A stretch of DNA of 64,000 nt from the NCBI GenBank assembly GCA_030550455.1, contig JAUQPH010000001.1, positions 252,259 through 316,258 on the forward strand. Reading direction: 5' to 3'. Below are positions 1-64,000 of the stretch, piece after piece. This DNA comes from Thermoproteota archaeon. GTDB lineage: Archaea; Thermoproteota; Thermoprotei_A; Sulfolobales; NBVN01. How positions within the stretch are numbered: position 1 is the first letter of the stretch; each line of letters begins with the position of its first letter. The notes beneath the pieces are model-generated. The model was not told where the DNA came from, made no database searches, and saw nothing but the letters and a program-made list of their open reading frames with translations. Position numbers and translations under genes: made by a program.

Positions 1-298
1 CATACACGTAGTATAAGTCACCACGTATTTCGAGAAAGTGTTGCGGCTTGAACACTCTCGATACTTTTACTTCATTAACATAAACCCTCCAGTTGATGTC
101 TTCAGCTCTGTCTTTTCCCCTTAAAACTAGGAAGAGTAGAGATGTGTCAGAGTTCTCCCTAATAGATATGGTATACCTAGCTGGGTACTCGAATGAGGAA
201 CAAGTATGCGGGTACTGAGGACCTGCTGCTAACATAGCGTAGCCAGAGCGTTCATCACTTAAGTACTTCTCGAGTCCTGGCAACAACCTACGTCCCAA
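1..298 (-). CDS. Hypothetical protein, cut by the window edge
   Basis: An open frame of 99 codons runs off the left edge with no stop. The upstream in-frame stop (TAA) lies just before a TTG codon at 298, so TTG 298 is the earliest possible start; an internal ATG also exists. The protein reads as ordinary soluble sequence, with alternating charged and hydrophobic residues near its visible end (DINWRVYVNEVKVSRVFK) that suggest beta strands. I do not recognise the family. It is divergent from thiC, from which it is separated by about 120 bases. Confidence 0.6.
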   Translation of the reverse strand, partial: MGRRLLPGLEKYLSDERSGYAMLAAGPQYPHTCSSFEYPARYTISIRENSDTSLLFLVLRGKDRAEDINWRVYVNEVKVSRVFKPQHFLEIRGDLYYVY

Positions 299-390
299 AG
301 ATTACACTATTTCACGCAGCTAAATAAGCTACGTACTACAGCATTGGCTTCTTCTCTATAACCCGGTTTTAAACGTTCTAGAACTAAGTC

Positions 391-398
391 ATATATAA
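391..398 (+). promoter_or_regulatory. TATA box of thiC
   Basis: ATATATAA is centred about 25 bases before the ATG at 419. This places transcription start at or next to the start codon, so the thiC mRNA is probably leaderless. No Shine-Dalgarno motif is visible before the ATG. Confidence 0.7.
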
Positions 399-418
399 GT
401 AAGCTCATAGAACGTATC

Positions 419-1771
419 ATGGTTGAAACCTTGGGTGTGATAACTGAAGCAAGAAATAACAGCAACGTAGATGAGTTAGCCGACATAGCTAAGGCGGAGG
501 GTGTGGACTACGAGACACTTAGGAGGAGGGTAAGTCTAGGTAGAGTAATTATCGTAAGAAACAGTAAGAGACCTAAAGTGAGGCCTACAGCAGTTGGAGA
601 AGGATTGAGAACCAAGGTGAACGTAAACGTAGGAACAAGCGGTACGATAGTTAATGTTGACTTAGAGATAGAGAAAGCAAAGATAGCGGTAAAGCTTGGG
701 GCAGACACGATAATGGACTTAAGCACAGGCGGTAATCTAGACGAGATTAGAGCGAGACTACTAGAGGCCTCTGGTGGAGTACCTTTTGGTACCGTACCTA
801 CGTACCAGGCCTGGATCGAGGGTGTTAAGAAATACGGAGGTATTAGCATACCATCAGAGTGGTTTCTAGCAGTTGTAGAGAGGCACCTTAAGGATGGGGT
901 GGACTTTATGACTATACATGCTGGAATTACCTTAGAACTAGCTAGAAAGTCCATAAAGAGCCGAAGGATTGCCCCAATAGTCAGTAGAGGTGGGAGTATG
1001 TTAGCTGTTTGGATGGTAGAGAATGGTGAGGAAAACCCCTACTTAAAGCATTGGGATTATCTAATAGAGCTGTTTAAGGAGTACGATGCCGTGATAAGCT
1101 TAGGTGATGCTCTAAGACCCGGTGCGACGGCCGATGCTCACGACGAGCTACAAATAGAGGAGCTACTGAACAACTCTAGGCTGGCTAGAGATGCTGTAAG
1201 TAGGGGTGTCCAGGTAATGATAGAGGGACCGGGGCACATGACTCTAGATAAAGTAGTCGCAGATGTAAGGCTAATGAAGTCTCTCAGTGGCGGTGTACCT
1301 TACTACGTACTCGGCCCACTAGTTACAGATATCGCCGTCGGGTACGACCACATAGCTTCAGCTATAGGAGCCGCTATAGCTGCTGCCGCAGGCGCAGACC
1401 TCATATGCTATCTCACACCTTCAGAGCACCTAGGTCTTCCAGGGGTAGAGCAAGTGAAGGAGGGTCTGATAGCGGCTAAAATAGCTGCTCATGCTGGTGA
1501 CTTAGTAAAGCTGGGTAAGAGGGCTGCTTATGAAGACGTAGAAATGAGTATTAGGAGGGCCTCTCTAGACTGGGACTACCAGTTATCGAGATCCTACGAC
1601 CCGGAGAAAGCCATGAAGCTGAAAACACAGTTCCAGCAAGATTTAAGTTCTTGCACTATGTGTGGACAGTATTGTGTCTTCATCTTGTTATCGAGATACT
1701 TAAGTGGGAGACAGCTAAATAAGGATGAGCTACTCGAGAAGTACGGTGAAGGCGGTAGCTTGGTGTGGTAG
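419..1771 (+). CDS. thiC: Phosphomethylpyrimidine synthase ThiC
   Basis: ThiC is a non-canonical radical SAM enzyme that rearranges aminoimidazole ribotide to hydroxymethylpyrimidine phosphate in thiamine synthesis. The 450-residue protein lacks the long N-terminal extension of bacterial ThiC, as is usual in archaea. Family hallmarks are the GPGHM segment near residue 280, the SEHLGLP segment, and a C-terminal cysteine motif at about residues 412, 415 and 419 that binds the 4Fe-4S cluster. The motif is C-x2-C-x3-C (CTMCGQYC), one residue tighter than the bacterial C-x2-C-x4-C. The next gene starts one base after the stop, so the two are probably translated together. ThiD-ThiN lies 20 kb away. 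Confidence 0.95.
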
Positions 1772-1772
1772 C

Positions 1773-2267
1773 ATGGATTGCGGTTCTTGCTCTTGGTTGT
1801 GGAGCACCTGGGTTAAAGCACCAGTGCTAGAGAACTCAGATATCTTAATAGTTTCAGCGTGTCTGCCCGTGGTTAACCCGAAGCTATTTACGCAACTATC
1901 GCAAGGTAGAACAGTACTGCTGGCCTGCCCCGAGCGTGAGAGCCCGACTCACTATGGTAAGATAGCGAGCATAATTAGATCATCAAAGCCGAGGAGGATC
2001 ACCATAGTAACTATAGATGGAAGTCCACACTGCTTTACACTACATGCGAGTGCTAATGAGGCAGAGTACATACTTGGTGAGAAGGTAAATAAAGAACACT
2101 TCGTGGTAGTAAATGGAAAAGAGCTCGTTAGAGTGTCCCCAAACGCTGTGAGAGCTGCGAGGTACCTCAGTTTAATAAGCGAGATTATAGAGAGAGACCC
2201 CGGGGTACTGAAGAAGCTAGAGACTCTAAGTAAGGAGTATAGAGTAGCACTAGGTTTTAACGACTGA
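1773..2267 (+). CDS. Cysteine-rich protein coupled to ThiC
   Basis: I chose ATG 1773, one base after the thiC stop; a longer frame to 1725 would overlap thiC by 47 bases. The 164-residue protein begins with MDCGSC and has further cysteines in SACLP, ACPE and SPHC, a pattern seen in iron-sulfur or redox proteins. The middle (residues about 20-100) alternates hydrophobic strands and helices like a small Rossmann-type fold; no membrane segment is visible. I do not recognise the family. Tight coupling to thiC suggests a role as electron donor or accessory for the ThiC cluster, but this is inference from context only. Confidence 0.75.
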   Translation: MDCGSCSWLWSTWVKAPVLENSDILIVSACLPVVNPKLFTQLSQGRTVLLACPERESPTHYGKIASIIRSSKPRRITIVTIDGSPHCFTLHASANEAEYILGEKVNKEHFVVVNGKELVRVSPNAVRAARYLSLISEIIERDPGVLKKLETLSKEYRVALGFND

Positions 2268-3152
2268 CCTATATCTACCTATTAGTGAAGAACCATCACA
2301 ACTGAAACCCTTTGTAGCTAGCTCAGGAAACCCCTCTCTGCACGTATTAAATGCTAAACCAGCTCTTGCGGCAGCGTCTCTCACGCTCTTCATGTACTCG
2401 AGACGATCTTCACTTCTCAAATACATGTAGCCCCCCACTTTGTTCCCGGTTTTGTAGGCTTCTAACAGCATTGACGAAATCTCTGGAAAGGCTTTTAGTA
2501 GTCTCTTCAGGCTGTCGGGTCTAGCTTTATAGGTTGAGCTGGTGATTTGAATAGCACCCGCTTCCGCCACGTGGTCTACTAACTTGACTATTCCCGTGAA
2601 ATCGTCGTTAATGTATGGTACTATCGGGTCCACTCTAACCAGAGTAGGTATTCCAGACTTACTTAGCAATTTTACAACCTTAAGTCTTTCCGTTACTCCG
2701 GGGGCGCCTGGCTCAAGAGCTGAAGCTATTCTGTTGTCTAAGGTGGTAATAGTAATAGCTACAGCTACTCTATCTTTGTACTTCACTAGTAAATCTAGGT
2801 CTCTAAGAACTAGTGTGCTCTTAGTTGTTATAAGCAATTTGTAGCCGTGCTTCAATATCTCCAATATAGCTTCTCGAGTAATCAGCAAGCTCTCCTCTGG
2901 TGGTGTATAGGGGTCACTACTTGTGGAAACCTCGACTATGCTACCTGGGGAAATTAGCTGTAGATCTCTGGCTAGCTTGCTTCTTAAGTCCTTTTTAGGT
3001 CGTGGGTTAAAGAAGTTACGTATGTAGCTACTAGCGTAGCAGTATAGACATCTATGTCCGCATCCGGTGTATGGGTGAAGTACGTACTTGGCGGGACATG
3101 TACATAGGGGAGACCTCCAGGGATCAAAGGGTCGTACTACATACATAGCCAT
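2250..3152 (-). CDS. Radical SAM protein, SPL-like family
   Basis: A 300-residue radical SAM protein with the cluster motif C31-x3-C35-x2-C38 (CGHRCLYCY) in the setting typical of spore-photoproduct-lyase-like archaeal proteins (YTGCGHRCLYCYA), followed by an SSDPYTPPE segment. Two extra cysteines at 17 and 19 precede the cluster. The same family recurs at 25240-26097, where it overlaps nreA. The substrate is unknown; a nucleic acid role is plausible by family resemblance only. The 3' end overlaps the convergent gene by 18 bases. Upstream of ATG 3152 on the minus strand there are two AT-rich TATA-like stretches between about 3160 and 3182. Confidence 0.85.
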   Translation of the reverse strand: MAMYVVRPFDPWRSPLCTCPAKYVLHPYTGCGHRCLYCYASSYIRNFFNPRPKKDLRSKLARDLQLISPGSIVEVSTSSDPYTPPEESLLITREAILEILKHGYKLLITTKSTLVLRDLDLLVKYKDRVAVAITITTLDNRIASALEPGAPGVTERLKVVKLLSKSGIPTLVRVDPIVPYINDDFTGIVKLVDHVAEAGAIQITSSTYKARPDSLKRLLKAFPEISSMLLEAYKTGNKVGGYMYLRSEDRLEYMKSVRDAAARAGLAFNTCREGFPELATKGFSCDGSSLIGRYRSVVKT

Positions 3153-3262
3153 GGTGCAATATATTAGCGATATATTATATGCCTACCTAATCACTGTAAT
3201 TCCAAGGAATCGACTTACATATGCTGTAAGGTAATAGAAATTCGATACATAAGATGAAGTAA

Positions 3263-3271
3263 GTAAAAAAG
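3263..3271 (-). terminator. T-tract downstream of 3294 gene
   Basis: A run of six T on the minus strand lies about 25 bases beyond the stop of the 3294-3821 gene. U-rich tracts are the usual archaeal terminator signal; no hairpin is seen. Confidence 0.4.
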
Positions 3272-3293
3272 TTCAATTAACCAACAACTTACT

Positions 3294-3821
3294 CTACTTC
3301 TCTATTACGCTCACTGAGAAGGAGTAGACCGCTATTTTAGTCACTCTCTCCTCCTTTAAGTTTACTAGAACTACTGCGATGCTATTCTCTTTTCGCAGTA
3401 TTACTAGAGATTCATCAGCTCTGAGACTAACCGAGCCATCAGCCTCTACGTATGCCTTAATGACGGGCTTTATGCCCGTTATATTATAGCCATCCTCGAG
3501 GAGTTTAGATACGTCAGTATCTTCTGTAGCTATCTTGAGAACTTTCTCTCTGTACTCCTCACTAACCTCAACTCTCGGTCCAAGAGCTTTCGCGAGCTTT
3601 ATTCTCTCTTGTAGTAACCTCAATCTGAACAGGTTAGCTAGTTTACTAGTTAGGTTAGCGTTTACCTGGGGCTTAATTCCGCTAAACACATCTACAGGCG
3701 GTCCTCCGAAAAATCCTCTTTCGTTAGCATTCTTGGCGTAGACTAGTACAGCACCTGTAGCCAGCAAAGCCGCTAGAGCTAGAGCAACAGCTGAAACCAG
3801 CGCTACAGACCCTCTGTTCAC
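3294..3821 (-). CDS. Membrane-anchored extracytoplasmic protein, unknown
   Basis: A 175-residue protein. Residues about 6-29 form one strong hydrophobic helix after MNRGS, so the rest is probably outside the cell, held by an uncleaved anchor or released by a signal peptidase. The exported part has a charged helical stretch (residues about 55-115) followed by beta-rich sequence to the C terminus. There are no cysteines or catalytic motifs that I recognise. It sits alone, with a T-tract after its stop and a 350-base gap before the divergent membrane operon. Confidence 0.7.
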   Translation of the reverse strand: MNRGSVALVSAVALALAALLATGAVLVYAKNANERGFFGGPPVDVFSGIKPQVNANLTSKLANLFRLRLLQERIKLAKALGPRVEVSEEYREKVLKIATEDTDVSKLLEDGYNITGIKPVIKAYVEADGSVSLRADESLVILRKENSIAVVLVNLKEERVTKIAVYSFSVSVIEK

Positions 3822-4170
3822 AGTTTCACCTCAACCATCGATTGCTTAAGTAGTATATACGAACTACTGTGAAACTCTAGCGAGACACCGCGCAAAACCG
3901 AGAGGCCGAGTTGTAAGTCAAGGTCGCTGCAGACTACTCACCGTTGCAGAGCCCCGGAAGTAAGTTACATGGACGTAGCCAGCTAATTCTAGAAGCTGAA
4001 GAATATTCATGCGTTGATAGAGCTTCTCGAAAGGGGTGAAATACTGATTCTGTGGCCTACTACCACAGGCCGCTCTTCTAGTTCCTCGTGGAAGATGGCC
4101 TCTCCATCGCGGATCAGGGGCTTAGATCGCTTAAAGTATTTAATTTCTGTTTCTTAAATCTAGTAATGAG
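3822..4170. other. Intergenic region before the membrane operon
   Basis: Divergent promoter region of 349 bases. It holds a small inverted repeat, TGTGG/CCACA with a 7-base loop (around 4053-4070), next to GGCCT/AGGCC. I see no open frame with a credible start, no tRNA and no C/D box pattern. Confidence 0.5.
4131..4144 (+). promoter_or_regulatory. TATA-like promoter of the membrane operon
   Basis: TTAAAGTATTTAAT ends 27 bases before GTG 4171. The upstream ATG at 4166 reads ATG AGG TGA and stops at once, which supports GTG 4171 as the start and a leaderless or nearly leaderless transcript. Confidence 0.5.
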
Positions 4171-5064
4171 GTGACGTATCTGAAGATATCTTTAGGTGTA
4201 ATACTAGCTGTAGCTATTCTAGTACTTATATGTGTTGTGTCTGGTATCAGCTGGTTGTTGGGTATTCAGCTCTACTCAACGCGTGCTCCTTTCTCAGCCT
4301 TCCTAATACTCCTTGTCTTGCTGATAGCAGGCTACGTCTTCATGACTGAAGCTAAGTCAGGTAAAGAATTTCCCGTGAGGAAGATACCTGCTTTCGACGC
4401 CATTGAGGAAGCCGTAGCTAGATCAGTCGAGATGGGTAGACCAGTGCACATGACGTTCGGCTTTGGGACCATATCGTCCGCTATGGCACCTCAGTTTATT
4501 GCCGGACTCGGAGTGCTATCGCATGTTGCTAGACTGTGCGGTAAGTATGGAGCAAAGCTGATCGCTACTCTAGGTGTACCTGAGGCAATAGCTACAACAG
4601 AGGAGATCGTTAGGGAGGGCTACTATTCCTCCGGTAGACCAGAGCTGTACGACCCTACTTACAACGTGAGGTACTTAACAGATCAGCAGTTTGCTTACGC
4701 TTCAGCTGTACAAGCGACACTTATTAGAGAAAATGTTGGAGCCAACATTGTCGTCGGCCCCTTCTATGCCGAGTCCCTGATATTCATGGAGGCAGGAAAC
4801 ATGGTTAACGCTTTCCAGATAGCTGGAACAGCTAGAGAAACCCAGATTCCGTTCTTTGTTCTAGTAGCAGACTACTCGTTCATAGGTGAGGAAATATTTG
4901 CCGCTGGAGCGCTGGCTTCAGGAGATAGGGAAACACTAGCCTCGATAAGAGGGCAGGACGTAGGTAAGCTCTTATCAATAATACTGATCGTTCTCGGGAT
5001 ACTCCTACTCTTAGGAGGCTTTAAGCTAGTAGATTCTCTCAACTGGGTATGGAAGGTGGGGTGA
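4171..5064 (+). CDS. Membrane protein with soluble domain (DUF6754-like), operon gene 1
   Basis: A 297-residue protein with two N-terminal membrane helices (about 6-27 and 40-60), a soluble alpha/beta domain (about 70-262) and one C-terminal helix (about 266-287). The soluble part contains glycine-rich strand-turn-helix segments (HMTFGFGTISS, IVVGPFYAESL) and resembles a family that I recall as DUF6754, function unknown. The GTG start is set by an immediate stop in the alternative ATG frame. It is the first of five genes spaced 4, -8, -4 and 2 bases apart. Gene 3 has the same plan (helix, soluble domain, helix), so the two may be distant paralogues forming a hetero-assembly. Confidence 0.75.
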   Translation: MTYLKISLGVILAVAILVLICVVSGISWLLGIQLYSTRAPFSAFLILLVLLIAGYVFMTEAKSGKEFPVRKIPAFDAIEEAVARSVEMGRPVHMTFGFGTISSAMAPQFIAGLGVLSHVARLCGKYGAKLIATLGVPEAIATTEEIVREGYYSSGRPELYDPTYNVRYLTDQQFAYASAVQATLIRENVGANIVVGPFYAESLIFMEAGNMVNAFQIAGTARETQIPFFVLVADYSFIGEEIFAAGALASGDRETLASIRGQDVGKLLSIILIVLGILLLLGGFKLVDSLNWVWKVG

Positions 5065-5068
5065 GAAC

Positions 5069-5758
5069 ATGAGTTTAGTCGTTAGAAGACACATCCCCCA
5101 GCTCATCGTCACTGTCATAATCATACTGACCGTAGCTTTCTACTACCTCTACATCAATAAAGGTATAGCGGAGTCCTTCACTACGGCCGACAAGGCCCTA
5201 AGTGACTGGGCCGTAATAATCACGAGCTTCGCACTGATAGTCGGAGGAATAGATATATTAAGGTTTCACTTAGTGAGGTTAAGGAAGGAAGGACTAAAAC
5301 AAGCACCATTCAGTGCGGTAACTATAGGGCTACTTGTAGTTATGGTGTTCTTCGCTCTGCATGGCTGGTTCCTAAGCTACGCTGACCCCAAGGCAGGTAT
5401 TACGATAACTACACAACCCCAGTTCAGATGGCTATATCTCAACGTTTATGCACCTGCAGATGCCGCTATGTACTCAATACTAGTGTTCTACATAGCTTCA
5501 GCCTCGTATAGAGCGTTTAGGGTCAGAAACCCGATGGCTTTACTGCTCCTCGTTACAGCACTCATCGTGATCTTTGGAAATACCACTATTGGCGGGCTGA
5601 TCTGGCCAGGCTTCTTACCCCTAAGAGACTGGATAATGACAGTTCCAAACACAGCCGCTTTCAGACCGATTACGATAGGTGCCGGTCTAGGAACCATAAT
5701 CTTAGGCCTGAGGTTGCTAACATGGAGGGAGGTAAGCTGGTTGGGGAGGCGTGAGTAA
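5069..5758 (+). CDS. Polytopic membrane protein, operon gene 2
   Basis: A 229-residue integral membrane protein with about six helices (roughly 10-29, 46-66, 80-103, 132-150, 155-178, 196-215). A short polar stretch (HLVRLRKEGLKQ) follows helix 2 and probably faces the cytoplasm. There are no transporter signatures, conserved charged pairs or cysteine motifs that I can identify. It starts 4 bases after gene 1 and its end overlaps gene 3 by 8 bases, so it is made together with the other members and probably contributes the membrane core of a complex. Confidence 0.7.
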   Translation: MSLVVRRHIPQLIVTVIIILTVAFYYLYINKGIAESFTTADKALSDWAVIITSFALIVGGIDILRFHLVRLRKEGLKQAPFSAVTIGLLVVMVFFALHGWFLSYADPKAGITITTQPQFRWLYLNVYAPADAAMYSILVFYIASASYRAFRVRNPMALLLLVTALIVIFGNTTIGGLIWPGFLPLRDWIMTVPNTAAFRPITIGAGLGTIILGLRLLTWREVSWLGRRE

Positions 5759-6611
5759 AATGAGTGGACTGAGTTCTCTAGAAAAAGTCTTGGGATCTAA
5801 AGAACTCCTATACACTCTTCTATTACTTTCAGTTATCCTACCGATACTACACCCCCTGGGAATCCCAGTCGAGATCTCTCAGAGAACTCGAGACGTGTAT
5901 GGCTATATCGAAAAGAATTTGCGTTCAGGTTGCCGTGTATATATAGAGGTATACTACGAGGTTGCTGCCAGAGGAGAGCTGGAGCCAAACTTGATAGCCT
6001 TAACAAAGCACCTCTTCGACAAGGGGTGCAAGATAGTTTACGGCTCACTAGGAGCTTTCGGTGTAGTAGCTTTCTCCCTCTTTAAGTCTATGGCTTCAGA
6101 CTTATTCGAAGGCAAAGAGTACGGTAGGGACTACGTATATCTTGGCTACATAGCTGGTGGAGAGGCGGCATCAGCTTCCCTAGCTAAGAGCATTAAGGGT
6201 ACGATTAGCGTCGACAACTACGGCAACAGATTAGAAGACCTTCCACTAATGAGAGAAGTAGATAAAGCAACAGATTTCGACTTAGTGATCATAGTCTCGT
6301 CCGGTACTGACGTATTTTCCTACTACGTTAGGCAGTGGCATACACCTTATGGAGTACCTCTTTTGTTTGCGGCTCTTAGTGTCATAGCTCCCTCAATAGA
6401 GCCATTTGTGGGAGCTAAGCAGGCCGTAGGAATGCTTGTTGGTCAGAGGTCTGCAGCCGAGTACGAGGTTCTAGTAGGGCGGCTCGGACTAGGTATAGCG
6501 TCCATGGACGCGCAAAGCACGTCTCACATGCTAATTGTAGCGTTCATCATTATAGGGAACGCCATATACTGGGGCAAGAGGGTTTCATCCAAGAAGGGTG
6601 GTTCAAAATGA
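5751..6611 (+). CDS. Membrane-anchored alpha/beta protein, operon gene 3
   Basis: A 286-residue protein: N-terminal hydrophobic helix (about 18-36), a long soluble domain (about 45-250) and a C-terminal helix (about 258-277) with a basic tail. The soluble part has alternating strands and helices with short glycine turns (YGSLGAFGVV, LGYIAGGEAA, VIIVSSGTDVF) as in a Rossmann-type fold. No nucleotide-binding loop matches a known family. The topology copies gene 1, and a stretch near residue 225 (VGAKQAVGMLVGQR) may pack on the membrane. It overlaps gene 2 by 8 bases and gene 4 by 4 bases. Confidence 0.7.
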   Translation: MSKMSGLSSLEKVLGSKELLYTLLLLSVILPILHPLGIPVEISQRTRDVYGYIEKNLRSGCRVYIEVYYEVAARGELEPNLIALTKHLFDKGCKIVYGSLGAFGVVAFSLFKSMASDLFEGKEYGRDYVYLGYIAGGEAASASLAKSIKGTISVDNYGNRLEDLPLMREVDKATDFDLVIIVSSGTDVFSYYVRQWHTPYGVPLLFAALSVIAPSIEPFVGAKQAVGMLVGQRSAAEYEVLVGRLGLGIASMDAQSTSHMLIVAFIIIGNAIYWGKRVSSKKGGSK

Positions 6612-7336
6612 TTAGCTGGGACTTGTTCGGGGCCTGGCTCTGCGCTGCCATGGTGGTCTGGATCTACAGCTTTGTCTACAGGGATAACGTGTTCTATAAG
6701 GTAGCTGAGCACATGTTCGTGGGTACAGCCGCCGGCTACTCGATAGCTTTAGCTCTAGATAGCTTGAATAGAGTACTCATTTCACCGGCTGTTCGAAGCC
6801 CTCAAACCTTCTTGACTACCTCGTGGCACTACCTAATCCCAGCTATACTAGGTGTGCTGATGTTCGCTAAGTACTCCAGAAAGTACTACTGGCTAGCTAG
6901 ATACGCAGTTGCTATCAACATAGCCGTAGGTACCGGTCTAGCTCTTAGAACCGTGCCTATAGCAAACGTGGTTAGACAGATCACCGCTACTATAGTCCCC
7001 CTCTGGGGTTCTGATCCGGTTAAAGTCTTTAACAATTGGGTCTTGGTATTGATAACGCTGGGTGGATTAACCTACTTCCTCTTTACGATATTTCCAAGGA
7101 GAGTAGAGGGCGCTAGAGCGTCTCCTCAGCACTTAGTCTACAGAGCTCTCTACTACATCGGTATTTACGGAATGATGGTCGGCTTTGGAGCACTGTTCGC
7201 TAATACTATAATGACTAGAGTAGGGTTCCTGATATCTATTTACCTAATATACATACAACCACAGGCGTGGGCCTCTATTATAGCAGCAGTCCTAGCCGCT
7301 ATAGCGATAATCGTAGGTATCCTGAGAAAGAAGTAA
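6608..7336 (+). CDS. Polytopic membrane protein, operon gene 4
   Basis: A 242-residue integral membrane protein with about seven helices from residue 5 to residue 239 and a short basic C terminus (LRKK). The ATG overlaps the stop of gene 3 (ATGA type), a sign of translational coupling. The loop after helix 5 is rich in basic residues (FPRRVEGARAS), suggesting a cytoplasmic face. I do not recognise the family. Together with gene 2 it gives the operon about 13 membrane helices, consistent with the integral part of a complex. Confidence 0.7.
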   Translation: MISWDLFGAWLCAAMVVWIYSFVYRDNVFYKVAEHMFVGTAAGYSIALALDSLNRVLISPAVRSPQTFLTTSWHYLIPAILGVLMFAKYSRKYYWLARYAVAINIAVGTGLALRTVPIANVVRQITATIVPLWGSDPVKVFNNWVLVLITLGGLTYFLFTIFPRRVEGARASPQHLVYRALYYIGIYGMMVGFGALFANTIMTRVGFLISIYLIYIQPQAWASIIAAVLAAIAIIVGILRKK

Positions 7337-7338
7337 TC

Positions 7339-7596
7339 ATGTCGGAGACTATCAGCGAGGACGAGCTACTGGAGAAGCTAGCGAGAAAGATAGTTGACTC
7401 GAAACTCGATACAATAGTTATTTTTTTACTTACTTCATTTGGTCCTATGGGTCGAGTTTGGGCTCAGCTTGCTAGACTCTATCTACAACCACTCCTGATC
7501 TTGCTTGGGGACTACGGAGAGTTCTTCCTCAAAGTTCTTCAAGACCCGGAGAGAGTAGAAAAGCTCGTAAGTAAGATTGAGGAACTAAGTCAATAA
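7339..7596 (+). CDS. Small amphipathic protein, operon gene 5
   Basis: I chose ATG 7339, two bases after the gene 4 stop; a longer frame would lie inside gene 4. The 85-residue product has an acidic helical start (SETISEDELLEKLARK), a hydrophobic middle (about 27-57) that could be a membrane-associated helix pair, and a charged C-terminal helix (PERVEKLVSKIEEL). It could be a peripheral subunit or assembly factor of the complex encoded by the four preceding genes. The family is not recognised. Confidence 0.65.
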   Translation: MSETISEDELLEKLARKIVDSKLDTIVIFLLTSFGPMGRVWAQLARLYLQPLLILLGDYGEFFLKVLQDPERVEKLVSKIEELSQ

Positions 7597-7752
7597 AGAT
7601 AAGCTACAGCATCTAGTTAGTTCGCATACCAAGCTATCGATTATTGGAATGTAGTCGTAGTTGAAATTTTCCCTTAAGGGATATAGTGTCTACATAACTA
7701 GAATTCTCAACGGTTTCCTGGATGTCTAAAGGTATTGTTGATAGTACGTGCT

Positions 7753-8400
7753 TTAGTCAACAAGCTTCGTATTTATTTGAACTATCTCCTCACTTATGGT
7801 GTTTCCTCTCACCATCTTCCTCCTTCTCTCGCCTTCGTTACGTGGATGGTACCCAGGTGGCGATGAAAGTAAGAGGAGTCTCTTCGCTGAACCGGGAACG
7901 CTTTGAAGCATCGGGAAGCCTGAGGAATCTGAGCCTCCAGTTATTAGTAGCTTCTTACCAGGTATGCCGACAATAGATGCATCTAGGGTCTCACCTATCT
8001 TCTTTCCTATGAAGGCCGCAGCCTTAGAGCCGTCCACAACTACTTGGAAGTTCTTTGCTCTAAACATCTCCGCTAGTGCCTCGCTGCTCCCGAGTTTCTC
8101 AGAGAGAGAGCCTGCTGGAACGTAAACGACGCCCTCAGGGACGTTGGGGTCTGGTTCTAGTTTTACTGTTAGACTCAGTTTCTCCTTCTTAGCCTTATCC
8201 TTCCATATCCTTATAGTGGCAATCCTGTAAGGTGTTTTAATGGTCTCAATCAACTTAGGGTTGGCTCTCGCTCTCAAAAGCTCTCTTCCCTCTTTCATAG
8301 CCTCAGTTAACTTCAATTCACTCGATTCCACAACTCTTACGTAAACCTCCTTAGGGTCCTTTGCCTCCGGATCCCCGATCACTACCTTAAATGTAGCCAC
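7753..8400 (-). CDS. rps6e: 30S ribosomal protein eS6
   Basis: Component of the small ribosomal subunit. The C-terminal half carries the family core: KKIGETLDASIVGIPGKKL, GGSDSSGFPM, GYHPRNEGERRRK and VRGNTIS. The 215-residue length includes about 100 residues between the first strand (MATFKVVIGDP) and the core, an arrangement I associate with crenarchaeal eS6 and absent from the 125-residue euryarchaeal form. It is the last gene of a minus-strand cluster after UPF0179 and egsA, with a 36-base gap to the former. Confidence 0.95.
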   Translation of the reverse strand: MATFKVVIGDPEAKDPKEVYVRVVESSELKLTEAMKEGRELLRARANPKLIETIKTPYRIATIRIWKDKAKKEKLSLTVKLEPDPNVPEGVVYVPAGSLSEKLGSSEALAEMFRAKNFQVVVDGSKAAAFIGKKIGETLDASIVGIPGKKLLITGGSDSSGFPMLQSVPGSAKRLLLLSSPPGYHPRNEGERRRKMVRGNTISEEIVQINTKLVD

Positions 8401-8436
8401 TCAGTACACCAACCTCTAATAGAGAGACACCTATAT

Positions 8437-8877
8437 TTAAGCAGAACTAAGCCACATAGTTACCGTTGCTCTAACGAGGTTTTTACTAACTCTACAGGTT
8501 ACTCTATCCCCAACTGAAACAACTTTTACTTTAGTTCCACTTCTTACTAGCGGATTTCTGCATAGCTCACTATAGCGACAGGGTGTACTACAGCTTCGAT
8601 GAGTATACGTTACCACAGCTCCCTCTATCGCTGCTTTAGGATCTAGAGCTATATCAACTTCAGCAGGTTTTACATCGACTGTAACGACCTCTCCAAGCAC
8701 TGGGCACCTATTGACCACTCGGTAAACTTTGACTACCTCGTATGCTATGCCCTCCCTAAGGTTGTCTACGCAGGCATACTTGAATCGACAGCTCAGGCAC
8801 TCAGTCATGGGACCCGAGAAGAGGAACTTATACCCTTCTTTCGCGACGTACTTGCTCACTAAGGTCTTAACTATCAT
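8437..8877 (-). CDS. UPF0179 family cysteine-rich protein
   Basis: A 146-residue archaeal protein of uncharacterised family UPF0179. It has cysteine pairs [11 protein letters not shown] near the N terminus and [13 protein letters not shown] near residue 100, spaced as metal ligands, probably zinc or an iron-sulfur cluster. The segment [12 protein letters not shown] is typical. I prefer ATG 8877, which aligns with the usual family start ([15 protein letters not shown]); an ATG at 8889 is also in frame. It overlaps the end of egsA by 11 bases, so the two are co-translated. Function unknown. Confidence 0.85.
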
Positions 8878-9922
8878 TCCCAATAACACCGGTCTTAAGG
8901 GCTACTTCTTCTGCGGCATCCCTAGTTAAGCCACTCTCTCCTAGTATTGTATACCTATCAGGCCTTATCTTATGTGCTATCGTAAGAGCTTCAACTACAT
9001 GTTCCTCTTTGACTCCGAGTTCTCGCGCAGTTGTGGGTAGTCCGAGCTTTCTCAGCGTCTTCTTAATCCTCTTCCAATCTATTCCGTGTATGTAGCCCAT
9101 AATTATGGTCCCGAGACCTACCTGCTCTCCGTGGAGTGCTGGATAGTTAGCTACCATGTCTAGTGCGTGGCTAAACAAGTGCTCAGAGCCGCTCGCGGGT
9201 CTAGTAGAGCCAGCTATACACATAGCTGTTGACGAGCTTATCAACCCTTCGACTAGTATTCGGAGTCCAGCAGGAGTGTACTTCGCTATAGTCTTGCTGA
9301 ACGTAAGTACGTGCTTAGCAGATAGTAGAGCTAAAGATGCGGCGTAATCTCCGTAGTACTCACCCTTGAGTCTGTTCGCTAACCTCCAGTCTCTTACGGC
9401 AGTTACCTTAGCTATGAGGTCTCCAGCGCCTGCTATAGCGAGCCTCTTAGGGGCTTGAGCAATGATCTTTATGTCGGCTACTACCGCTATAGGGGGAGAA
9501 GTTTTTACTGAGTAGACGGTCTCCATTCCTCTTAGAGAAGCGAAGGGTGAAGCTATGCCGTCGTGAGATGTAACTGTAGGAACGCTAACGTAGTTTACAC
9601 CGATTTTTCGAGAAGCATACTTAGCGATATCAATGCTCTTACCACCACCGATAGCTATTATTAGAGAGGGTTTGAAGGAGTTGACTAAGTCTGCTATGCC
9701 TTCAGCAACCTCAACAGAGGATGAGGCTGCTTCGAATATGTCGACGCTGAAGTTGCTTAAGGCTTCTTCTGCCAGAGTTTCAACTATGGCCTTCCTTACA
9801 TTGGGTCCGGTGACTACAGCTAACCTACTCTTGGCTCCTAGTTCTGAGACTAGAGTTCCCAGCTCTCTGCTAACTCCATTGCCTATGACCACTTTTTTGA
9901 AAAGGTCTATCGAGTGTCTCAA
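8867..9922 (-). CDS. egsA: sn-Glycerol-1-phosphate dehydrogenase
   Basis: NAD(P)H-dependent reduction of dihydroxyacetone phosphate to sn-glycerol-1-phosphate, the step that sets the stereochemistry of archaeal membrane lipids. The 351-residue protein has the glycine-rich dinucleotide loop ([13 protein letters not shown]), the [15 protein letters not shown] segment with the metal-site aspartate, and the metal histidines in [10 protein letters not shown] and LHGEQVGLG. The start is TTG 9922, with CTTATAAG about 20 bases upstream. It heads a minus-strand operon with UPF0179 and eS6 and is divergent from psmB. Confidence 0.95.
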
Positions 9923-9937
9923 GTAGTTTCACTAAAA

Positions 9938-9945
9938 CTTATAAG
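9938..9945 (-). promoter_or_regulatory. Self-complementary TATA box between egsA and psmB
   Basis: CTTATAAG is its own reverse complement. It lies about 20 bases upstream of egsA TTG 9922. A second TATA-like stretch (CTTTTAAG, about 9954-9961) is better placed for psmB at 9995, giving it a leader of several bases. Confidence 0.5.
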
Positions 9946-9994
9946 CCGGCAATACTTTTAAGCTTGGGAATCTAGCTCAGAAGGTGTACTAAAA

Positions 9995-10591
9995 GTGAAG
10001 GTTCTGTATGGAACAACAACAGTTGGTCTAGTGACAAAAACGGCGGCGATAGTAGCTGCCGATAGGAGGGCTAGTAGTGGGACATACATAGCTCATAAGA
10101 TGGTAAAAAAGATAGTTAAGATATCTGACCACGCCGTGTTAACTACAGCAGGATTAGTAGCTGATACACAAGTACTAGCATCGTTATTGCGAATTAAGGC
10201 AACAGAGTACGTATTATCAAACAAGGCCAAGATCCCGATTAAGTCTCTGGCATCCTACCTCTCGATAATACTCAATAGTTATAAGTACTACCCGTTTATA
10301 GTTCAGTTCATACTTGCCGGCTACGATGACAAACCGAGGCTATACAACATCGAGTTCTTCGGTGACTACTTCGAAGAGACTTATACAGCCACTGGTTCGG
10401 GGTCTCCTGTTGCGATAGGGGTTCTCGAATCGGAGTATAGGGCTGACATGAGTGTAGACGAAGCTGTAGCTTTAGTAGTAAAAGCTGTCAGGTCGTCTAT
10501 AAGGAGAGATGTTTTTACTGGTGAAGCAGTGGATGTAGCTATAGTTAAACCCAATGGGATTGAAGAGCGGTCGTACTCCGCGGGTTGGTAG
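9995..10591 (+). CDS. psmB: Proteasome beta subunit
   Basis: Threonine protease subunit of the 20S proteasome. A six-residue propeptide (MKVLYG) precedes the mature N-terminal threonine T7. The catalytic set is complete: T7 (Thr1), D23 (Asp17, in AADRR) and K39 (Lys33). The C-terminal SGSPVAIGVLE segment and DVAI strand fit the family. The start is GTG 9995. Six bases separate its stop from the ATG of the FttA gene, an archaeal linkage of protein turnover and RNA processing genes. No alpha subunit lies in this window. Confidence 0.95.
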   Translation: MKVLYGTTTVGLVTKTAAIVAADRRASSGTYIAHKMVKKIVKISDHAVLTTAGLVADTQVLASLLRIKATEYVLSNKAKIPIKSLASYLSIILNSYKYYPFIVQFILAGYDDKPRLYNIEFFGDYFEETYTATGSGSPVAIGVLESEYRADMSVDEAVALVVKAVRSSIRRDVFTGEAVDVAIVKPNGIEERSYSAGW

Positions 10592-10596
10592 ACTTT

Positions 10597-12546
10597 ATGG
10601 TGATGAAGGACTTAAGGTTTATAGACGATATTCGTGAAACTATAAGGAGCGAGATATTCACTAAGCTTCCACCGGAAGCTCAAGTAACTAAAGTAGAGTT
10701 TGAAGGTCCTGAAGTAGTCGTTTACGTTAGAAACGTATCGTTTATAGTAGAGAACGAAGAAGCGGTAAGAAGTCTGGCTAAGACTATAAAGAAGAGAGTA
10801 GTTGTTAGAGTTGATAGTTCGAGGAGGAGTCGGGAGAGTGAGGCTAGAAAACTCATACTATCTAAGGCTAGGCAGTACATTGAGAGCGAATCCGACATAG
10901 TGTTCGACGATGTTTTAGGTGAAGTTGTCATAAAGACACCACAGCCTCAAGCGTTCATAGATAACGACAGAAAGCTGTTTAAAGAAATATTTGTAGAGAC
11001 CGGCTGGAGGCCTAGAATAGTTAGGAAGCCTCCTCTTAAGTCATTGATACTTGAGTCTGAGCTAAACTACGTCATTAGGCAATCGGCTGAGAGACTTGAG
11101 TTTTTGAGAGCTGCTGGAGAGAGGATACATAGGGAAGTAATATTTAAGGATAACTACGTCAGGATTACGGCCCTCGGAGGCTTCATGGAGGTCGGTAGGT
11201 CTTCTATACTCGTTGAAACAGCTGAGTCAAAGATACTACTTGACTTCGGACTAAACCCAGGGACCAACCTCCTTAAGAGCTTCGTCCCTAGGATAGATGC
11301 TGTCGGAATAAAGCCTGAGGAGATAGATGCTGTTGTTGTAACTCATGCCCACCTAGACCACGTTGGTTTAGTGCCATATCTCTTCAAGTACGGCTACAGG
11401 GGTCCAGTATACATGACTCAAGCAACTAGAGACCTTATGGTTCTCCTCGAGAAAGATCTGTTAGAACTAACGAAGAGGGAAGGGAGAAGCCTACCTTTCG
11501 AGTCGCGTCACGTTCAAGACGCGCTGCTACATACAATAACTCTAAAGTATGGTGAAGTCACCGATATCGCACCGGATGTCAGGTTAACTCTATATAACGC
11601 GGGACACATTCTCGGATCGGCGATAGCTCATCTACACATAGGTAATGGGCTACACAATATTGTGTACACTGGAGACTTTAAGTACGATAAGACTAAGTTG
11701 CTCGATAAAGCGAACAACAAGTTCCCGAGAGTAGACACCTTAATAATTGAAGGTACGTATGGTAGTTCTGATCAGCCGAGTAGAGAGGAGTCTGCCGAGA
11801 AGTTAGTGGAGATAATAAAGAGAACCATAGAGAGAAATGGAAAAGTACTTATACCATCTCTTGCTGTAGGCAGGTCCCAGGAGGTCTTATTAATAATAGC
11901 TGATGCTATGAGGGCTGGTAAGCTACCCGAGGTCCCAGTATATATTGACGGGATGATCAACGAGGTCACCGCTATACATACGGCCTACCCAGAGCTTCTC
12001 TCTAAAGAACTAAGGGATAGGATATACAACTCTGAGAATCCGTTTATGCACAGCACTTTTGAGGTAGTTGGCGGAGGTGTAGCGAGGTCAGAAATAGTCG
12101 AATCTAGAGATCCGTGTGTAATACTGGCAACCTCCGGAATGCTTAATGGAGGTCCCGCTGTTGAGTACTTTAGACTAATGGCTGAAAACCCAAGTAACTC
12201 ACTCGTATTCGTTAATTACCAAGTAGAGGGAACTCTTGGAAGAAAAATAAGGGATGGCGCTAAAGAAGTCCACATTCTCGTAGGTGATAAGATAGAGCTA
12301 GTTAAAGTAGCATTAGAGGTACACACTATTGAAGGCTTCTCGGGACATTCAGACAGGACACAAATCCTAAAGTACCTAAGAGACATAGAGACTAAGCCGA
12401 GGAGAATAATAATAAACCACGGAGAACCCTCAGCACTAGAGAGCTTGAAGAATACTCTGTCTAAGAAGACTAAGGAAGTCGGGTTACTGCCGAACGTAGA
12501 GATATTAGTGCCTAGAGTACTTGACTCGCTTGCGTTAGTAATTTGA
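10597..12546 (+). CDS. fttA: Transcription termination RNase FttA (aCPSF1)
   Basis: Archaeal homologue of CPSF73 with N-terminal KH domains, which ends transcription by cleaving RNA at U-rich 3' ends. In order: two KH-like domains (about 1-140), the metallo-beta-lactamase domain with THAHLDHVG, the GHILGSA and YTGDFKY segments, the beta-CASP insert, and the C-terminal metal ligands GHSDR and NHGEP. ATG 10597 is chosen; a TTG at 10585 would overlap psmB. About 649 residues, normal for the family. The many T-tracts after genes in this window fit such a factor. Confidence 0.95.
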   Translation: MVMKDLRFIDDIRETIRSEIFTKLPPEAQVTKVEFEGPEVVVYVRNVSFIVENEEAVRSLAKTIKKRVVVRVDSSRRSRESEARKLILSKARQYIESESDIVFDDVLGEVVIKTPQPQAFIDNDRKLFKEIFVETGWRPRIVRKPPLKSLILESELNYVIRQSAERLEFLRAAGERIHREVIFKDNYVRITALGGFMEVGRSSILVETAESKILLDFGLNPGTNLLKSFVPRIDAVGIKPEEIDAVVVTHAHLDHVGLVPYLFKYGYRGPVYMTQATRDLMVLLEKDLLELTKREGRSLPFESRHVQDALLHTITLKYGEVTDIAPDVRLTLYNAGHILGSAIAHLHIGNGLHNIVYTGDFKYDKTKLLDKANNKFPRVDTLIIEGTYGSSDQPSREESAEKLVEIIKRTIERNGKVLIPSLAVGRSQEVLLIIADAMRAGKLPEVPVYIDGMINEVTAIHTAYPELLSKELRDRIYNSENPFMHSTFEVVGGGVARSEIVESRDPCVILATSGMLNGGPAVEYFRLMAENPSNSLVFVNYQVEGTLGRKIRDGAKEVHILVGDKIELVKVALEVHTIEGFSGHSDRTQILKYLRDIETKPRRIIINHGEPSALESLKNTLSKKTKEVGLLPNVEILVPRVLDSLALVI

Positions 12547-12738
12547 GGATCCCACTCTCACTCTACATGGTCTCAGTGGAAAGTTTAAACATCTACAGTT
12601 AACTAGAAGTCTCCAAGAGCTTTAAGAACTGAAAAGTGTTCGAGTTCTTCCTTAGTAACTATCACACATAGTCTAATTAACGCATTTATTAACACTAGAA
12701 CAGCATACAGCTCTAGAGTCAGAAGCTCTTTCTAATAG

Positions 12739-13401
12739 TTAGATCGATAAAAGCGCGATACTTCTTAAAACGTCTGCTACATCCTCGCAACGGTCAGCAG
12801 CGTTCTCTATTGAGTCCATTATTTCTTTCGTCAGCATGCACTTAGAGCTCCTACTACTATCGCAGAACTTTAGTACCTCCCTAAACACCTCGTGTCTAAT
12901 GTCGTCCACTTCTTCCTCAAGGGATTCTACCTTATTGGCTAGTTCTAGTGTTCCCCTCGGGTTTTCAGGGAGTATCTCGACTGCCTGCTTTATGTACTTA
13001 ACGGCTTCATGAACTCTCGACGCCATCGTCACTAAGGCGTTACCTATGTTTTGGGGTAGACGGTCCGGTAGATAGAGCATGGCTCTACGGCTCCAGGCCT
13101 TAGCGTAAGCTGCTACATCGTCCATCGTGAGAATCAATCTCACGATCTCTTCCCTATCTATTGGATGAAAAGTCTCACTAGCTAGTTCAGCTAGAAGCTT
13201 CCTCTTGATGTCATCTGCTTTTCTCTCTGACTCAAATACCTCTCCCCAGAATACGGCCACTAGGTCGGCGTTTCCTTTAACCAGCTCGTCGACTACGTTC
13301 TTAGACTTTTCGACTACTTTCTCGACTTCTGCTACGTGGACTATGAAGAACTTAAGTAGGTCCTTCCTCTTTCTACCCGACATCCAAACCCAGAAGGACA
13401 T
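12739..13401 (-). CDS. DUF47 family phosphate transport regulator (PhoU-like)
   Basis: A 220-residue all-helical protein of the DUF47/PhoU-like family, usually encoded beside PiT transporters and thought to regulate them. Typical segments are ERKADDIKRKL, the HPIDREEI loop, LTMDDVAAYAKAW and ENAADRCEDVADVLRS, whose acidic residues bind metal in PhoU proteins. The gene follows the PiT gene after 9 bases on the same strand, so they form one unit. Downstream, on the minus strand, about 40 codons stay open without a start codon (12610-12735); I regard that as chance. Confidence 0.9.
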   Translation of the reverse strand: MSFWVWMSGRKRKDLLKFFIVHVAEVEKVVEKSKNVVDELVKGNADLVAVFWGEVFESERKADDIKRKLLAELASETFHPIDREEIVRLILTMDDVAAYAKAWSRRAMLYLPDRLPQNIGNALVTMASRVHEAVKYIKQAVEILPENPRGTLELANKVESLEEEVDDIRHEVFREVLKFCDSSRSSKCMLTKEIMDSIENAADRCEDVADVLRSIALLSI

Positions 13402-13410
13402 GTTACACCA

Positions 13411-14454
13411 CTAGAGTCGTAGTGATAAGTAGTTTAAAAGGTAATATATGCTTAAGCCAAGAGCAGCGGCTATCGGTAATGTTAACATCCAGGCGATCAC
13501 TATTATAGCTACCTGGCGAATTCTAACACCTCTAAACCCCCGGTTCTTCGCTATAGATGCGCCCATGATAGCTCCAGCAGCTGCGTAAGTCGTAGAGATA
13601 GGTAACCCGTAGCCAAAGAGCAGGTACGGAATGGTAGTGAAAAACCAGACGGTAAAGGCGTTAGCTACTCCCGCCGCTATAGCCGTTAAGATGTCCAGCC
13701 TAGTAATCCTATATGCTAGAGTCACTAATACTTTTCTACCCATCACTATACCGCCGAGAGCAATAATCACAGAAGAAAAGAGAGATAAAAGTCTCATAGT
13801 ATAGAGGTCAGGTGTTCCAAAATACTTAGAAATAGCTCCAACATAGACACCGGTTGCGTTTGCTACATCATTAGCTCCAAATGAGTAAGCAGAAAACGCT
13901 GTTAGAGCGATTATGACGGATCTAGCAACACCATCTCCTCTAGATGACCGCTTCTTAAACAATTTCTCTAATACAAGATACGACGGAATGGCTAGAGCTG
14001 CCGCAGCCAGAGGGGAAGTAATCCAGCTGAGAACGATCGTGTTAAATACGTGAAGGTTTATCGTGCCACCTCTTCCCAAGAGGAGACGTCCTAAAGCTGC
14101 TCCAACAACAGCACTCGTTATGCTGTGAGATGTTGAAATAGGTAAACCGAGAGCAGTAGCTACCATAATCCAAGTGAACGCAGCTAGGGATGACGAGATA
14201 GCGCAGTATATATCCATATCTGACACAACTCCCCGCCCCAAAGTTTTCATCACCATAAAGCCCTGGAGAACCGCACCTAGGGTTAACATGATTGCGAAAA
14301 TCAGTATGGCAGTCTTAATCCTCAAAACACCAGACCCAACTGCTATGCTAGTAGAATTGGCCATGTCATTAGCTCCTATAGACCAAGCTATACACGCTGA
14401 AAGCGCTAAGCCGGCAGCTATAGCGATCTCAGTCAACCATACCACCAACCCCAC
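13411..14454 (-). CDS. PiT family inorganic phosphate transporter
   Basis: Cation-coupled phosphate permease. The 347-residue protein has about ten membrane helices and the two inverted signature repeats of the family, SIGANDMANS near residue 25 and SFGANDVANATG near residue 190, which form the substrate site. Start GTG 14454; a TATA-like stretch (around 14475-14487 on the minus strand) lies about 25 bases upstream. It is first in the operon with the DUF47 gene. Low-phosphate control is likely but no operator is obvious. Confidence 0.95.
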   Translation of the reverse strand: MGLVVWLTEIAIAAGLALSACIAWSIGANDMANSTSIAVGSGVLRIKTAILIFAIMLTLGAVLQGFMVMKTLGRGVVSDMDIYCAISSSLAAFTWIMVATALGLPISTSHSITSAVVGAALGRLLLGRGGTINLHVFNTIVLSWITSPLAAAALAIPSYLVLEKLFKKRSSRGDGVARSVIIALTAFSAYSFGANDVANATGVYVGAISKYFGTPDLYTMRLLSLFSSVIIALGGIVMGRKVLVTLAYRITRLDILTAIAAGVANAFTVWFFTTIPYLLFGYGLPISTTYAAAGAIMGASIAKNRGFRGVRIRQVAIIVIAWMLTLPIAAALGLSIYYLLNYLSLRL

Positions 14455-14637
14455 ATTAACTAAGAGGTAGGCTAAAAGAACTTCTGAAAGCGTACCGCTT
14501 AACCAATTAAGATTGATTACTACGTCGAGATGAAACAGACTCTTTCCGAATACTGTGTATAAGTTATAATGATGACCGCTAACATGCGTTCGCAGACTTA
14601 TTTATGCGAGTATCATAGTTAAATTGGGAAGATAAAT

Positions 14638-15123
14638 ATGGTTGAACTAAGCAGAGATGATTTAGTAAAATACTTTCAGAGGTTATCAGACTTAGAGCTA
14701 AAGTACGCCTCAGAGTTAAAAGTACTATCAGAAAAGTTAAGGCATCCTGTTTTGAAGGCCCTCATAGGTGCCATAGCTGGAGATTCCGTTAAACACAGCC
14801 AGATGTACAAAGCCGTAGTGGAATTACTAACTGAAATACAGCCACTCCTTACAGCAGAAGACGTTAAGGAGATCGCCAATAGGATCTCAGACCACATACG
14901 TACTGAAGCCATGATGATCGAAGAAACTAAGAAACTGCTGAGTCAGGTGACAGACCCTAGAGTAAAGATTATAGTGTCCGCTATACATGCGGACGAAGTA
15001 ACTCACCACAATGTTCTAACGAGCATAGAAAGGAACATTGCTAGAAAGGAAGTATTTACTGAAGAAGAGTTCTGGACTCAGGTTTGGAGAGATAGCCCAT
15101 GGCATGGAGCACCCGGGGGTTAG
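14638..15123 (+). CDS. Ferritin-like four-helix protein
   Basis: A 161-residue, nearly all-helical protein. Acidic and histidine residues are placed as in ferritin-like di-iron proteins: LELKYASELK in helix 1, AGDSVKHSQMYK in helix 2, RTEAMMIEETKKLL in helix 3 and HADEVTHHNVL in helix 4. The E-x-x-H pair in helix 4 is good, while helix 2 has aspartate instead of the usual glutamate. It may bind iron or protect against oxidants. It is transcribed alone, divergent from the PiT gene. Confidence 0.75.
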   Translation: MVELSRDDLVKYFQRLSDLELKYASELKVLSEKLRHPVLKALIGAIAGDSVKHSQMYKAVVELLTEIQPLLTAEDVKEIANRISDHIRTEAMMIEETKKLLSQVTDPRVKIIVSAIHADEVTHHNVLTSIERNIARKEVFTEEEFWTQVWRDSPWHGAPGG

Positions 15124-15139
15124 ATATAGATCAAGATCT

Positions 15140-15420
15140 CTTCTTAGCTACCGTTTCCCACTCTAGGTTTCTGTAAGTTTCCCTAGGGTGGGTTTTGCCT
15201 CAGCCCTGCGGTTCACTGTAGCTACTAGCTACTCTACGCAGGGGTCATGGACACCTTTCGAGTCCAACGGCACGGGGCTCACATCTAGCTCTATCTTTAA
15301 GTGGCTTGAAGTACCTCTCATCATCACGAAGAAATCCCACAAAACCCTTTAAACCTAACGCATCAAAACAGTTGTGAGCCCTTTCTCGTAGTTGAGCCAG
15401 ACTTCTTTTCTTTAGTAAGT
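15140..15420 (-). pseudogene. Possible decayed IS200/IS605-type (TnpB) 3' end
   Basis: Minus-strand frames hold short, frame-shifted protein-like fragments: one of about 45 codons ending RARCEPRAVGLERCP and an overlapping one ending PLDSKGVHDPCVE. They are followed by a GC-rich tail (around 15180-15220) like the 3' structure of TnpB elements. No complete gene, zinc-finger set or terminal repeat can be built. I am recalling TnpB ends from other thermophiles, so the assignment is weak. Apart from this, the gap holds nothing recognisable. Confidence 0.3.
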
Positions 15421-15432
15421 GAAAAATATAGG

Positions 15433-15984
15433 TTAGAAAATGTGGGAGTACGTTTCTTTTTTCAATATAGAATGTCCTACCAACTCGAAGACCGTTACCG
15501 TGACAGTTCTTGAGTTCACAGTTAACTCAGCGAAAGATGGAATTCCGGTTCCACCGCCTCCACCCCAGACACCCGTGATGCTACCGGGATTAACATGGAG
15601 GACACCACTCTTGTCGTAAACTATGAACGGCATGTGAGTATGTCCGGACACGAGCACTCTTACTCCAATAGTGTGGGCAAACCTAGTTAGTACAGCTATG
15701 TTACCCCTAGGATATACCCTATCACCGTGAGTTACCCCTAGTTCCACACTTTCTAGTTGAATTTTCACGTAGCGCGGGAGCTTTAGGTAGTCCATGTTGC
15801 CTTTGACGGCGAAAACGTCTTTAGTCACTCTCTCCTTAATAAACCTTATTAATCTTTCCTCGATAACGTCCCCAGCGTGTACTACTAGGTCGAAACCTTC
15901 GCTCAATATATACTCCTCGATAGGTCTAGGAATCCAAACAGCCCTCTCAGGTATATGGGAGTCTGATAGTATCAGTGCTCGCAT
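15433..15984 (-). CDS. MJ0936/YfcE-type metallophosphoesterase
   Basis: A VPS29-like phosphodiesterase of 183 residues with all metal motifs: LILSDSHIP (D-x-H), VHAGDVIE (GD), VKGNMD (GN), THGD and GHTHMP. The pattern GN-x-D instead of GNHD is normal for this subgroup. It probably hydrolyses phosphodiester bonds in nucleotides or small molecules; the natural substrate is unknown. I chose ATG 15984 (MRALILSDSH) over ATG 15993 because the fold begins directly with this strand. It is transcribed alone. Confidence 0.9.
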   Translation of the reverse strand: MRALILSDSHIPERAVWIPRPIEEYILSEGFDLVVHAGDVIEERLIRFIKERVTKDVFAVKGNMDYLKLPRYVKIQLESVELGVTHGDRVYPRGNIAVLTRFAHTIGVRVLVSGHTHMPFIVYDKSGVLHVNPGSITGVWGGGGGTGIPSFAELTVNSRTVTVTVFELVGHSILKKETYSHIF

Positions 15985-16056
15985 CAAGTTCATGTGTTTT
16001 ACTGTCTTAAAACTGCTTTCTCAGAATGTATAGCGAGTACGTCTAAAACACTAAGT

Positions 16057-17019
16057 TTAAGCGCTATGTGCTAACACCGAGGTTCTACTGCTGTATTTAT
16101 GTTTGTTCAGATCATCAGCATTTATAGGTTTCCTGAAAACGTATAGTTTCTCGTGGTATATTAGCAGAAATCCTCCTCCTTTAATTCTGCTCCATACTTC
16201 TCTAGTTGACTTCATTCTGTGTTGCACTTTTATTACTTCCTCCTTGAGTATGAAGCCGGTATCTAGAAAAACTTGGAGTACGTAGTAAGATACGGGGACA
16301 TAGTGTTTATGGATCCTAGTATCACCGACTAGAATACCGAGATATCTTCCTGGTTTCAGGACCCTGTATAATTCTGCGGCGACCTCTTTCATCAACTTCA
16401 AGTACTCCTCTAAAGTCCTCACCCTCGAGAGATCTCCTTCGACTTCATTAGTGGAGCCGTATTCGATGATGTTCCAGTAAGGTGGATGTGTAGCTACAAA
16501 GTCTATCGAGTCGTCACCAATCAGGGACAACCTTCTAGCGTCTCCATGGTAGACCTTGCTCCAAGTACTCAACACATTATCTACTTCCTCAGGCTTCACT
16601 AAGCCACTCCACCTCTTTGCGGACTCCTCCAGCCAGTAAAGCCTGTGTAGGGTTAAGATCACGGCTTGAAAGTTTATGTCCACTCCTATGCAGTTTCTTC
16701 CTAGTAGCCTAACTTCGATGCATGTCGTTCCAGAGCCTACCATAGGGTCTAACACAACCTCGCCTGGTGCTGAGTACATGGAGACTAAAGCTCTAGCCAT
16801 CTGAGGAGGCCAGTTGCCTCTATAGTCACCTCGATGTGTGGCCCAGGTCCCCCTCTTGGGAAAGCTCCACACGGTGGTAGAAATATTCGTTAACTCCTCA
16901 GGTAACGGTACGAACCTCTCAACCCTTAGTGGTTCAAGCTTGATCACCTGGTCTTCTATAGTTATAGAATTATGTTTTGCGACGAACTCAAGGTACTCAG
17001 TATAGCTTACCTCTCTCAA
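16057..17019 (-). CDS. Solitary DNA methyltransferase (N4-cytosine/N6-adenine type)
   Basis: S-adenosylmethionine-dependent DNA amino-methyltransferase, 320 residues. The order fits the beta class: N-terminal target region with VWSFPKRGTWATHRGDYRGN, SAM motif I DPMVGSGTTCIE near residue 92, GVDINFQAV, and the catalytic motif IV HPPYWN near residue 175. The C-terminal part carries the remaining motifs (VLKPGRYLGILVGDT). No restriction endonuclease or specificity gene is nearby, so it is an orphan that may mark DNA for replication or repair. The start is TTG 17019; no in-frame ATG or GTG is nearby upstream. Confidence 0.88.
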   Translation of the reverse strand: MREVSYTEYLEFVAKHNSITIEDQVIKLEPLRVERFVPLPEELTNISTTVWSFPKRGTWATHRGDYRGNWPPQMARALVSMYSAPGEVVLDPMVGSGTTCIEVRLLGRNCIGVDINFQAVILTLHRLYWLEESAKRWSGLVKPEEVDNVLSTWSKVYHGDARRLSLIGDDSIDFVATHPPYWNIIEYGSTNEVEGDLSRVRTLEEYLKLMKEVAAELYRVLKPGRYLGILVGDTRIHKHYVPVSYYVLQVFLDTGFILKEEVIKVQHRMKSTREVWSRIKGGGFLLIYHEKLYVFRKPINADDLNKHKYSSRTSVLAHSA

Positions 17020-17127
17020 AGCTACACCACCGGGTTTTACATACTTGGGAGTTAGCCAACTCGATTTGTTGTGATAAAAACATCTCAGCTAGCATAGTCA
17101 TTCCCGATTCCGAGTTCTGCCATAGGT

Positions 17128-17253
17128 TCATTTTCCATAGCTCCTCAGCTTGTAAGGTCCTTCCCAATGAACGTTGCCTGCCTCTTCGACATGGTATGAC
17201 TTGTAAAGCCTCTTACCAACCTCTTTAGATTTTAGCAACCTCTTAATAAACAT
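17128..17253 (-). CDS. Possible small basic protein upstream of the methyltransferase
   Basis: A 41-codon frame with ATG 17253, preceded by TATA-like sequence at 17281-17299 (TTTATAAGATATATAAAGC on the plus strand). The product starts MFIKRLLKSKEVGKRLYKSY and is strongly basic. Its stop overlaps (ATGA) the ATG of a 44-codon frame, 16997-17131, that runs into the methyltransferase start in another frame. The chain of overlapping short frames may be real small genes, leader peptides or a decayed 5' gene. I do not recognise either product. Confidence 0.35.
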   Translation of the reverse strand: MFIKRLLKSKEVGKRLYKSYHVEEAGNVHWEGPYKLRSYGK

Positions 17254-17457
17254 AGATAAACACCAGCAAAAATAAAGGGGTTTATAAGATATATAAAGCT
17301 ATTACGTAAAAGTTAATAAAGAGAAGTGGTCGAGGAGTTTGGAGTGTTAGATAGCAGTAGAGTTTGTAATCAAGGTCTAAGCAGAGTCACTGTTAACATG
17401 AGATACCGAGACATGCGTGAAGATTTGCTATTAATGCTAGCTACGGCTAAGCTTATC

Positions 17458-18561
17458 TCATTCCTGCGTAGAGATACGCATATGGTGATCTCTAATAAGT
17501 TCTACTACTCTCTCAACAGGTATTTGGTAGGCTACGTGTCCATCCCTTCCCTCAATAGTAACCGAGTTGAACATGGAATTTAGAGTAGCTTCTTCGGTAG
17601 CTTCTATAACTCCCCTGAAGAACTCATTGAGTTCTTCATCGGGTAGTGACTTAAGGTCTAATAATTCCTTAACTCCATGTTTAATTCTGTACGCAGTTGT
17701 GAAAGCTACAACAACTTCTCCGCTTCCATGGTATGTATACCCACCTACTCTAGCTAGTCCAGACTGAACTCTTTTTGCTATTCTCCTTAACTGCCTGTAA
17801 GTGAGGGGAGCATCAGTAGCTACAATGACATTAACAGAGCCAGGGAACGTACCGTACTCTAAACCCCTTAAGTATTTACCTACTGGGACACCGCCTATAG
17901 TTAAGTCCTCCCTTCTACCGAAGTTAGTTTGAACAAGCACGCCTACGAGATAAGTCTCCAGAGAGGTAGTTACTATGCGAGAAGAGGTTCCTATACCTCC
18001 CTTAAATCCGAAGGCCATCGTCCCGGTTCCAGCACCAACGGCTCCTTCCGCAAAATCCGTACTAGCCTTTCTCACAGCCTCAAGGACGTGGTATTGCTTT
18101 ACGTGTCTCCCCTGTATATCATTTAAATACCCATCGTTGCACTCTAGGACTAATGGATTAACTGTTGGGGCTGTGACTCCGATTTCAGGGTTGGATCGAA
18201 CTGAGAGCTCTATGAGTCCATCTGCTACTAAACCCACATTTAAAGTGTTAGTGAGAGCTATGGGGGTTTCGATCAATCCAAGCTCTTCTACCTGTATCAA
18301 ACCAACAGCTTTAGTAAAACCATTAATTACGTGAGCTGTAGCAACAACTTTCTCTTTGTAAAGGTTACCATCATGTGGCAATATAACAGTGACACCTGTT
18401 CTAACCGGACCTCTCCCGGGGATCAGTGGGCCCTTGCCCTCGATCAGGGTTACGTGACCCACACGAATTCCTTCGATATCCGAAATGGAGTTTTTAGGTC
18501 CAGTCCTCAGCTTCCAATACGGTATCTCTACGACATCTCTTATTCGAGTCACGCGCACCAC
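17458..18561 (-). CDS. P1 family (DmpA-like, S58) aminopeptidase
   Basis: A self-processing N-terminal nucleophile hydrolase related to DmpA (L-aminopeptidase / D-esterase). The 367-residue protein has the GIRVGHVT start, GVTVILPH, the NTLNVGLVAD segment, VGAGTGTMAFGFKGGIGTSSR and the APLTYRQLRRIAKR segment. Cleavage before the serine of GTSS would release the catalytic subunit. The start is GTG 18561 in a GTG-GTG pair after AAGGTG. The native substrate is unknown; peptides or D-amino-acid amides are likely. It stands alone on the minus strand. Confidence 0.92.
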   Translation of the reverse strand: MVRVTRIRDVVEIPYWKLRTGPKNSISDIEGIRVGHVTLIEGKGPLIPGRGPVRTGVTVILPHDGNLYKEKVVATAHVINGFTKAVGLIQVEELGLIETPIALTNTLNVGLVADGLIELSVRSNPEIGVTAPTVNPLVLECNDGYLNDIQGRHVKQYHVLEAVRKASTDFAEGAVGAGTGTMAFGFKGGIGTSSRIVTTSLETYLVGVLVQTNFGRREDLTIGGVPVGKYLRGLEYGTFPGSVNVIVATDAPLTYRQLRRIAKRVQSGLARVGGYTYHGSGEVVVAFTTAYRIKHGVKELLDLKSLPDEELNEFFRGVIEATEEATLNSMFNSVTIEGRDGHVAYQIPVERVVELIRDHHMRISTQE

Positions 18562-18758
18562 CTTGAGTAGGATTTAGTTACCGAGAGATATGAGGTACCT
18601 GCCATAAATAAAGACTGACGGCAACAAAGTATCTAGAAAAATCTTCCCACACATAATTACGCCTTAAGAGCGCATCATTTTCCGTGTAGAGTTCCTCCTT
18701 GGAGGACTTTTAGTTGAAGATGCTTGGGATAAAGCCTCGACGTAGAGTGGAAAGTCAG

Positions 18759-21692
18759 CTAGGTACTCGACGTAGCGTAGATCCCAGGTTTGAGTGGAAG
18801 TGCCCTGCTTTTTCTCCCACCGAGATCGGGTGCTCTAGGATCACTAGCTCTATAGACGACGAGGTCTTTTAGGCCAAGCCTAGTGACTATAAGTCCACGG
18901 TACTTAGTTAATACGCTGAACTCATCGAATTCTTTAGATGTTTCAAAGTACTTAATCAGTTTCTCGGGCCCTAAGTAACTTACTACTTCGTGTACTGTTC
19001 TGATTACTCTGTCCGGCTGCCTTATGCCTAACTCAGTTAGCTCACGCGATAGTCTCCTGATAATGTCGCTCATTTCAGCCCCACTAAGCATTTCTTCAGC
19101 TACTTTTTTCGCTATCCATGCGAGCTCTTTATCTAGAGTGTAAACGACTACAGTGTCTCCACCTACTACCTCTAGAACGGATCTTATGTCATCAGTAACT
19201 ATGTCAACATATCTTTGCTCTACCTCAAAGAGGTGATCTCCACGCGTTAGCTCCTTATCTATTACAGCTTTAGCTACGTATCCGTGGCCTCCCATTAAGC
19301 TCCAGAGCTCCTCAGCTATAAAGGGGGTAATAGGGGACATCAGCTTCACCCAGGTATTTAAGTACTCTATAGCGGCCTTCCCCGGAGTACCAACCCACTT
19401 TACGTAAGTCTCTAAGTCTTCCAGCATCTTAATGTATACCCTAATGGTTGCGGCCCTCAGCTTTACGTTATCGAGTTCACCTATGTATCCAGCTACGTGC
19501 TGAGAAAGAACCTTCCTCAACCACTCATCCGGCAACCTACCATCTTCGTCGGTTGCTCTATTAAGTACCTCGCGAACGGTGTTGTAGATCCTCATAAGTT
19601 GCTTGACTGCGGACAGTATCGTGTCCTCGCTTAAGTCGAGGTCTTGATCAACTTCAGCACTCATTGCTAACCCTAATCGCAGTGCGTCAGGTGAATACGT
19701 ATCTATAAGGTTGCCTAGTAGCTTAACGTTACCTTTAGATTTAGACATCCGCGCTCCTTCGATGAGAACCCATCCGTTTGCCACTATCTGCTTTGGCCAG
19801 AGTTCTCTTGGAAATAGCGCCACGTGGTTAAATATAAAGAAAGTTAGATGATTAGGTATTAAGTCTTTACCGCTGTGCCTAGAGTCGAGTGGATACCAGT
19901 AGAGGAACTCCTTCCTGATCGAGTCCAGGTCTTCTACTCTGATACCTACCTTGGATGCTACTTCCTCAGCGCTTCCTAAGCCTAAGAACACGTAGTCCCA
20001 GAAGGACTCGTCCAGCTTATCGACACTTATACCCAAACTCCTGATCTTGTGAATAACTGTATAGAAGGCCATGTATATCGTCGAATCACTTAAGGCCTCT
20101 ATGATCCACCCAGGCTCCCACGGTAGCTCCGTACCTAACCCCCTAGTTCTAGCGCATGCTCTCTCCCTTAGCCAATCAATAGTAGCTTCGATACCCTTTC
20201 TTGCTTCCTCAGGAACTATCCTCATACTGGCTAAGGCTTTCTTAGCTAGGTTCTTCCAGTTCTCGTTTCCGTAATCAATAAACCACTGATTTTCCAAAAC
20301 CTTTACTATGACTTCTGTACCACAGCGGCAGCGTACTGGCGCATTAATTATCTCGTACATAGAGTCTATGGCTCTGACGTTCCTCAGTAGGGTTTTGATG
20401 TACTCTCTAGCTTCCCGAACAGTCCTCCCGGCTACATGCTTTTCTAAGTACTCTATTACTCTAGGGTCTCCACTAGTAACGTAGGAGACGACATCTCGTC
20501 TGACAATTCCTCTCTCAAACTCCTCTCTGTAGACTTTCTTCGTAGCCTCATCCAAGTTGACCACATCGTTCTGACTAGATATCTTGAGCTCTTCTACGAC
20601 GTCTTTAGCTGGCAGATCGCTGTAGCCTGACACCTTAATTAGTGGTCGTGGAGTGAGTTCCTTTGTCCACACACCTCCGAGGTTCTTTTCTACGTATTCG
20701 CGTAGGGCGACGTAATCGTATGGTGCGTGAGCTGGAACTGACATCACGACGCCTGTAGCGAATCTCGGGTTAACGAATGCGGCCGGGAGTATCTTAACTT
20801 TCTCACCCGTGACCGGGTTCAGCAGCTCCTTTCCAATGAGAGTGGAACCAGCTACTTCCTCTAGGACGTCAACTTTCTTTAGTTGGTGTCTTAGTTTACT
20901 AACTGCATCGCAGGAGATGACCCACTCCTCGTTCCCCACTCTAGATAAGCAGTACTTAGCTTCCGGGTTTACCCAGATGTTTGTGACGCCCAGAACTGTC
21001 TCAGGTCTTAGAGTAGCGGCTGGATACACGACTCCGCGCTCATCTGTAAACTTTATTATTGTTAAATCTCCGATTTCCGGCTCAACATCTCCTTCAGTGT
21101 CGTGCATACTTACAGGCATTCCGTGTCTTGGGCACCAGCCTACTGGGTAAGTACCTTTTATTAGTAGTCCTAACTTAAGGAGCTTATTAAACTGCCACCG
21201 TATAAATGCCTTGTATTCGGGGTCTACTGTAGTAAACTCTCTCCTCCAGTCTATGCTGAGTCCGTACCTCTTCATTACGTCCTTAGATAGCTCGTGGAAG
21301 TATCTAGCAAAGCTGATCGGGTCCCTCAGCTTCTTCAAAGTCTCTACATCGACGTTAAAAGACCTTGACATAGCCTCTATTTCCTTAATGTTATTTTCCA
21401 GAATAGCTTCTACTCTCACTAGTACTGGAGTCCCCGTATAGTGAAAACCCATCGGGAAGAGGACGTTATAGCCGAGAAGTCTCTTGTATCTAGCTAGTAC
21501 GTCAGCTATTAAGTAAGTTCTGCCGTGGCCTGCGTGAATAGGTGCGTTTGGATACATATACGCTGCTGTTAGATAGTACTTAGGGACTCCCTCCGCTGGG
21601 TCTGCTTCAAACACCCTGTTTTCGTAGTAAAGGCGCGACCATTTCTCCGCCAAGCTCCTCAAAAAAGCTATGAACTCGTCTACGGCACTCAT
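18759..21692 (-). CDS. leuS: Leucyl-tRNA synthetase
   Basis: Charges tRNA-Leu. About 977 residues, archaeal/eukaryal type. The HIGH motif is HAGH (PNAPIHAGHGRTYL, near residue 58) and the KMSKS motif is MSKSK (ARMSKSKGNV). The editing domain lies between them (VYPAATLRPETVLGVTN). I prefer ATG 21692 to GTG 21713: a TATA-like ATTTTAAAATA sits about 28 bases before the ATG, and the protein then starts as its homologues do. The cognate tRNA-Leu(UAG) is encoded at 46.1 kb. Confidence 0.95.
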   Translation of the reverse strand: MSAVDEFIAFLRSLAEKWSRLYYENRVFEADPAEGVPKYYLTAAYMYPNAPIHAGHGRTYLIADVLARYKRLLGYNVLFPMGFHYTGTPVLVRVEAILENNIKEIEAMSRSFNVDVETLKKLRDPISFARYFHELSKDVMKRYGLSIDWRREFTTVDPEYKAFIRWQFNKLLKLGLLIKGTYPVGWCPRHGMPVSMHDTEGDVEPEIGDLTIIKFTDERGVVYPAATLRPETVLGVTNIWVNPEAKYCLSRVGNEEWVISCDAVSKLRHQLKKVDVLEEVAGSTLIGKELLNPVTGEKVKILPAAFVNPRFATGVVMSVPAHAPYDYVALREYVEKNLGGVWTKELTPRPLIKVSGYSDLPAKDVVEELKISSQNDVVNLDEATKKVYREEFERGIVRRDVVSYVTSGDPRVIEYLEKHVAGRTVREAREYIKTLLRNVRAIDSMYEIINAPVRCRCGTEVIVKVLENQWFIDYGNENWKNLAKKALASMRIVPEEARKGIEATIDWLRERACARTRGLGTELPWEPGWIIEALSDSTIYMAFYTVIHKIRSLGISVDKLDESFWDYVFLGLGSAEEVASKVGIRVEDLDSIRKEFLYWYPLDSRHSGKDLIPNHLTFFIFNHVALFPRELWPKQIVANGWVLIEGARMSKSKGNVKLLGNLIDTYSPDALRLGLAMSAEVDQDLDLSEDTILSAVKQLMRIYNTVREVLNRATDEDGRLPDEWLRKVLSQHVAGYIGELDNVKLRAATIRVYIKMLEDLETYVKWVGTPGKAAIEYLNTWVKLMSPITPFIAEELWSLMGGHGYVAKAVIDKELTRGDHLFEVEQRYVDIVTDDIRSVLEVVGGDTVVVYTLDKELAWIAKKVAEEMLSGAEMSDIIRRLSRELTELGIRQPDRVIRTVHEVVSYLGPEKLIKYFETSKEFDEFSVLTKYRGLIVTRLGLKDLVVYRASDPRAPDLGGRKSRALPLKPGIYATSST

Positions 21693-21819
21693 AGCTTTAG
21701 CACCGCACGTCACAGCTTTATTTTAAAACAAGGTTAATAAAAATCACGAAATCCAGGTTTGGTAAAGAGAGACTAATATGCATTATTAACGTCTAGACGG
21801 CTTTAGGTTGGGGAGTAAG

Positions 21820-23199
21820 ATGGGGAAACGAGAGGTTCCTGTAGCTATGACCATAGCCGGTGTTGACTCTGGTGGTGGAGCCGGTATAGCTGCCGATTTA
21901 AAGACGTTCGCCGCTCTAGGAGTTCACGGAACGCTGGCAGTAACAGCTTTAACAGCTCAAAACACTTACTCTGTTACAGGAATTCACGAAGTCCCGGCAG
22001 AGTTCGTGGAGTTACAGATCAGGACGGTGTGGGAAGATATGGGAATTGATGCGGCAAAAACAGGTATGCTTAGTTCTTCACCAATAGTTAGAGCTGTAGC
22101 GAGGTCCGTTAAGAACTACGGATTTCCGCTCGTAGTCGACCCCGTAATGGTTGCGAAAAGCGGGGCCAAGCTTTTAGCCGATGAAGCTATAGAGACTCTC
22201 AAGAGAGAGCTTCTTCCACTGGCTAAAGTAGTTACACCAAACAAGTTCGAAGCTGAAATCCTCTCAGGTGTTAAGATCGAGAAGCTAGAGGATGCCGAGG
22301 AAGCCGCTAGAATCATAGCGCGAGAACTAGGTGTTGAAGCAGTAGTAGTTAAAGGTGGGCACATACATCAGGGACCTAGAGCTACTGACGTAGTCTACTT
22401 AGGTGGAGTCGTTAAGCGCGTTGAATCACCAAGAGCTGACGGATGCACTCACGGTACGGGTTGCTCTTTTTCAGCAGCTATAGCAGCTAATCTAGCTAAA
22501 GGCCTTCCTGTACTAGATTCTATAGTTGAAGCTAAGAACTTCATTTTCACAGCGATAGCTCGTTCCTATAGAGTTGGTAAAGGGTCTTGTCCAGTTAATC
22601 CAACAGCTTTTATCGAGCTTGACGCAGAGCTCTATAGAGCTCAGAAGACTCTCGCAGAAGTACTAGACAGAATGTCCTCAGAGCATCTCTCTAGAAAGCT
22701 AGCGAAAGTAATCCCGGAAGTGCAATCAAACCTCGTCTACTCAGTACCTAAGCACCTGGCTCTCAGTACAGCAGATGTCGTAGGGGTTCCGGGTAGGATC
22801 GTTAAGCATGCTGGCAGAGTTAAGGTGTATACATATCCGCAACCTGGGGCATCAGAACATGTCGCAAGACTCGTACTCGAGGCCATGAGGTATGACTCTA
22901 GCATCAGGTCGGCCATGAACATAAGGTACAGTAGTGAACTGGTTGAGGCAGCTAGAAAGCTAGGAATGTCTGTAGTGGTAATCGATAGAAGAGAGGAGCC
23001 CGAGGATGTCAGAAGAGTCGAAGGAGCGTCGCTCCCGTGGATGCTGAGAAAAGCTGTCGAGCAATTGGGTAGGGTGCCAGATGTTCTAGCAGACACGGGT
23101 GATATCGGTAAAGAACCCATGATTAGGGTATTCGGAAAGACTCCGAACGATGTTTTGGACAAAGTAATCAAATTAGTCGATAACTGTAAGCACCTGTGA
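21820..23199 (+). CDS. thiDN: ThiD-ThiN fusion: HMP(-P) kinase / thiamine-phosphate synthase
   Basis: Residues about 8-265 are ThiD, which phosphorylates hydroxymethylpyrimidine and its phosphate: [31 protein letters not shown] and the anion-hole [17 protein letters not shown]. Residues about 285-455 are ThiN, the archaeal thiamine-phosphate synthase that replaces ThiE. This fusion is common in archaea. ATG 21820 is chosen because GGGGAG lies 5 bases before it; a TTG at 21808 is also open. It works downstream of ThiC (419-1771). The gene ends 4 bases from the convergent dut gene. Confidence 0.95.
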
Positions 23200-23203
23200 G
23201 TAG

Positions 23204-23671
23204 CTACCTCTCAAGATAGTAAGTCCCCCTATACGGAATCGCCGATCTTTCGCTAAGCCTTAAGTAAACTAGCTGAGCTACTTGAGCTCCAACCCCTATT
23301 TTTATCCCATGGTTGTTTAGGACGAGCATCAGCCCATATCCCCGTCCTTCGTAACCTGGGTCCCATACAGCAGTAAAGAGTGTGACTCCCGATCTTAGCA
23401 AACTGGAGCGCGGGATTGCTAGAGCCAGAGAGTCCTCAGGTACTTTAACGTACTCACAGTACCGAACCAAATACGCACCCTTGTCTAGAGCGAACACCCC
23501 ATCAACTCCTGGCTTTAACTCTAGGTAACGCGGAATCTTCTTACTTTCCGGAAGGATCTCTCCACTGCCGTCGAAATCGTAGACTTCACACAGAGTAAGT
23601 TTTACACCAGCGCAATCCAGCTGTCCTACTGAGAACCCCAACCCTAAGAGTTGTTGCGGAGGAACTACCAA
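23204..23671 (-). CDS. dut: dUTPase, archaeal dCTP deaminase/dUTPase family
   Basis: A 155-residue trimeric-fold nucleotide hydrolase that removes dUTP to keep uracil out of DNA. Recognisable segments are IPRSSLLRSGV (motif 2-like), TAVWDPGYEGRGYG (motif 3-like) and QVAQLVYLRL near the C terminus. The VWDPGYEG form matches archaeal dUTPases better than dCTP deaminases, which carry a different motif here, so dUTPase is preferred. The start is TTG 23671. Convergent with thiDN. Confidence 0.85.
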   Translation of the reverse strand: MVVPPQQLLGLGFSVGQLDCAGVKLTLCEVYDFDGSGEILPESKKIPRYLELKPGVDGVFALDKGAYLVRYCEYVKVPEDSLALAIPRSSLLRSGVTLFTAVWDPGYEGRGYGLMLVLNNHGIKIGVGAQVAQLVYLRLSERSAIPYRGTYYLER

Positions 23672-23885
23672 CGACTAGCCCGCAACTTAGCTTACATCAG
23701 TACTCTAGAAAAGCGGCGCTACACATAAGTACTCGTAGGTTTAATCCCTGAGAGTATTAGTCGACCTCGACCTCAAGGTTTTTAAGGTTTCGAGCTACTA
23801 CTCTTGATTCAGAACTCCACAGACGTGCTAATAACATCGGCGACAGCCCGAAAGGCTTTTATAAACGGCTCTTAGCAGTAGGAAA

Positions 23886-23978
23886 CTATGGGCGTGGTTA
23901 GTATAGCAAAAATTGTGGGGTAAGGATTTTCCCACGAACGCAAATCCGTAGGACTCGTAAATATCGGCTATGCCGACA
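23886..23978 (+). ncRNA. Candidate small RNA or leader upstream of nreA
   Basis: A strong TATA box (CTTTTATAAA, 23855-23864) predicts a transcript starting near 23888, but nreA appears to use its own TATA box at 23996. The stretch between can fold: TTGTGGG (23913-23919) with CCCACGA (23931-23937), and TCGGC/GCCGA with a 3-base loop (23964-23976). An 11-codon frame (ATG 23888 to TAA) is also present. It is not a tRNA or a C/D box RNA by inspection. It may be a separate RNA or a long 5' leader. Confidence 0.35.
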
Positions 23979-23991
23979 AAACAAAGCTATA

Positions 23992-24008
23992 GCGGTAATA
24001 TTAACCGC
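23992..24008 (+). promoter_or_regulatory. TATA box of nreA inside a near-palindrome
   Basis: GCGGTAATATTAACCGC is a near-perfect inverted repeat with the TATA-like TAATATTA (23996-24003) at its centre, 24 bases before ATG 24024. A symmetric site over a TATA box is where an archaeal repressor would act. Confidence 0.5.
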
Positions 24009-24023
24009 ACTGTCTCAATACAC

Positions 24024-25247
24024 ATGAGGAAGTTGACGGACAGTAGACTATGCGTTCTATGCCGCGGGGGGTCGAGAAGGTTATGTGGCTTAGAGTACTG
24101 TCCAGTACTCATTAGGACTTCCTCTCTTTATACTCTGAAGCGCGTCTCCCACGAGCTTGCAAGCACGTCACCACCTTCTGTCTATGTGGGTTGGGTAGGC
24201 TACCCCCGAGTTGTTGTAGCAGCAGGTCTCCCACCGGAGGTCGGGGATACATCAGTATATGACCAGCCAGAGAAGTGGTTAGGTCTACCACTAGACGAAG
24301 TGCTAAGGTTTAGATTGACTCTCATTCGCGGAGGGAGAACACTCGGGGTCAATGACGTAAATAGTAGCTTTGTAGATAAGATAAGAGAAATCGCTCTATC
24401 CTCTAAGCCTGTCGACGTAGAAGTCTTCTTCGAGAAAAGTATTAGACCGAAGGTATTACTAGATGAGCACGTGCCACCAATGGGTCCTCTAGCACCAGTT
24501 AAGAGGTTAGACCTCGGTTCTAACCCCTATGTGAATAGGCATGTCGAGAAGGTTTATGGAGATAGGGACTTAGACGCTAGAGGCGCTATTCTCTATCTCT
24601 ATACGTCGTCCGTGCCGGTGTCCACGATTATGAGGGTGCTGTCTGTGGGATCTTTAGGTAGAGAAAGCAGAAGGAAGCTTGTGCCCACTAGGTGGGCTAT
24701 AACTACTGTTGACTCGACGATATCAGAGGCCTTAATAAAGAAGATAGTGGATAAACCGACAATAAACGACTTTAGGCTGTATTATTTATCGAGAAGTGGA
24801 AACCTGTTTATAGCAATCTTACTACCTACTCGCTGGATGTTCGAGTGGATGGAAGCGTGGTTTCCAGGTTCGACCTGGAACCTCTTTGGTGGGGAAGTCG
24901 TAGTAGAAGGAGACTGGGAGGTTACGAGCAAGAGAAGGGAGTATCCCTCCATAGGAGGGTGCTATTATGCTTCAAGACTTGCTGTAGCTGAGTACCTAAA
25001 CAAGCTTGGGCGGCAAGCTGGAGCAGTACTCTATAGAGAGATCTATCCAAGCTTTAACGTCCCGGTAGGCGTGTGGTTCGTAAGAGAGATGGTTAGAGCA
25101 CTTTTGAGTACTCAGTATAAAAGCTACAAAACCCTGAGAGAGCTTCTCGCAGATATTAGAGGCATAACTAAGGTTCCAGTAGAGAGCATAGTAACTCGCT
25201 CAAGGATACTGAGCCTTCTAATCAGAGGTAAGAGGCTCTTTGACTGA
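24024..25247 (+). CDS. nreA: NreA-like DNA repair protein
   Basis: Archaeal Nre family, linked to DNA damage repair and PCNA in Haloferax. The 407-residue protein has the N-terminal cysteine motif CVLCRGGSRRLCGLEYCP, probably a zinc site, followed by the PPSVYVGWVGYPRV segment and a conserved LDLGSNPYVNRHVEKVYGDRDLDARGAI region. The C terminus (LLIRGKRLFD) is not a clear PCNA-interacting motif, unlike the halophile protein. ATG 24024 is chosen because a TATA box lies 24 bases upstream; an ATG at 23970 would add 18 residues. It overlaps the next gene by 8 bases. Confidence 0.88.
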   Translation: MRKLTDSRLCVLCRGGSRRLCGLEYCPVLIRTSSLYTLKRVSHELASTSPPSVYVGWVGYPRVVVAAGLPPEVGDTSVYDQPEKWLGLPLDEVLRFRLTLIRGGRTLGVNDVNSSFVDKIREIALSSKPVDVEVFFEKSIRPKVLLDEHVPPMGPLAPVKRLDLGSNPYVNRHVEKVYGDRDLDARGAILYLYTSSVPVSTIMRVLSVGSLGRESRRKLVPTRWAITTVDSTISEALIKKIVDKPTINDFRLYYLSRSGNLFIAILLPTRWMFEWMEAWFPGSTWNLFGGEVVVEGDWEVTSKRREYPSIGGCYYASRLAVAEYLNKLGRQAGAVLYREIYPSFNVPVGVWFVREMVRALLSTQYKSYKTLRELLADIRGITKVPVESIVTRSRILSLLIRGKRLFD

Positions 25248-26097
25248 ATGTCCTAGAATAAGTGTTAAAACGGCTCTATCTAGGTCCGGTCTGCCGGACC
25301 TAGACTACTCGCTCAATCCTTATGTCGGTTGCTCACACGGTTGTCTTTACTGTTATGCTAGAGACTACACGAGACAAGTAGAGGTTGCTGAAAATTGGGG
25401 TTCTATCGTGTACGTTAAAGAGAATCTCCTTAGTATATTAGAGAGGGAGACCAGAAAGCTCAAGCCGGGTACCGTAGGTATTTCGACCATAACGGACCCG
25501 TACCAGCCGGTCGAGTCTGTCGAGAAATTAACGCGTAGGTCCATAGAGTTGCTACTAAAGCGCGGCTTTAGAGTAAGCATTCAGACAAAGTCTCCCCTAG
25601 TCCTGAGAGACATCGACATCCTCAAGAGCTTTAGAGATATGGTTGATGTGGGTTTCACGATTATAACTCTAGACTCTGGTGTAGCTTCTCTATTAGAGCC
25701 GAGTGCTCCGGTACCTGTGCAAAGAGTTAGAGCTTTAACCAAGGTATCTGAAGAAGGCTTGAAAACGTGGCTTTTCTACGGGCCGGTGATTCCAGGCTTC
25801 AACGATGATGTAGTCTCATTCACAAGAGTTCTTGAGGCCGTTTATGGTCATGTGAGCTTAGTTCTCATGGATAAACTAAGGGTTACTCCTAGGGTGCGTG
25901 ACTCCCTCGGTTCAGTCGTTAGAGACTTTGAAAAGGTAGAGTCTTTAGCGAATAGCAAGACTTGGTGGTCATCTGTCGTCAAAGCCTTTACAGAGGTATG
26001 CGCACAGCTAGCAGTGAAGTGTGTTGCTTCTCTAGCAGAGCCACCCACTGATACAGTAAGGAGGCTAGAGGTGTTCTCTAAGAAAAAGGAACCGTAA
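25240..26097 (+). CDS. Radical SAM protein, SPL-like, overlapping nreA
   Basis: A 285-residue radical SAM protein with the cluster motif CSHGCLYCY in YVGCSHGCLYCYARDY, followed by STITDPYQPVE. It belongs to the same family as the 2250-3152 gene and is clearly similar to it in plan (LNPYVGC versus LHPYTGC; ITDPYQP versus SSDPYTP). TTG 25240 overlaps the nreA stop by 8 bases, so the two proteins are made together. The pairing with a repair protein and the likeness to spore photoproduct lyase suggest a nucleic acid substrate; this is inference. Confidence 0.88.
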   Translation: MTECPRISVKTALSRSGLPDLDYSLNPYVGCSHGCLYCYARDYTRQVEVAENWGSIVYVKENLLSILERETRKLKPGTVGISTITDPYQPVESVEKLTRRSIELLLKRGFRVSIQTKSPLVLRDIDILKSFRDMVDVGFTIITLDSGVASLLEPSAPVPVQRVRALTKVSEEGLKTWLFYGPVIPGFNDDVVSFTRVLEAVYGHVSLVLMDKLRVTPRVRDSLGSVVRDFEKVESLANSKTWWSSVVKAFTEVCAQLAVKCVASLAEPPTDTVRRLEVFSKKKEP

Positions 26098-26105
26098 TAG
26101 AACGG

Positions 26106-27491
26106 TCATCTTATGTGCATCGGTCGCCCTAAAGCTAGACTCGCAACTTCACCTATTACTTCTGAGTATGTAGGATGTGTGTAGACTACATCAGCGACAT
26201 CCTTAATACTTAAATTCTTAGCTATAGCCAAGCAGAAAACGTGTATCAGCTCTGACGCTTCGTTACCCACTATTTGGGCTCCCAGTATCTTCCCATCGTC
26301 GCTTACTAGAACCTTTGCAAAGCCTTCACTACTCTTGGCTAGTGCTGTAGTATTCCTCCCAAGGGCTACGTAGGGGAATTTGAAGACTTTGTAGCTTACG
26401 CCTGCTACTGCGGCATCCTGTTCTGTTAGTCCTACAAGAGCTACCTGCGGATGAGAGAACACGACCTGGGGGATAGGGGTTCTAGGCGGTGGACTTGCGT
26501 ATCCCATGATGTAGTCTGAAGCAATAACGGCCTCCCTTAGTGCTTTGTGAGCCAGTTGGGGAGGTCCAGTTACATCACCAGCTGCTAAGATACTCGGTAC
26601 GTTTGTAACCATGTTCTCGCCTACCTTTATACCGGACTTAGTGTCGTACTCTACTCCGGCAATCTCGAGACCGATGTTTTCTACGTTAGGCTTTCTCCCT
26701 ACGGCCACTAACACCTTCTCAGACTTTAACACCTTTACAGACCCATCACCTAGGGATATCGTTGTAGCGGCTACTCCATCTACTATCTCGACACTCTTAG
26801 TGACAGCTTTAAAGAATACTTTAACGCCTAATCTCCTAAGATTTCTCTCGACTACAGCTGAAACGTCCGGGTCTGTAAAGTAGAGAGGTCTTTCTAGTAT
26901 CTCAACTAGGTAGACCTCCCTACCTAACATAGCTAGTGCTGTAGCTATCTCTACCCCGATAGCTCCAGCACCAATCACAGTTATAGAGTCCGGAAGTCGC
27001 TTCAGCTCGAAAAACTCTCTATTCGTAATCACATATTCACCATCTACTCTAGCGGATGGGATGTCTCTAGGGTCTGAGCCGGTAGCTACTAGGATATACC
27101 TAGACTCTAGGTCTCTAACAGATCCAGTGGTTTCTACCTTAACTCTTCTGGGGCCAGCGAGTCTACCGAATCCTTCAATTACCTCGACATCACTAAGAAG
27201 AGTCTTAACTCCCTCTCGAGATCGCCAAACCGCTCTAGAGATATACTCCGATAGCTGTTCCCACGATATCGACTTAATATCTAGAGAAAAACCCGCTTGT
27301 TGCATCAGCTTTAATCTATGGAAGCTCTCAGATACCTCCACCAAGGTCTTAGTAGGTATGCAGCCCCAGTTAGTGCATTCGCCACCAAGAAGTTTTTTCT
27401 CGATTAAGGCAACCCGAAGACCTTGAGAGCTAGCTCTAGCAGCAGCTAGGTATCCTGCCGGACCGCCACCCAGTACGACTAAGTCATACAA
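26106..27491 (-). CDS. Dihydrolipoamide dehydrogenase-like flavoprotein
   Basis: A class I pyridine nucleotide-disulfide oxidoreductase, 461 residues. FAD motif GGGPAGYLAA at the start; redox-active disulfide GGECTNWGCIPTKTL (cysteines near 40 and 45); NAD motif GAGAIGVEIA near 175; second FAD motif SILAAGDVTGPPQ; C-terminal catalytic HPTYSE. This set fits dihydrolipoamide dehydrogenase. No oxoacid dehydrogenase, lipoyl protein or glycine-cleavage gene is beside it, so the physiological disulfide is unknown. The gene stands alone, convergent with the radical SAM gene. Confidence 0.9.
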   Translation of the reverse strand: MYDLVVLGGGPAGYLAAARASSQGLRVALIEKKLLGGECTNWGCIPTKTLVEVSESFHRLKLMQQAGFSLDIKSISWEQLSEYISRAVWRSREGVKTLLSDVEVIEGFGRLAGPRRVKVETTGSVRDLESRYILVATGSDPRDIPSARVDGEYVITNREFFELKRLPDSITVIGAGAIGVEIATALAMLGREVYLVEILERPLYFTDPDVSAVVERNLRRLGVKVFFKAVTKSVEIVDGVAATTISLGDGSVKVLKSEKVLVAVGRKPNVENIGLEIAGVEYDTKSGIKVGENMVTNVPSILAAGDVTGPPQLAHKALREAVIASDYIMGYASPPPRTPIPQVVFSHPQVALVGLTEQDAAVAGVSYKVFKFPYVALGRNTTALAKSSEGFAKVLVSDDGKILGAQIVGNEASELIHVFCLAIAKNLSIKDVADVVYTHPTYSEVIGEVASLALGRPMHIR

Positions 27492-27729
27492 GGGAATCCC
27501 ACCTCTACCTCACTCCAGACTCGTGATTAGCAAGATACTCTTAAAATCTTTACGACAACTGAATTCTTACCCCTAGGTTTTCGCTAGGTGGATCCTCGAA
27601 CATTGAGGTTCAGTCCATCGGTCCTCTTGATACAACATGTGCCTCTGCGAGAAATAAAGGTCGGGTAGGTTTTGGTGCATGGTAGATAGTTTTAAGTCTG
27701 CCTATGAATCTAGAGTTTGGTGTTGAGGA

Positions 27730-28446
27730 TTGATACGAGATGCCGTTAGCAGAGCTCAAAGTAAGTTAATGATAGCCATAGATAACCCCAGGCTGGACTT
27801 AGGCTTCGTAGCGGATCTTGTGTCCAGCACAAAGAATCTCGTCGCAGGATTTAAGATAGGAACGCCGTTCATACTGAGTAAGGGGTTGAAGACTCTGAAA
27901 AACCTCATAGATTCATCACCGGGTACATACTTTATCGCTGACCTAAAGCTTGGTGACATAGCTCAAATAATCGAGTATACTGTAGAGCTAGTGAGAGACG
28001 CCGGGTTCAACGGAGTTGTGGTTAACGCCTTCATGGGATATGAGGGAGTGTTAGACCGAGCGTCAAGAAAGTGTAGGAGTATAGGATTAGAGCTACTGCT
28101 TCAGGTAACTTTCGACCATCCAGCCTCCTTCATAATCGATAGCAGGTATTCGGATATCAAGAAGATGATCCCGCAGATAGACCCTAGCGGGCTTATTGTT
28201 CCAGCAAGTAAGACAACGATTATACGGGATCTAAGGGAGACCTTTAGAAATAGATATGTTATTCTCTCGCCAGGAATATTCGCAGCTGGAGCTGAACCAG
28301 GTGAGGCTTTATGCCATGGAGCCGATGTCGAAATAGTCGGCAATAGGGTTGTCGCGGCCCCGTCTCCTAGGGAAGCGCTCGACAGCGTCATAAGAGCTCA
28401 AGGAAGATTTTTAAGTGAAAACAGAGGGAAATGTTTGGAGTGGTGA
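27730..28446 (+). CDS. pyrF: Orotidine-5'-phosphate decarboxylase
   Basis: Last step of de novo UMP synthesis. The 238-residue barrel protein has the catalytic D-x-K-x-x-D array in ADLKLGDIAQ near residue 77, an N-terminal IAIDNP strand, the LQVTFDHP segment, the SPGIFAAGAEPGEA phosphate-site loop and the late DVEIVGNRVV strand. Start TTG 27730. The next gene begins 16 bases before its stop, so it is co-translated with the HtpX-like protease, for which no metabolic link is obvious. Confidence 0.93.
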   Translation: MIRDAVSRAQSKLMIAIDNPRLDLGFVADLVSSTKNLVAGFKIGTPFILSKGLKTLKNLIDSSPGTYFIADLKLGDIAQIIEYTVELVRDAGFNGVVVNAFMGYEGVLDRASRKCRSIGLELLLQVTFDHPASFIIDSRYSDIKKMIPQIDPSGLIVPASKTTIIRDLRETFRNRYVILSPGIFAAGAEPGEALCHGADVEIVGNRVVAAPSPREALDSVIRAQGRFLSENRGKCLEW

Positions 28447-29585
28447 ACCCAGTGAAAACAAAGGTCCTCCTAGCTCTATCTCTGCTCTCTATAGCTGTCG
28501 TGACGTTGCTAGCCATACAATTACTTCTCTACTACTTTGCGCCAGGGTATGTAGCTCCCTTCGGTATCTTTAGGTTTATGTGGCTGTGGTGGCTTGTAGA
28601 TGTCTTAGGATACGTCATAGCTATAGTGACACTAGTTCTCTCTGGTGTAATACTGGGTAGGTTTATAGAGAAGAGAGTTCCGGCAGATATGGATGCTCTA
28701 AGAGCTTCAATGATATCTACGGCGGCTGCTGTAATCGGTGGTGTAGTTCTGGTATTCGGGTTAGTGTCTTACCTTCTAGGTGAGGAACTAACTATTAGTT
28801 TAGCATCAATAGCGTTCTTATTCGCCGTAATTCCTTCAATAGTCACCTGGCTCTTTTCCCCGTTTCTAGTTAACGCATTCTACGGTTGCAGATACGACCC
28901 CGAGTTACAGAAGCTAGTTAATGAAGTAGCTGGAAGGGCCGGAATTAAGCCCCCGAAGGCGATGAGGTCGTCCATGGCAGTGCCAAACGCATTCGCATAT
29001 TCATCTCCTATAGCTGGAAGGTTTATTGCTGTTACTGACGGCTTACTCAGAACTCTCAGAAATGAAGAAGAGCTTAAGGCTGTTATAGGACACGAGCTCG
29101 GTCACCACAAACATAGAGATAACTCAGTTATGATGGTATTTGGAATTCTTCCCACGGTCATATACTACATGGGCAGGTTTCTTCTGTATATCGGACTATA
29201 CGCTGGTAGGTACGCAGATGGTAGCAGGAGACGCAATGGAAGCTCGGGTCTTCTGTTAGTTGCTGTTGGAGGGGTCGTAATGGCCTTAAGCATACTGATA
29301 CAGTTTGCCGTGCTAGCTCTATCGAGATTGAGGGAATTCTACGCTGATGCGCATGGAGCTAAGGTAACGTCTCCGTTTGCTATGATCGGGGCTCTGAAGT
29401 CCCTAGACGGATTCTACAAGCGCTTCGGTAAGTCGACTATAGCGAATAGTAGACTTAAGACTCTCTTTATTTACGCTTTCACCGAGCCGTTTATTGGGTT
29501 AGAGGAGCTTCTATCTACTCATCCACCCGTGTGGAAGAGGATAGCGTTTCTTGAGACACTACTAGGTAAAGAGATTAGAGCATAG
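28431..29585 (+). CDS. htpX: HtpX-like membrane zinc metalloprotease
   Basis: M48 family membrane protease. The 384-residue protein has four or more membrane helices: two near the N terminus (about 12-36 and 42-70), one pair near 95-145 and further ones flanking the active site. Zinc site: HELGHHKHRDN near residue 222, with the third ligand in LREFYADAHGA. It probably degrades damaged membrane proteins. ATG 28431 overlaps pyrF by 16 bases; GTG 28443 is an alternative. A small membrane protein gene follows. Confidence 0.92.
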   Translation: MFGVVNPVKTKVLLALSLLSIAVVTLLAIQLLLYYFAPGYVAPFGIFRFMWLWWLVDVLGYVIAIVTLVLSGVILGRFIEKRVPADMDALRASMISTAAAVIGGVVLVFGLVSYLLGEELTISLASIAFLFAVIPSIVTWLFSPFLVNAFYGCRYDPELQKLVNEVAGRAGIKPPKAMRSSMAVPNAFAYSSPIAGRFIAVTDGLLRTLRNEEELKAVIGHELGHHKHRDNSVMMVFGILPTVIYYMGRFLLYIGLYAGRYADGSRRRNGSSGLLLVAVGGVVMALSILIQFAVLALSRLREFYADAHGAKVTSPFAMIGALKSLDGFYKRFGKSTIANSRLKTLFIYAFTEPFIGLEELLSTHPPVWKRIAFLETLLGKEIRA

Positions 29586-29632
29586 GGTGTTCCAACACGA
29601 TACTTGCTTACCTACTAGCGTTCCTTAGCGTC

Positions 29633-30208
29633 TTGGTGTCAGTCTTTGGATATAGCGCTAGAAGAATAGTCTCAGCTATTTCGCTAGCTATTACTGCGTT
29701 ATTTTTAGCCGGCTCTGCTTTAAGCACGCAACTAGGGGTAGATAGCATTGTTATAGCTGTAGCTATTCCTATACTCATAGTGTTTTTTATTTTAGGGTTG
29801 TTCCTCCATAGAGTTGCCATATCTGTTTCCGCCTCAGTCGTTCTTCTACACACTGTCTACAAGCTAACTGGGTTACGCGTGGATTACGGATATGCCGTAG
29901 CGGTCTCAGTGGTACTGGCGTTTACCTTGTATATGCTGTCAAGAAGGCGAGGCTACTTGCCGTATGCGATACTAGGTAGTTCTGCATTTGCGTACTTCAC
30001 GAGCTACTTGGCGCATGCGGCAATAGCAGTGTCACTAGCTATAGCTATAGGTATAGCTAGCTACGCAATCCAGGAGAAATTGTGGAGAGTTAAGACTAAG
30101 TACAGTAAGATCCGCTATAGCTTAAAGAAGCGGCGTAGGCATGCTCTAGCTAGTGGGTTCAGGCTCTCGCAGAAGTCTAATGGAGAATCTAGAGTAGAAT
30201 CTTTTTGA
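29633..30208 (+). CDS. Membrane protein, unknown, after htpX
   Basis: A 191-residue protein with about five or six hydrophobic helices (roughly 1-45, 50-65, 80-110 and 118-145) and a strongly basic cytoplasmic tail (KKRRRHALASG). TTG 29633 or GTG 29636 starts it; the frame stays open upstream to the htpX stop but has no start codon there. It lies 47 bases after htpX on the same strand. Its end overlaps the convergent sulfite-oxidase-like gene by 20 bases. Not recognised. Confidence 0.6.
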   Translation: MVSVFGYSARRIVSAISLAITALFLAGSALSTQLGVDSIVIAVAIPILIVFFILGLFLHRVAISVSASVVLLHTVYKLTGLRVDYGYAVAVSVVLAFTLYMLSRRRGYLPYAILGSSAFAYFTSYLAHAAIAVSLAIAIGIASYAIQEKLWRVKTKYSKIRYSLKKRRRHALASGFRLSQKSNGESRVESF

Positions 30209-31139
30209 ATCTCTCCTCTAGGAACACGTTACCCCTCTCGTGGTAACCTAAAGCCTCCCAGTATCCGTCTACGTATCTATCAATAAACTCTATCCGACTA
30301 ACCCACTTCACGCTCTTCCAGCCGTATAGGTGTGGTACGAAGATCCTAGCCGGAAATCCCTGCTCTATCGTGAGAGGTCTATCATTCATCTTAAGGACTA
30401 GTAGCGCTTCTTCTGAAGCAAAATCTTCTAGGGGAATAACGGACGAGTATCCGTCTAAACCTACAATAAATACCCACTTGACTCCTTCGTATGGTGCCGC
30501 CTCATCGACTATCAGCTTCAGCTTAACTCCTTCCCACTTAACTGAACCGACGGACCAGCCTGTAACGCAGTGGAAATCTCTTATTAAAGATACTTTAGGT
30601 AACTTCTCTATGTCGCTATATGTCAGTTCTAAAGCGTTCCTCACCATACCTACAACTCTGAGCTTCCATGAGTTTAAGTCTATTTTTGGAGTGCCTAAGA
30701 CTCTGTAGATAATGAAGTGGTCTATGTAGTATTGACCTGGAGCAGGACCGCTTGAGGAACGCTTATCAGCTGGTGGTAGCTTAGGTTCGCCTGCCTCGCT
30801 AGTAGTACCCCTCCAAACACGAGCTACCTTACCAGCATCAAAAGTACACAGCACTTCCTCAAGTACTTTCTTCCTCAAGACAGCTCTACAAGATGAAATA
30901 AAGCCGTATTCATCAAACAGGTGGTACTTAAAGATAACGTAGTTCGTTCCTATAGGTTCGTTTTCAGTAAACTCTACCTTGACCACACTAACGTTAACGT
31001 AGTCGTCGATTAGGTCGATTAAGAAGGCTTTGATGTCGTCAATGGGGTTTGCGAGATTTATACCTACATCTAGGCACTCTAGGACCATTCCAATACCTTT
31101 TACAAGAAGAGACGGAGGTGTCTTTACGCTACACCTCAT
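30189..31139 (-). CDS. Sulfite-oxidase-like molybdopterin oxidoreductase
   Basis: Residues about 130-316 form a sulfite oxidase/YedY-type molybdopterin domain: YYIDHFIIYRVLGTPKID, the cofactor cysteine in RDFHCVTGWSV, GYSSVIPLEDF, and the FPARIFVPHLYGWKSVKW segment typical of the fold. There is no twin-arginine signal, so it is cytoplasmic. The first 120 residues are an extra domain that I do not recognise, with cysteines at CSVK, LECLDV, SSCRAV and VLCTF. ATG 31139 is chosen over TTG 31151 because a TATA-like box lies at 31168-31175. Substrate unknown. Confidence 0.85.
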   Translation of the reverse strand: MRCSVKTPPSLLVKGIGMVLECLDVGINLANPIDDIKAFLIDLIDDYVNVSVVKVEFTENEPIGTNYVIFKYHLFDEYGFISSCRAVLRKKVLEEVLCTFDAGKVARVWRGTTSEAGEPKLPPADKRSSSGPAPGQYYIDHFIIYRVLGTPKIDLNSWKLRVVGMVRNALELTYSDIEKLPKVSLIRDFHCVTGWSVGSVKWEGVKLKLIVDEAAPYEGVKWVFIVGLDGYSSVIPLEDFASEEALLVLKMNDRPLTIEQGFPARIFVPHLYGWKSVKWVSRIEFIDRYVDGYWEALGYHERGNVFLEERFKKILL

Positions 31140-31294
31140 CGCAGTCTCCAAATCTATTTACGCGAGATATTAAATCATATTAGACGACTTCTTTAACTAG
31201 TGCTCTAATAGTAGAGTAAAGGAATTCTCAAAACGCAGGTGACTAACTATAGACTTAGTTTTAAGTATAACAACCCAAAACTTAGGGGAAATAG

Positions 31295-32347
31295 TTGAGG
31301 GCGGCGGTTTTACGTGAAGTAGCGGAAATTAAAGCCGATGGGCTATCTCGAAGGTATCCAGAGCTGCCTTGGCGTGAGGATCCGCTATCTATTGAAGACT
31401 GCCCACACCCTACTGCTGGTCCAGGCCAGGTTGTTCTAGAGGTTCTAGCCTGCGGCGTGTGCTATACTGACATAGACATAATTGAGGGAAGAGTACGTTG
31501 CAGGATCCCGATAGTCCCAGGGCATCAGGTAGTGGGTAGGGTAGTTGAGGTAGGACCTGGAGTGAAGAGTGACTACCCAGGGATCGGTGAAACGGTAGGT
31601 ATAGCTTGGGTTGGAAAGACTTGCGGGAGATGCAGCTTCTGCACAGCTGGGTTAGAAAACCTTTGCGCCGAGTTTATGGCGACCGGATGTCACCTTAACG
31701 GTGGATATGCCGAATTCGCAGTAGCTTATGCGGACTTCGTTTACCCGATCCCTAAAGGTGCCGACTATGTTAGTGTGGCACCACTTCTTTGCGCTGGTGC
31801 GGTCGGCTACAGAGCCCTCAAGCTCGCAAACCTTAAAGACGGATCGAGGCTAGGGCTTTTCGGTTTTGGTGCTAGCGCACACATAATACTGCAGGTAGTC
31901 AAAAAGCTCTTCCCAGGTATCGAGGTTTACGTATTCAGCAGGAGCTTAGAGCATAGAGAGCTGGCAGAAAAGCTGGGAGCAGACTGGACTGGTCACCCGA
32001 GCGATACACCACCTAAGAAGCTCGATAGAGCCATAGACTTCACGCCAGTTGGAGAGATAACGACTAGAGCTCTCGAATTGCTAGATAGAGGAGGAATTTT
32101 AGTGGTAAACGTAATTAGAAAGCAGACACCGATTGCCTTAGATTACACTAACCATCTATGGCTTGAAAAGACTGTTCGGAGTGTTGCTAACGTTACGCGA
32201 AGGGACGTAACAGAGCTATTGAGTATCGCATCAAAGTATGGTCTAAAAACGGAGGTTCAGGTGTACGGCCTCGAAGAGGTGAATAAGGCTCTCAGAGACC
32301 TAAAGCTGGCTAAAGTTAGGGGGTCAGCAGTACTCAAGTTAAAGTAG
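31295..32347 (+). CDS. Zinc-dependent alcohol dehydrogenase, MDR family
   Basis: A 350-residue medium-chain dehydrogenase. Catalytic zinc ligands lie in CGVCYTD and GHQVVG; the structural zinc site is complete (CGRCSFCTAGLENLC); the nucleotide loop is LGLFGFGASAHI near residue 190. It fits the archaeal AdhP-like branch that oxidises simple alcohols with NAD(P). TTG 31295 starts it, with a TATA-like TTTTAAG about 30 bases upstream. It is divergent from the sulfite-oxidase-like gene. Confidence 0.92.
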   Translation: MRAAVLREVAEIKADGLSRRYPELPWREDPLSIEDCPHPTAGPGQVVLEVLACGVCYTDIDIIEGRVRCRIPIVPGHQVVGRVVEVGPGVKSDYPGIGETVGIAWVGKTCGRCSFCTAGLENLCAEFMATGCHLNGGYAEFAVAYADFVYPIPKGADYVSVAPLLCAGAVGYRALKLANLKDGSRLGLFGFGASAHIILQVVKKLFPGIEVYVFSRSLEHRELAEKLGADWTGHPSDTPPKKLDRAIDFTPVGEITTRALELLDRGGILVVNVIRKQTPIALDYTNHLWLEKTVRSVANVTRRDVTELLSIASKYGLKTEVQVYGLEEVNKALRDLKLAKVRGSAVLKLK

Positions 32348-32438
32348 TGGAGGAACCTCATAAAATAGGCTCTCCACCTCGAGAGTGCGTGTTGAAGACT
32401 GGAGATGTGATGCTGCGGGGAAGCGTCTTTAGCCTATG

Positions 32439-32798
32439 TCATGATAGCCTCTTGAGCTTAATGACTCCTAGTGCTTCTGCTATCTCGAGTGTCCAGCCGG
32501 CTAGTTGTACTGCGACCAACTGAGATGCTTGGTCTTCAGCTAGCTCCATATTTAGTACTTCTTTAGAGGCTTTGACGGAGCAGACCGGATCGACCCTATA
32601 TTTGAACCTCTTAACTAGCTCTTCGAGGAACTTATCCAATGAAGCAGGACCCCTGCTAGCGATGTGCTTTACGAACTCTATATCGGACGAATTCGGCAGA
32701 GACTCCACCTTCTTTTCTTGGCAGATTTCAAGGTATCTCTCTAGTAGAGAGTAGTTTCCGAAGACCTTGCCGCTCGAGAGCATCAGCTTACTACTCAA
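32439..32798 (-). CDS. Hypothetical protein coupled to flavin reductase
   Basis: A 119-residue protein, helical in most parts, with single cysteines near 29 and 73 and no membrane segment. TTG 32798 overlaps the stop of the flavin reductase gene (TTGA), so the two are translated together. The C-terminal half (SQLVAVQLAGWTLEIAEALGV) is hydrophobic enough to form a dimer interface. Not recognised; a partner or adaptor of the reductase is possible on context alone. Confidence 0.65.
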   Translation of the reverse strand: MSSKLMLSSGKVFGNYSLLERYLEICQEKKVESLPNSSDIEFVKHIASRGPASLDKFLEELVKRFKYRVDPVCSVKASKEVLNMELAEDQASQLVAVQLAGWTLEIAEALGVIKLKRLS

Positions 32799-33370
32799 GG
32801 AGACACCTTCCTCGTAGCCAGTTTTCTCGCGCCAACTCCGTAGAAGTAGCGGCCGCTTGCGTGAAGTGGTATGTTTATCTTCTCTGACAGTATGAAACCA
32901 AACTTATCTGCAACTCCACTGCGGACTCTTACTTTCTTAACCTCGAATACGTAGAGAACTGATTCACCAATGAGGTATTTGCCCACTACTTTAGACTCTA
33001 GTATTGCTAAAGACCGTAAAATCCCCGGGGGCTTGATAGTCAGGCTCTCTAATAGCTCCAGTCTGAACCTGGAGACTTTGTCGACGTCTCTACCTGACAC
33101 AGAACCTAGGTCGTAGAGTAGTTGAACATCGTCTAGGCTGAGGATATTGAGGCTTGCCTCCCCGCAGTAATCAAGACATTCCCGAGTATATGCCTCGGAA
33201 TCCACGGCCACCGCTACTGTCGGAGGTTCTTCACTAACGGGAGTATTCCAGCTCGCGGGCATGAAGTTAGTGCGACCGTTCGGACATAGAGTTCCTATGA
33301 CTACTGTGGGTCTTGGATGTAGTAGGTAGTAGAACCTGCCAGCGAACTCCTCGAACAATTCATCACCCAA
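32795..33370 (-). CDS. Flavin reductase-like FMN-binding protein
   Basis: A 191-residue protein of the flavin reductase (DIM6/NTAB) family with a split-barrel FMN fold. It starts with HPRPTVVIGTLCPNGRTNFMPASWNTPVS, in which the strand, the N-x-M-P and the following S/T contact FMN, followed by PPTVAVAV and the DCL..CGEASLNIL segment. It may reduce free flavin or act as a flavin store. The start is TTG 33370. Divergent from the MDR-like gene, coupled to a 119-residue protein. Confidence 0.85.
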   Translation of the reverse strand: MGDELFEEFAGRFYYLLHPRPTVVIGTLCPNGRTNFMPASWNTPVSEEPPTVAVAVDSEAYTRECLDYCGEASLNILSLDDVQLLYDLGSVSGRDVDKVSRFRLELLESLTIKPPGILRSLAILESKVVGKYLIGESVLYVFEVKKVRVRSGVADKFGFILSEKINIPLHASGRYFYGVGARKLATRKVSP

Positions 33371-33412
33371 CCTACATTTTTAGCTAAGTTAATTAACCTA
33401 TGCAGATGGAGT

Positions 33413-34321
33413 ATGAGAACTATAGGTGCTGTTGTTCTAGCTGGTGAGTTAAGATATTCCGAGGTACCCCCACCACCCGCTAGAGAAGATGAAGCTCTAG
33501 TTAAGGTCCTCTCAGCAGCTTTAACACCACTAGACGTTGCTGCTGTTAGAGGTTACGCCCCATACGCTTATGGAAAGGTCGTCGGATCAGCAGGATTAGT
33601 TAGAGTTCTGGACTTAGGCTATAGAGTGACCAACTTAGTAGTCGGGGAAAGCGCTGTAGTGTCTCCAAAATGTTTTATTAAGCTAGCTCTCGTAAAGAAC
33701 GGTGTTATGGCAGATCAAGCCAGTATAGAATCAAGTTGCTTAGAGCCCGTACCTCAGTCTCTCACTAGTTCGTTGGGTCTCTATATTTCTCTACTGGCTC
33801 ACTTACCCTTAGTCGTGTCAAGCCTCTCCGGGTCTTCAGTACTAGTGGCCGGCTGCGGCTACGAAGCAGTAGCACTTATAAAACTAATTAAAGACGAGGT
33901 TAAAACGGAGGCTATTTGTGTTAGTGAGTTTGGTCTGCGGAGGATATCTAGACTCGGAGTAAGAGCTTACCTACGCGATAGAGTAGGAGGAGAGTTTGAC
34001 GTTGTCTACGTATCATCTCTAGACCCGTACGTAAACAACTTAGCAATAAGTAAGTGCATGGACTCTCTCTATATATCACCCTTAGTTCCTGAGTACTTTG
34101 TGACTATAGGAAGCAATCTAAGAAAGGTGATGGTTCTATCGAGAGCTAAGCCCAATATAGCTGAAGCATTAAGTATAGCTCGGAAAGTAGGCAGCGAAGT
34201 AGGGAACATGTTTAAAGCAGTAGACAACCTTAAAGCAGTAGTGGAGTCCGTCAAGTATCACACGCACATAGCTTACGTACCTCCTAGTGATTCCGATAAA
34301 ACGCAGTTCGGGCAACGATAG
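33413..34321 (+). CDS. Degenerate MDR dehydrogenase-like protein without zinc ligands
   Basis: A 302-residue protein with the plan of a medium-chain dehydrogenase: N-terminal catalytic-type domain (LVKVLSAALTPLDVAAVRGYAPY, then VVGSAGLVRVLDLG where homologues have GHE-x-x-G) and a Rossmann domain starting at SVLVAGCGYEAVALIKL near residue 143. The usual catalytic Cys, His and Glu are missing and there is no structural zinc cluster. It is shorter than the 350-residue enzymes. It may be a zinc-free reductase or a non-catalytic relative. ATG 33413 follows a short divergent spacer. Confidence 0.7.
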   Translation: MRTIGAVVLAGELRYSEVPPPPAREDEALVKVLSAALTPLDVAAVRGYAPYAYGKVVGSAGLVRVLDLGYRVTNLVVGESAVVSPKCFIKLALVKNGVMADQASIESSCLEPVPQSLTSSLGLYISLLAHLPLVVSSLSGSSVLVAGCGYEAVALIKLIKDEVKTEAICVSEFGLRRISRLGVRAYLRDRVGGEFDVVYVSSLDPYVNNLAISKCMDSLYISPLVPEYFVTIGSNLRKVMVLSRAKPNIAEALSIARKVGSEVGNMFKAVDNLKAVVESVKYHTHIAYVPPSDSDKTQFGQR

Positions 34322-34450
34322 ATTTAGCTACAAAACTGAGGCCAGCCTCTAAGGCTCTGCAAGCTACCGATTCGAAGTAGTAAGACGAGTTAGTACTAAT
34401 GCTTTAAAATCAAGAAACCTTAGCTTAGTTCTATAGCCTACTTCAAAACT

Positions 34451-35662
34451 TTACGTCTTTCCTACTTTTTTCTTAACTAACCTTCCAAGGATCCCTACTC
34501 CAGTTTTTATTTCATCAACACTTGGGTAGCTAAAGTTCAGCCTCATAGTGTTCTTACCGCTCTCATCCACAAAGAACGATGCCCCAGGTACGTACACTAC
34601 ACCCTCGTCCACCGCCTCAGGCAGCATGGCCTTAGTGTCAATCCCAGGTGGTAGCCATACCATTAGGAAGAGCCCTCCTACTGGTTTAGCCCACCAAGAG
34701 TTTTCTACCATGTTCTCCGATAGTGCGCTTAACATAGCGTCACGTTTCACTCGATACACTCTCTTAGCTTTATCTATGGTTTCACCAACAACACCCCTTT
34801 CTAATGCTTCCTTAGCTATATACTGCGATAAAGTGGACGTGTGTAGGTCCATGCTCTGCTTAGCTCTCTCGAACACGTCAACGAGCTGGCGGGGACCCAG
34901 TATCCACCCAACTCTAAGGCCTGGAGACAGTATTTTGCTTAGAGTACTCATGTAGATAACTCTTCCCTCTTGATCTAAGGTCTTTAACCGAGTTACATCG
35001 GCTTCGTCGTACACGAAAAATGAGTACGGGTCGTCCTCGATAACGATGAAGTCGTACTCAGATGCCAGCTCAAGTAAGTGCTTCTTTCTATCGGGGCTCA
35101 TAGTGGTTCCAGCTGGATTATGTGCTATCGGGATCGTATATACGAACTTAACTCTTTTTCCAAGAGATTTCAGTTCCTTGAGTCTTTCCTCAAGTACTTC
35201 AGTCTTCATTCCTTTACCGTCTATAGGTATCCCAATTATGTTTGGTCTAGCTGTCCTAAAGGCAGTTAAAGCTGCCAAGTACGTCGGGTTCTCCGTAACT
35301 ATGTAGTCCTCTGGATCAATTAGGGTCCTAGACACTAAGTCTAGTCCCTGCTGTGAACCAGTTGTAATTATGATATCGTCTTCGCTGTCCACCTTCACTC
35401 CATTACTCTTTAAGTATCTAACTAAGGTCTCTCTAAAGGCGGTGACTCCCTTAGTTGGAGAGTACTGAAGAGCTTTATCTCCGTAGTTCAGTATGACTTC
35501 ATATGCTATCCTAGCTAGAGACTCTCGCGGGAAAGTCTGAGGGTCTGGATAGCCTCCAGCAAAGCTGATGACTTTTCGGGCTTCAACGACTTTGAGTAAC
35601 TCACGGATCTCAGAAGCCTTGAAAACTTCGGATGCTTTAGCTATGAACCTACTGTAGTCCAC
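34451..35662 (-). CDS. PLP-dependent class I aminotransferase (LysN/AAT-like)
   Basis: A 403-residue fold-type I aminotransferase. It has GGYPDPQTFP at the start, TTGSQQGLDLVSRTLIDPED, the asparagine in AHNPAGTTM, the aspartate in IEDDPYSFF, and the PLP lysine in STLSKILSPGLRVGW near residue 246. The LysN/2-aminoadipate aminotransferase group, including archaeal broad-range aromatic and branched-chain enzymes, fits best. Substrate range is not readable from sequence. The start is GTG 35662; an ATG one base upstream is out of frame. It stands alone. Confidence 0.92.
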   Translation of the reverse strand: MDYSRFIAKASEVFKASEIRELLKVVEARKVISFAGGYPDPQTFPRESLARIAYEVILNYGDKALQYSPTKGVTAFRETLVRYLKSNGVKVDSEDDIIITTGSQQGLDLVSRTLIDPEDYIVTENPTYLAALTAFRTARPNIIGIPIDGKGMKTEVLEERLKELKSLGKRVKFVYTIPIAHNPAGTTMSPDRKKHLLELASEYDFIVIEDDPYSFFVYDEADVTRLKTLDQEGRVIYMSTLSKILSPGLRVGWILGPRQLVDVFERAKQSMDLHTSTLSQYIAKEALERGVVGETIDKAKRVYRVKRDAMLSALSENMVENSWWAKPVGGLFLMVWLPPGIDTKAMLPEAVDEGVVYVPGASFFVDESGKNTMRLNFSYPSVDEIKTGVGILGRLVKKKVGKT

Positions 35663-35724
35663 ATTAACACCGTAGGTATAGTATATAGCTAAAAATAAGC
35701 TTTTTTAATGCTTTATAGAAGCGT

Positions 35725-36138
35725 TTAGTGAGTTAAAACAGGTTTAAACTTTATACCATAGTATATAACCCCATACGGGTCATCCGATAAATACCTCCTT
35801 AAGACAGCCTCGACCTTTACGTCCTCCCTGAGCTCGTCCTCCCTTACTCCAACGATCTCTCCAATCACTCTAACACCCTCACTCAATCTGATTACTCCAA
35901 CTAATTCGGGTAGTCTATCTTCACTAGAGTTTGTCTTATAATAGACTTTAGTGAAGCTCTCTAGTACTCCCACTCCTGTAGATTCGACGTACTCGACCTT
36001 ACTAGATCCGCAGTGAGGGCATACGGGCCTCTTAAACATAGTCTTTCTACCGCACTCACCACAAACCGTTATGATCAACTTGTATTGGTTTTCCTTAACT
36101 CTCCAAAACTGGGGGACAGATAGCTTCAAGGACATCAC
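35725..36138 (-). CDS. DUF35 OB-fold/zinc-ribbon protein (acyl-CoA scaffold)
   Basis: A 137-residue protein with a rubredoxin-like zinc ribbon (CGECGRKTMFKRPVCPHCG, near residues 27-45) followed by an OB-fold (VGVLESFTKVYY onwards). In methanogens this protein bridges acetoacetyl-CoA thiolase and HMG-CoA synthase and holds the shared CoA channel. The order HMG-CoA synthase, thiolase, DUF35 is the same here. Its ATG overlaps the thiolase stop by 4 bases, so subunit ratios are probably set by coupled translation. Confidence 0.93.
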   Translation of the reverse strand: MMSLKLSVPQFWRVKENQYKLIITVCGECGRKTMFKRPVCPHCGSSKVEYVESTGVGVLESFTKVYYKTNSSEDRLPELVGVIRLSEGVRVIGEIVGVREDELREDVKVEAVLRRYLSDDPYGVIYYGIKFKPVLTH

Positions 36139-37229
36139 CTCTTTAGAACAAGCACTCGAGACAAGTTATCGGGACCGCTCATCGAGTGAACTAAGCCGTA
36201 CTCGGATAGAGCTCTCTTACCACCTAAGCTATCTGTTAAAACCTTGAAGACTTCGTAAGCTTGATATATACCGGTAGCACCTATTGGGTGGCCTCTAGCT
36301 TTCAGTCCACCACTCGTATTCAAGAACTCGAACTCGTCAAGGTCGCACCTATCGTCCATGTACCCAAGACTTCTGAGGATAGCTATAGGGTATGTCGTGT
36401 AGCTATCGTGGAGCTCGACAGCTACTTTCCTCAAGTCTAGCTCAAACCTGTTGGTAACCTCCTTTAGAAGCTTCGTGGACGCAGTCAAGTCTGATATATT
36501 GTCTCTAGCGTATGCCGGTAGACCGACTTCAGTTTTACTTAACACTATTTCAACAGAAGAGCCGTTTCTATCCGGTGTTGATGATACTACTATAGCGGCA
36601 GCTCCATCACCAAAAGCAAAGCTGTCGTAGAGTGTAAGTGGGTCTGATAGGACCTGGGCATCCTTAAAGGACTCGTGCGTTATCTTGAATTTAAGCATTG
36701 CGTGAGGTACTGATACAGCGTTTTCGTGCATCCTGATTGCCCAGTTACTAAAGCAGTCTCTTCTGACACCGGACTTGATGAGCTCCTTCATGGCTAGAGC
36801 GGCATAGACAGGAGGAGATACACCCCTCAAGACCTCGTATTCGTAGTCTAGAGTTAAAGAGTAGAAGTAGTTAGCTGTATAAGTTGGGTACTCAGTAACT
36901 TTCTCGACCCCTACGACCATGACCCGCTTGTACGCACCAGAGGCCACTAGCGATGCGGCAAGCTCTACAGCAGCTAGACCAGATGACTCACCGGACTCTA
37001 CTCTTGCTACAGGAACCTTCTTACCGATCCACTGAACTATGTGAGTGCCCAAGTCTAATTGATGTGCTGATAGCTCTGGGAGGACCGACGAAACTATTAC
37101 GTAATCTACGTCAGAACACTCTAGGCAGTCTTTAGTTACTTTATAGGCTAAGTCTCTATAGCCTAGCTCGAAGTGTCTATCTACCTTAACGACCGAGCCT
37201 CCAATAATATGAGCTCTCAAGTCAACCAC
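36135..37229 (-). CDS. Thiolase-like protein lacking the nucleophilic cysteine
   Basis: A 364-residue protein of the archaeal acetyl-CoA acetyltransferase/SCP2-thiolase group, second gene of the mevalonate operon. The C-terminal catalytic histidine is present in NTSGGLKARGHPIGATG. Where active archaeal thiolases read VESACASG this protein reads VESGESSG, so the nucleophilic cysteine is glutamate. HDCF is HDSY, and the late cysteine or HN-x-GG region reads VHSMSG. It may be a structural partner of HMG-CoA synthase, or act by another mechanism. The start overlaps the previous gene by 8 bases. Confidence 0.88.
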   Translation of the reverse strand: MVDLRAHIIGGSVVKVDRHFELGYRDLAYKVTKDCLECSDVDYVIVSSVLPELSAHQLDLGTHIVQWIGKKVPVARVESGESSGLAAVELAASLVASGAYKRVMVVGVEKVTEYPTYTANYFYSLTLDYEYEVLRGVSPPVYAALAMKELIKSGVRRDCFSNWAIRMHENAVSVPHAMLKFKITHESFKDAQVLSDPLTLYDSFAFGDGAAAIVVSSTPDRNGSSVEIVLSKTEVGLPAYARDNISDLTASTKLLKEVTNRFELDLRKVAVELHDSYTTYPIAILRSLGYMDDRCDLDEFEFLNTSGGLKARGHPIGATGIYQAYEVFKVLTDSLGGKRALSEYGLVHSMSGPDNLSRVLVLKR

Positions 37230-38286
37230 CTACGTTCCTTAAGAGAAGACCTCTAAACTTACTATACTCTCCGTAGGATATCTGGACCCTCGAATTTATC
37301 ATATCAGAGACCCTCGGACCTTTATTCACCGCCTCGAGTACGGCTTCATTGACGACTACGCTAAAGGCGTCACTTCCGGCACCACTCCCGAAGGTAGCTA
37401 CGAGAATCCTGTTACCCGGGCGGGCCTCCTCAAGAACTTTAGCTAACCCTATAAGGGCTGAGGCGTTATAAGTGTTACCTATGTACGGAGTGACAAGTCC
37501 AGGTATAACTTTCTCCTGAGGGATCCCGAGTAGTCTAGCTACTTGAAGGGGGAACCTGCCGTTGGGTTGGTGAAATACAGCGTAGTCGAAGTCGGTCACC
37601 TTAAGGCCTGTTTCTTCAAGTAAGAGCTTGACCGCACTAACTATGTGGTGGAAGTACGCCGGCTCCCCAGTGAATATCTCTGCGTGTTCCGGATATGGAG
37701 ACCTGTCTCTCCTCCAGAAATCGGGAGTATCTGTAACATAGGTTACACTAGCTTCTATCGTAGCCACCGAATTAGTAGCTGAGCTTATTACATACGCTAC
37801 AGCTCCAGATGACGCAGTAAAGTCTAGTAAGTCTCCCGGGTTAGCTTGAGCTGTATCTGAGCCTATAACGAGAGTGTTTTGCGCGAGACCACCCTTTACA
37901 AGTCCTATAGAGATTCTTATCCCCTCACCAGCAGCTCTACACGCAAACTCTAGGTCTGTTGCTAGCTTTCTCTTTTTTACTCCTAAAGCATCAGCAACTA
38001 TAGTTGCAGAAGGCTTTACAGCGTAAGGCTTGGATTCAGTACCGAAGAATACCGCATCTATTTCTTCACCACTTACTCCAGCACGACGAATAGCTACCTT
38101 AGCGGCGTACCAGCCCATAGTGACAGAATCTTCGTCCTCTTCCGCAACAGCCTTTTCGACTATACCTAAAGCCTTAGGTAATCTACTATCATAGCCCCAG
38201 AGGGTAGCTACATCGTGGGCACTCAGCCGAAACCTCGGTACGTATACCCCCCACCCTCTAATACCGGCTTCCAATGGAATTACCAC
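37222..38286 (-). CDS. Hydroxymethylglutaryl-CoA synthase
   Basis: Condenses acetyl-CoA with acetoacetyl-CoA at the entry to the mevalonate pathway for isoprenoid lipids. The 354-residue archaeal-type protein has an intact active site: glutamate in AEEDEDSVTMGW, nucleophilic cysteine in DLEFACRAAGEG near residue 113, and histidine in FHQPNGRFP. The C-terminal GSGAGSDAFS loop is typical. The start is GTG 38286 with a TATA box 25 bases upstream (leaderless). It heads the operon with the thiolase-like and DUF35 genes. Confidence 0.95.
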   Translation of the reverse strand: MVIPLEAGIRGWGVYVPRFRLSAHDVATLWGYDSRLPKALGIVEKAVAEEDEDSVTMGWYAAKVAIRRAGVSGEEIDAVFFGTESKPYAVKPSATIVADALGVKKRKLATDLEFACRAAGEGIRISIGLVKGGLAQNTLVIGSDTAQANPGDLLDFTASSGAVAYVISSATNSVATIEASVTYVTDTPDFWRRDRSPYPEHAEIFTGEPAYFHHIVSAVKLLLEETGLKVTDFDYAVFHQPNGRFPLQVARLLGIPQEKVIPGLVTPYIGNTYNASALIGLAKVLEEARPGNRILVATFGSGAGSDAFSVVVNEAVLEAVNKGPRVSDMINSRVQISYGEYSKFRGLLLRNVGG

Positions 38287-38303
38287 AAATGTGTTAGACT
38301 ACG

Positions 38304-38313
38304 GTATATAAGT
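38304..38313 (-). promoter_or_regulatory. TATA box of the mevalonate operon
   Basis: The minus-strand sequence CTTATATACC is centred about 22-25 bases before GTG 38286, giving a leaderless transcript for HMG-CoA synthase. Confidence 0.65.
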
Positions 38314-38355
38314 TTTAATAAGTTGACTAAGAAAACCTTATATAAACTGTACGAA

Positions 38356-39411
38356 TTACCTCTTTGCGTAGAGCCAGCAAGAAACTGTGCGTCCTTTCTC
38401 TACTTCTATTTCTGGAGGTTCTTCAGACCTGCAGATGTCCATTGCGTACGGACACCTCGGGTGGAACCTACATCCTGGAGGTATGTTGGCGGCGCTAGGT
38501 ATCTCTCCCTTTATCGGAACCTCCCTAATTTTGAACCTATTTCTAGGGTCGGGCTCCGGGACCGCTGCTATTAACGCCTTAGAGTACGGGTGGAGCGGAT
38601 CGTTAACTATGCTAGATATAGAGCCTTTTTCGACTATGGTACCTAAGTACATTATGGCTAACTTGTCGCAGATGTAAGCAGCTACTGCGAGGTCGTGAGT
38701 GATGAATATGTAAGTTAGGTTTCTCGAAGCTTTCAAGTCCATCATTAACTGAAGTATTTCAGCTCTTATGGAAACATCTAGCATGCTCACAGGTTCGTCG
38801 GCCACCACTAGAGACGGATTTAGTATTAGAGCTCTCGCTATGGCTATTCTCTGCCTCTGACCACCGGATAACATGTGGGGATATCTCTCAGCGAACTCCT
38901 CCGGCGGCGTCATCTTTACTTCTTCTAAGGCCCTAAAGACTAATTCTCTTCTCTCGTCTTCAGTAGTTCCTACTCCATGTATGTCTAAAGGCTCCTTTAA
39001 GATGTCGTAAATCCTCATCCTGGGGTTAAGGGACCCGTACGGGTCCTGAAATATTATCTGGATGTCTCTTCTCAGTAGCTTATCTACGTATCTCGGCAAC
39101 TTCTCCGTTAAGTCCACGTACTTGCCGTCAATTAAGAATGTCGATGGTATCTCAGAGAGTAGCTCCTTCCTCGGCATGTAGAGAGCTCTACCTCCGGTAA
39201 AGTCTATAAGCCTAACAACAAGTCTACCAGTAGTTGTCTTTCCACAGCCAGATTCGCCAGCTAAGCAGTATATTTCTCCTTCGTCAACAGTGAAGCTTAT
39301 TCCGTCTACAGCTCTAACGTATCTAGGCTTCTTTAGCGTTAGTATCTCAACCAGAGACCTTCTTAACGGGAAGTACTTATACGCTTTCTCTACTATTAGC
39401 TTGGAGCCCAC
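38356..39411 (-). CDS. Oligopeptide/dipeptide ABC transporter ATPase (DppF/OppF-like)
   Basis: A 351-residue ABC ATPase: Walker A GESGCGKTT near residue 45, Q-loop IIFQDPYGSLNPRM, signature LSGGQRQRIAIARAL, Walker B LVVADEPVSMLD, switch THD, and the C-terminal oligopeptide-transporter domain with CRFHPRCPYAMDICR. Between Walker A and the Q-loop there is an insertion of about 40 residues (GRALYMPRKELLSEIPSTF onward) absent from the partner ATPase. Its last 40 codons are identical at DNA level to the partner's. No permease or binding-protein gene is in the window. The start is GTG 39411. Confidence 0.93.
   Translation of the reverse strand: MGSKLIVEKAYKYFPLRRSLVEILTLKKPRYVRAVDGISFTVDEGEIYCLAGESGCGKTTTGRLVVRLIDFTGGRALYMPRKELLSEIPSTFLIDGKYVDLTEKLPRYVDKLLRRDIQIIFQDPYGSLNPRMRIYDILKEPLDIHGVGTTEDERRELVFRALEEVKMTPPEEFAERYPHMLSGGQRQRIAIARALILNPSLVVADEPVSMLDVSIRAEILQLMMDLKASRNLTYIFITHDLAVAAYICDKLAIMYLGTIVEKGSISSIVNDPLHPYSKALIAAVPEPDPRNRFKIREVPIKGEIPSAANIPPGCRFHPRCPYAMDICRSEEPPEIEVEKGRTVSCWLYAKR
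38358..38481 (-). repeat. 124-bp perfect repeat, copy 1 (3' end of DppF-like gene)
   Basis: Base-for-base identical to 39420-39543. It encodes the last 40 or so residues and the stop of the ATPase. The flanking sequences differ at once on both sides, so the boundary is sharp. Confidence 0.97.
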
Positions 39412-39417
39412 GACTCA

Positions 39418-40380
39418 TCACCTCTTTGCGTAGAGCCAGCAAGAAACTGTGCGTCCTTTCTCTACTTCTATTTCTGGAGGTTCTTCAGACCTGCAGATGT
39501 CCATTGCGTACGGACACCTCGGGTGGAACCTACATCCTGGAGGAGGCATTCTGAGGTCTGGAGGAACTCCCGGTATCCAAGTGATCTTCTCCTTTCCCCT
39601 TAGTCTTGGAATACTCCTAAGAAGTCCTTGGGTATACGGGTGGAGTGGGTTGCCGAAAACTGACTCAGAAGACCCGATTTCGACCATCTTTCCTGCGTAC
39701 ATAACGCCCGTCTTATCAGCTATCTCGGCAATTAAGCTGAGGTCGTGAGTTATAAAGATCATAGCGTTTTTCTCTACCTGCCTGATCTCCTTGAACAGAT
39801 TCATTATCTGCGCCTGAATTACGACATCGAGTGCTGTAGTAGGCTCATCAGCTATAACTAACCTAGGCTTTAGAAGCAGGGCCATCGCTATCATAACTCT
39901 CTGCTTCATGCCTCCACTTAACTCGTGAGGATACCTCTTGAGAACCTCCGGAGTTAGACCTACTCTTTTAAGCATCTCAGCAGCTACCTCCAAAGACTCC
40001 TTCACGCTCAAGCCTTTGTGGAGTACCAGTGGCTCGGCGAGCTGGTGACCTACCGTATACACGGGGTTTAAAGCGTTCATTGCTCCCTGGAAGACCATGC
40101 TGACCTTAGCCCACCTTATTTTCCTTAGTTCAGCTGGCTTAAGCTTAGCTATGTCAATACCGTCTAAAACAATAGACCCACGCACGATCCTACCTGGAGG
40201 CGGGATTAGGCCCAGAAGACCGTAGCCCAGTGTAGACTTCCCACAACCCGACTCCCCAGCGATGCCGAGAACCTCTCCCTCTCTTAGCTGAAAGCTAACG
40301 CCATCAACAGCTCTGACTATCCCGGTGAGCGTGTAGTAGTAGATCCTTACATCGCTTACACTAAGTAAAGTGGACGACAT
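39418..40380 (-). CDS. Oligopeptide/dipeptide ABC transporter ATPase (DppD/OppD-like)
   Basis: A 320-residue ABC ATPase: Walker A GESGCGKSTLGYGLLG near residue 41, Q-loop VFQGAMNALNPVYTVG, signature LSGGMKQRVMIAMAL, Walker B LVIADEPTTALDV, THD switch, and the oligopeptide-transporter C-terminal domain ending like the DppF gene. It lies 6 bases upstream of DppF in one unit. The pair would power uptake of peptides or sugars in hyperthermophilic archaea. The permeases must be encoded elsewhere or the pair serves another membrane partner. Start ATG 40380. Confidence 0.93.
   Translation of the reverse strand: MSSTLLSVSDVRIYYYTLTGIVRAVDGVSFQLREGEVLGIAGESGCGKSTLGYGLLGLIPPPGRIVRGSIVLDGIDIAKLKPAELRKIRWAKVSMVFQGAMNALNPVYTVGHQLAEPLVLHKGLSVKESLEVAAEMLKRVGLTPEVLKRYPHELSGGMKQRVMIAMALLLKPRLVIADEPTTALDVVIQAQIMNLFKEIRQVEKNAMIFITHDLSLIAEIADKTGVMYAGKMVEIGSSESVFGNPLHPYTQGLLRSIPRLRGKEKITWIPGVPPDLRMPPPGCRFHPRCPYAMDICRSEEPPEIEVEKGRTVSCWLYAKR
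39420..39543 (-). repeat. 124-bp perfect repeat, copy 2 (3' end of DppD-like gene)
   Basis: Identical to 38358-38481 over the C-terminal coding end including the stop codon. The two ATPases are otherwise diverged, so recent gene conversion or strong selection on this end is needed to explain the identity. Confidence 0.97.
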
Positions 40381-40458
40381 TCACGACACCGCCTTATTCA
40401 CACTAAGTTAGTAAATGCGGTATAAAAATAAATTTAATAGTATCAAAACCAACTACAA

Positions 40459-40516
40459 CATAGATGATGAAGTGGGCAGCCTTAGAGAGGTGAAGACACT
40501 AGTTCACTCTGAACTA
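40459..40516 (+). ncRNA. C/D box guide RNA
   Basis: Box C ATGATGA at 40464-40470, C' GGTGAAG at 40489-40495, D CTGA at 40509-40512; D' is weak (TTAG near 40482). The 13-base guide before D (40496-40508) is complementary to AGUGAACUAGU, close to the conserved 23S rRNA stretch just before ACCGUGAGGG, with 11 consecutive pairs. The box-plus-five rule predicts methylation of the A in AGUGA. A TATA box (TATAAAAATA, 40421-40430) lies 40 bases upstream. The rest of the 40381-40716 gap shows nothing else. Confidence 0.65.
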
Positions 40517-40716
40517 CCCTAGTTGTTCAACGATCCATCACTTTTCAGCTATCGACAGCCTCGCCCTAAGTAAGTAGCGTGGTCAACTGCTGCGTCAAGC
40601 AAGAAGGACCTTTAGCTTGCCAATTCCACGTGGTTGCTTTGGTTTATATCGGTTAACATTGTGATCTACGCTAATTGTTCCGCTTTCCAGACTGGATAGG
40701 TTAGGAGAGTTAGTTT

Positions 40717-41499
40717 CTACGTTATTATGTCGTAAAGCTCTTTAAGCGTTGGAAACTCGAGGACTCCAATGTCAGTACCAACTACTACAGGTTTGATAGT
40801 CTCAATGTCCACATGCTCTCTGATTACTGGTGAGAGGTAGGTCTCACGCATTAAAGTTACTCTGGACCCTGTCTGGTAAGCTCCAACGGCTGGTAGTATG
40901 ACTATTTTCTTCTTGATGGTCGGCATAGCTCCGATGAGAAAGCACGAGAATTTTCCAACGATGCCTAATGGGTCTCTCAGTGCTATGCTAGGGTGTTCGT
41001 GTCCTATGATTAAGTAGTCCCACTGGTGATATAGTGTTTCCTCTTTAAGGGGTTTGTGTCCGTGTACTATTAGGTAAGGTGACATAGAGTAGCTGTCTAC
41101 TATATCGAACTCTACCCATTTCCTCATTGCGGGCAAGAAATTGTCGTGGTTTCCGCGAACGACAACTACGCTATCTACATGCTTTTTGACGTATGTTAGT
41201 AGCTCTACTAGCTCTACTCTCTCTAGTCTACCGAGAGTATCGAATAAGTGCTTTAAGTCTCCGGCAAATACTACTCTCTCAACATTAACTCTAGAGAAAG
41301 CGTCCTCCAGTATCCTGATGGTGTTCTTAAGCTGAAAGCGGGGTATGAACCCTCCTCTCGATAGGACTTCTTCCTCGAACCCTATGTGTACATCAGCAAG
41401 AATAAGTGTTTTATACTTCGTAGAGTAAGCTACTGGGAGCTCACCCACTATCTCTAATCCAGGCACTAGCTCCAGCTCTCTCACTCCAACAGGTTTCAT
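40717..41499 (-). CDS. Metallophosphoesterase (archaeal, Mre11-like fold)
   Basis: A 260-residue calcineurin-fold phosphoesterase with complete metal motifs: LILADVHIGFE (D-x-H), VVFAGDLKHLF (GD), VVVRGNHDNFLP (GNHD), VHGHKPL and IIGHEHPSI (GH-x-H). It belongs to the group of archaeal putative phosphoesterases seen near DNA helicase genes; none is present here. Substrate unknown. ATG 41499 starts the protein; it is divergent from tbp. Confidence 0.9.
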   Translation of the reverse strand: MKPVGVRELELVPGLEIVGELPVAYSTKYKTLILADVHIGFEEEVLSRGGFIPRFQLKNTIRILEDAFSRVNVERVVFAGDLKHLFDTLGRLERVELVELLTYVKKHVDSVVVVRGNHDNFLPAMRKWVEFDIVDSYSMSPYLIVHGHKPLKEETLYHQWDYLIIGHEHPSIALRDPLGIVGKFSCFLIGAMPTIKKKIVILPAVGAYQTGSRVTLMRETYLSPVIREHVDIETIKPVVVGTDIGVLEFPTLKELYDIIT

Positions 41500-41645
41500 T
41501 TAGGTAGCTTATAACGAGGATAACGAGGGTAGGAATAGCTAACCAGCAGCTCCATCGAGTCTCCAGTCTCGTTGTGGCTACTCAGGGACACGCGTCGGGT
41601 TTATAAGCTTTATAAGCCTTATTAATCTCCTACATAGGGTGTAAT

Positions 41646-42236
41646 GTGAGTAGAGTTACTCCTCTAATTAAAATCGAGAACATTGTTGCTACAGTTACGC
41701 TAGAGCAAGGACTCGACTTAGGAGCTATAGCTAGGTCTATACCCAACGTTGAGTACGACCCAGAGGAATTTCCGGGGTTAGTTCTAAGACTTGACAACCC
41801 TAAGCTTACTGCCCTAGTCTTTGGAACCGGTAAGATGGTCATTACGGGTGCTAAAAAGACCGAGATGCTCATTAAGGGATTTAAGAGGATACTCAGGCTA
41901 TTCTACAAGCATGGAATTCTCGTAACTGGAAAACCGAGAATACAGATTCAGAATGTTGTTGCTTCAGCTAACTTAAACACCGAGGTTAACTTGGAGATAG
42001 CCGCAGAGTACTTAGACAATGTAATGTACGAACCGGAGCAGTTTCCGGGGTTGATACATAAGATGAATAACCCACGAGTGGTTCTCTTAATATTTAGCAG
42101 TGGTAAGATGGTCATTACGGGTGCTAAAAGCGAGGAAGAAGTGGTTTTAGCTGTTCAAAACATCTACAAAAAGCTAGATGAAATAGGTGCGCTAAGAGAA
42201 ATCGCCGAGGAATTCTCGACTGAGGAAATTTTATAG
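41646..42236 (+). CDS. tbp: TATA-box binding protein
   Basis: General transcription factor, 196 residues. It is two imperfect repeats of the TBP saddle: residues about 8-85 ([12 protein letters not shown] ... [12 protein letters not shown]) and 100-178 ([12 protein letters not shown] ... [12 protein letters not shown]), each with the EEFPGL or EQFPGL stirrup and the phenylalanine pair used for DNA bending. A short acidic tail follows, as is usual in archaea. Start GTG 41646. Upstream, three TTATAAG/TTATTAA-like boxes (41597-41626) crowd the promoter and may allow self-binding. Confidence 0.97.
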
Positions 42237-42408
42237 ATCAACTACTTAAAGCTCTTTACACCATGATATCCCATTAGCAAACTGCGGAGGTACTGAAGTC
42301 TATTCAGTCTGTCCAAGTGTGACATGAGAGTAGAGGTCTACGACTATTTTAGCTACTCTAACGATAAGGGCGTAAATTCAGAGAGATACGGGGACCGATT
42401 AACCGCCC

Positions 42409-43017
42409 CTAAGGCTGGGAGGAAGTTGGTTGCTCACTAGATATTTTGCTCAGCAGAGCCGGGTTTCTAGATATTGCCGAAGCTATAATGTCTGATGCTC
42501 TAAGAGGTTCTGGAATCGACGAAACGAGCTGAGTATAGGAGATCAGCCTCTCGGCTTCCACACTACTATCCCCGAAGACAGCTATTCTCATGGTTTTCCA
42601 CTTGGTTCTCACGAAGCTGGATCTCGAGTAAGCTTTAAGTATTATATCGTACCTAAACCTCCAGTCACTGAAGCGGAGCTTAAGGGCTCTCTCTATTCTT
42701 TCTATGTTGGGTTCAAACTTATAGATAACTACTACCGACTTACTGAGACTTAAGAGGACCTCAGGGTCCACAACGTTGAATCCAGCTACGGTTACACCAT
42801 CTAGGAAAACTGCGTCAGACTCACCTAAGCTCTCGAGTATTTCAATAGCTTTCTTGGTGCCATCAGTACCGTCTACGGTTACAGTTCTCAACTTTACGTC
42901 TACTGGCCTCCTACCTCTGTAGAGGGTTCCTACTAAGACTGTCTTTAGTTTTAGCTCCTTGTACTCTGGAGGGAAGAACCCGTCATCTATCCCCACTAAC
43001 CTTAACCGACTTAACAT
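42409..43017 (-). CDS. DUF99 family protein
   Basis: Archaeal DUF99 protein, about 202 residues, function unknown, with an endonuclease V-like fold proposed for the family. Recognisable segments are RLVGIDDGFFPPEYK, LVGTLYRG, the FLDGVTVAGFNVVD core and VVIYKFEPN. The acidic residues of GIDD and LDGVT sit where a nuclease-like fold would bind metal. ATG 43017 is chosen; it overlaps the orc1/cdc6 end by 35 bases, so it is made with the replication initiator, which hints at a role in DNA metabolism. Confidence 0.85.
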   Translation of the reverse strand: MLSRLRLVGIDDGFFPPEYKELKLKTVLVGTLYRGRRPVDVKLRTVTVDGTDGTKKAIEILESLGESDAVFLDGVTVAGFNVVDPEVLLSLSKSVVVIYKFEPNIERIERALKLRFSDWRFRYDIILKAYSRSSFVRTKWKTMRIAVFGDSSVEAERLISYTQLVSSIPEPLRASDIIASAISRNPALLSKISSEQPTSSQP

Positions 43018-44203
43018 ATTCACCAATCCTAGTGTCTGAGCTAAGCACTTTCAGTACTGTAGCAGGATCTACTCCCAAACTTACTTCCTTAGTCTTACCA
43101 TAGCGACCCTTATTGACAACTCTAGACGTTAGAACTCCAAGCATGTCGAGTTCGTTGATTAAGTCACTAACTCTCCTCTGAGTGAGTGGCTCTACACCGA
43201 GGGTCTCACATATTCTTCTGTAAGTAAGGTAGAGACTACCAGTGCTTTCCGCGAACCCCTTCATAACAGCTAAAGATAAGAGCAGTAACTTGCTATGGTA
43301 AGGTAGAGTCCGAACGACCTCCATAGCCGCATTCACCTCTAGCTCTTCTCGAGCTTTTTTAGCGTGCACTAAACTCACTCTAGAAGCTCCCTCGCGCTCC
43401 GCAATTTCTCCAGCAAACCTCAAGAGGTCTAGAGCCCTTCTGGCATCTCCATGCTCTCTAGCTGCCGCAGAAGCACAGTACTCGATAACGCCATCCTCGA
43501 GCACTCCCTCCTTAAACGCTAGTACGGCTCTTTCTCTAAGTATGTCTGCGAGTTGGAGAGCGTCGTAAGGTGGAAAAACTACCTCAACCTCCCCTAGGCT
43601 TGACCTAACGCGAGGGTCGAGAGTTTCCACGAACTTAACGTCGTTGGTTACACCTACTATACTGACCTTACTCTGCGTGAGTTCGTCGTTGATTCTAGTT
43701 AGTCTGTACAGAAGGTCGTCACCAACCTTCTTCACTAAAAAGTCTATTTCGTCAAGAACTATGGTTACAGAGAGCTTTCTAGAGTCAATGTATTCGCGGA
43801 GCCTATTGTGTAGCTCGGCTACGGAGAGGCCCGTAAACGGGATCTTAACGCCTAAGTCTGACCCTATCTTAAATAGGACCCTGTAGTTCGTGTCCTCGTT
43901 GCGACAGTTTACGTACGAGAACTTAAACACGTCGATACCTACTTTCTCAGCATGCTCTTCGAAGCGCTTCATAACGTACCTTACGACAGCAGTCTTACCG
44001 GTCCCGGTGAGGCCGTATATGAGTATATTGCTAGGCTTCTCACCTCTTAAAGCAGGTGACAACAGCTCAGCGATCCTTCTAATGTACTCCTCTCTATGTG
44101 GAAGCTTATCTGGCACGTAATCACTCGCGAGAGCTTCTCTATTTCTAAAGATACTACTCTCACCCAAGGCCTTTTTTATCACTTCAGCAACTACGTCTTC
44201 CAC
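42983..44203 (-). CDS. cdc6: Orc1/Cdc6 replication initiator
   Basis: AAA+ origin-binding protein, 406 residues. Walker A YGLTGTGKTAV near residue 67, Walker B TIVLDEIDFL near 152, sensor 1 VGVTNDV, arginine finger region DPRVRSSLG, sensor 2 HGDARRALDLL, and a C-terminal winged helix (about 300-395) for DNA binding. Start GTG 44203. I looked for origin-recognition boxes in the flanking gaps (42237-42408 and 44204-44386) and found no repeated TGGAAAC-type motif, so an origin here is not supported by eye. Confidence 0.96.
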   Translation of the reverse strand: MEDVVAEVIKKALGESSIFRNREALASDYVPDKLPHREEYIRRIAELLSPALRGEKPSNILIYGLTGTGKTAVVRYVMKRFEEHAEKVGIDVFKFSYVNCRNEDTNYRVLFKIGSDLGVKIPFTGLSVAELHNRLREYIDSRKLSVTIVLDEIDFLVKKVGDDLLYRLTRINDELTQSKVSIVGVTNDVKFVETLDPRVRSSLGEVEVVFPPYDALQLADILRERAVLAFKEGVLEDGVIEYCASAAAREHGDARRALDLLRFAGEIAEREGASRVSLVHAKKAREELEVNAAMEVVRTLPYHSKLLLLSLAVMKGFAESTGSLYLTYRRICETLGVEPLTQRRVSDLINELDMLGVLTSRVVNKGRYGKTKEVSLGVDPATVLKVLSSDTRIGEYVKSVKVSGDR

Positions 44204-44324
44204 TACCTTAATCCCATATAATGTTCTGCTGACTGAAATAACCTTAATACCGCAGGTCCTTGAGCGGAAGCTTTACTAGATTATAAAGCCTCGCGCAAAT
44301 AAGTGTGGGTTAGGAGAGCGGTTA

Positions 44325-44383
44325 GTAGCGTGATGAGTCTTACAAGGGATGAGTGGTGATATCAGAACCCGCGGCTGAACATC
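44325..44383 (+). ncRNA. Possible C/D box guide RNA upstream of cdc6
   Basis: Box C GTGATGA at 44330-44336, C' GGTGATA at 44355-44361, D CTGA at 44375-44378; D' would be the imperfect ATGA at 44349-44352. Guide lengths of 11-13 bases are right. A TATA box (TTATAAAG, 44281-44288) lies about 45 bases upstream. I cannot name the target. The opposite strand also reads GTGATG ... CTGA with a guide that fits the 16S 3' end (AACCUGCGGCUGG), so the strand is uncertain. Confidence 0.4.
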
Positions 44384-44386
44384 ACT

Positions 44387-45094
44387 CTATATTCCCCCGC
44401 TTAGCGTTAGGAACACTCCGTTAAGACTCGGAGATTCTTTTGCTAGCTCTATGAGTCGGTAAACTTCTCCAGGGTCCACGAAGGTCTTGGTGGGGATGGT
44501 CCTAATGGCTAAATCCCTCAACTCCTTACTGGCTTTAGGGTTGTCTACCCAGCCAACAGCGATCCCAACTACCCTCACCTTAGGTGCTAACTCCTTAGAT
44601 AAGTACCTAACAATGTGGTAAAAACTGCCTCTAGACGCTACGTAAGGTAGTGAAGGCTTTATACCAGTGTATACTTCGTGACCGGATATCGCTATCATAT
44701 CTGTTAGAAAAACTATGAGGCCTCCCTCCATGATCGTGCCTAACTTTAGAGCTATGTAGGTAGGTGCTACTAGGTTTACTCTTACTAGGTAATCAAATAG
44801 TTCCTCAGTTACCCTACTTAGAGGAGTAGAATCGTATTGTGATGCTGAGAGGATTACTAAGCTAGGTATACCTACCTTAACGACTTCATTTATAAACCCA
44901 CTGAGATTCTCCTTACTAAAGTCCCACTTTATTGCTTTAACTAGCGAACTTTTGACTGACGGATCACTTAGGAGTGCGTTGAAAACCTCTTCAGAGCTTC
45001 TGTAGTGAAGCACTAGCTTATAGCTCTTTGCTAAATAGGGGACGAGCTTTCTCCCCAAAACACCTGTTGAGCCGGTTAGAAGAGCTAGGCTCAC
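44387..45094 (-). CDS. Short-chain dehydrogenase/reductase-like protein
   Basis: A 235-residue Rossmann protein with the SDR nucleotide loop LLTGSTGVLGRKL at the N terminus, a SASQYDSTPLS region and the active-site helix PYVASRGSFYHIVRYLSKEL. The usual Y-x-x-x-K is Y-x-x-x-R here, a conservative change that is seen rarely. VGIAVGWVDNP follows, as in active SDR enzymes. It lies one base from the SIS-like gene, so the two probably act on one sugar or polyol substrate. Substrate unknown. Confidence 0.82.
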   Translation of the reverse strand: MSLALLTGSTGVLGRKLVPYLAKSYKLVLHYRSSEEVFNALLSDPSVKSSLVKAIKWDFSKENLSGFINEVVKVGIPSLVILSASQYDSTPLSRVTEELFDYLVRVNLVAPTYIALKLGTIMEGGLIVFLTDMIAISGHEVYTGIKPSLPYVASRGSFYHIVRYLSKELAPKVRVVGIAVGWVDNPKASKELRDLAIRTIPTKTFVDPGEVYRLIELAKESPSLNGVFLTLSGGI

Positions 45095-45095
45095 T

Positions 45096-46004
45096 CTAAT
45101 TCCCCGCAGCTACGTAGTAGAGGAGGAGTAGTGCGTATAAGGGTGCTGTGAGGGGATCTGTTCTCAGTCTAACCTCACTTATAGTACCACCTTTCTCCAC
45201 TATCTTGTTAAAGTAGTATCTAACTGTGTATACCTCAACGTCAGTCGTGAAAGCAAGTACCTTACTGGAAATCTTACCTACGTAGAGATAGGAGATGGGA
45301 ACTTCAACGGCTATGGCAACACTCTTACTGAGTGCTAGTGAAGCTAGTTCAGCAGCAGGTTCGAGAGTTGGTGTATAAGTAATTAAGTAAGGTTCTGAGA
45401 GAGCCTCTCTAACCGCCTTTAGCTCTCTATCGTACCTCTCGATTAAGTCGTCAGCTACTTCAGCGAGCGTTAAACACTCTTCCTTAATCCTCTTAGTTCT
45501 AACCTGTAGCTCCTGCTTACTCAAGCTTGACGCAGTATAAGCAAGTAAGCTGAGTAACTTAAGCAAGCCCATGTTCCCCCAAGAAATCTCAGCTCTCTCG
45601 ACCCAAGCAAACCTCTGCTTAAGAACCTCAGGTAGTGGCTCGGATATGAGTGCTACTCTATGCCCTGTGAGAGTCAGCTGGTCAAGCAGTACGTAGAGGT
45701 CGTTAGCACCGTCGGGAGTAGACACTATCAGTACGTCAACCTCTCTACCCTCGTCGTACGGTGCTATATAGTACGTCAACTCATGAGGCTCTACGTAGAA
45801 AGCGCTCACACTAGTCAAAGAGTTCACTAACTGAGTAAAGTACCTACCCACACTCCTAAAAAGGCCCACAGAACTAACTATAGCATGCCTTCTCCCATCA
45901 AGAACTTTCCTCACTAAGTCCAGAACTAGTTCCTTCTCGCGATCCAAGTTTAACGACTCCTTAACTACCCTACCCCACTCACTCTTCATCACGTTGTATA
46001 CCAA
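45096..46004 (-). CDS. SIS-like (sugar isomerase domain) protein
   Basis: A 302-residue protein with the outline of two SIS domains. The first has HAIVSSVGLFRSVGRYFTQL and VDVLIVSTPDGANDLYVLL, which match the phosphosugar-binding strand-loop-helix pattern (the second loop replaces the usual SQSG-x-T by STPDGAN). The middle is a helical linker (about 160-205). The second half has ITYTPTLEPAAELASLALSK. It may bind or isomerise a phosphosugar. TTG 46004 has a TATA-like stretch 24 bases upstream; ATG 45989 is an alternative. Operon with the SDR gene. Confidence 0.65.
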   Translation of the reverse strand: MVYNVMKSEWGRVVKESLNLDREKELVLDLVRKVLDGRRHAIVSSVGLFRSVGRYFTQLVNSLTSVSAFYVEPHELTYYIAPYDEGREVDVLIVSTPDGANDLYVLLDQLTLTGHRVALISEPLPEVLKQRFAWVERAEISWGNMGLLKLLSLLAYTASSLSKQELQVRTKRIKEECLTLAEVADDLIERYDRELKAVREALSEPYLITYTPTLEPAAELASLALSKSVAIAVEVPISYLYVGKISSKVLAFTTDVEVYTVRYYFNKIVEKGGTISEVRLRTDPLTAPLYALLLLYYVAAGN

Positions 46005-46067
46005 AGACTAGAGCGCACACACGAATATAGAAATAACTAAGCAATCGGGGAACCGCATGGACTAAAG

Positions 46068-46074
46068 CTTATTA
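46068..46074 (+). promoter_or_regulatory. TATA-like box of tRNA-Leu
   Basis: CTTATTA lies about 27 bases before the first base of the tRNA, the normal spacing for an archaeal tRNA promoter. Confidence 0.45.
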
Positions 46075-46098
46075 CGTTTTTATTGTAGGTTTCTGTGG

Positions 46099-46183
46099 GC
46101 GGGGGTGCCCGAGCCAGGTCGAAGGGGTCGGGCTTAGGCCCCGATGGCGTAGGCCTGCGTGGGTTCAAATCCCACCCCCCGCA
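46099..46183 (+). tRNA. trnL: tRNA-Leu (anticodon UAG)
   Basis: Complete class II cloverleaf without intron. Acceptor GCGGGGG/CCCCCGC (46099-46105 with 46176-46182), D stem CCC/GGG, anticodon stem TCGGG/CCCGA with loop CTTAGGC (anticodon TAG), a long variable arm (TGGCGTAGGCCTGC) as required for leucine, T stem GTGGG/CCCAC with loop TTCAAAT, and discriminator A at 46183. CCA is not encoded. Confidence 0.96.
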
Positions 46184-47009
46184 CTACTCTACTAAAACTC
46201 TAAGAACTCTTATCTATAAGTCTCGAACTCCTCAACCTTATCTCCGTGTCGTAACGTTTCCTAAACTTTCCCCCAGCATTGACGCATTCCTAGATTTCGG
46301 GCTATCTCATATAACTATGGAGGGACTTCAATTCTGCACTCGAGTTGAAGTTGCCATGTTCCCTTGGAGTCGGCGCGAGACATGCATTATTGGGCTTCCC
46401 CATTTAAACAATCCATCTAGCACCATCGCGAAGATGTGGGGGTATATTACACATTCTAAGTTATAGCTTCTACCCTCCTCGCCTAATGGGAGCTCTTGTT
46501 AAAGAACACTTTGGTGAACACAAAATCGTTAACTTAATTCACATCTTTCACGTCTCCATCTCGAAGAGCGTCACCTTAAGTAGAAACCTTTCCAGCCCAT
46601 CTCTTTACTTTGGCTTAAGCCTCCGGGAGTGTTAAGTAGAGCGACTGTTGTGTCACACTGTCTCTTGAGACACATTATGAAGTCTCTGTGGGAATCCTGC
46701 TATGTCTATTCTCTTAGAAATTGTTGAACCTTAATAGCAGATGCCGAAAAAGTTTTAGTATGCTCAGGCTAGCCTAGGTTCTAATGGAGTATGTCTGGGT
46801 AAAACGAAATATCATTTCAAACTTATAATAGAGTCAGACGTTGTGTAGTAAAAAATTTGAAAATCAAAAGGTTTTAAACAGCTCAATTGTGGTTCTCTTA
46901 CTCGTGAACAATATTTGCTGTATCGACATTATCGTAATACGCTCAAGCAAGATCATCGTGTGTTACGATGAGTTAGTTTATAATAATAAATAAGTATTGA
47001 AACACGGTA
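46184..47009. other. 826-base gap after tRNA-Leu
   Basis: The longest gene-free stretch. It contains a 14-base palindrome TGTCTC-TT-GAGACA (46659-46672), an open frame continuing out of the tRNA to 46466 that I regard as spurious, and on the minus strand scattered protein-like fragments between stops (46250-46450) that could be an old pseudogene. A 30-codon frame (GTG 46904 to 46996) has a TATA-like box 26-33 bases upstream but no recognisable product. No repeat array or C/D RNA is seen. Confidence 0.5.
46976..46990 (+). promoter_or_regulatory. TATA box of the M14 peptidase gene
   Basis: GTTTATAATAATAAA is centred 26 bases before GTG 47010, indicating a leaderless transcript. Confidence 0.65.
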
Positions 47010-49442
47010 GTGCATTTGAAAATAGCTTTCACTTCAACAATTATATCGTTGTTAGTAGTAACTGTAGTTATTACCGGTATTCTAACTCCGGCAGTCATAA
47101 GTGCTTCTCTAATTCCTCCAGGCGTAAGCCAGGGAAGGTGGTGGGAAGTTGTTCCTGAAGAAGAAGTAACTTCACCACACTACGACTCAATTCCGTATTG
47201 GAAGATAGGTCCATTACTGCGAGAAATCGAGATGAAAAGCAATAGAGTTAGAGTTCAAGTAATCGGAAAGTCCGTACTAGGCCGGAACCTCTATCTGGTC
47301 ATCGTTTCAGCTCCTGAAGCATTTGGGAGATTGGGGCGTTACCAAGCCCTCCGCAGACTAATGATAGAAAACCCCGTAAAGGCGCAAGAGATGATAGACT
47401 TATTTGATGACTTCAAGGTTCCTGTGTACATTCATTGTTCTGTCCATGGAAACGAATATCCTGGAGTTGATGCGTGCATAAAACTAATTGAGAAACTAGC
47501 TTTCGGTAACGATGAGGAGACGCTCACGATCTTAAGAAATGTTATACTGTTAGTTAATGTTGTAGCAAATCCTGATGGGAGGGCTTTAGGTACGAGGACT
47601 AACGCTAACGGTTTCGATTTAAATAGAGACTTCATAACTCAGTCTCAACCTGAAACCATTGCTGCGGTTAGTGTTATAGTTCAGTGGAACCCAATGGTAG
47701 TTCTCGATCTCCACGGTTTCGTATCTCCAATGCTCATAGAGCCCTGTACTCCACCGCACAATCCAAACTACGAGTATGACCTCTACATTAAGTGGGCTCT
47801 AGCACAAGCGGAAGCTATGGCCGCAGAACTTAAAGAAAGAAAGGGTTGGGATGCTCAAATACCGTTTAGGGACAGGAAAGAAGGTTGGGACGATTGGCCA
47901 CCGATCTTCACTCCCATGTACGCGATGTATCATGGAGCATACGGACACACCTTAGAGACTCCGTTCCGGGATAAACGTGGTGTGGAAGCTCACTTCTGGG
48001 CAGTCTGGGGAGCATTAAAGTTTGTCTCTCAAAACAGAAAAGAGATGATCCGAGACCAAATAGAGATATTCAAGCGAGGATTTTTGAGTTTACCTCAGCA
48101 ACCCATCCCCGAGTACATCTTGGAGAAAACGCCTTATGAGCAGTACAACGACCTCACCGTGATTGATTTTCCTGCTGCGTACATAATACCTAGAGACACT
48201 CCATTACAGCGCAACCCACACGCAGCAGCTAAACTAATAAACTTCCTCATATTTAATGATATCAAAGTCGAGCAGGCGGTCAAGAGCTTCGTACTGAATG
48301 GAGTAGAGTATCCTCCAGGTACCTACATTGTTTGGATGGACCAACCAAAGAGGGGGCTAGCTAACACGATCTTGTGGGACGGCTGGGATATATCATACTA
48401 CCCAGGAATCAGAATGTACGATATATCCTCTTGGAGCCACCCACTTCTTTGGGGAGTCACGCGGGTTGTTATGAGAGAGAAAATACACGTTCAGACCATT
48501 CCTATAACGAGAGCAGACCCTGTGCAGGGATACGTGGAGCCTGGCTCAGCAAGAGCCTATGCGTACTTACCTACGAGTAACGAAGCCATAAAGGCTACTA
48601 ATGAGCTGCTTTCGAGAGGTGTGAGAGTGCTCATAGCAAGAAGCCCGTTTACTGACTCGGGTAGGAGCTTTGGAACAGGAACATTTATAATACCTTTAGA
48701 TAGCTCCAGCATTAGACCCATCGTTAACGAGCTAGCGAATAAGTACGGACTTTCTCTATTCGCATTAAAGAGTATACCTAAAGACGCTTTACAGCTGCGG
48801 ATGCCCCGAATAGTGGTACACGCAGACGCCGGTTTAAGATTCGTCTTAAGGGAACTAGGTTTTAACTTCACCATAGTTACAACATCAGACTTAAACAAAG
48901 GAATAGATCTCTCGGGGTACGACCTATTTATACATTCAAGCTGGTCCCTTCTGTGGGGAGCTCTCACAGACACAGGTAGGGCTACTCTCAGAGAGTTCTT
49001 CAATAGAGGTGGTAACTACATAGGTGTTGGTCGTTCAGGAGTAGACCTAGCTACTAGATACGGGTTACTAGATGTTAGCTATAGGACCGGTTTATCAGAT
49101 GACAATGGAATCATAAAGATCGAGATCTCGACGGCAGATCCGATTACAGCGCAATACCCGGAGAACGACTACGCCTTCGTCTATGGACCTGTTTGGTTTA
49201 CACAAGTTGGCGTGGGCGTAAAGGTGTCCGCTCGTATATCTGCAGGCGAATTCTTCGTCTCTGGCATGTGGAGTCGCTGGAAGGAAAGTGGTGCCGCAAG
49301 TATGCCGATTGTAGTTCACGGAACTAGCAGTACGGGTTCCATAGTCGTTCTAATCGGGATAGACCCGACATTTAGAGCTCACCCAGAGAACACTTTCCGT
49401 ATATTAGCTAATGCTATATACCTTACTCTAGGTTACGGTTAG
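47010..49442 (+). CDS. Secreted M14 zinc carboxypeptidase with C-terminal GATase-like domain
   Basis: An 810-residue exported protein. Signal sequence about 1-32 (hydrophobic core LLVVTVVITGIL). The M14 catalytic domain spans about 60-350: zinc ligands in HCSVHGNEYPG (H-x-x-E) and VVLDLHGF, substrate-binding PDGRALGTRTNANGFDLNRDF, and a catalytic glutamate candidate in HTLETPFRD. The C-terminal part (about 530-810) has a class I glutamine amidotransferase-like fold (DLFIHSSWSLLWG, REFFNRGGNYIGVGRSG) without an obvious nucleophile, probably a binding domain. It likely digests extracellular peptides. Confidence 0.88.
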   Translation: MHLKIAFTSTIISLLVVTVVITGILTPAVISASLIPPGVSQGRWWEVVPEEEVTSPHYDSIPYWKIGPLLREIEMKSNRVRVQVIGKSVLGRNLYLVIVSAPEAFGRLGRYQALRRLMIENPVKAQEMIDLFDDFKVPVYIHCSVHGNEYPGVDACIKLIEKLAFGNDEETLTILRNVILLVNVVANPDGRALGTRTNANGFDLNRDFITQSQPETIAAVSVIVQWNPMVVLDLHGFVSPMLIEPCTPPHNPNYEYDLYIKWALAQAEAMAAELKERKGWDAQIPFRDRKEGWDDWPPIFTPMYAMYHGAYGHTLETPFRDKRGVEAHFWAVWGALKFVSQNRKEMIRDQIEIFKRGFLSLPQQPIPEYILEKTPYEQYNDLTVIDFPAAYIIPRDTPLQRNPHAAAKLINFLIFNDIKVEQAVKSFVLNGVEYPPGTYIVWMDQPKRGLANTILWDGWDISYYPGIRMYDISSWSHPLLWGVTRVVMREKIHVQTIPITRADPVQGYVEPGSARAYAYLPTSNEAIKATNELLSRGVRVLIARSPFTDSGRSFGTGTFIIPLDSSSIRPIVNELANKYGLSLFALKSIPKDALQLRMPRIVVHADAGLRFVLRELGFNFTIVTTSDLNKGIDLSGYDLFIHSSWSLLWGALTDTGRATLREFFNRGGNYIGVGRSGVDLATRYGLLDVSYRTGLSDDNGIIKIEISTADPITAQYPENDYAFVYGPVWFTQVGVGVKVSARISAGEFFVSGMWSRWKESGAASMPIVVHGTSSTGSIVVLIGIDPTFRAHPENTFRILANAIYLTLGYG

Positions 49443-49613
49443 TCAAGAAAGCTTAGATTAAAAGGTCTTTTTACTTAAGTGGGCATATTTGTAGTCTTTA
49501 AGTGGGACTCATTCTACGAGTTGGGTTTCTTGCATAACGATCATAACGATCTAGAATCTAGATACTAGTGTCCTTTCGTATGTTTTCGTTTTAACTCAAG
49601 TGTTGTTAAGTTG

Positions 49614-50315
49614 TTAATATACTATTCTAGTTCCGACGAATTCTTCTCCATTGATAGCTCTCCGTATGTTTTCAGTGTTGTATACGCTAAGAAAGACTAG
49701 CGGGATCTTGCTTCTCTTTACTATGTTTAGCCCTACACGGTCAAATAGCTCGTAGTATCCCGCTAGCTCCTTATCTGAGAGCATTTCCTCTAGTTCTTTA
49801 ATGTGTACTTCTTTTAGGAGCTTAGCTTGAGGGTTCTTCTTTGGGTTAGAGTCGTATATGCCGTCGACATCGGTAGCGTTCAGTATGAGATCTGCGTTGA
49901 TCATTTCTGCTATAATTGCTGCTACAGCATTAGTGGACTGCCCAGGCTGCAGACCTCCAAGGACAACAACTTTACTAGAAGTCCATGCTCTCAGGAATTC
50001 GTCTATGCTTCTAGGTATGGGTAAATAGGCTCTTGGACCTAGTGTAAAAGCTAGTAGTATGGCATTTACTCTACTAACCTCGATGCCTACAGCATCAAGT
50101 TGCCCTTCGCTTAACCCGAGCTTTCTCCCCAACTCGATGTAGTCTCTTGCCCTCCTCCCCCCACCGACTACTACAGCAAATCTGTATCCTTCATCTGCCT
50201 TACTACTAATAAGACTGGAAAGACTAGCTAGAACGTCAACACCGTTCTCATTATCGAATATCTTACCAGTTACTTTAACTACTACTTTTCGTATCTCTAG
50301 TACACCAAGTGACAC
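49614..50315 (-). CDS. pyrH: UMP kinase, archaeal type
   Basis: Amino-acid-kinase-fold enzyme that makes UDP from UMP. 233 residues, short archaeal form without the GTP-regulation insert. Motifs: VVKVTGKIFD start, VVGGGRRARDYIELG, VLGGLQPGQSTNAVAAIIAE and LNATDVDGIYDSNPKKNPQAKL. It follows PyrF in the pathway. ATG or TTG near 50315 starts it; divergent from the THEP1 gene. Confidence 0.93.
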   Translation of the reverse strand: MSLGVLEIRKVVVKVTGKIFDNENGVDVLASLSSLISSKADEGYRFAVVVGGGRRARDYIELGRKLGLSEGQLDAVGIEVSRVNAILLAFTLGPRAYLPIPRSIDEFLRAWTSSKVVVLGGLQPGQSTNAVAAIIAEMINADLILNATDVDGIYDSNPKKNPQAKLLKEVHIKELEEMLSDKELAGYYELFDRVGLNIVKRSKIPLVFLSVYNTENIRRAINGEEFVGTRIVY

Positions 50316-50413
50316 TACTTGGAAGTACTTAAAAACTTGCTGCGGATTACTGATCTTGCCATTCTAGTTGCTGTTTTAAGTACAGTCGGTAGAGGTTTTG
50401 TGGCTGGATTTAG

Positions 50414-50986
50414 ATGGAGAAATCACCTGTTAAGGTTTTGATCACCGGTAGACCTGGAGTGGGAAAGTCGACGGTGTTCATGAGGGTTGTAGACGGTTTG
50501 AGGACTAGAGGTTATAGAGTATGCGGGTTTTACTGCCCCGAGATAAGGGTTGGTGGTGTGAGGAAGGGCTTTAAGATCATCTCTATAGGGCTCCAACTAG
50601 AGGGAATTCTCTCGTACGTATGCGGTGAAATGAGTGGACTGAGTAGCATATATGTAGGTAAGTACTGCGTTAAAGAAGATGACGCAGTTTTAGTTGGGGT
50701 AAGGTCTCTTGAGTACGCAGAGCGAGAGTGCGACTTCGTCGGTATAGACGAGGTGGGTCCTATGGAACTCAAGGTGGAAGGATTAAGGGAGAAAATGTGG
50801 AGTACACTATTCGGACCTAAGCCGGTTATAGCTGTAGTACACGCAAGATTGGCTGAAGAAGTAAGAAAGCAGTTTACATCAAAGCCTTTCAGAACTCTAT
50901 ACTATATTGTTACTGAAGTCAATAGAGAAAAACTCTCCCAAACAATACTCAACGACATACTCGCCTCTCAAATTAGAGAGCAGTGA
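50414..50986 (+). CDS. THEP1 family nucleotide triphosphatase
   Basis: A 190-residue P-loop NTPase of the THEP1 family, which hydrolyses nucleoside triphosphates and is related to AAA+ and RecA-like proteins. Walker A GRPGVGKST near residue 12, the family segment GFYCPEIRVGGVRKGFKI, Walker B DFVGIDEVGPMEL near residue 105, and the late VVHARLAEE strand. Its role in cells is not settled. Start ATG 50414. Alone on the plus strand, followed after 110 bases by the glycosyltransferase gene. Confidence 0.9.
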   Translation: MEKSPVKVLITGRPGVGKSTVFMRVVDGLRTRGYRVCGFYCPEIRVGGVRKGFKIISIGLQLEGILSYVCGEMSGLSSIYVGKYCVKEDDAVLVGVRSLEYAERECDFVGIDEVGPMELKVEGLREKMWSTLFGPKPVIAVVHARLAEEVRKQFTSKPFRTLYYIVTEVNREKLSQTILNDILASQIREQ

Positions 50987-51096
50987 TACCAGCAGTAGGT
51001 AGGTACAGCATAAGCCTTTCTAGAAACCTCTCTAGTAACTAATAAGCTTTTGTGAACGGTATTAGTGGTCGGATGAAAGCCGGGTGGTAGACTCTG

Positions 51097-52575
51097 TTGA
51101 GGCACACACTAATTGAGGTCTTAGTACTTATCGCTATCGTAGTTGCCTACGGGTATTACCAGATAGGCTACGCTATATCTATAGATGACTACATATCGGA
51201 CGAGATATGGTACGTTAGTTCTGCTAGAAACTATCTAAACAAAGTCTTCAATGTCTACCCCAGAGCTACTAGTTTAGGGTATAGAGTGACACTAGAGTTA
51301 ATAGTTATTGGGAAGAGCGATTACGTAAGTGTAGCTCAGAAGATGAGTGAGGAGATTGAGAGGCTTGGCGGGAGGGTCATAAAGTCTTCAGAGTACTACG
51401 GTAGTGGAGATAACCCTCTCTACGCTATCTGTGCGGACGTACCTGAAGAATCTCTTCGGCTTTTAGTCTCCCACCAGTACGTTAAGGGTTACGGTGTCGG
51501 GTATTGCTACCCTAATGCTGGAAACATACTAAACTACATGAACCTAGAGCATCCACCACTAGGTAAGTACCTCGTAGCTTTAGCCATGGTAGCGTGTGGT
51601 GATAGACCACCGTGTTGGAGGTTACCGTCGATCATCTCGGGAGCTGGAATACTGGTAGCCCAGTACATCCTCCTCAGAGCAATTCTCGGTGGCTTCTGGG
51701 GGAGAGTTCTGTCGCTAGTGGTACCCGTCGTGACGATTCTAGATAGGACCTTTAGGTCTATGACTCTCGTCGCCATGCTTGACGCACCTCTGGCCCTCTT
51801 CACGTTTTTGGCGTTCTTCTTCTCGACGCGCGGCAAGGTCTTTAAGTCGTCAGCATTTCTTTCTCTAGCGTTTACTACTAAGTTCAGTGGAGCTTTCCCT
51901 GTGCCAGCTCTCTACTCTGATTACTCTAGAAAAAAGCCACCGGCTCTTGCGATTCTACTGCTAGTGTACGTCCCACTAGCAGTCTTCATAGTTCTATCGG
52001 TTCCACTAATCGCTTTCAGAGGAGGCTTTCTTCAGTGGTGGTCTGAAGCAGTTGAAGGTGCTGTAAGGTGGCACATAGTTACGAAGACAGAACCGGGCAA
52101 GGGGCCTCCAATCGCTTCACCCTGGGATTGGCTGCTAGGAGTGAACTCCTTCATACTTCACTACAAATATGAGACGGGAGTAGGTTTCATTGCTGACTTA
52201 GTGGCTTCAGGAAACCCCGTACTTTACGTAGCTACGGCCATACTTAGCATCTACGTCATACCGCACGTAAAGAAGTTACCAGATGAGGGCAGGCTGTGGG
52301 CATACACATGGATTACCTGGTTGATGTACGTCTTTCTCTGGTTCATCGGTAATAAGAGTCAATACAGCTTCTACATGATCCAAATAACTCCTCTGCTTTA
52401 CGCAACACTTGGTACACTAGCGTACTACCTCTCTGACGTCAACAACGTAGTGAACCTGTCGAGAGCCTGGTTGGAGGTGTTCAAGAACTTAGTAAAGTAC
52501 CTACGTGGTGAAGCCCGACTAAGACTAAAGATCGAAGTCGAAACCACAAGTAGTGAAGCAAAAAGTTCTCCCTAG
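51097..52575 (+). CDS. PMT-like membrane glycosyltransferase
   Basis: A 492-residue integral membrane protein of the dolichyl-phosphate-mannose protein mannosyltransferase (GT39/GT83) group. The first external loop carries the catalytic acidic pair in DDYISDEIWYVSSARNY and the family EHPPLGKYLVAL motif near residue 150. Between them lies an unusual extracytoplasmic insert of about 100 residues. About nine membrane helices follow (from residue 175 to 440), then a charged cytoplasmic tail. It probably transfers a sugar from a lipid carrier to proteins or lipids outside the cell. Start TTG 51097. Confidence 0.85.
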   Translation: MRHTLIEVLVLIAIVVAYGYYQIGYAISIDDYISDEIWYVSSARNYLNKVFNVYPRATSLGYRVTLELIVIGKSDYVSVAQKMSEEIERLGGRVIKSSEYYGSGDNPLYAICADVPEESLRLLVSHQYVKGYGVGYCYPNAGNILNYMNLEHPPLGKYLVALAMVACGDRPPCWRLPSIISGAGILVAQYILLRAILGGFWGRVLSLVVPVVTILDRTFRSMTLVAMLDAPLALFTFLAFFFSTRGKVFKSSAFLSLAFTTKFSGAFPVPALYSDYSRKKPPALAILLLVYVPLAVFIVLSVPLIAFRGGFLQWWSEAVEGAVRWHIVTKTEPGKGPPIASPWDWLLGVNSFILHYKYETGVGFIADLVASGNPVLYVATAILSIYVIPHVKKLPDEGRLWAYTWITWLMYVFLWFIGNKSQYSFYMIQITPLLYATLGTLAYYLSDVNNVVNLSRAWLEVFKNLVKYLRGEARLRLKIEVETTSSEAKSSP

Positions 52576-52997
52576 TCTGGACTTAGTTCCAGCACGTAGA
52601 ACCGAAAACAGTAAAGTAAGTCACTACATAGAGCACAAAGAACCAGGGTTACCTTATCGCTTCATAGAGTAAAATAACGACGTTAAAACTACCAGACCTG
52701 CGGTAGTCGCTCGGCCCGTTAACTAGGTCTTTAATTGTTTCGGTTTTCCAAGTCGGGATCACCCCACATATTCGTATGCGCTCCCCACCTGCAGTCCACG
52801 GAGCCACGTCTCTCGCCAACCGCTCACTAGCTCACAGGCTCCTAACTATCCAAACACCTGGTTTTCTATATTTTTGATTCCCAGAATCCACAGAAATAAC
52901 CCAGGTAACCAGAAAAACCAAAAAGCAAACAACCTGTAGACAGTCCATCTCTAACGTTACTTTCACTCCGAGCTCACAGATACTGCTAGTTAGTTTC
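52576..52997. other. 422-base gap between the PMT-like and S66 genes
   Basis: It contains an inverted repeat ACTACC/GGTAGT with an 8-base loop (around 52689-52708) and a GC-rich stretch (52750-52850). A 61-codon minus-strand frame with one hydrophobic segment (52832-53017) overlaps the S66 gene end; I do not accept it as a gene. No RNA gene is recognised. Confidence 0.45.
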
Positions 52998-53987
52998 CTA
53001 CTCGACAGCTGGTTCATCCATATATACTACACCTTCGTCAGCATCGATGGTAACTCTAGAACCGATCGCAAGTGGGTACACATGGTGTCCGTGCTCGTCT
53101 CCGCCATGACAGCAGGGGAAATTGAGAAAGGAAGGAGTCTTGATGTACCTTCTAGCTCTATCGGTGATAACCTCCTCAACACTAGGTGAGGGGGTCCTTA
53201 CCTCAGGCTCTGGGAACTCACCAAATACCACTCCAGAAGCTTTCTGTAAGTGGTTTCCGAGAGCTAGTGTCGTAAGGTAGTTGTCTATTCTCCACGCATC
53301 TTCCCTTATATCCTCTAAGAAAACTATTCTTCCCTCCGTATTGATTCCGTATGGTGTCCCCTGAATTAGTGTGAAGAGTATTAGATTACCTCCAACAACT
53401 TCTCCGGAGGCCCTCCCAGGGTTTATCGTCTTGGGGAAAGGACCTTCTTCCGGAGACCTTAGCTCGAGCATCTCTCCTTGGAGCATTCTCAAGACTAGCT
53501 CTAGGTTTCTCTTATACCTCCTAAAACCTATTTCATCACCAATTTTTGGGGTCGTAGCAACCATCTCGCCATGCACGCTCACAAGACCTACCTTCGAGTA
53601 TAGCGCGTTCTGAAGAACTGTTATGTCACTAAAACCTATTAGTGGCTTCGGGTTTGTGGAGATGAGGTCGTAGTCTATCGAGTCCAAAAGCCTTATACCT
53701 CCAGCACCTCCTCTCACACACCATATAGCATCTACGTCCTTCCTCCTAAAACCTTCAACAAGATCTCTCAATCTTACCTCCTCAGGTGAGGAGAGGTACC
53801 ACCGCCTCAAGGCGTATTTAACACTGTCACCTAAGACTACGCTAAACCCGTACTTCCTAAGCGTCTCGATACCCAAGCTGAGGTTCATCTCCGGGTAGAC
53901 TGGGTAGCTCGATGGTGCAACAAGGAGTATCCTTGCTCCACTCTTTATCTTAGGAGGTTTGATCTTCGCCTTCATACTAACTACCAC
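52998..53987 (-). CDS. S66 family LD-carboxypeptidase (MccF-like)
   Basis: A 329-residue serine peptidase of family S66. The nucleophile elbow is in PLIGFSDITVLQNAL near residue 120, the glutamate in FLEDIREDAWRIDNYL near residue 225, and the histidine in CCHGGDEHGHHVYP near residue 300, giving a complete Ser-Glu-His triad. Archaea lack murein, so the role is more likely peptide or amide hydrolysis, or immunity to peptide-nucleotide toxins as in MccF. The start is ATG 53987; GTG or TTG alternatives are not needed. Confidence 0.92.
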   Translation of the reverse strand: MVVSMKAKIKPPKIKSGARILLVAPSSYPVYPEMNLSLGIETLRKYGFSVVLGDSVKYALRRWYLSSPEEVRLRDLVEGFRRKDVDAIWCVRGGAGGIRLLDSIDYDLISTNPKPLIGFSDITVLQNALYSKVGLVSVHGEMVATTPKIGDEIGFRRYKRNLELVLRMLQGEMLELRSPEEGPFPKTINPGRASGEVVGGNLILFTLIQGTPYGINTEGRIVFLEDIREDAWRIDNYLTTLALGNHLQKASGVVFGEFPEPEVRTPSPSVEEVITDRARRYIKTPSFLNFPCCHGGDEHGHHVYPLAIGSRVTIDADEGVVYMDEPAVE

Positions 53988-54075
53988 GTAGTAGATTAAG
54001 GATAAGTTAAAATCTCAATGAACGTAGACGTGAAGTTATAGGCAACGTGGACCCTAGGGAAAAAAATACTTTTGG

Positions 54076-54133
54076 AGCACTCAGTGGAGTCCGGGTCATC
54101 ATTGATCAGATAGGATGCCTCTCCTCATTCAAC
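54076..54133 (-). ncRNA. C/D box guide RNA
   Basis: On the minus strand: box C ATGAGGA (54128-54122), a 12-base guide (54121-54110), D' CTGA (54109-54106), a 3-base spacer, C' ATGATGA (54102-54096), an 11-base guide (54095-54085), and D CTGA (54084-54081). The spacing is textbook; only box C deviates at one base. A seven-T tract (54066-54060) follows as terminator. The targets are not clear; the first guide has nine pairs with GGAUGCCUU, near the 5' end of 23S rRNA. Confidence 0.7.
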
Positions 54134-54207
54134 TCTTATGGTTCCACCTAGTCCAAGATTCTCTCACTAAACTCGCTTAAAACCTGCTATGACTGTGTTT
54201 GTATGGT

Positions 54208-55299
54208 ATGCCAAAAGCTAAGATAGTTCGAGTAGAGCCTCTGAATCCGAGCGAGGAGGCAATAAGAGAAGCAGCTGAGATACTGAAGAGCGGTGGTCTA
54301 GTCGCTTTCCCAACTGAGACAGTTTACGGCCTGGGGGCAGACGCTTTCAACCCTGAGGCAGTGCTCAAGGTCTTTAAGGTCAAGAGGAGGCCTCTAGATA
54401 ACCCTCTAATAGTTCACGTAAGCTCTCTAGACATGCTTCAGCAGGTAGCTTCTGAAGTTCCAGAGCGGGTTGTAAAGGCCCTCTCGATCGCTTGGCCAGG
54501 TCCTCTGACAGTCGTAGTCAAGAGAAAGAGCACTCTACCAGAGGTTGTTAGTGGAGGTTTAGACACTGTAGCAGTTAGGTCTCCAGCCCACCCTGTAGCA
54601 CTGAAGCTCATCGAGGCTGTAGGTAGGCCACTAGCAGCACCGTCAGCTAATATCGCTGGGAGACCCTCACCTACTCGCGCAGAACACGTTGTCGAAGACT
54701 TAGGCGACGAGATAGACATGATCTTAGACGCTGGAGAGACTTTCTTCGGTGTCGAGTCGACAGTAGTAGACCTAGTTTCACCGAGTCCTCAGATCCTGAG
54801 ACCGGGACCTTTAGGACCCGAAGAACTAGAGAAGATCTTTGGGGTGAAGTTCGGTCTGCCACCATACGCCCGAGGGCTGTCGAGCTATGAAGAAAGACCT
54901 CCGTCTCCTGGGATGAAGTACAGGCACTACGCCCCCAGCAAGAAGTTAGTACTAGTAGAAAAAGGCTCCTGCGACACTACTACGTACTTCGAGTTCTTGA
55001 TGAAGCAGCTCGAGAGTTACCTCAAAGACTTTCCAGCACTTATAGCAACTAAAGAGACGGTCGACGAAGTTAGGAGTAAGCTAGGGGATTCTCTAACATA
55101 CTTCACTCTAGGGTCGAGGGAGAACCTATTTGAAGTAGCTAAGAACCTGTTTAGTACTCTACGAATCCTGGACAAATACGGGAGAGTCTCTATAGCTATA
55201 TCTGAGAGTGTAGAAGAAAGAGGGATCGGTCTAGCGATAATGAACAGGCTGAGGAAGGCTTCATCAGAGAGAATAACGTGTAAACAGAAGCAGCTTTGA
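54208..55299 (+). CDS. sua5: Threonylcarbamoyl-AMP synthase Sua5
   Basis: Makes threonylcarbamoyl-AMP for the universal t6A37 modification of ANN-decoding tRNAs. 363 residues: YrdC domain about 1-210 (GGLVAFPTETVYGLGADAF, KRRPLDNPLIVHV, WPGPLTVVVKRK, PSANIAGRPSPT, STVVDL) and a Sua5 domain about 230-360 after the linker SPGMKYRHYAP, which gates the active site. ATG 54208 is chosen over TTG 54199 because CGCTTAAAA lies about 30 bases upstream. It shares the promoter region with the minus-strand C/D RNA. Confidence 0.95.
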   Translation: MPKAKIVRVEPLNPSEEAIREAAEILKSGGLVAFPTETVYGLGADAFNPEAVLKVFKVKRRPLDNPLIVHVSSLDMLQQVASEVPERVVKALSIAWPGPLTVVVKRKSTLPEVVSGGLDTVAVRSPAHPVALKLIEAVGRPLAAPSANIAGRPSPTRAEHVVEDLGDEIDMILDAGETFFGVESTVVDLVSPSPQILRPGPLGPEELEKIFGVKFGLPPYARGLSSYEERPPSPGMKYRHYAPSKKLVLVEKGSCDTTTYFEFLMKQLESYLKDFPALIATKETVDEVRSKLGDSLTYFTLGSRENLFEVAKNLFSTLRILDKYGRVSIAISESVEERGIGLAIMNRLRKASSERITCKQKQL

Positions 55300-55330
55300 G
55301 ATGTTCACTAGACCTCAAGAATACGTACGA

Positions 55331-55339
55331 CTATATATA
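55331..55339 (+). promoter_or_regulatory. TATA box of the amidohydrolase gene
   Basis: CTATATATA lies 21-29 bases before GTG 55360. A GGAGGA at 55345-55350, ten bases before the start, would be a Shine-Dalgarno site only if transcription began unusually close to the TATA box. Confidence 0.6.
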
Positions 55340-55359
55340 GCTAAGGAGGAGTACTCATA

Positions 55360-56604
55360 GTGGTGTTAGGTTTGGTAAATCACGAGAGGTATGTCTTATT
55401 ACCCGACAGGTTATTCGATGGTAAGGGAAACTTTCTAAGCAAGCCAGCAGTTGTCGTAGAGGGAAAGCGCATAGTGGATATAACAACTAGGGGCTCGGTT
55501 GACGTCGGGGAACAGTCTAAGGTGATAGAGTTGAAGGGTGTCACCCTTCTGCCTGGTCTCGTAGATGCTCACGTACACTTCACGGGCTTGAGAACCTATA
55601 ATCCGGCGGAAATAGCTGTAGTTCCACAAGACCTTAGAGTACTTAGAGCTGCTCAAGATGCTCAGAAGGCTCTGCTATCTGGCTTCACTACTCTAAGAGA
55701 CTGCGGTGGAACCATAGCCTTATCTCTAAGGAGAGCCATAGCTGAGGGGACCGTTCCTGGTCCCCGCATCCTAGCTTCCGGAAGACCTATATGTCAGACT
55801 GGTGGGCACTGTGACACACACTACATGCCACTCGAAGACGTTATTAAGAGGGGCTCCGCCCTACTGTGCGATGGTCCCTGGGAGTGCAGGAAAGCTGCTA
55901 GAATAGCACTTAGAGACGGAGCGGACTTCATCAAGGTCATGACATCAGGTGGCGTGGGGTCCGAAAAAGACGACCCTAGGCACCCACAGATGAGTGTAGA
56001 AGAAGTTAAAGCTGTTGCTGAAGAAGCTCATAGAGTCGGTAAGAAGGTCGCTTCACACGCTCAAGGAGCTGAAGGCGTTAAGATAGCTATCTTAGGAGGT
56101 GTCGACACTATCGAGCACGGCTACTTCCTAGATGAGGAGTCTATAGAGCTCATGAAGGAGCGAGGAGTTTGCTACGTACCGACCCTATGCCTCGTAGAGG
56201 TCTACAGAAAGACTCTGGAAAACCCTCCTCCAGGGATCCCCGAGTGGAGGCTGAAGAAGCAGGAGGAGTGCATCGAGTACATGCCACAAAGCTTTAGAGC
56301 GGCTTATAGAGCTGGAGTAAAGATAGCTACTGGAACAGACTACTACGGCCCCCCACTTAGGGCTTTCGGTAGTCACGCAGACGAACCTATAGTCATGGTA
56401 AAGTACGGCATGAATCCTGTTGACGCACTTACTGCATCAACTAAAAACGCTGCGGAGTGCTTGGGATTAAGCAATGTAGGCATAGTCGATAAGGGCATGG
56501 TAGCAGACTTAGTGGGCGTGTTGGGAGACCCTGAAACAGACATTGAGACTCTAAGGAATGTGGTCTTCGTTATGAAGGAGGGGTTTGTCGTCCTCAGAAG
56601 ATGA
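55360..56604 (+). CDS. Metal-dependent amidohydrolase (imidazolonepropionase/prolidase-like)
   Basis: A 414-residue TIM-barrel hydrolase. Metal ligands: DAHVHF (near residue 70), the bridging lysine in DFIKVMTSGGVGSEKDDP, HAQGAEGV, EHGYF and the aspartate of GTDYYGPP. Close to the archaeal Xaa-Pro dipeptidase / Sgx9260-type amidohydrolases, which cleave amide bonds such as those of N-acyl or proline peptides. The natural substrate is not evident. Start GTG 55360. The next gene begins 5 bases after the stop. Confidence 0.9.
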   Translation: MVLGLVNHERYVLLPDRLFDGKGNFLSKPAVVVEGKRIVDITTRGSVDVGEQSKVIELKGVTLLPGLVDAHVHFTGLRTYNPAEIAVVPQDLRVLRAAQDAQKALLSGFTTLRDCGGTIALSLRRAIAEGTVPGPRILASGRPICQTGGHCDTHYMPLEDVIKRGSALLCDGPWECRKAARIALRDGADFIKVMTSGGVGSEKDDPRHPQMSVEEVKAVAEEAHRVGKKVASHAQGAEGVKIAILGGVDTIEHGYFLDEESIELMKERGVCYVPTLCLVEVYRKTLENPPPGIPEWRLKKQEECIEYMPQSFRAAYRAGVKIATGTDYYGPPLRAFGSHADEPIVMVKYGMNPVDALTASTKNAAECLGLSNVGIVDKGMVADLVGVLGDPETDIETLRNVVFVMKEGFVVLRR

Positions 56605-56609
56605 TTTAA

Positions 56610-56966
56610 ATGCCTTATAGGAGAGTTAAAGTACTGCGAGTAGAAGTTGAAAGTGGAGATTTAGTCCTAGTCAGCTTTACTGGAAGAGACAGAGTACCTA
56701 CTTCTTCTATACGTAGAGTAGGTACTCTGAGGAAATACAGCAGAATTCTCGTTGCTCTCGTTATAGCTATGGCAGCTGTTTCACTTTACACGCAGGATCC
56801 CTTCCATACAGTACTCACGCTAATAATGCTGGGAGTTACACTAGCTACCAAGGAGGAAGTACTAATCGTAGATATAGTAGATGGAGACACGATCGAAGTT
56901 AGTGCTAAAGATAGACAGTCCGTTAAGAAAGCTGTTGAAGAACTAAGAAAACTACTTACTCACTAA
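56610..56966 (+). CDS. Small two-helix membrane protein
   Basis: A 118-residue protein: a beta-rich start (residues 1-38), two membrane helices (about 46-62 and 67-82), then a beta/alpha end (EEVLIVDIVDGDTIEVSAKD) with a charged C-terminal helix. The ends probably face the cytoplasm. It begins 5 bases after the amidohydrolase gene, in one operon, and its end overlaps the convergent 56956-58098 gene by 11 bases. Not recognised. Confidence 0.65.
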   Translation: MPYRRVKVLRVEVESGDLVLVSFTGRDRVPTSSIRRVGTLRKYSRILVALVIAMAAVSLYTQDPFHTVLTLIMLGVTLATKEEVLIVDIVDGDTIEVSAKDRQSVKKAVEELRKLLTH

Positions 56967-58098
56967 TTATTTCAACGTTAGCTCGAGGAATAAGCACTTC
57001 CCTTCCGTCTTGGAGACGCACTCTAACCACTCTCACCGGGGACTCTGTCTCGATTTTGTGTAGCTCCACTGGAAGCTCGATAACGGTTCCTATCTCACCG
57101 AAATATGGGTACCTTATGATTCTAACAGTGCTACCAACCCTCATCTTACCCTCACCCAGGGGCTCTAAAGCACCTGCGAAGCTCTCTTCGTCTCTAGGAA
57201 TTATTACCTCCGGTCTTATTACGCCGGCTCTAACCTGCGTAGCCCCGTTGATCGCTGCCTCTCTCCCTTCGTTTTCCTTAAATATATCGAACGCTCTTTT
57301 AGACATAGGTAGCTTTCCGAAGCCTTCCGTGAGAACTAGCGTGAATCCTATATTTTCCCTTCCCGTAATAGCTACCCCAATTCTATAACCTAAGACTTTC
57401 TCTAAGTCAGTGATCTTAGCACCTCCAACCACTATACCGGCAACACCGACTTTTCTAGCTTTTTCGAGTGCTTCGTAAGTTATGAGAGATCCTCCAACAA
57501 TTATCTTACCAGCGTGGTGTTCACCTATTTGGTCTGGACCCACTACGTCCTGGTTACTAGAGGAGACGAGCTCTATAACTCCATGCCTCTCTCCACCGAA
57601 CCCTATGATTCCCTGAATGAATGCTGCCGGAGTCCCGATCGTAACAGATTCGCCTGGAACTACCTTTAGAACCGTTCCACGGATATATGCTCTCAACTCT
57701 ATTACGCGTGGAGGAGCCCTTATAGTGAGATGTCCCGTGATCTCACTGAATCCCTCAACAACGCCTTCAACTGGTGATTCGACAGATTTTTTCAGAAGAC
57801 CTAGGAAGGCCGTGTAGCTGGCGAGATTAGTGCCCTTAGAAACAGTGTCTCCTACTTTAACTCTCAAGTACCTAACTACTTCTTCGGGTTCTACTCCCAA
57901 AAGCTCTGCTACCTTAACTATGTACGGAGGTCCCTCCAGGTAACACCTGCCGACGATCGTCTCAAAGTCAACTTTTTCTCCTTGGTTTACTAGGGTTTCC
58001 CCTCTAATCGGCAGAGCTCTCTCCCTGGTTATGTAGGTGAGCGGTGTAACAGCAAGACCAGGGGTATACGCAAAGCTTTCCTCACTCACTGCTAACAC
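56956..58098 (-). CDS. Partner of GlmL-like ATPase: biotinyl/RnfC-like and KOW-like domains
   Basis: A 380-residue soluble protein. The first half (about 45-150) has hammerhead-like beta segments (KVGDTVSKGTNLASY, ESPVEGVVEGFSEITGH, GTVLKVVPGESVTIG) like RnfC or lipoyl domains. The centre has glycine-rich Rossmann-like strands (GKIIVGGSLITYEAL, VAGIVVGGAKITDLE). The C-terminal end (about 310-380) resembles a KOW/SH3 barrel (VRIIRYPYFGEIGTV). Start GTG 58098 follows the GlmL stop directly, so the two are co-translated. Function unknown; a stable partner of the ATPase is likely. Confidence 0.75.
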   Translation of the reverse strand: MLAVSEESFAYTPGLAVTPLTYITRERALPIRGETLVNQGEKVDFETIVGRCYLEGPPYIVKVAELLGVEPEEVVRYLRVKVGDTVSKGTNLASYTAFLGLLKKSVESPVEGVVEGFSEITGHLTIRAPPRVIELRAYIRGTVLKVVPGESVTIGTPAAFIQGIIGFGGERHGVIELVSSSNQDVVGPDQIGEHHAGKIIVGGSLITYEALEKARKVGVAGIVVGGAKITDLEKVLGYRIGVAITGRENIGFTLVLTEGFGKLPMSKRAFDIFKENEGREAAINGATQVRAGVIRPEVIIPRDEESFAGALEPLGEGKMRVGSTVRIIRYPYFGEIGTVIELPVELHKIETESPVRVVRVRLQDGREVLIPRANVEIISE

Positions 58099-59949
58099 CT
58101 AACTTAGCTTAGTGAGGAAGTCTCCTGGGTAAAGCTCGAGGGCCTTAAACCACGAGACCAGTAGTTTCCTCCTCTCTCTTGGATCCTGCGGTACGTAAAG
58201 CGGTCTACCTCTTCCATCAATTACTACTCCTACAACTCCACCGCGTACTCTCTTCCTAACTCTTCTGCCGTATCCCTGCCCGAAGTCGAACTTCTTAGTC
58301 GGCTCTACGGTTACAACTACCTCTTTATACTGAGGTATAGGTATTCTCACTACGCTCCCAAAAGTTAGCTCTACCCGCTCTTTCTCTTGCTCAGAATACT
58401 CTATGGTGATATCCGCAACTTTCTCACCGAGAGATCCGACACCTGCAGCAGCTACTAAAGTACCGAGTGGTACGAGGCACTCCTTCTCGAATATCTCGAG
58501 CGCTATCTCTCTATATATCTTCGAGAGCACTCCCAAGTGAGGTATCATGAATACGCTGTCTTGCATTATGTACGTAAACCCTATCGGTTGGAAGGCATCT
58601 GCGAGTATAATCATAGATTGAGCCCTCCTTGGAGCTCTAGAGAGGAGACCCCCGGTGCCTATGATGTAGTCTACTCTCCTCAAGTCTATATAGGTCTCCT
58701 CGGCTTTAACTTCCTCAAATATATCGGATATAGTTCTCTCCCTCTTAACTCCCTTGAGCTCTCTAGCCAAGTACTTGTGGTGGTTGAAAGCCATTCTTAT
58801 GCTTTCGCGGGCTACAGCGTGCTCGACTACGAGGTCCTCTAAGGACATAGGTATAGTTGTAGGTCTGATCATCTTGTTGTAGACTATACCCATTATCTCA
58901 TCGTCTGTGAGGTCGAGTGGTATCCAGCGCTTAACATTCTCTAGACCGGCTTCTTTCAGTACGTTTCCTATGCTATAGCTCATCCCGAGGTTAGCGCTGA
59001 CGGTTCTCAGAAACCTCCCGTCGAAGACTGAATAAACGTTCGTTGTCGCACCACCCATACCTACCCCTATGACGTTGACCTTCTTCATCTCTGCGAAAGT
59101 TCTTATCATGAGCCCTTCGGCAGCTGGCGTCGGCATAATGTCTGTTGAAACGAGCTTCATCAGCTTTTCGTAACCGGGTGCGTGAGCCATAACGTGCTCC
59201 ATGAAGAGCTCTAGAATAGCGTTTCTCGCAGGCTCTACTTTCTCTACTTCTATCTGGGGCCTGATGTTATCTACGATCCTGACATCGAAGAAGTCGTCCG
59301 ATAGTATCCGCTTTATATCTTCTCTAGCGTCCTTATTTCCAGCGTACACCACTGGGAGCCTAAACGTAGCCCCGAATCTCGGCCTAGGCTTAGCTACAGC
59401 TATCACTTCACTCATCTCCAGAACGTGGGTCTTGTCACCTCCATCAGTTCCACCAGCTAGAAGTATCATGTCTGGTCTCAGAAACCTCAAGGTGTTTATT
59501 TTCTCATGTATTTCTCTACCATCGTCTACCGATAGAACGTCCATCACTATGGCTCCAGCACCTAAAGCAGCTCTCTGAGCGCTTTCAGCGGTAATACTCT
59601 TGACAACACCAGCTACAAGCATCTGGAGACCTCCACCAGCACTGCTAGTTGATACATAGACGTCTATACCTACCCTACCACCCCGATAGGGCATGACGAA
59701 CCTGAGTTCTTCGGTTGAGTCATCAAGTATCTTGTGTCCAGTAAGCTCTTCAACCTCTCTCACAGCATTTCTAACCCCCTTAGTAACATCTTCTACAGGC
59801 TTCTCAACTGTCGTTGGCGCCTCGCCACTTGCTAGAAACCTCCACTCACCGTCTATCTTACCGAAGAACCTCGCTTTAGTAGTCGTACTTCCTACATCTG
59901 TTGCGAGAATAAACCTAGGCTCTCTAGCGTAGCTTACTACGTCCATCAC
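58099..59949 (-). CDS. GlmL/MutL-like ATPase (glutamate mutase accessory family)
   Basis: A 616-residue actin/Hsp70-fold ATPase of the MutL/GlmL family, encoded beside adenosylcobalamin-dependent carbon or amine mutases in bacteria, where it is thought to act as a chaperone or reactivase. ATP-binding segments are LATDVGSTTTKARFFG at the start, MILLAGGTDGGDKTHVLEM near residue 165, GVGMGGATTNVYSVFDG near 300 and IIGTGGLLSRAP near 425. No mutase subunit, B12 gene or amino acid fermentation gene is in the window, so its client is unknown. Start GTG 59949 or ATG 59946. Confidence 0.88.
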   Translation of the reverse strand: MMDVVSYAREPRFILATDVGSTTTKARFFGKIDGEWRFLASGEAPTTVEKPVEDVTKGVRNAVREVEELTGHKILDDSTEELRFVMPYRGGRVGIDVYVSTSSAGGGLQMLVAGVVKSITAESAQRAALGAGAIVMDVLSVDDGREIHEKINTLRFLRPDMILLAGGTDGGDKTHVLEMSEVIAVAKPRPRFGATFRLPVVYAGNKDAREDIKRILSDDFFDVRIVDNIRPQIEVEKVEPARNAILELFMEHVMAHAPGYEKLMKLVSTDIMPTPAAEGLMIRTFAEMKKVNVIGVGMGGATTNVYSVFDGRFLRTVSANLGMSYSIGNVLKEAGLENVKRWIPLDLTDDEIMGIVYNKMIRPTTIPMSLEDLVVEHAVARESIRMAFNHHKYLARELKGVKRERTISDIFEEVKAEETYIDLRRVDYIIGTGGLLSRAPRRAQSMIILADAFQPIGFTYIMQDSVFMIPHLGVLSKIYREIALEIFEKECLVPLGTLVAAAGVGSLGEKVADITIEYSEQEKERVELTFGSVVRIPIPQYKEVVVTVEPTKKFDFGQGYGRRVRKRVRGGVVGVVIDGRGRPLYVPQDPRERRKLLVSWFKALELYPGDFLTKLS

Positions 59950-60371
59950 CCAGAATGGTTTAAGTCAACTAAAATAAGTACCCGAACACGGCAACTAAAA
60001 CCACCTAACGTGAATCCTCATGTAGCTGTTTCGAGTTTAATACTTGTTCATGTTGATTAATACTGATTGAAATATTTAGGGTAAGTACCTAGGGACCTCA
60101 GAGAGCGGGAGGCTAACTAAAAACGAACCTTGGGAGCTTAGGAGCTGGTACCGTGTGGTAAAGCCTATTCTAAGACTGGTCTAGGTAGCTGGTAACTAAA
60201 GGCAACGATTCTGTCAGCGCTACAGTGGCTCATCAACATCAGGCCGCCCGTCGTTCGCATCATCCAGACAAAAAGTAGATAAAGAGCTAATATGTGCTGT
60301 CCGAATCCTATAGCTAGCATAGCTGTGGAAATATAAAACTAGGGAAAACCATGCTACCGCATTAGGCCGGT
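59950..60371. other. Gap holding a C/D box RNA
   Basis: Divergent-convergent spacer of 422 bases between the GlmL-like gene and the acetoacetate-decarboxylase-like gene. Its only recognised content is the minus-strand C/D RNA at 60209-60268 and AT-rich promoter-like stretches upstream of the GlmL gene. Confidence 0.5.
60209..60268 (-). ncRNA. C/D box guide RNA for 16S rRNA C1402 (predicted)
   Basis: On the minus strand: box C ATGATGC (60263-60257), a 14-base guide (60256-60243), D' CTGA (60242-60239), C' TGATGA (60235-60230), a 12-base guide (60229-60218), and D CTGA (60217-60214). The D' guide pairs without mismatch with CCGCCCGUC, the universal 16S decoding-site sequence (E. coli 1399-1407). 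Five bases from D' lies C1402. The D guide pairs with GCUACAAUGGC (16S near 1233-1243) with one mismatch and would point to A1236. A TATA-like box lies upstream near 60278-60285. Confidence 0.82.
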
Positions 60372-61211
60372 CTAGCTGAATCCCTCCGCTCTACCTACAG
60401 CACTCACACTCTTCAGCTTTAGCGCCATGTTGAAGTAATAGCCAACCGCTTCCGATATAGGCTTAAGGCTTTCTAATTCGTCATTAGGTCCTCCGATTAC
60501 CTCTATCTCACCTCTTCCACGCCAAGTTCTAGCGTCTATTTCTCCAACTAACTCCACAAGCTCGTTAACTGTTGCTAGAGTCGGTGACACTCCTGCGAAG
60601 TACCTGATTAGGATGAACGGATGCTCTGTCAATAATGGTAGGTACTTACCTTCTCCATCGTCTCCTAGCTCAACTCTCACTCTATATAGAGTCGAGCCAG
60701 CTCTTGCGACGTAGCCACCGAGCTTTAAGCCTTTCCTAGGTCTATCGAGGCCTGAAATCATCGGGTGGGTCTTAGTGAGGGCAACTTTAGCCAGCTTCTT
60801 GGGCCAGCCGACTAGTAAACCCCTCAAAAGTGAGATATCTGAGTCAACCCACATAAACGGGCAGTAGGTATACGTCTTGCCACCATACTCAACTCTAACG
60901 AAGAACGCTCCTTCATGATAGTACAGCTGGTCTGGTGCCTCCGTAGAAAGCTCTACAGCATTAGGGCTCCACGTAACTATCTCAGTTATGTAAGCAAATA
61001 CTGACCCATCAGACACTCTGAGGGGTTTAGGTACTACATCAGTTAGTAAACTAGGATCTGCTTTATAGCTGACACCTAGACCAGTCAACCCGTAAACCCA
61101 GGGACCTCTAGGCACTAGAGCCGACTTACGGGTCTTTGTTAGAGGTCCTGACCAAAAGTCATGCGGTGCGATAGTGACCAACCCACAGCACCCACAAACC
61201 TGCTGTAACAT
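60372..61211 (-). CDS. Acetoacetate decarboxylase-like protein
   Basis: A 279-residue protein with the acetoacetate decarboxylase fold. The segment VDSDISLLRGLLVGWPKKLAKV matches the region of the Schiff-base lysine (the PKK pair) near residue 140, and FVRVEYGGKTYTYCPFMWVDSD precedes it. The arginine or glutamate normally before GWPKK differs (RGLLVGWPKK), so activity may be on another beta-keto or aldehyde substrate. The N terminus begins with a cysteine cluster (CGCCG). No solventogenic pathway genes are nearby. Confidence 0.82.
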   Translation of the reverse strand: MLQQVCGCCGLVTIAPHDFWSGPLTKTRKSALVPRGPWVYGLTGLGVSYKADPSLLTDVVPKPLRVSDGSVFAYITEIVTWSPNAVELSTEAPDQLYYHEGAFFVRVEYGGKTYTYCPFMWVDSDISLLRGLLVGWPKKLAKVALTKTHPMISGLDRPRKGLKLGGYVARAGSTLYRVRVELGDDGEGKYLPLLTEHPFILIRYFAGVSPTLATVNELVELVGEIDARTWRGRGEIEVIGGPNDELESLKPISEAVGYYFNMALKLKSVSAVGRAEGFS

Positions 61212-61310
61212 AGAGCAAAAAAGTTCTACTTCCCGAACAGAGCTTTGAAGAACGTTTCTGTGTCTCAGTATTCTTTCACGGTTTACGTAAGCTAGCTATC
61301 TCAGTTTTAA

Positions 61311-62684
61311 TCACACTATGGGCTTACGCCACTTACCTAACGCTATCCATACTAATGAGGCAATGCCCGCAATGACGTTACTTAGGGATATAGCTATCCA
61401 GAGTCCACTCGTACCCATGCCTAGTACTGTCGATAAAGTGTACGCTAAAGTGATCCTCATGCCCCACATTCTCACTAGAGTGATAACTAGGGGTACAACA
61501 GTGCTTCCCGAACCTCTCCCTACTGCTACACCTATGAAAAGTAGGGTTAGGAATGGTAGAGTAGGTAGGAACATGCTGAGGAAGTACATAGACTCCCCAA
61601 TGACTGCGGGATCGCTCGTGAAGACCATCGCTAGCTCTTTTCTAACTAAGAACAAGATCGTAGATACTGCCGCAGTTATACTTCCGAGTGTTAGACAAGA
61701 CTTTATACCCACCTCTCTAGAGCGCTCTAAGTTTCTAGCACCCAAGCTCTGACCCACCATGACAGCTATTGGAGTCGTGGACCCTCTTACAACGGCCTCA
61801 GCTATGTCCATGAACAGAAAGCCTATAGTGTATGTCTGCGTTGCTACAACACCGAAGGAGTTAACTATAGAGTGCTGAAACATTATTCCTACACTATTTA
61901 AAGCCTGCCTTAGGGACATCGGTCCACCCACGGTAATAACTCTATTAAACCAGAACTTACTGAAACTCTTAGTGAACCTAACTCCTATTTCGGGAAACTT
62001 CCTCACGAAGACGTAAGCTAGTGTAGCGACCTTAGATAACCTCGAGATTACTGTAGCTATAGCAGCACCAGCGGGTCCTAAGCTAGGCAGTCCACCTAGA
62101 CCCAGTATGAGCACAGGATCTAGGAAGAAGTTTAGTGAAGCAGAAGCTATTCCCACCATGGCCGGGATCCTGGTGTTCCCTATAGACTGAAAAGCGTTCG
62201 TGAAAGCCGAGTCGAGACCGTATAAAAATATGTCTAAAGCTATAACGTTTGCGTAGGTTAGTGCTGGTTCAGCTAGCTCGGGAGGAACTCGGACGACGTA
62301 CTTTATCAAGAGGTCGTTTACCTCGATGTACACTAGAGTAAGGAGTAACCCTAAAACTAAGTTAGCTGTTAGAAACTGTGAGAAAGTTTTAGCAGCATCT
62401 TCATATCTTCTCCCACCAACGTACTGCGACATCATTGCGAGATTAGCTGCTCCTAAACCCATGAATACGGCCTCAAATAGCATGTAGGTAGGTCTAGTGA
62501 GTCTAGGAACAGTAAACGTAGCACCTCCCCAAAAGCTAAGCCAGTATGCGTCCACTAAGTTGTAAGATACGTTTACGGCTTCGAAGATCACCATGGGAAG
62601 CGCTAGAATTAAGAGAGTCCTATAGAACGACCCGTAGACAACCATAGACCTGTAGCTATCGAGAGCGCTTTCTTCATTCGGCAA
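61311..62684 (-). CDS. MATE family efflux transporter
   Basis: A 457-residue membrane protein with twelve helices in two similar halves, as in MATE (DinF/NorM-like) cation-coupled exporters of drugs and cationic metabolites. Family features: LALPMVIFEAVNVSYNLVDAYWLSFWG at the start, MSQYVGGRRYEDAAK, AIATVISRLSKVATL, and the second-half copy AVMVGQSLGARNLERSREVG. The start is TTG 62684. Substrate unknown. It is transcribed alone, 100 bases upstream of the decarboxylase-like gene on the same strand. Confidence 0.93.
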   Translation of the reverse strand: MPNEESALDSYRSMVVYGSFYRTLLILALPMVIFEAVNVSYNLVDAYWLSFWGGATFTVPRLTRPTYMLFEAVFMGLGAANLAMMSQYVGGRRYEDAAKTFSQFLTANLVLGLLLTLVYIEVNDLLIKYVVRVPPELAEPALTYANVIALDIFLYGLDSAFTNAFQSIGNTRIPAMVGIASASLNFFLDPVLILGLGGLPSLGPAGAAIATVISRLSKVATLAYVFVRKFPEIGVRFTKSFSKFWFNRVITVGGPMSLRQALNSVGIMFQHSIVNSFGVVATQTYTIGFLFMDIAEAVVRGSTTPIAVMVGQSLGARNLERSREVGIKSCLTLGSITAAVSTILFLVRKELAMVFTSDPAVIGESMYFLSMFLPTLPFLTLLFIGVAVGRGSGSTVVPLVITLVRMWGMRITLAYTLSTVLGMGTSGLWIAISLSNVIAGIASLVWIALGKWRKPIV

Positions 62685-63185
62685 CAGCTACAGCCTTAAA
62701 ACAGGTGGTTATGCTAAAATAAGCATCGAGCAAACGTGAAAATAGCAACTAAGCTCATTGTGGTGTATTACCACCGTTCAGCAAGAATCATAGAGGTAAG
62801 AGTAAGGATTTTCCGCATGGATATTTCCTGGCCGCACTCAAAGTGGTCGTACTCTTGTTTCTAAGTCCCTCGTTAGTAGGTTAAGTAAAGGTACTCTCGC
62901 TTTCTTCAGGTAGCTAGTTACACGTATTGAAAGGATTCTGGCTCAACACACATCTCGCAGGTTCCACTGCGTGAACTTCATCCGCATGAACGAGCACACA
63001 TAGCGTAAAATGCTGAAGATTTGTAGAGCGTGCGGCTAGATAAGCTAGCCACCGCAAGTGACTAACATTAAGACCTCCCCGGGATGTTAGCGGAGCATCG
63101 TTAGTTTGGTGATAGACTAGCTTGCTAAGTCCCTGAAATAACTTATATAAACAGTCTACACAGTATTTATACTGAGGTGTATAAA
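62685..63185. other. Gap with tandem hairpins upstream of the 55-residue gene
   Basis: It contains GTGGT/ACCAC (about 62759-62773), and two strong hairpins in series: GGCTAG/CTAGCC with a 5-base loop (63034-63050) and CTAACAT/ATGTTAG with a 15-base loop (63062-63090). This could be a structured RNA. The 3' part holds the promoter of the next gene (TTATATAA at 63143-63150 and TATTTATA at 63164-63171). Confidence 0.45.
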
Positions 63186-63353
63186 GTGGTTGAAATGAAG
63201 TTTACGAATAGAATAGAATTCATGCTTGAGAGAGTTTCTGCTATACTGGAGAGTATACTAGGCAGAAGACCTAGTTCCGAGGAGGTAGTCGAACTTGCTT
63301 TAGAGAGGTTGCTACAAGAGTTTGACTCTAGGTACGAGTACCTGAGTCTGTAA
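63186..63353 (+). CDS. Small helical protein, possible ribbon-helix-helix type
   Basis: A 55-residue frame from GTG 63186 (ATG 63195 is in frame). The TATA box TATTTATA (63164-63171) lies 20 bases upstream. The sequence MKFTNRIEFMLERVSAILES followed by GRRPSSEEVVELALERLLQE has the second half of a ribbon-helix-helix or a small coiled-coil protein. A six-T tract follows at 63418. Codon use is like its neighbours and it ends cleanly. It may be a small regulator; no toxin partner is visible. Confidence 0.65.
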   Translation: MVEMKFTNRIEFMLERVSAILESILGRRPSSEEVVELALERLLQEFDSRYEYLSL

Positions 63354-63417
63354 CAATAAGAGTGAGAGTATCGGGAGGTAATTTGGAATAGCAGTAGAAT
63401 TGGGAACCCAACTAAAC

Positions 63418-63423
63418 TTTTTT
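63418..63423 (+). terminator. T-tract after the 55-residue gene
   Basis: Six T, 65 bases beyond the stop of the small gene; a U-rich archaeal terminator is possible. Confidence 0.35.
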
Positions 63424-63469
63424 AGAGTCATCCTGGTGCTGTTTTCTTCTTGACGATCTGAGGAAAGAC

Positions 63470-63840
63470 TTATGAGCGTTGCCTGCGGGGTTCGGGCTTC
63501 ATTTGTTGTTAACCCTTGGCTTCACGGACCTCAGGGCACCCTTCATTAGTGCCCACATCGTCAGTCCCCACTCACTCGGGTTTTCACCACGCACCCGCAT
63601 CGCGGACCCATCCTTCGATAAAGCGACTTACATCAACCCCTACAAACTTCTGTAAAAACTGAAGCAGTTGTGCGAGGCTGTACTTGGGATGAACCTAAGT
63701 GGTGATTAGGGGATCGCTCCAAGCTACCTGGGGCTAGAACTAAGTGTGGGCTATGTGCCATCTGGCTCGACAGCCACTTATGGACCCACGCGGACACCTA
63801 AAATCCACATGAGCAAGGTGGAAGTCCCTAGACATAAACA
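63470..63840 (-). pseudogene. Decayed IS200/IS605-type (TnpB-like) 3' remnant
   Basis: Minus-strand frames hold broken pieces that resemble the end of a TnpB gene: a CSCG zinc-finger-like piece, DFRCPRG in another frame, and a clean C-terminal frame ending MKGALRSVKPRVNNK before a stop at about 63509. The GC-rich tail after it (63475-63508) looks like the element's right-end RNA. Frameshifts and stops separate the pieces. The family assignment rests on my memory of such ends. From 63840 to 64000 I see only a possible gene start (ATG 63967, plus strand), cut by the window edge. Confidence 0.4.
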
Positions 63841-64000
63841 AACGAAAACGAATATTCAGAAACAAACGGTTTACCAAATAGCTGAACCTTGCTCTCCAAT
63901 TTCTACCTTTAGGCTAGTGTATGTATCTTCCTACATACTGCTCTACGCACTTAACTTCGTGTTAATGGATTTACTAATGCTCGAGGAATACTACCCTATA

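Follow-up and report, generated by a model that had tools for sequence, protein, structure and literature searches.

Sequence comparisons support the existence of a multiprotein membrane system in the 64,000-nucleotide stretch of archaeal DNA analyzed here (the window), comprising a four-gene membrane cassette (g1 to g4), the small protein g5, an ASKHA protein resembling MutL/GlmL, and a further protein that has no name and is called TPGL here. The complex has apparently not been described before. Its architecture is very likely modular, i.e., one cytoplasmic module serves interchangeable four-protein membrane units; transport is an unproven and still tentative assignment of function. For the reading as a whole, in which a modular membrane complex with an ATPase-like cytoplasmic module moves a cassette-specific solute or membrane component, we estimate a probability of roughly 40%.

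Genes g1 to g5 lie on the forward strand between positions 4171 and 7596, and all five ORFs are intact. Gene g1 (4171 to 5064; GTG start; 297 amino acids [aa]) encodes a full member of Pfam family PF20539 (DUF6754; E = 1e-70; 238 bits; residues 40 to 282), so that what a preliminary description of this DNA had called a DUF6754-like resemblance is a full family match exceeding the gathering cut-off of 27 bits. The family has no assigned function and covers one of the four cassette subunits. No match above the cut-off to any curated family in Pfam or NCBIfam was found for g2 (5069 to 5758), g3 (5751 to 6611; GTG start; 286 aa), g4 (6608 to 7336), or g5 (7339 to 7596; 85 aa). Proteins g2 and g4 are polytopic, as had been proposed, with about five transmembrane (TM) helices each; no homology between the two was found, nor was a PDB relative of either. 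The small helical protein g5 is assigned to the shared cytoplasmic module on the basis of a sequence alignment and of its occurrence and position in other genomes. Since it contains no 19-residue window with a mean hydropathy above 1.6, it is not readily classed as a transmembrane protein; it is probably peripheral at the membrane. The gaps first reported between the five genes (4, -8, -4, and 2 bases) agree exactly with the ORF coordinates. The order of g1 to g5 is the same in the genus of the window and in one sister genus, and g1 to g4 recur in order in many phyla; on the basis of this conservation, we regard all five as real genes.

Downstream sequence was sufficient for a test at 124 DUF6754 loci, and 123 of these carry g1, g2, g3, and g4 in this order on one strand. 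All complete cassettes (123/123) keep the order, with median gaps of 13, 3, and -1 bases; g2 is always second in every lineage, and g4 is fourth in every complete cassette. Comparison of the distance matrices of the four subunits gave r values of 0.71 to 0.81, and for each of the four subunit pairs tested the observed co-evolution value exceeded those of all 500 within-genome partner shuffles. The evidence, which is drawn from sequences, supports the view that g1 to g4 co-evolve and duplicate as a unit, with the canonical module present in about one copy per genome.

The system is present in archaea and many bacterial phyla; its bacterial carriers include a Symbiobacterium MAG (locus L090). 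Genomes contain 1 to 15 cassettes (only one in the genus of the window) and usually one canonical TPGL. In Fermentithermobacillaceae genomes there are additional MutL paralogs and long paralogs resembling TPGL, and one module per genome is therefore not universal. In the phylum Thermoproteota (300 genomes), the confident TPGL set and the DUF6754 set consist of the same 7 genomes. DUF6754 was detected in all 133 Zixibacteria genomes searched and TPGL in 124 of them, most often with five cassettes; presence in 133/133 genomes would also be in keeping with a core function related to the envelope or to energy. In 11 loci there is an ABC-like cluster, at no fixed position.

The genes for TPGL (56956 to 58098, reverse strand; 380 aa) and the MutL-like protein (58099 to 59949, reverse strand; 616 aa) lie 49 kb from g1 to g5 in the same window. 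Across 42 DUF6754 genomes, TPGL was found in 42, MutL in 41, and g5 in 41 (usually one copy); bacterial g5 genes typically adjoin MutL, outside the cassette. Three bacterial loci encode MutL and TPGL as one fusion protein (single ORFs; 949 to 993 aa). The MutL-like protein matches PF13941 over the full length of the model (positions 1 to 450; E = 1e-120; 404 bits; E = 1.7e-121 in its own genome) and carries the motifs DxGSTTTK and GGATT. The archaeal form has G-x-G-G-A-T-T-N compared with D-x-G-G-A-T-T-D in bacteria, which makes ATP hydrolysis by the archaeal protein questionable. TPGL is a soluble protein without a curated family. It gives a barrel-sandwich (biotinyl/lipoyl-like) signal, and the fused MutL-TPGL form weakly matches Biotin_lipoyl (E = 8.6e-4). 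Its likeness to KOW-domain proteins (i.e., Spt5 and NusG) is confined to a short KOW-like stretch at the C terminus (match to Spt5, E = 0.0036), with no RNA polymerase context and no further similarity. A small PH-like membrane protein (56610 to 56966, forward strand), whose gene is a frequent neighbor of the shared module, is a tentative additional part. Relatives of this gene adjoin TPGL/MutL in 7 archaeal loci, one of the encoded relatives weakly matches bPH_5/DUF6232, and 13 loci, most of them bacterial, contain a PH-like gene (PHa) that usually adjoins g5.

The preliminary description had interpreted the five-gene operon as a single membrane complex of unknown function, a proposal that clear homology of its members to a known, unrelated complex or a lack of conserved order in other genomes would have refuted. 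No member shows such homology, and the order of the complete cassettes, the co-evolution of the subunits, and their co-occurrence support a complex. Its extent has to be redrawn, however: the operon does not encode the whole system, to which the MutL-like protein, TPGL, and often the PH-like gene also belong, and g5, which adjoins the cassette here, is a component of the shared module.

Proteins g1 and g3 each carry an alpha/beta domain between N-terminal and C-terminal TM helices; g1 of the window has two N-terminal helices, while most relatives have one. On the basis of positive charges in 37 relatives, the g1 domain is predicted to be cytoplasmic (1.4 K/R before TM1 and 4.4 after) and the g3 domain extracytoplasmic (K/R flanks of 2.7 and 1.1, then 1.05 and 3.4). 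Many bacterial g1 proteins are extended at the N terminus, the extension beginning like a signal sequence; one of them weakly matches FnIII. The AlphaFold2 models were confident (pLDDT of 91 for g1 and 94 for g3). In Foldseek searches of the PDB (E ≤ 0.001), neither model significantly matched a solved fold (best E, about 1.4e-3; query-normalized TM-scores, about 0.35 or less), and no PDB relative of g3 was found by sequence. One hhalign comparison of g1 with g3 was weakly suggestive (P = 5e-4 over 86 columns), and a second profile comparison with other alignments gave nothing. Because these results are inconsistent, we dropped the claim of sequence homology and retain only a common order of secondary structure. 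The single plan originally ascribed to g1 and g3 is thus upheld by two confident models at the level of secondary-structure order but not as homology, and the notion of two related soluble-domain subunits is qualified in the same way, since mutual homology is unproven and the domains appear to lie on opposite sides of the membrane.

We propose that MutL, TPGL, and g5 form an ATP-binding assembly, an inference for which no structure of the complex was modeled. This assembly would dock on g1 at its cytoplasmic DUF6754 domain and serve every cassette of a cell; on the outer side of the membrane, the g3 domain would capture or sense a ligand specific to the cassette, and g2 and g4 may constitute the membrane core. 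The likeliest job would be to move a solute or membrane component specific to each cassette, with ATP either driving or gating the movement. If docking occurs as proposed, g1 is expected to be more conserved than g3, and this was the case in 121 of 123 pairs of same-genome paralogs; conservation of g1 may also have reasons other than docking. The paralog groups, which are stable, ancient, and arranged in tandem arrays, fit specialized cassettes. No substrate is indicated for the transport reading. Early loci hinted at peptidases, amidohydrolases, acyl-CoA dehydrogenases, and glycyl-radical enzymes near the cassettes; a tally of neighbors rested partly on hand-picked ones and was hence not used as evidence of linkage. 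Amidohydrolases were not enriched within 6 kb of the cassettes in four genomes (8 observed; 5.4 expected). The neighborhood therefore gives no support to catabolism-linked transport, and a catabolic transporter inferred from it was abandoned.

The proposed system resembles ECF transporters, in which several substrate-specific membrane units have one energy module in common (PMC3246461, PMC7755397), in logic only. Unlike them, it has membrane units encoded by four genes, with one alpha/beta domain inside and another outside; no similarity to ECF S or T components was found with Pfam, and no ABC ATPase is among the constant partners (i.e., the MutL-like protein, TPGL, and g5).

An unlikely alternative is a core machine for envelope or membrane maintenance (e.g., the handling of lipids or cell surface polymers), driven by MutL-TPGL, with paralogous cassettes performing related housekeeping steps. 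The Zixibacteria counts and the stable tandem paralogs would fit, as would three Phycisphaerae loci (L071, L072, and L135) in which, by sequence inspection, the cluster lies directly upstream of plsX-fabH-fabD-fabG-like genes. Such lipid-gene neighbors are limited to one lineage, however, and the variable copy number, the single cassette in the genus of the window, and the patchy distribution in Thermoproteota (7/300) count against this alternative. Improbable on present evidence is a transmembrane sensing or signaling complex, in which g3 reads an outside ligand and g1 relays its state to the ASKHA/TPGL module: membrane-anchored domains both inside and outside, many paralogous receptors with one cytoplasmic reader in common, and the extracytoplasmic extension of many bacterial g1 proteins speak for it, but two polytopic subunits per cassette exceed what a receptor needs and no output domain (kinase, cyclase, or DNA-binding) is found among the recurrent neighbors.

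We give little credence to an ion-translocating or redox complex distantly related to Mrp-type antiporters, since g2 scores only 16.9 bits (E = 0.004) against a cut-off of 151 for Na+/H+ antiporter subunit G (NF009313) and no cofactor-binding partner is constant in the cassette. The MutL-like protein has the same ASKHA core as MutL/GlmL along the whole Pfam model, but it is longer (about 616 versus 450 aa), is paired or fused with TPGL, and has no mutase beside it. It is scarcely plausible that it serves a B12-dependent mutase as accessory ATPase, in the role of a repair chaperone, with the membrane genes only loosely linked to it, because, despite the PF13941 match and E values of about 1e-68 for the GlmL and Or-4 models, its scores of 230, 229, and 161 bits fall below the curated cut-offs of NF040745 (GlmL; 475), NF040744 (Or-4; 600), and TIGR01319 (204), no mutase gene is among the recurrent neighbors, and MutL tracks DUF6754 in 41/42 genomes. 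A true Or-4 adjoining OraE (locus L162), used as a positive control, scores 636 for Or-4. Membership in the B12-mutase accessory group is rejected on these cut-offs together with gene context.

No mention of DUF6754, PF20539, PF13941, or the GlmL family was found in the literature searched, and sequence searches revealed no relative of known structure. Functional annotation is missing for six of the seven proteins. It is possible, though doubtful, that the system represents an undescribed class of membrane machine that is universal to one bacterial phylum or more and whose many interchangeable four-subunit membrane units, each bearing one alpha/beta domain inside and another outside, are powered not by an ABC ATPase but by an ATPase of the actin/Hsp70 fold (ASKHA). 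The occurrence of about seven genes in archaea and many bacterial phyla, including every genome searched in one phylum, normally signals a basic cell function. The parts list, the orientation, and the partner assignments make the complex directly testable. If the modular reading is true, the system would represent a new means of coupling the membrane to an ASKHA ATPase of the cytoplasm.

The five genes of the operon (g1 to g5; 4171 to 5064, 5069 to 5758, 5751 to 6611, 6608 to 7336, and 7339 to 7596, all on the forward strand) are intact ORFs, and a TATA-like AT-rich stretch lies ~30 bases 5' of the GTG start of g1. Their spacings (4, -8, -4, and 2 bases) are those given in the preliminary description, and the DUF6754-like resemblance suggested there for g1 was borne out by a Pfam profile match (PF20539; 238 bits; cut-off, 27). 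Searches of curated Pfam and NCBIfam with g2 to g5 returned no family match, and a full-text literature search returned no mention of DUF6754, PF20539, or PF13941. A small secreted or anchored protein (3294 to 3821, reverse strand), for which a family search found none, is encoded divergently from the operon; this adjacency is kept only in its own genus.

Among 31 close relatives of this hot-spring type Thermoproteota genome, g1 was held by 7 genomes (i.e., its own genus and one sister genus only); thus, its distribution within the order is patchy. When public genomes were scanned for the pattern of a g1 alignment, 79 loci were obtained. These span Bathyarchaeota, Methanomethylicota, Culexarchaeum, Bacillota (Fermentithermobacillaceae and Symbiobacterium), Zixibacteria, Cloacimonadota, Phycisphaerae, Armatimonadota, WOR-3, Poribacteria, Fermentibacteria, and others. 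When the scan loci were pooled with those from whole-genome searches, 124 had at least 2.6 kb downstream, and 123 of these carry g1, g2, g3, and g4 on the same strand (ORFs were called mechanically, and many of the genomes are metagenome assemblies). The order is identical in 123/123, with median gaps of 13, 3, and -1 bases. Between subunits, the pairwise distances are strongly correlated (r = 0.71 to 0.81), and for every one of the four subunit pairs tested the correlation exceeded all 500 within-genome partner shuffles, which argues that each cassette (i.e., each g1-g2-g3-g4 unit) retains its own partners. At the sequence level, this order and coevolution is the signature of a single complex, as had been proposed. 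DUF6754, the marker of the system, was absent from all 14 control genomes.

Topology was predicted from lysine plus arginine counts flanking the transmembrane helices of 37 diverse relatives. The g1 counts (1.4 before and 4.4 after the first helix; 1.3 and 0.8, respectively, around the last) predict a cytoplasmic DUF6754 domain, while those of g3 (2.7, 1.1, 1.05, and 3.4) predict an extracytoplasmic one, so that the two domains would lie on opposite sides of the membrane. Many bacterial g1 proteins open with a signal-like segment plus an additional domain (weak FnIII match in one protein), which would sit outside. The single plan earlier ascribed to g1 and g3 holds in that their confident AlphaFold2 models (mean pLDDT, 91 and 94, respectively) have a common helix/strand order with six strands each, but sequence homology is not established. 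PDB searches with both models found nothing at an E value of ≤0.001 (query-normalized TM-scores, ~0.35 or lower); since transmembrane helices in full-length models depress these scores, there is still room for a generic Rossmann-like resemblance.

Clustering of neighboring genes revealed three extra recurrent families (i.e., a MutL/GlmL-like ASKHA protein, here MutL; a 380-aa soluble protein, which we named TPGL after its AYTPGL motif; and g5 homologs), with small PH-like membrane proteins as another frequent neighbor. A frequent bacterial order is PH-like, g5, MutL, TPGL, g1, g2, g3, g4; in some cases, there are two or three cassettes in tandem. In the window, MutL (58099 to 59949) and TPGL (56956 to 58098) are encoded on the reverse strand 49 kb from the operon, beside a PH-like gene (56610 to 56966, forward strand); in sister species, both are close to the operon. 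Since g5 recurs with MutL and TPGL, and beside MutL in the bacterial order, it is assigned to this shared module. The operon of the preliminary description is therefore only part of the system. Fusions of MutL and TPGL in one ORF of 949 to 993 aa occur in Fermentibacteria, Cloacimonadota, and others (L163, 7322 to 10171; L164, 7047 to 9953; L165, 11844 to 14825; a fourth fusion, in L166 at 1824 to 4964, has an uncertain start) and show a weak Biotin_lipoyl match; by inspection, those of L163 and L166 adjoin a gene resembling histidine ammonia-lyase. TPGL alone has a KOW-like C terminus (E = 0.0036 to Spt5) and no convincing PDB similarity beyond it. The identification of the MutL-like protein as GlmL or Or-4 was ruled out (230, 229, and 161 bits; cut-offs, 475, 600, and 204); a true Or-4, adjoining OraE in one of these genomes, scored 636. 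In Bathyarchaeota-type loci, an additional small membrane protein without a family recurs next to g5 or the cassette (L060, 11557 to 11967; L078, 7472 to 7858; L109, 3883 to 4266; L051, 960 to 1373).

Genomes with DUF6754 carry TPGL (42/42), MutL (41/42), and g5 (41/42), a co-occurrence that is conditional on g1, the query used to collect loci. This does not apply to an even sample of 300 genomes from the window's phylum, in which TPGL (full length, or near full length in one fragmented genome) was found in exactly the 7 DUF6754 genomes and in 0/293 others, leaving aside two weak hits, one to TPGL (E = 2e-4) that spans 45 residues and one to DUF6754 under the cut-off. The chance probability of this identity is 2.5e-14 assuming independent genomes, which is not fully met. 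Each genome has 1 to 15 cassettes, and canonical TPGL and g5 are mostly single. Fermentithermobacillaceae also have TPGL-like paralogs that are longer and are paired with additional MutL-like genes; such pairs in Bacillota (L158 to L161, L167, and L168) are mostly distant from any cassette, and their TPGL N-terminal unit is apparently duplicated. All Zixibacteria genomes (133/133) carry DUF6754, most commonly in five copies, and 124/133 carry TPGL, almost always in a single copy; its absence from 7% is compatible with incomplete assemblies. Cassette groups in Zixibacteria tandem arrays are closer across genomes than to their tandem neighbors and are thus old, stable, and presumably specialized paralogs.

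If g1 docks on the common module and g3 meets cassette-specific ligands, g1 should vary less among same-genome paralogs. It was less variable than g3 in 121 of 122 to 123 cassette pairs from three genomes (21/21, 65/66, and 35/36), which fits such docking without proving it.

By inspection without a family search, the cassettes of three Phycisphaerae loci (L071, L072, and L135) lie directly upstream of plsX-fabH-fabD-fabG look-alikes. Clusters in Fermentibacteria-type genomes (L099, L120, L124, and L126; also L098, L111, and L127) are, likewise by inspection, flanked by glycine cleavage genes on one side and TonB-receptor or lipoate-ligase-like genes on the other. In the window, an amidohydrolase (55360 to 56604, forward strand) related to Xaa-Pro dipeptidases (348 bits, under the 500-bit cut-off) lies beside the PH-like and TPGL genes and is kept in the genus. 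Amidohydrolases are not enriched near cassettes, which disfavors a simple catabolic transporter. In the ASKHA superfamily in general, such motifs bind ATP. The second phosphate-type motif of MutL is DxGGATTD (GVDIGGATTD) in bacteria versus GxGGATTN (GVG[ML]GGATTN) in archaea; both acidic residues are replaced in the archaeal proteins (58099 to 59949 in the window; L038 to L043, L051, and L058 to L060), and ATP hydrolysis therefore cannot be assumed. Sensing and envelope maintenance remain live alternatives for a function that has not been shown. Taken together, the data best support a model of a modular membrane complex, in which interchangeable g1-g4 cassettes would be served by a single cytoplasmic MutL-TPGL-g5 module; by analogy with ECF transporters (PMC3246461, PMC7755397), its likeliest function would be transport with an ECF-like logic.

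Follow-up and report, generated by a model that had tools for sequence, protein, structure and literature searches.

The window analysed here, a stretch of 64,000 nucleotides from a Sulfolobales archaeon of the phylum Thermoproteota (contig JAUQPH010000001.1), encodes a MutL/GlmL-family ATPase (M, or MutL) and, directly after it on the same minus strand and with no gap, a protein of 380 residues (P380, or P). An earlier note on this DNA had claimed such a coupling of a GlmL-like ATPase to a 380-residue protein, which held, both open reading frames (ORFs) being present and abutting at the positions listed in Table 1. It had missed the probable client of the pair, a cassette of four membrane protein genes (A, B, C and D), which is followed by a gene of a small soluble protein (S) and lies entirely within the same window, at 4171-7596. 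The first of these genes was identified with the profile of DUF6754 (PF20539), which matched the source genome with 238.1 bits versus a cut-off of 27 (G000:C4:256546-257274, i.e. window positions 4288-5016). The amidohydrolase encoded next to the pair could be a substrate-linked enzyme, outside the core system. Upstream of the pair, a gene of an acetoacetate-decarboxylase-family protein has been found on the minus strand (60372-61211; PF06314, 135 bits), as well as, likewise upstream of MutL, what is probably the gene of an archaeal C/D box sRNA (60211-60267, minus strand), with boxes C, D', C' and D present; the latter scores under the Rfam gathering thresholds (best E 0.014) and is conserved in the related loci L032, L033 and L037.

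Table 1. Positions of the ATPase pair, the membrane cassette and neighbouring genes in the window.
Feature	Position	Strand	Basis or remark
A, DUF6754 (PF20539) membrane protein with predicted cytosolic Rossmann-like domain	4171-5064	plus	DUF6754 search, ORF, model, topology
B, polytopic membrane protein, 229 aa, no known family	5069-5758	plus	conserved directly after A
C, membrane protein, 286 aa, two end TM segments, domain of ~200 aa predicted outward	5751-6611	plus	
D, polytopic membrane protein, 242 aa, no known family	6608-7336	plus	
S, small soluble protein	7339-7596	plus	HMM built for S; start inferred from homologues (ORF opens at 7267)
Amidohydrolase (PF01979)	55360-56604	plus	neighbours the system in several archaea
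118-aa protein, two TM segments	56610-56966	plus	recurrent neighbour in archaeal loci
P380, 380 aa: barrel-sandwich (~20-131), RraA/swivelling-type (~135-305) and KOW (317-380) domains	56956-58098	minus	model and structure matches
M, MutL/GlmL-family ASKHA ATPase, 616 aa	58099-59949	minus	PF13941 match, ATP-site motifs

M matches the Pfam family MutL (PF13941) over the complete profile (residues 14-491 of 616, profile positions 1-450 of 450; 404 bits, 1e-120), and its ATP-site motifs (16-26, 295-303 and 431-436) are kept at >=95% in 45 homologues, as are portions of a C-terminal extension of about 125 amino acids past the Pfam match. In the full-length match and the ATP-site motifs it is like the GlmL/MutL of glutamate mutase, with which it shares the ASKHA ATPase fold family. 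On the other hand, it falls below the curated cut-offs of both the NCBIfam GlmL equivalog (230.5 versus 475 bits; NF040745 is listed for GlmL) and the NCBIfam GlmL family (161.1 versus 204 bits), its extension is conserved, and it has no mutase partner, being linked instead to P380 and the membrane cassette. The MutLs of this system form one clade, and the branch between it and two other MutLs is 2.3 substitutions per site long. A second type of MutL, only weakly matching that of the system, was observed in two Latescibacterota genomes (L137 1483-2937 and L138 1414-2913, ORFs of 484 and 499 amino acids). It adjoins a 153-aa protein, which in L137 looked like a GlmS subunit by eye, an assignment on which we base nothing, as Pfam gave no support (no match was found).

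P380, which has homologues in archaea and bacteria, exhibits no Pfam match above the cut-off in its window sequence (RnfC_N reaches 14.7 bits), while a bacterial homologue passes the RnfC_N cut-off (27.1 versus 25.6 bits). Its domains were recognised in an AlphaFold2 model (pLDDT 80.0, built from an alignment of 8 sequences), for which whole-chain TM-scores were weak with Foldseek alone. Structure comparison of the model relates the barrel-sandwich domain to NqrA (Z 8.0) and RnfC (Z 7.7), the middle domain to the RraA/swivelling type (Z 9.9, rmsd 4.2 over 129 residues) and the C-terminal domain to the KOW fold (Z 8.8, rmsd 1.7 over 58 residues), as in eS4, Spt5 and NusG (rmsd 1.1-2.6 A). The KOW-like segment proposed for this protein in the earlier note agrees with the model matches, the RnfC-like one does so tentatively, and its "Rossmann-like" middle segment turned out to be RraA/swivelling-like instead. 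The biotinyl/lipoyl-like character that had been claimed for it also failed: because no lysine is conserved at >=95% over 76 homologues, P380 shows no signature of a biotinyl/lipoyl carrier, and we rejected this assignment. In the model, P380 (residues ~55-131) resembles the N-terminal barrel-sandwich of RnfC and NqrA in its predicted fold, without a conserved carrier lysine, but no redox domain was recognised in it, and RraA/swivelling-type and KOW domains follow.

The model of A is of modest confidence (pLDDT 71.1). Its Rossmann-like core (72-251) is most similar to a Sir2 protein (Z 12.2) and scores about 10 with RCK domains; no Foldseek match was found at E 0.001. With the RCK domains of TrkA and MthK it has in common the general Rossmann-like fold, which is common, but no channel pore was recognised, and in several DUF6754 paralogues the domain is preceded by a single TM segment, so the assignment of DUF6754 as a potassium-channel RCK protein was rejected. 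Counts of positive charges place the domain of A on the cytosolic side in 13/13 sequences, and favour an outward domain of C in most of 13; in the window and L034 copies of C three TM segments were called. Sequence profiles of A, B, C and D compared with solved structures gave at best E 0.13, and no match to known transporter families exceeded the cut-off in the searches made; B bears a weak NCBIfam similarity to Na+/H+ antiporter subunit G (E 0.004, far below the cut-off). Profile comparison gave probabilities of <=2% for A with C, B with D and P380 with A, and homology within these pairs was likewise rejected. In a bacterial A protein an FN3-like N-terminal part was noticed by eye.

In the closest relatives (L032, L033 and L037) the cassette is contiguous with the pair, in the order A-B-C-D-S-M-P. 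Since the genes flanking each half in the window match those in these relatives, and the M-P half is inverted, a rearrangement of ~52 kb is inferred, probably an inversion (window 7597-59949) that has split one operon into A-B-C-D-S and M-P halves. No repeats that could explain the inversion were found at its breakpoints, and it may be that the split reflects an assembly error of the metagenome-assembled genome (MAG) rather than a biological inversion.

In a single sample of 200 genomes from the source phylum, P380, full-length MutL and DUF6754 were found in exactly the same four (G000, G062, G133 and G157). Matches of any kind to MutL occur in 26 genomes, five of them over the cut-off; that in the fifth (G013) covers only profile positions 4-55, with 27.3 bits, and the remaining 21, which are weaker and short, presumably represent other members of the ATPase superfamily. 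The four carriers fall into two genera and hence represent few independent events; counted by genus, two families would share 2 of 91 genera by chance with a probability of about 2.4e-4. Among seven named relatives (two Sulfolobales MAGs, two Desulfurococcales MAGs, two Bathyarchaeota and one Latescibacteria), P380 and DUF6754 are present in all and MutL in six. The genes A, B, C and D lie beside the pair in their loci, or, in the Latescibacteria genome (G206), which is without MutL, beside P380 alone, and the six archaeal loci additionally carry the short gene S. No relatives were found on viral contigs or plasmids.

The phylum of the Latescibacteria locus was surveyed in a sample of 64 Latescibacterota genomes, where DUF6754 is present in 54, P380 in 56 (two of them as fragments) and MutL in 54, after four genomes with short stretches only (G212-G215) were dropped from the 58 found at E 0.001 (57 over the cut-off). 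In 50 genomes the three families occur together and in six none of them does, and each pair co-occurs with a Fisher p of 1e-6 to 7e-5, uncorrected for kinship. Eight genomes are partial cases; in two of these P380 lies within ~230 bases of a contig end (G250 and G254), and in another (G230) a MutL fragment beside P380 was detected by a second search (L125). Eighteen of 20 regions have the order S-M-P-A-B-C-D on one strand, in which other genes may intervene, the exceptions being a contig that ends before D and a region without S and M. The HMM of S places this gene directly upstream of M in Latescibacterota and after D in archaea. Genes of a peptide ABC importer are found between M and P in five of the 20 regions (their families were checked on one, L168).

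Three related archaeal genomes contain 6-7 copies of DUF6754 versus one MutL and one P380 each. In G062 and G157 all 14 DUF6754 regions that were read show the arrangement A-B-C-D, and each of the two genomes has a single M-P pair at another place; the HMM of S gave no match in these regions. The paralogues are old, as their orthologues in G062 and G157 pair up and the A proteins of archaea with a single copy fall among them in the tree. Mean identity among seven paralogue sets is highest for A (0.40, versus 0.29-0.33 for B, C and D), and because the domain of A is both cytosolic and conserved, it is a natural docking site for a shared soluble module. Distances in the trees of MutL, P380 and A show Pearson correlations of 0.95-0.99, which partly reflect the species phylogeny.

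The composition of the system, its gene order, its co-inheritance, the intact ATP-site motifs and the presence of one pair against several membrane sets are shown by these data. It is very likely that the M-P380 pair works with A-B-C-D, and likely that it constitutes a shared ATPase module of the A-B-C-D complex. The best explanation overall, for and against which we find the arguments nearly balanced, is that a conserved membrane system comprising S, MutL, P380 and A-D has M-P380 as its ATPase module on the cytosolic side. P380 would use its barrel-sandwich, swivelling and KOW domains to dock on the Rossmann-like domain that A exposes to the cytosol and to connect this domain with MutL, the ATP cycle of which would drive or reset the A-B-C-D complex; where an archaeon has several A-B-C-D sets, all of them would be served by a single MutL-P380 pair. 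The outward-facing domain of C could bind a solute and would be a natural place for specificity. That the proteins dock physically, that ATP use is coupled to the complex and that solutes resembling peptides or amides are transported is inferred, and for solute transport by the complex our confidence is lower still, inclining slightly to doubt, as there is no biochemistry and transport has not been shown.

The theme of transport comes from neighbouring genes only, many copies of the system having peptidases, amidohydrolases or ABC importers of peptides or amino acids beside them. Those beside the membrane sets or the pair encode M14, M28, M55, DUF885 and TldD-type peptidases, amidohydrolases, gamma-glutamyltranspeptidase and Liv- or Opp-type importers, and they may indicate that small peptides or amides are taken up or handled, although no comparison with a random background is available and other neighbours (cysteinyl-tRNA synthetase, thiamine and carboxylase genes) fall outside this theme. 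Moreover, the ABC importers in several neighbourhoods could make a second importer redundant, a possibility that counts against the importer reading. A bolder reading, which cannot be put above the merely possible, is that of a class of primary active transporters in archaea and Latescibacterota powered by an ATPase of the ASKHA (actin/hexokinase) fold, in which one MutL-P380 energising module is shared by several dedicated A-B-C-D complexes.

Membership in the MutL family suggests another role, namely that of an accessory to a B12-dependent mutase encoded away from the pair, and the source genome does encode a methylmalonyl-CoA mutase on another contig, with an epimerase (by eye) and a B12 subunit beside it. 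The distribution, however, disagrees: methylmalonyl-CoA mutase (PF01642) is found in 66/200 genomes of the phylum, 65 of which are without full-length MutL, and it overlaps only one of the four MutL/P380 genomes, so the surveys reveal no association with the system. Besides, the B12-binding matches read in 11 carrier genomes fit other proteins (small subunits of methylmalonyl-CoA mutase, methyltransferase-type corrinoid proteins and radical SAM proteins), and in one Bathyarchaeota genome a mutase operon was confirmed with its own MeaB adjacent. These matches were mostly judged by eye, and not all 27 were classified by family search; the sole PF02310 match of the source genome is the small subunit of methylmalonyl-CoA mutase, but this genome is 87.8% complete, and a missed glutamate mutase is not excluded. 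We regard the mutase-accessory role as very unlikely and rejected it on the distribution. The absence of a mutase nearby, pointed out in the earlier note, hence held for the surroundings of the pair, yet not for the genome, and its proposal of a separate system with its own client is supported, the pair being co-inherited independently of B12 mutases. Neither of the observations that would refute that proposal was made: no mutase operon needing both proteins was found, nor any independent inheritance of the two genes beyond the eight incomplete cases among the 64 bacterial genomes. In G062, which has seven DUF6754 copies, a corrinoid protein was observed to adjoin a RACo-type activator and a 486-aa protein (L191 1-3342).

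It is also possible that MutL-P380 is an assembly or repair chaperone of A-B-C-D, similar to a reactivase, which spends ATP for maturation or reactivation and not for each turnover. Its precedent is GlmL/MutL, which according to PMC4682846 acts as a chaperone in the reactivation of glutamate mutase, and one pair per seven membrane sets would suit a substoichiometric service. However, among columns conserved at >=95% no cysteine or histidine hints at a labile cofactor in A, C or D, with only one histidine (H67) in B, and the single-operon layout in Latescibacterota suits a stoichiometric part equally well. Less plausible, and in our opinion unlikely, is that P380 is an adaptor contacting RNA or the ribosome, and the system a machine for envelope biogenesis or membrane insertion instead of a solute transporter. 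The resemblance of its KOW domain to eS4, Spt5 and NusG, the FN3-like part of the bacterial A protein and the large envelope-type proteins (CarboxypepD_reg) adjoining some loci speak for it; against it, KOW folds are also found outside RNA-binding proteins, and the different gene surroundings of several paralogous sets speak for diversification of substrates.

The shared-module reading has a parallel in ECF transporters of group II, in which a shared energising module serves several substrate-specific membrane parts. The logic of one ATP module and several dedicated membrane sets per genome is the same, but, in contrast to ECF and ABC transporters, the ATPase of the module is of the MutL and not the ABC type, the nearby ABC genes being those of separate importers.

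In open-access full text (subscription papers and preprints were outside the scope) we found no paper on DUF6754, PF20539 or PF13941, and nothing on such a membrane system under the topics of GlmL, MutL and ASKHA. At least within the searches made, DUF6754 thus gains its first partners, and the annotation "GlmL" is misleading for this clade of MutL. A MutL-family ATPase, usually annotated as a helper of B12 mutases, has a second association, with a membrane complex of unknown function, which spans archaea and one bacterial phylum, Latescibacterota. If it is true that ATP hydrolysis by an ASKHA fold drives this complex, it would represent a kind of membrane energisation for which, to our knowledge, there is no example so far.

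Follow-up and report, generated by a model that had tools for sequence, protein, structure and literature searches.

The ribose of the small-subunit rRNA nucleotide equivalent to C1402 is methylated in bacteria, archaea and eukaryotes (PMC11542601). The bacterial C1402 is modified to m4Cm through RsmI and RsmH (PMC5053481). At the equivalent positions, Cm1376 is found in the 30S subunit of P. abyssi, Cm1639 in yeast and Cm1703 in human (PMC7005279, Table 4), and the corresponding Cm1645 of Arabidopsis 18S rRNA, for which an archaeal equivalent is also listed, is guided by the C/D snoRNA U43 (PMC11542601, Tables 1–2). A survey of seven archaeal species has yielded sparse predictions in helix 44, the nearby position 1408 included (PMC4644070), and in a seven-species survey no rRNA position was common to all (PMC7994747).

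In the window examined here, by which we mean the whole 64,000-nucleotide stretch of DNA that was analyzed, there is a box C/D small RNA (sRNA) gene whose product very probably guides the 2'-O-methylation of C1402 by means of an L7Ae–Nop5–fibrillarin particle. The prediction is well supported, and both the modification and the kind of RNA are already known.

The sRNA gene and its pairing with 16S rRNA

A complete box C/D sRNA can be read from the window sequence on the minus strand, where from 60268 to 60209 it consists of UCUGG, AUGAUGC (C), GAACGACGGGCGGC, CUGA (D'), UG, UUGAUGA (C'), GCCACUGUAGCG, CUGA (D), and CAGA (Table 1). A sequence-only reading of this DNA had placed a C/D RNA here without giving its strand, and the assignment is borne out by the four boxes, by their frequency far above that in shuffled sequences and by the conservation described below. 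The boxes C, D', C', and D are ordered with archaeal spacing, except that box C contains one non-consensus base and that the interval from C to D' is of 14 nt, where a D' guide interval usually has 12 nt; that from C' to D is of 12 nt. The terminal stem UCUG/CAGA adjoins boxes C and D. The gene is intergenic, with an acetoacetate-decarboxylase-like ORF on one side and a MutL/GlmL-family ORF on the other.

Table 1. Features of the sRNA locus in the window.
Feature	Positions	Strand	Remarks
Box C/D sRNA gene	60209..60268	-	Approximate ends, terminal stem UCUG/CAGA included; based on sequence, homologues in relatives and stem covariation
Box C, AUGAUGC	60257..60263	-	One change from the consensus RUGAUGA
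D' guide interval, GAACGACGGGCGGC	60243..60256	-	CGACGGGCGG pairs with 16S 1399–1408, box-plus-five C1402; invariant or G·U-preserving in most relatives
Box D', CUGA	60239..60242	-	Sequence and four-box pattern scan
Box C', UUGAUGA	60230..60236	-	Sequence and four-box pattern scan
Second (D) guide, GCCACUGUAGCG	60218..60229	-	16S GCUACAAUGG, box-plus-five A1236, one internal C·A mismatch
Box D, CUGA	60214..60217	-	Sequence and four-box pattern scan
MutL/GlmL-family ORF	58099..59949	-	Pfam PF13941; downstream of the sRNA and separate from it; neighbor only within the genus, in several genomes

In free-energy folding, the isolated sRNA was no more stable than shuffled sequences, which is to be expected because C/D sRNAs fold on protein. 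An Rfam covariance search assigned the sRNA to no family at the gathering score, and the best sub-threshold match by E-value was sR3 (18.9 bits vs. 41). A sigma-70-type scan was set aside as inapplicable to archaea. A second C/D-sRNA-like element, which reads AUGAGGA-GAGGCAUCCUAU-CUGA-UCAA-UGAUGA-CCCGGACUCCA-CUGA, is present between two ORFs on the minus strand at 54081–54128; no contiguous match between its guides and the rRNA of this genome exceeded 7 positions.

A single 16S gene was detected in the genome (G000:C5:13219-14716, reading ACACACCGCCCGUCGCUCC), and its target stretch is CACACACCGCCCGUCGCUCC. The E. coli numbering used for this gene was taken from conserved flanking sequence, on the basis of established knowledge of 16S rRNA. 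Between the D' guide CGACGGGCGG and CCGCCCGUCG of this 16S rRNA (E. coli 1399–1408) there is an uninterrupted run of ten Watson–Crick pairs, and the flanks of this duplex are unpaired, both A1398 and C1409 being mismatched. The perfect pairing with 1399–1407 that was noted earlier is therefore confirmed on the organism's own 16S rRNA and is one pair longer. C1402 pairs with the fifth nucleotide upstream of D', a G, in keeping with the box-plus-five assignment made in the same reading. The genes for fibrillarin and Nop5 are adjacent in the genome and a gene for L7Ae is also present. No match was obtained in a search of the genome with the RsmI model (TIGR00096), although at 87.8% genome completeness this does not prove that RsmI is absent.

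Conservation of the sRNA within the order

Homologues of the sRNA, in which the guides and boxes are retained, were identified by BLAST in 27 of 60 relatives. The pattern consisting of the guide, D' and C' was present in 71 of the 197 genomes of the order, as against none for the reversed-pattern control, and a stricter pattern was matched in 16 of 398 genomes of the phylum, all of them within the order (control 0). Additional genomes were brought in by a two-mismatch search (58 matches vs. 3 in the control). By the BLAST, pattern and two-mismatch searches combined, the sRNA is present in 29 of the 31 genomes of the window's family, and the two genomes without a match are both about half complete. 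The sRNA is also found in other families of the order, its carriers corresponding to named records that include Zestosphaera tikiterensis (the window's family), Ignisphaera, Staphylothermus, Thermogladius, and Pyrodictiaceae. Across these homologues, C1402 is the constant predicted target.

Only 3 of the 27 possible single changes in the guide are able to keep pairing, whereas 26 of the 33 guide changes in the two-mismatch search rows are one and the same C→U opposite G1405, by which a G·U pair is kept; these 33 changes come from related genomes, so that the independent events are fewer, and some of the other changes are from probable chance matches. Further, the two arms of the terminal stem covary (true partners 6.66 vs. 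5.23 ± 0.17 for re-dealt ones; 300 shuffles), an effect that is absent from the chance bacterial matches. The pairing with the organism's own 16S rRNA, the conservation, the G·U-preserving changes and the protein machinery strongly support both the target, C1402, and the RNA-guided mode of ribose methylation that had been predicted from the sequence. Archaeal guides evolve fast, and the retention of this one, directed at a ribose that is methylated in all three domains, across several families of the order suggests that selection on Cm1402 is strong.

Several variants of the locus were observed. In homologues of the Desulfurococcaceae type, the Pyrodictiaceae type and family f4 (L147–L174, L134, L142–L146), there is no canonical box D and the outer box C is weak; many of them have terminal stems that are rich in G+C and long, with up to 11 bp (GCCGGG/CCCGGC), and the inner D'/C' boxes are near canonical. 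Two bins named 'TACK group archaeon' (L069, L073) contain GACGGGCGG-N-CUGA...UGAUGA-N-CCAUUGCAG within a different outer stem, and this element may be related to the guide RNA at a deeper level. In family f11 (L175–L179), the sRNA begins a few bases past the 3' end of a tRNA-scoring gene and, because of this adjoining start, it may be processed from a tRNA–sRNA transcript. In two relatives (L108, L109), the 16S matches span about 2300 bases, not 1500, which suggests 16S introns or insertions.

The second guide and alternative readings of the locus

The best site for the second guide in the rRNA operon is GCUACAAUGG of the 16S rRNA, in which box-plus-five falls on A1236 and one C·A mismatch lies inside the duplex. 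This stretch is unchanged in the 16S gene of every relative where the site is readable. The rRNA operon offers no better site for the mismatched guide, and of the five exact copies of GCTACAGTGG in the genome, one is the sRNA locus and the other four are at sites that contain no tRNA. In the window's family, box D is CUGA in all 21 homologues examined and a perfect second guide is found in none of the 21. In Desulfurococcaceae and similar relatives, the second guide matches 16S rRNA perfectly and the D box is lost; in families f3, f4, and f9, a perfect 10-nt second guide is present in 25 of 33 homologues and CUGA at D in 0 of 33, f4 having AUGA-like variants. The second arm is, in short, perfectly paired without a D box in the Desulfurococcaceae-type families, but mismatched and boxed in the window's family. 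Due to this loss of box D in relatives and the conserved C·A mismatch in the window's family, methylation of A1236 by the second guide is doubtful and we regard it as uncertain. The sequence-only reading, in which the second guide pointed to 16S rRNA around 1236, was correct as to the site, but the mismatch was not mentioned in it and the D box is lost in some other families.

In family f11, the second guide is perfect, box D is intact and D' is UUGA, and the sRNA of this family may resemble the ancestral one more closely. The notion that box D is never intact where the second guide is perfect was dropped, as this family has both. In six members of f9 another sequence stands wholly in place of the second guide; some of these substitutes are similar to antisense 16S around position 1360. 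The second guide UUGUUGACRC... of loci L168, L173, L065, and L082 is similar to the antisense of 16S near E. coli position 1360, which suggests a swap of the second target. It is conceivable, if rather unlikely, that throughout the order the sRNA is retained for the one methylation, that of C1402, and that the second arm mainly docks 16S rRNA around 1233–1243 without methylating it; if true, one arm of a conserved guide RNA would be catalytic and the other would have a structural role alone.

A different view of the same arms is that the sRNA is mainly an rRNA chaperone, which would clamp 16S rRNA at about 1236 and about 1402 during assembly, methylation being secondary. Such roles have been proposed for double guides (PMC7994747), and the sequence of both arms is kept despite one lost box, as in the 25 homologues of f3, f4, and f9 noted above. 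However, the register of the D' guide relative to the D' box, which is needed for box-plus-five methylation but not for pairing, is exact in nearly all homologues, and in f11 the perfect second guide is joined with an intact box D; we consider a mainly chaperone role to be improbable, though worth keeping in view. The position of the gene could also be read as that of a cis-acting kink-turn element under the control of L7Ae, belonging to the 5' leader of the MutL/GlmL-family gene that lies downstream and is next on the same strand here and in several other genomes of the genus. The sRNA is, however, constant while the neighboring genes differ between genera; other genera carry it elsewhere, without a MutL/GlmL-family gene, and the conservation is centered on the guides matching 16S rRNA, all of which makes a leader element most unlikely. 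The neighboring protein, used as a query, gave no match in the named genomes.

A relaxed four-box pattern had 2 matches in the window, as against 0.017 per dinucleotide-shuffled window (1 match in 60 shuffles), and of these two only that at 60209–60268 has a 10-nt rRNA match. The guide, D' and C' pattern was found in 69 stretches of the whole collection. Crenarchaeal or TACK genomes accounted for about half of these stretches; the others, scattered over bacteria, agree with chance expectation, because the collection is mostly bacterial, and they lack the second guides and stems that are common to most of the crenarchaeal matches. Although the motif is short and the same pattern gives chance bacterial matches, a chance look-alike whose guide is a stray antisense 16S copy is contradicted by the shuffles, the reversed-pattern controls and the wide conservation with covarying stems, and its likelihood is negligible.

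Proposed mechanism and relationship to known systems

Once the sRNA is transcribed, L7Ae would bind both of its kink motifs, C/D and C'/D', and the complex would then be completed by Nop5 and fibrillarin. The guide upstream of D' would pair with 1399–1408 of 16S rRNA, and the target of fibrillarin would be the 2'-OH of C1402, a nucleotide of the P-site/decoding region whose pairing partner in the guide lies five positions upstream of D'. The second guide would pair with 16S rRNA around A1236 where, in view of the mismatch in the window's family, it may mainly hold this second site and not methylate it.

The described RNAs that it most resembles are the archaeal box C/D double guides (for example Rfam snoPyro_CD and sR3), with which it shares the four boxes, two guides, a terminal stem, a length of about 55–60 nt, a 16S target and weak sub-threshold covariance matches; it differs from them in lying outside every Rfam family, in its slightly long D' interval and in the fixed second-guide mismatch of the window's family. 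Cm1376 of P. abyssi is likewise an archaeal 2'-O-methylation of the same nucleotide, but in a distant archaeon, and the comparison is one of modification. U43 and Cm1645 of Arabidopsis provide a further case in which the equivalent C is methylated under the guidance of a C/D RNA; U43 is eukaryotic, and the likeness drawn here is one of target. In the case of bacterial RsmI (m4Cm1402), the same ribose is modified, but by a stand-alone protein enzyme. The apparent convergence with RsmI that was proposed from the sequence is correct in that bacteria use this enzyme, but it is not new, since Cm at this position has been recorded previously (PMC7005279; PMC11542601). With the predicted guide described here, C1402 would clearly exemplify how a protein and an RNA machinery can arrive at one and the same nucleotide.
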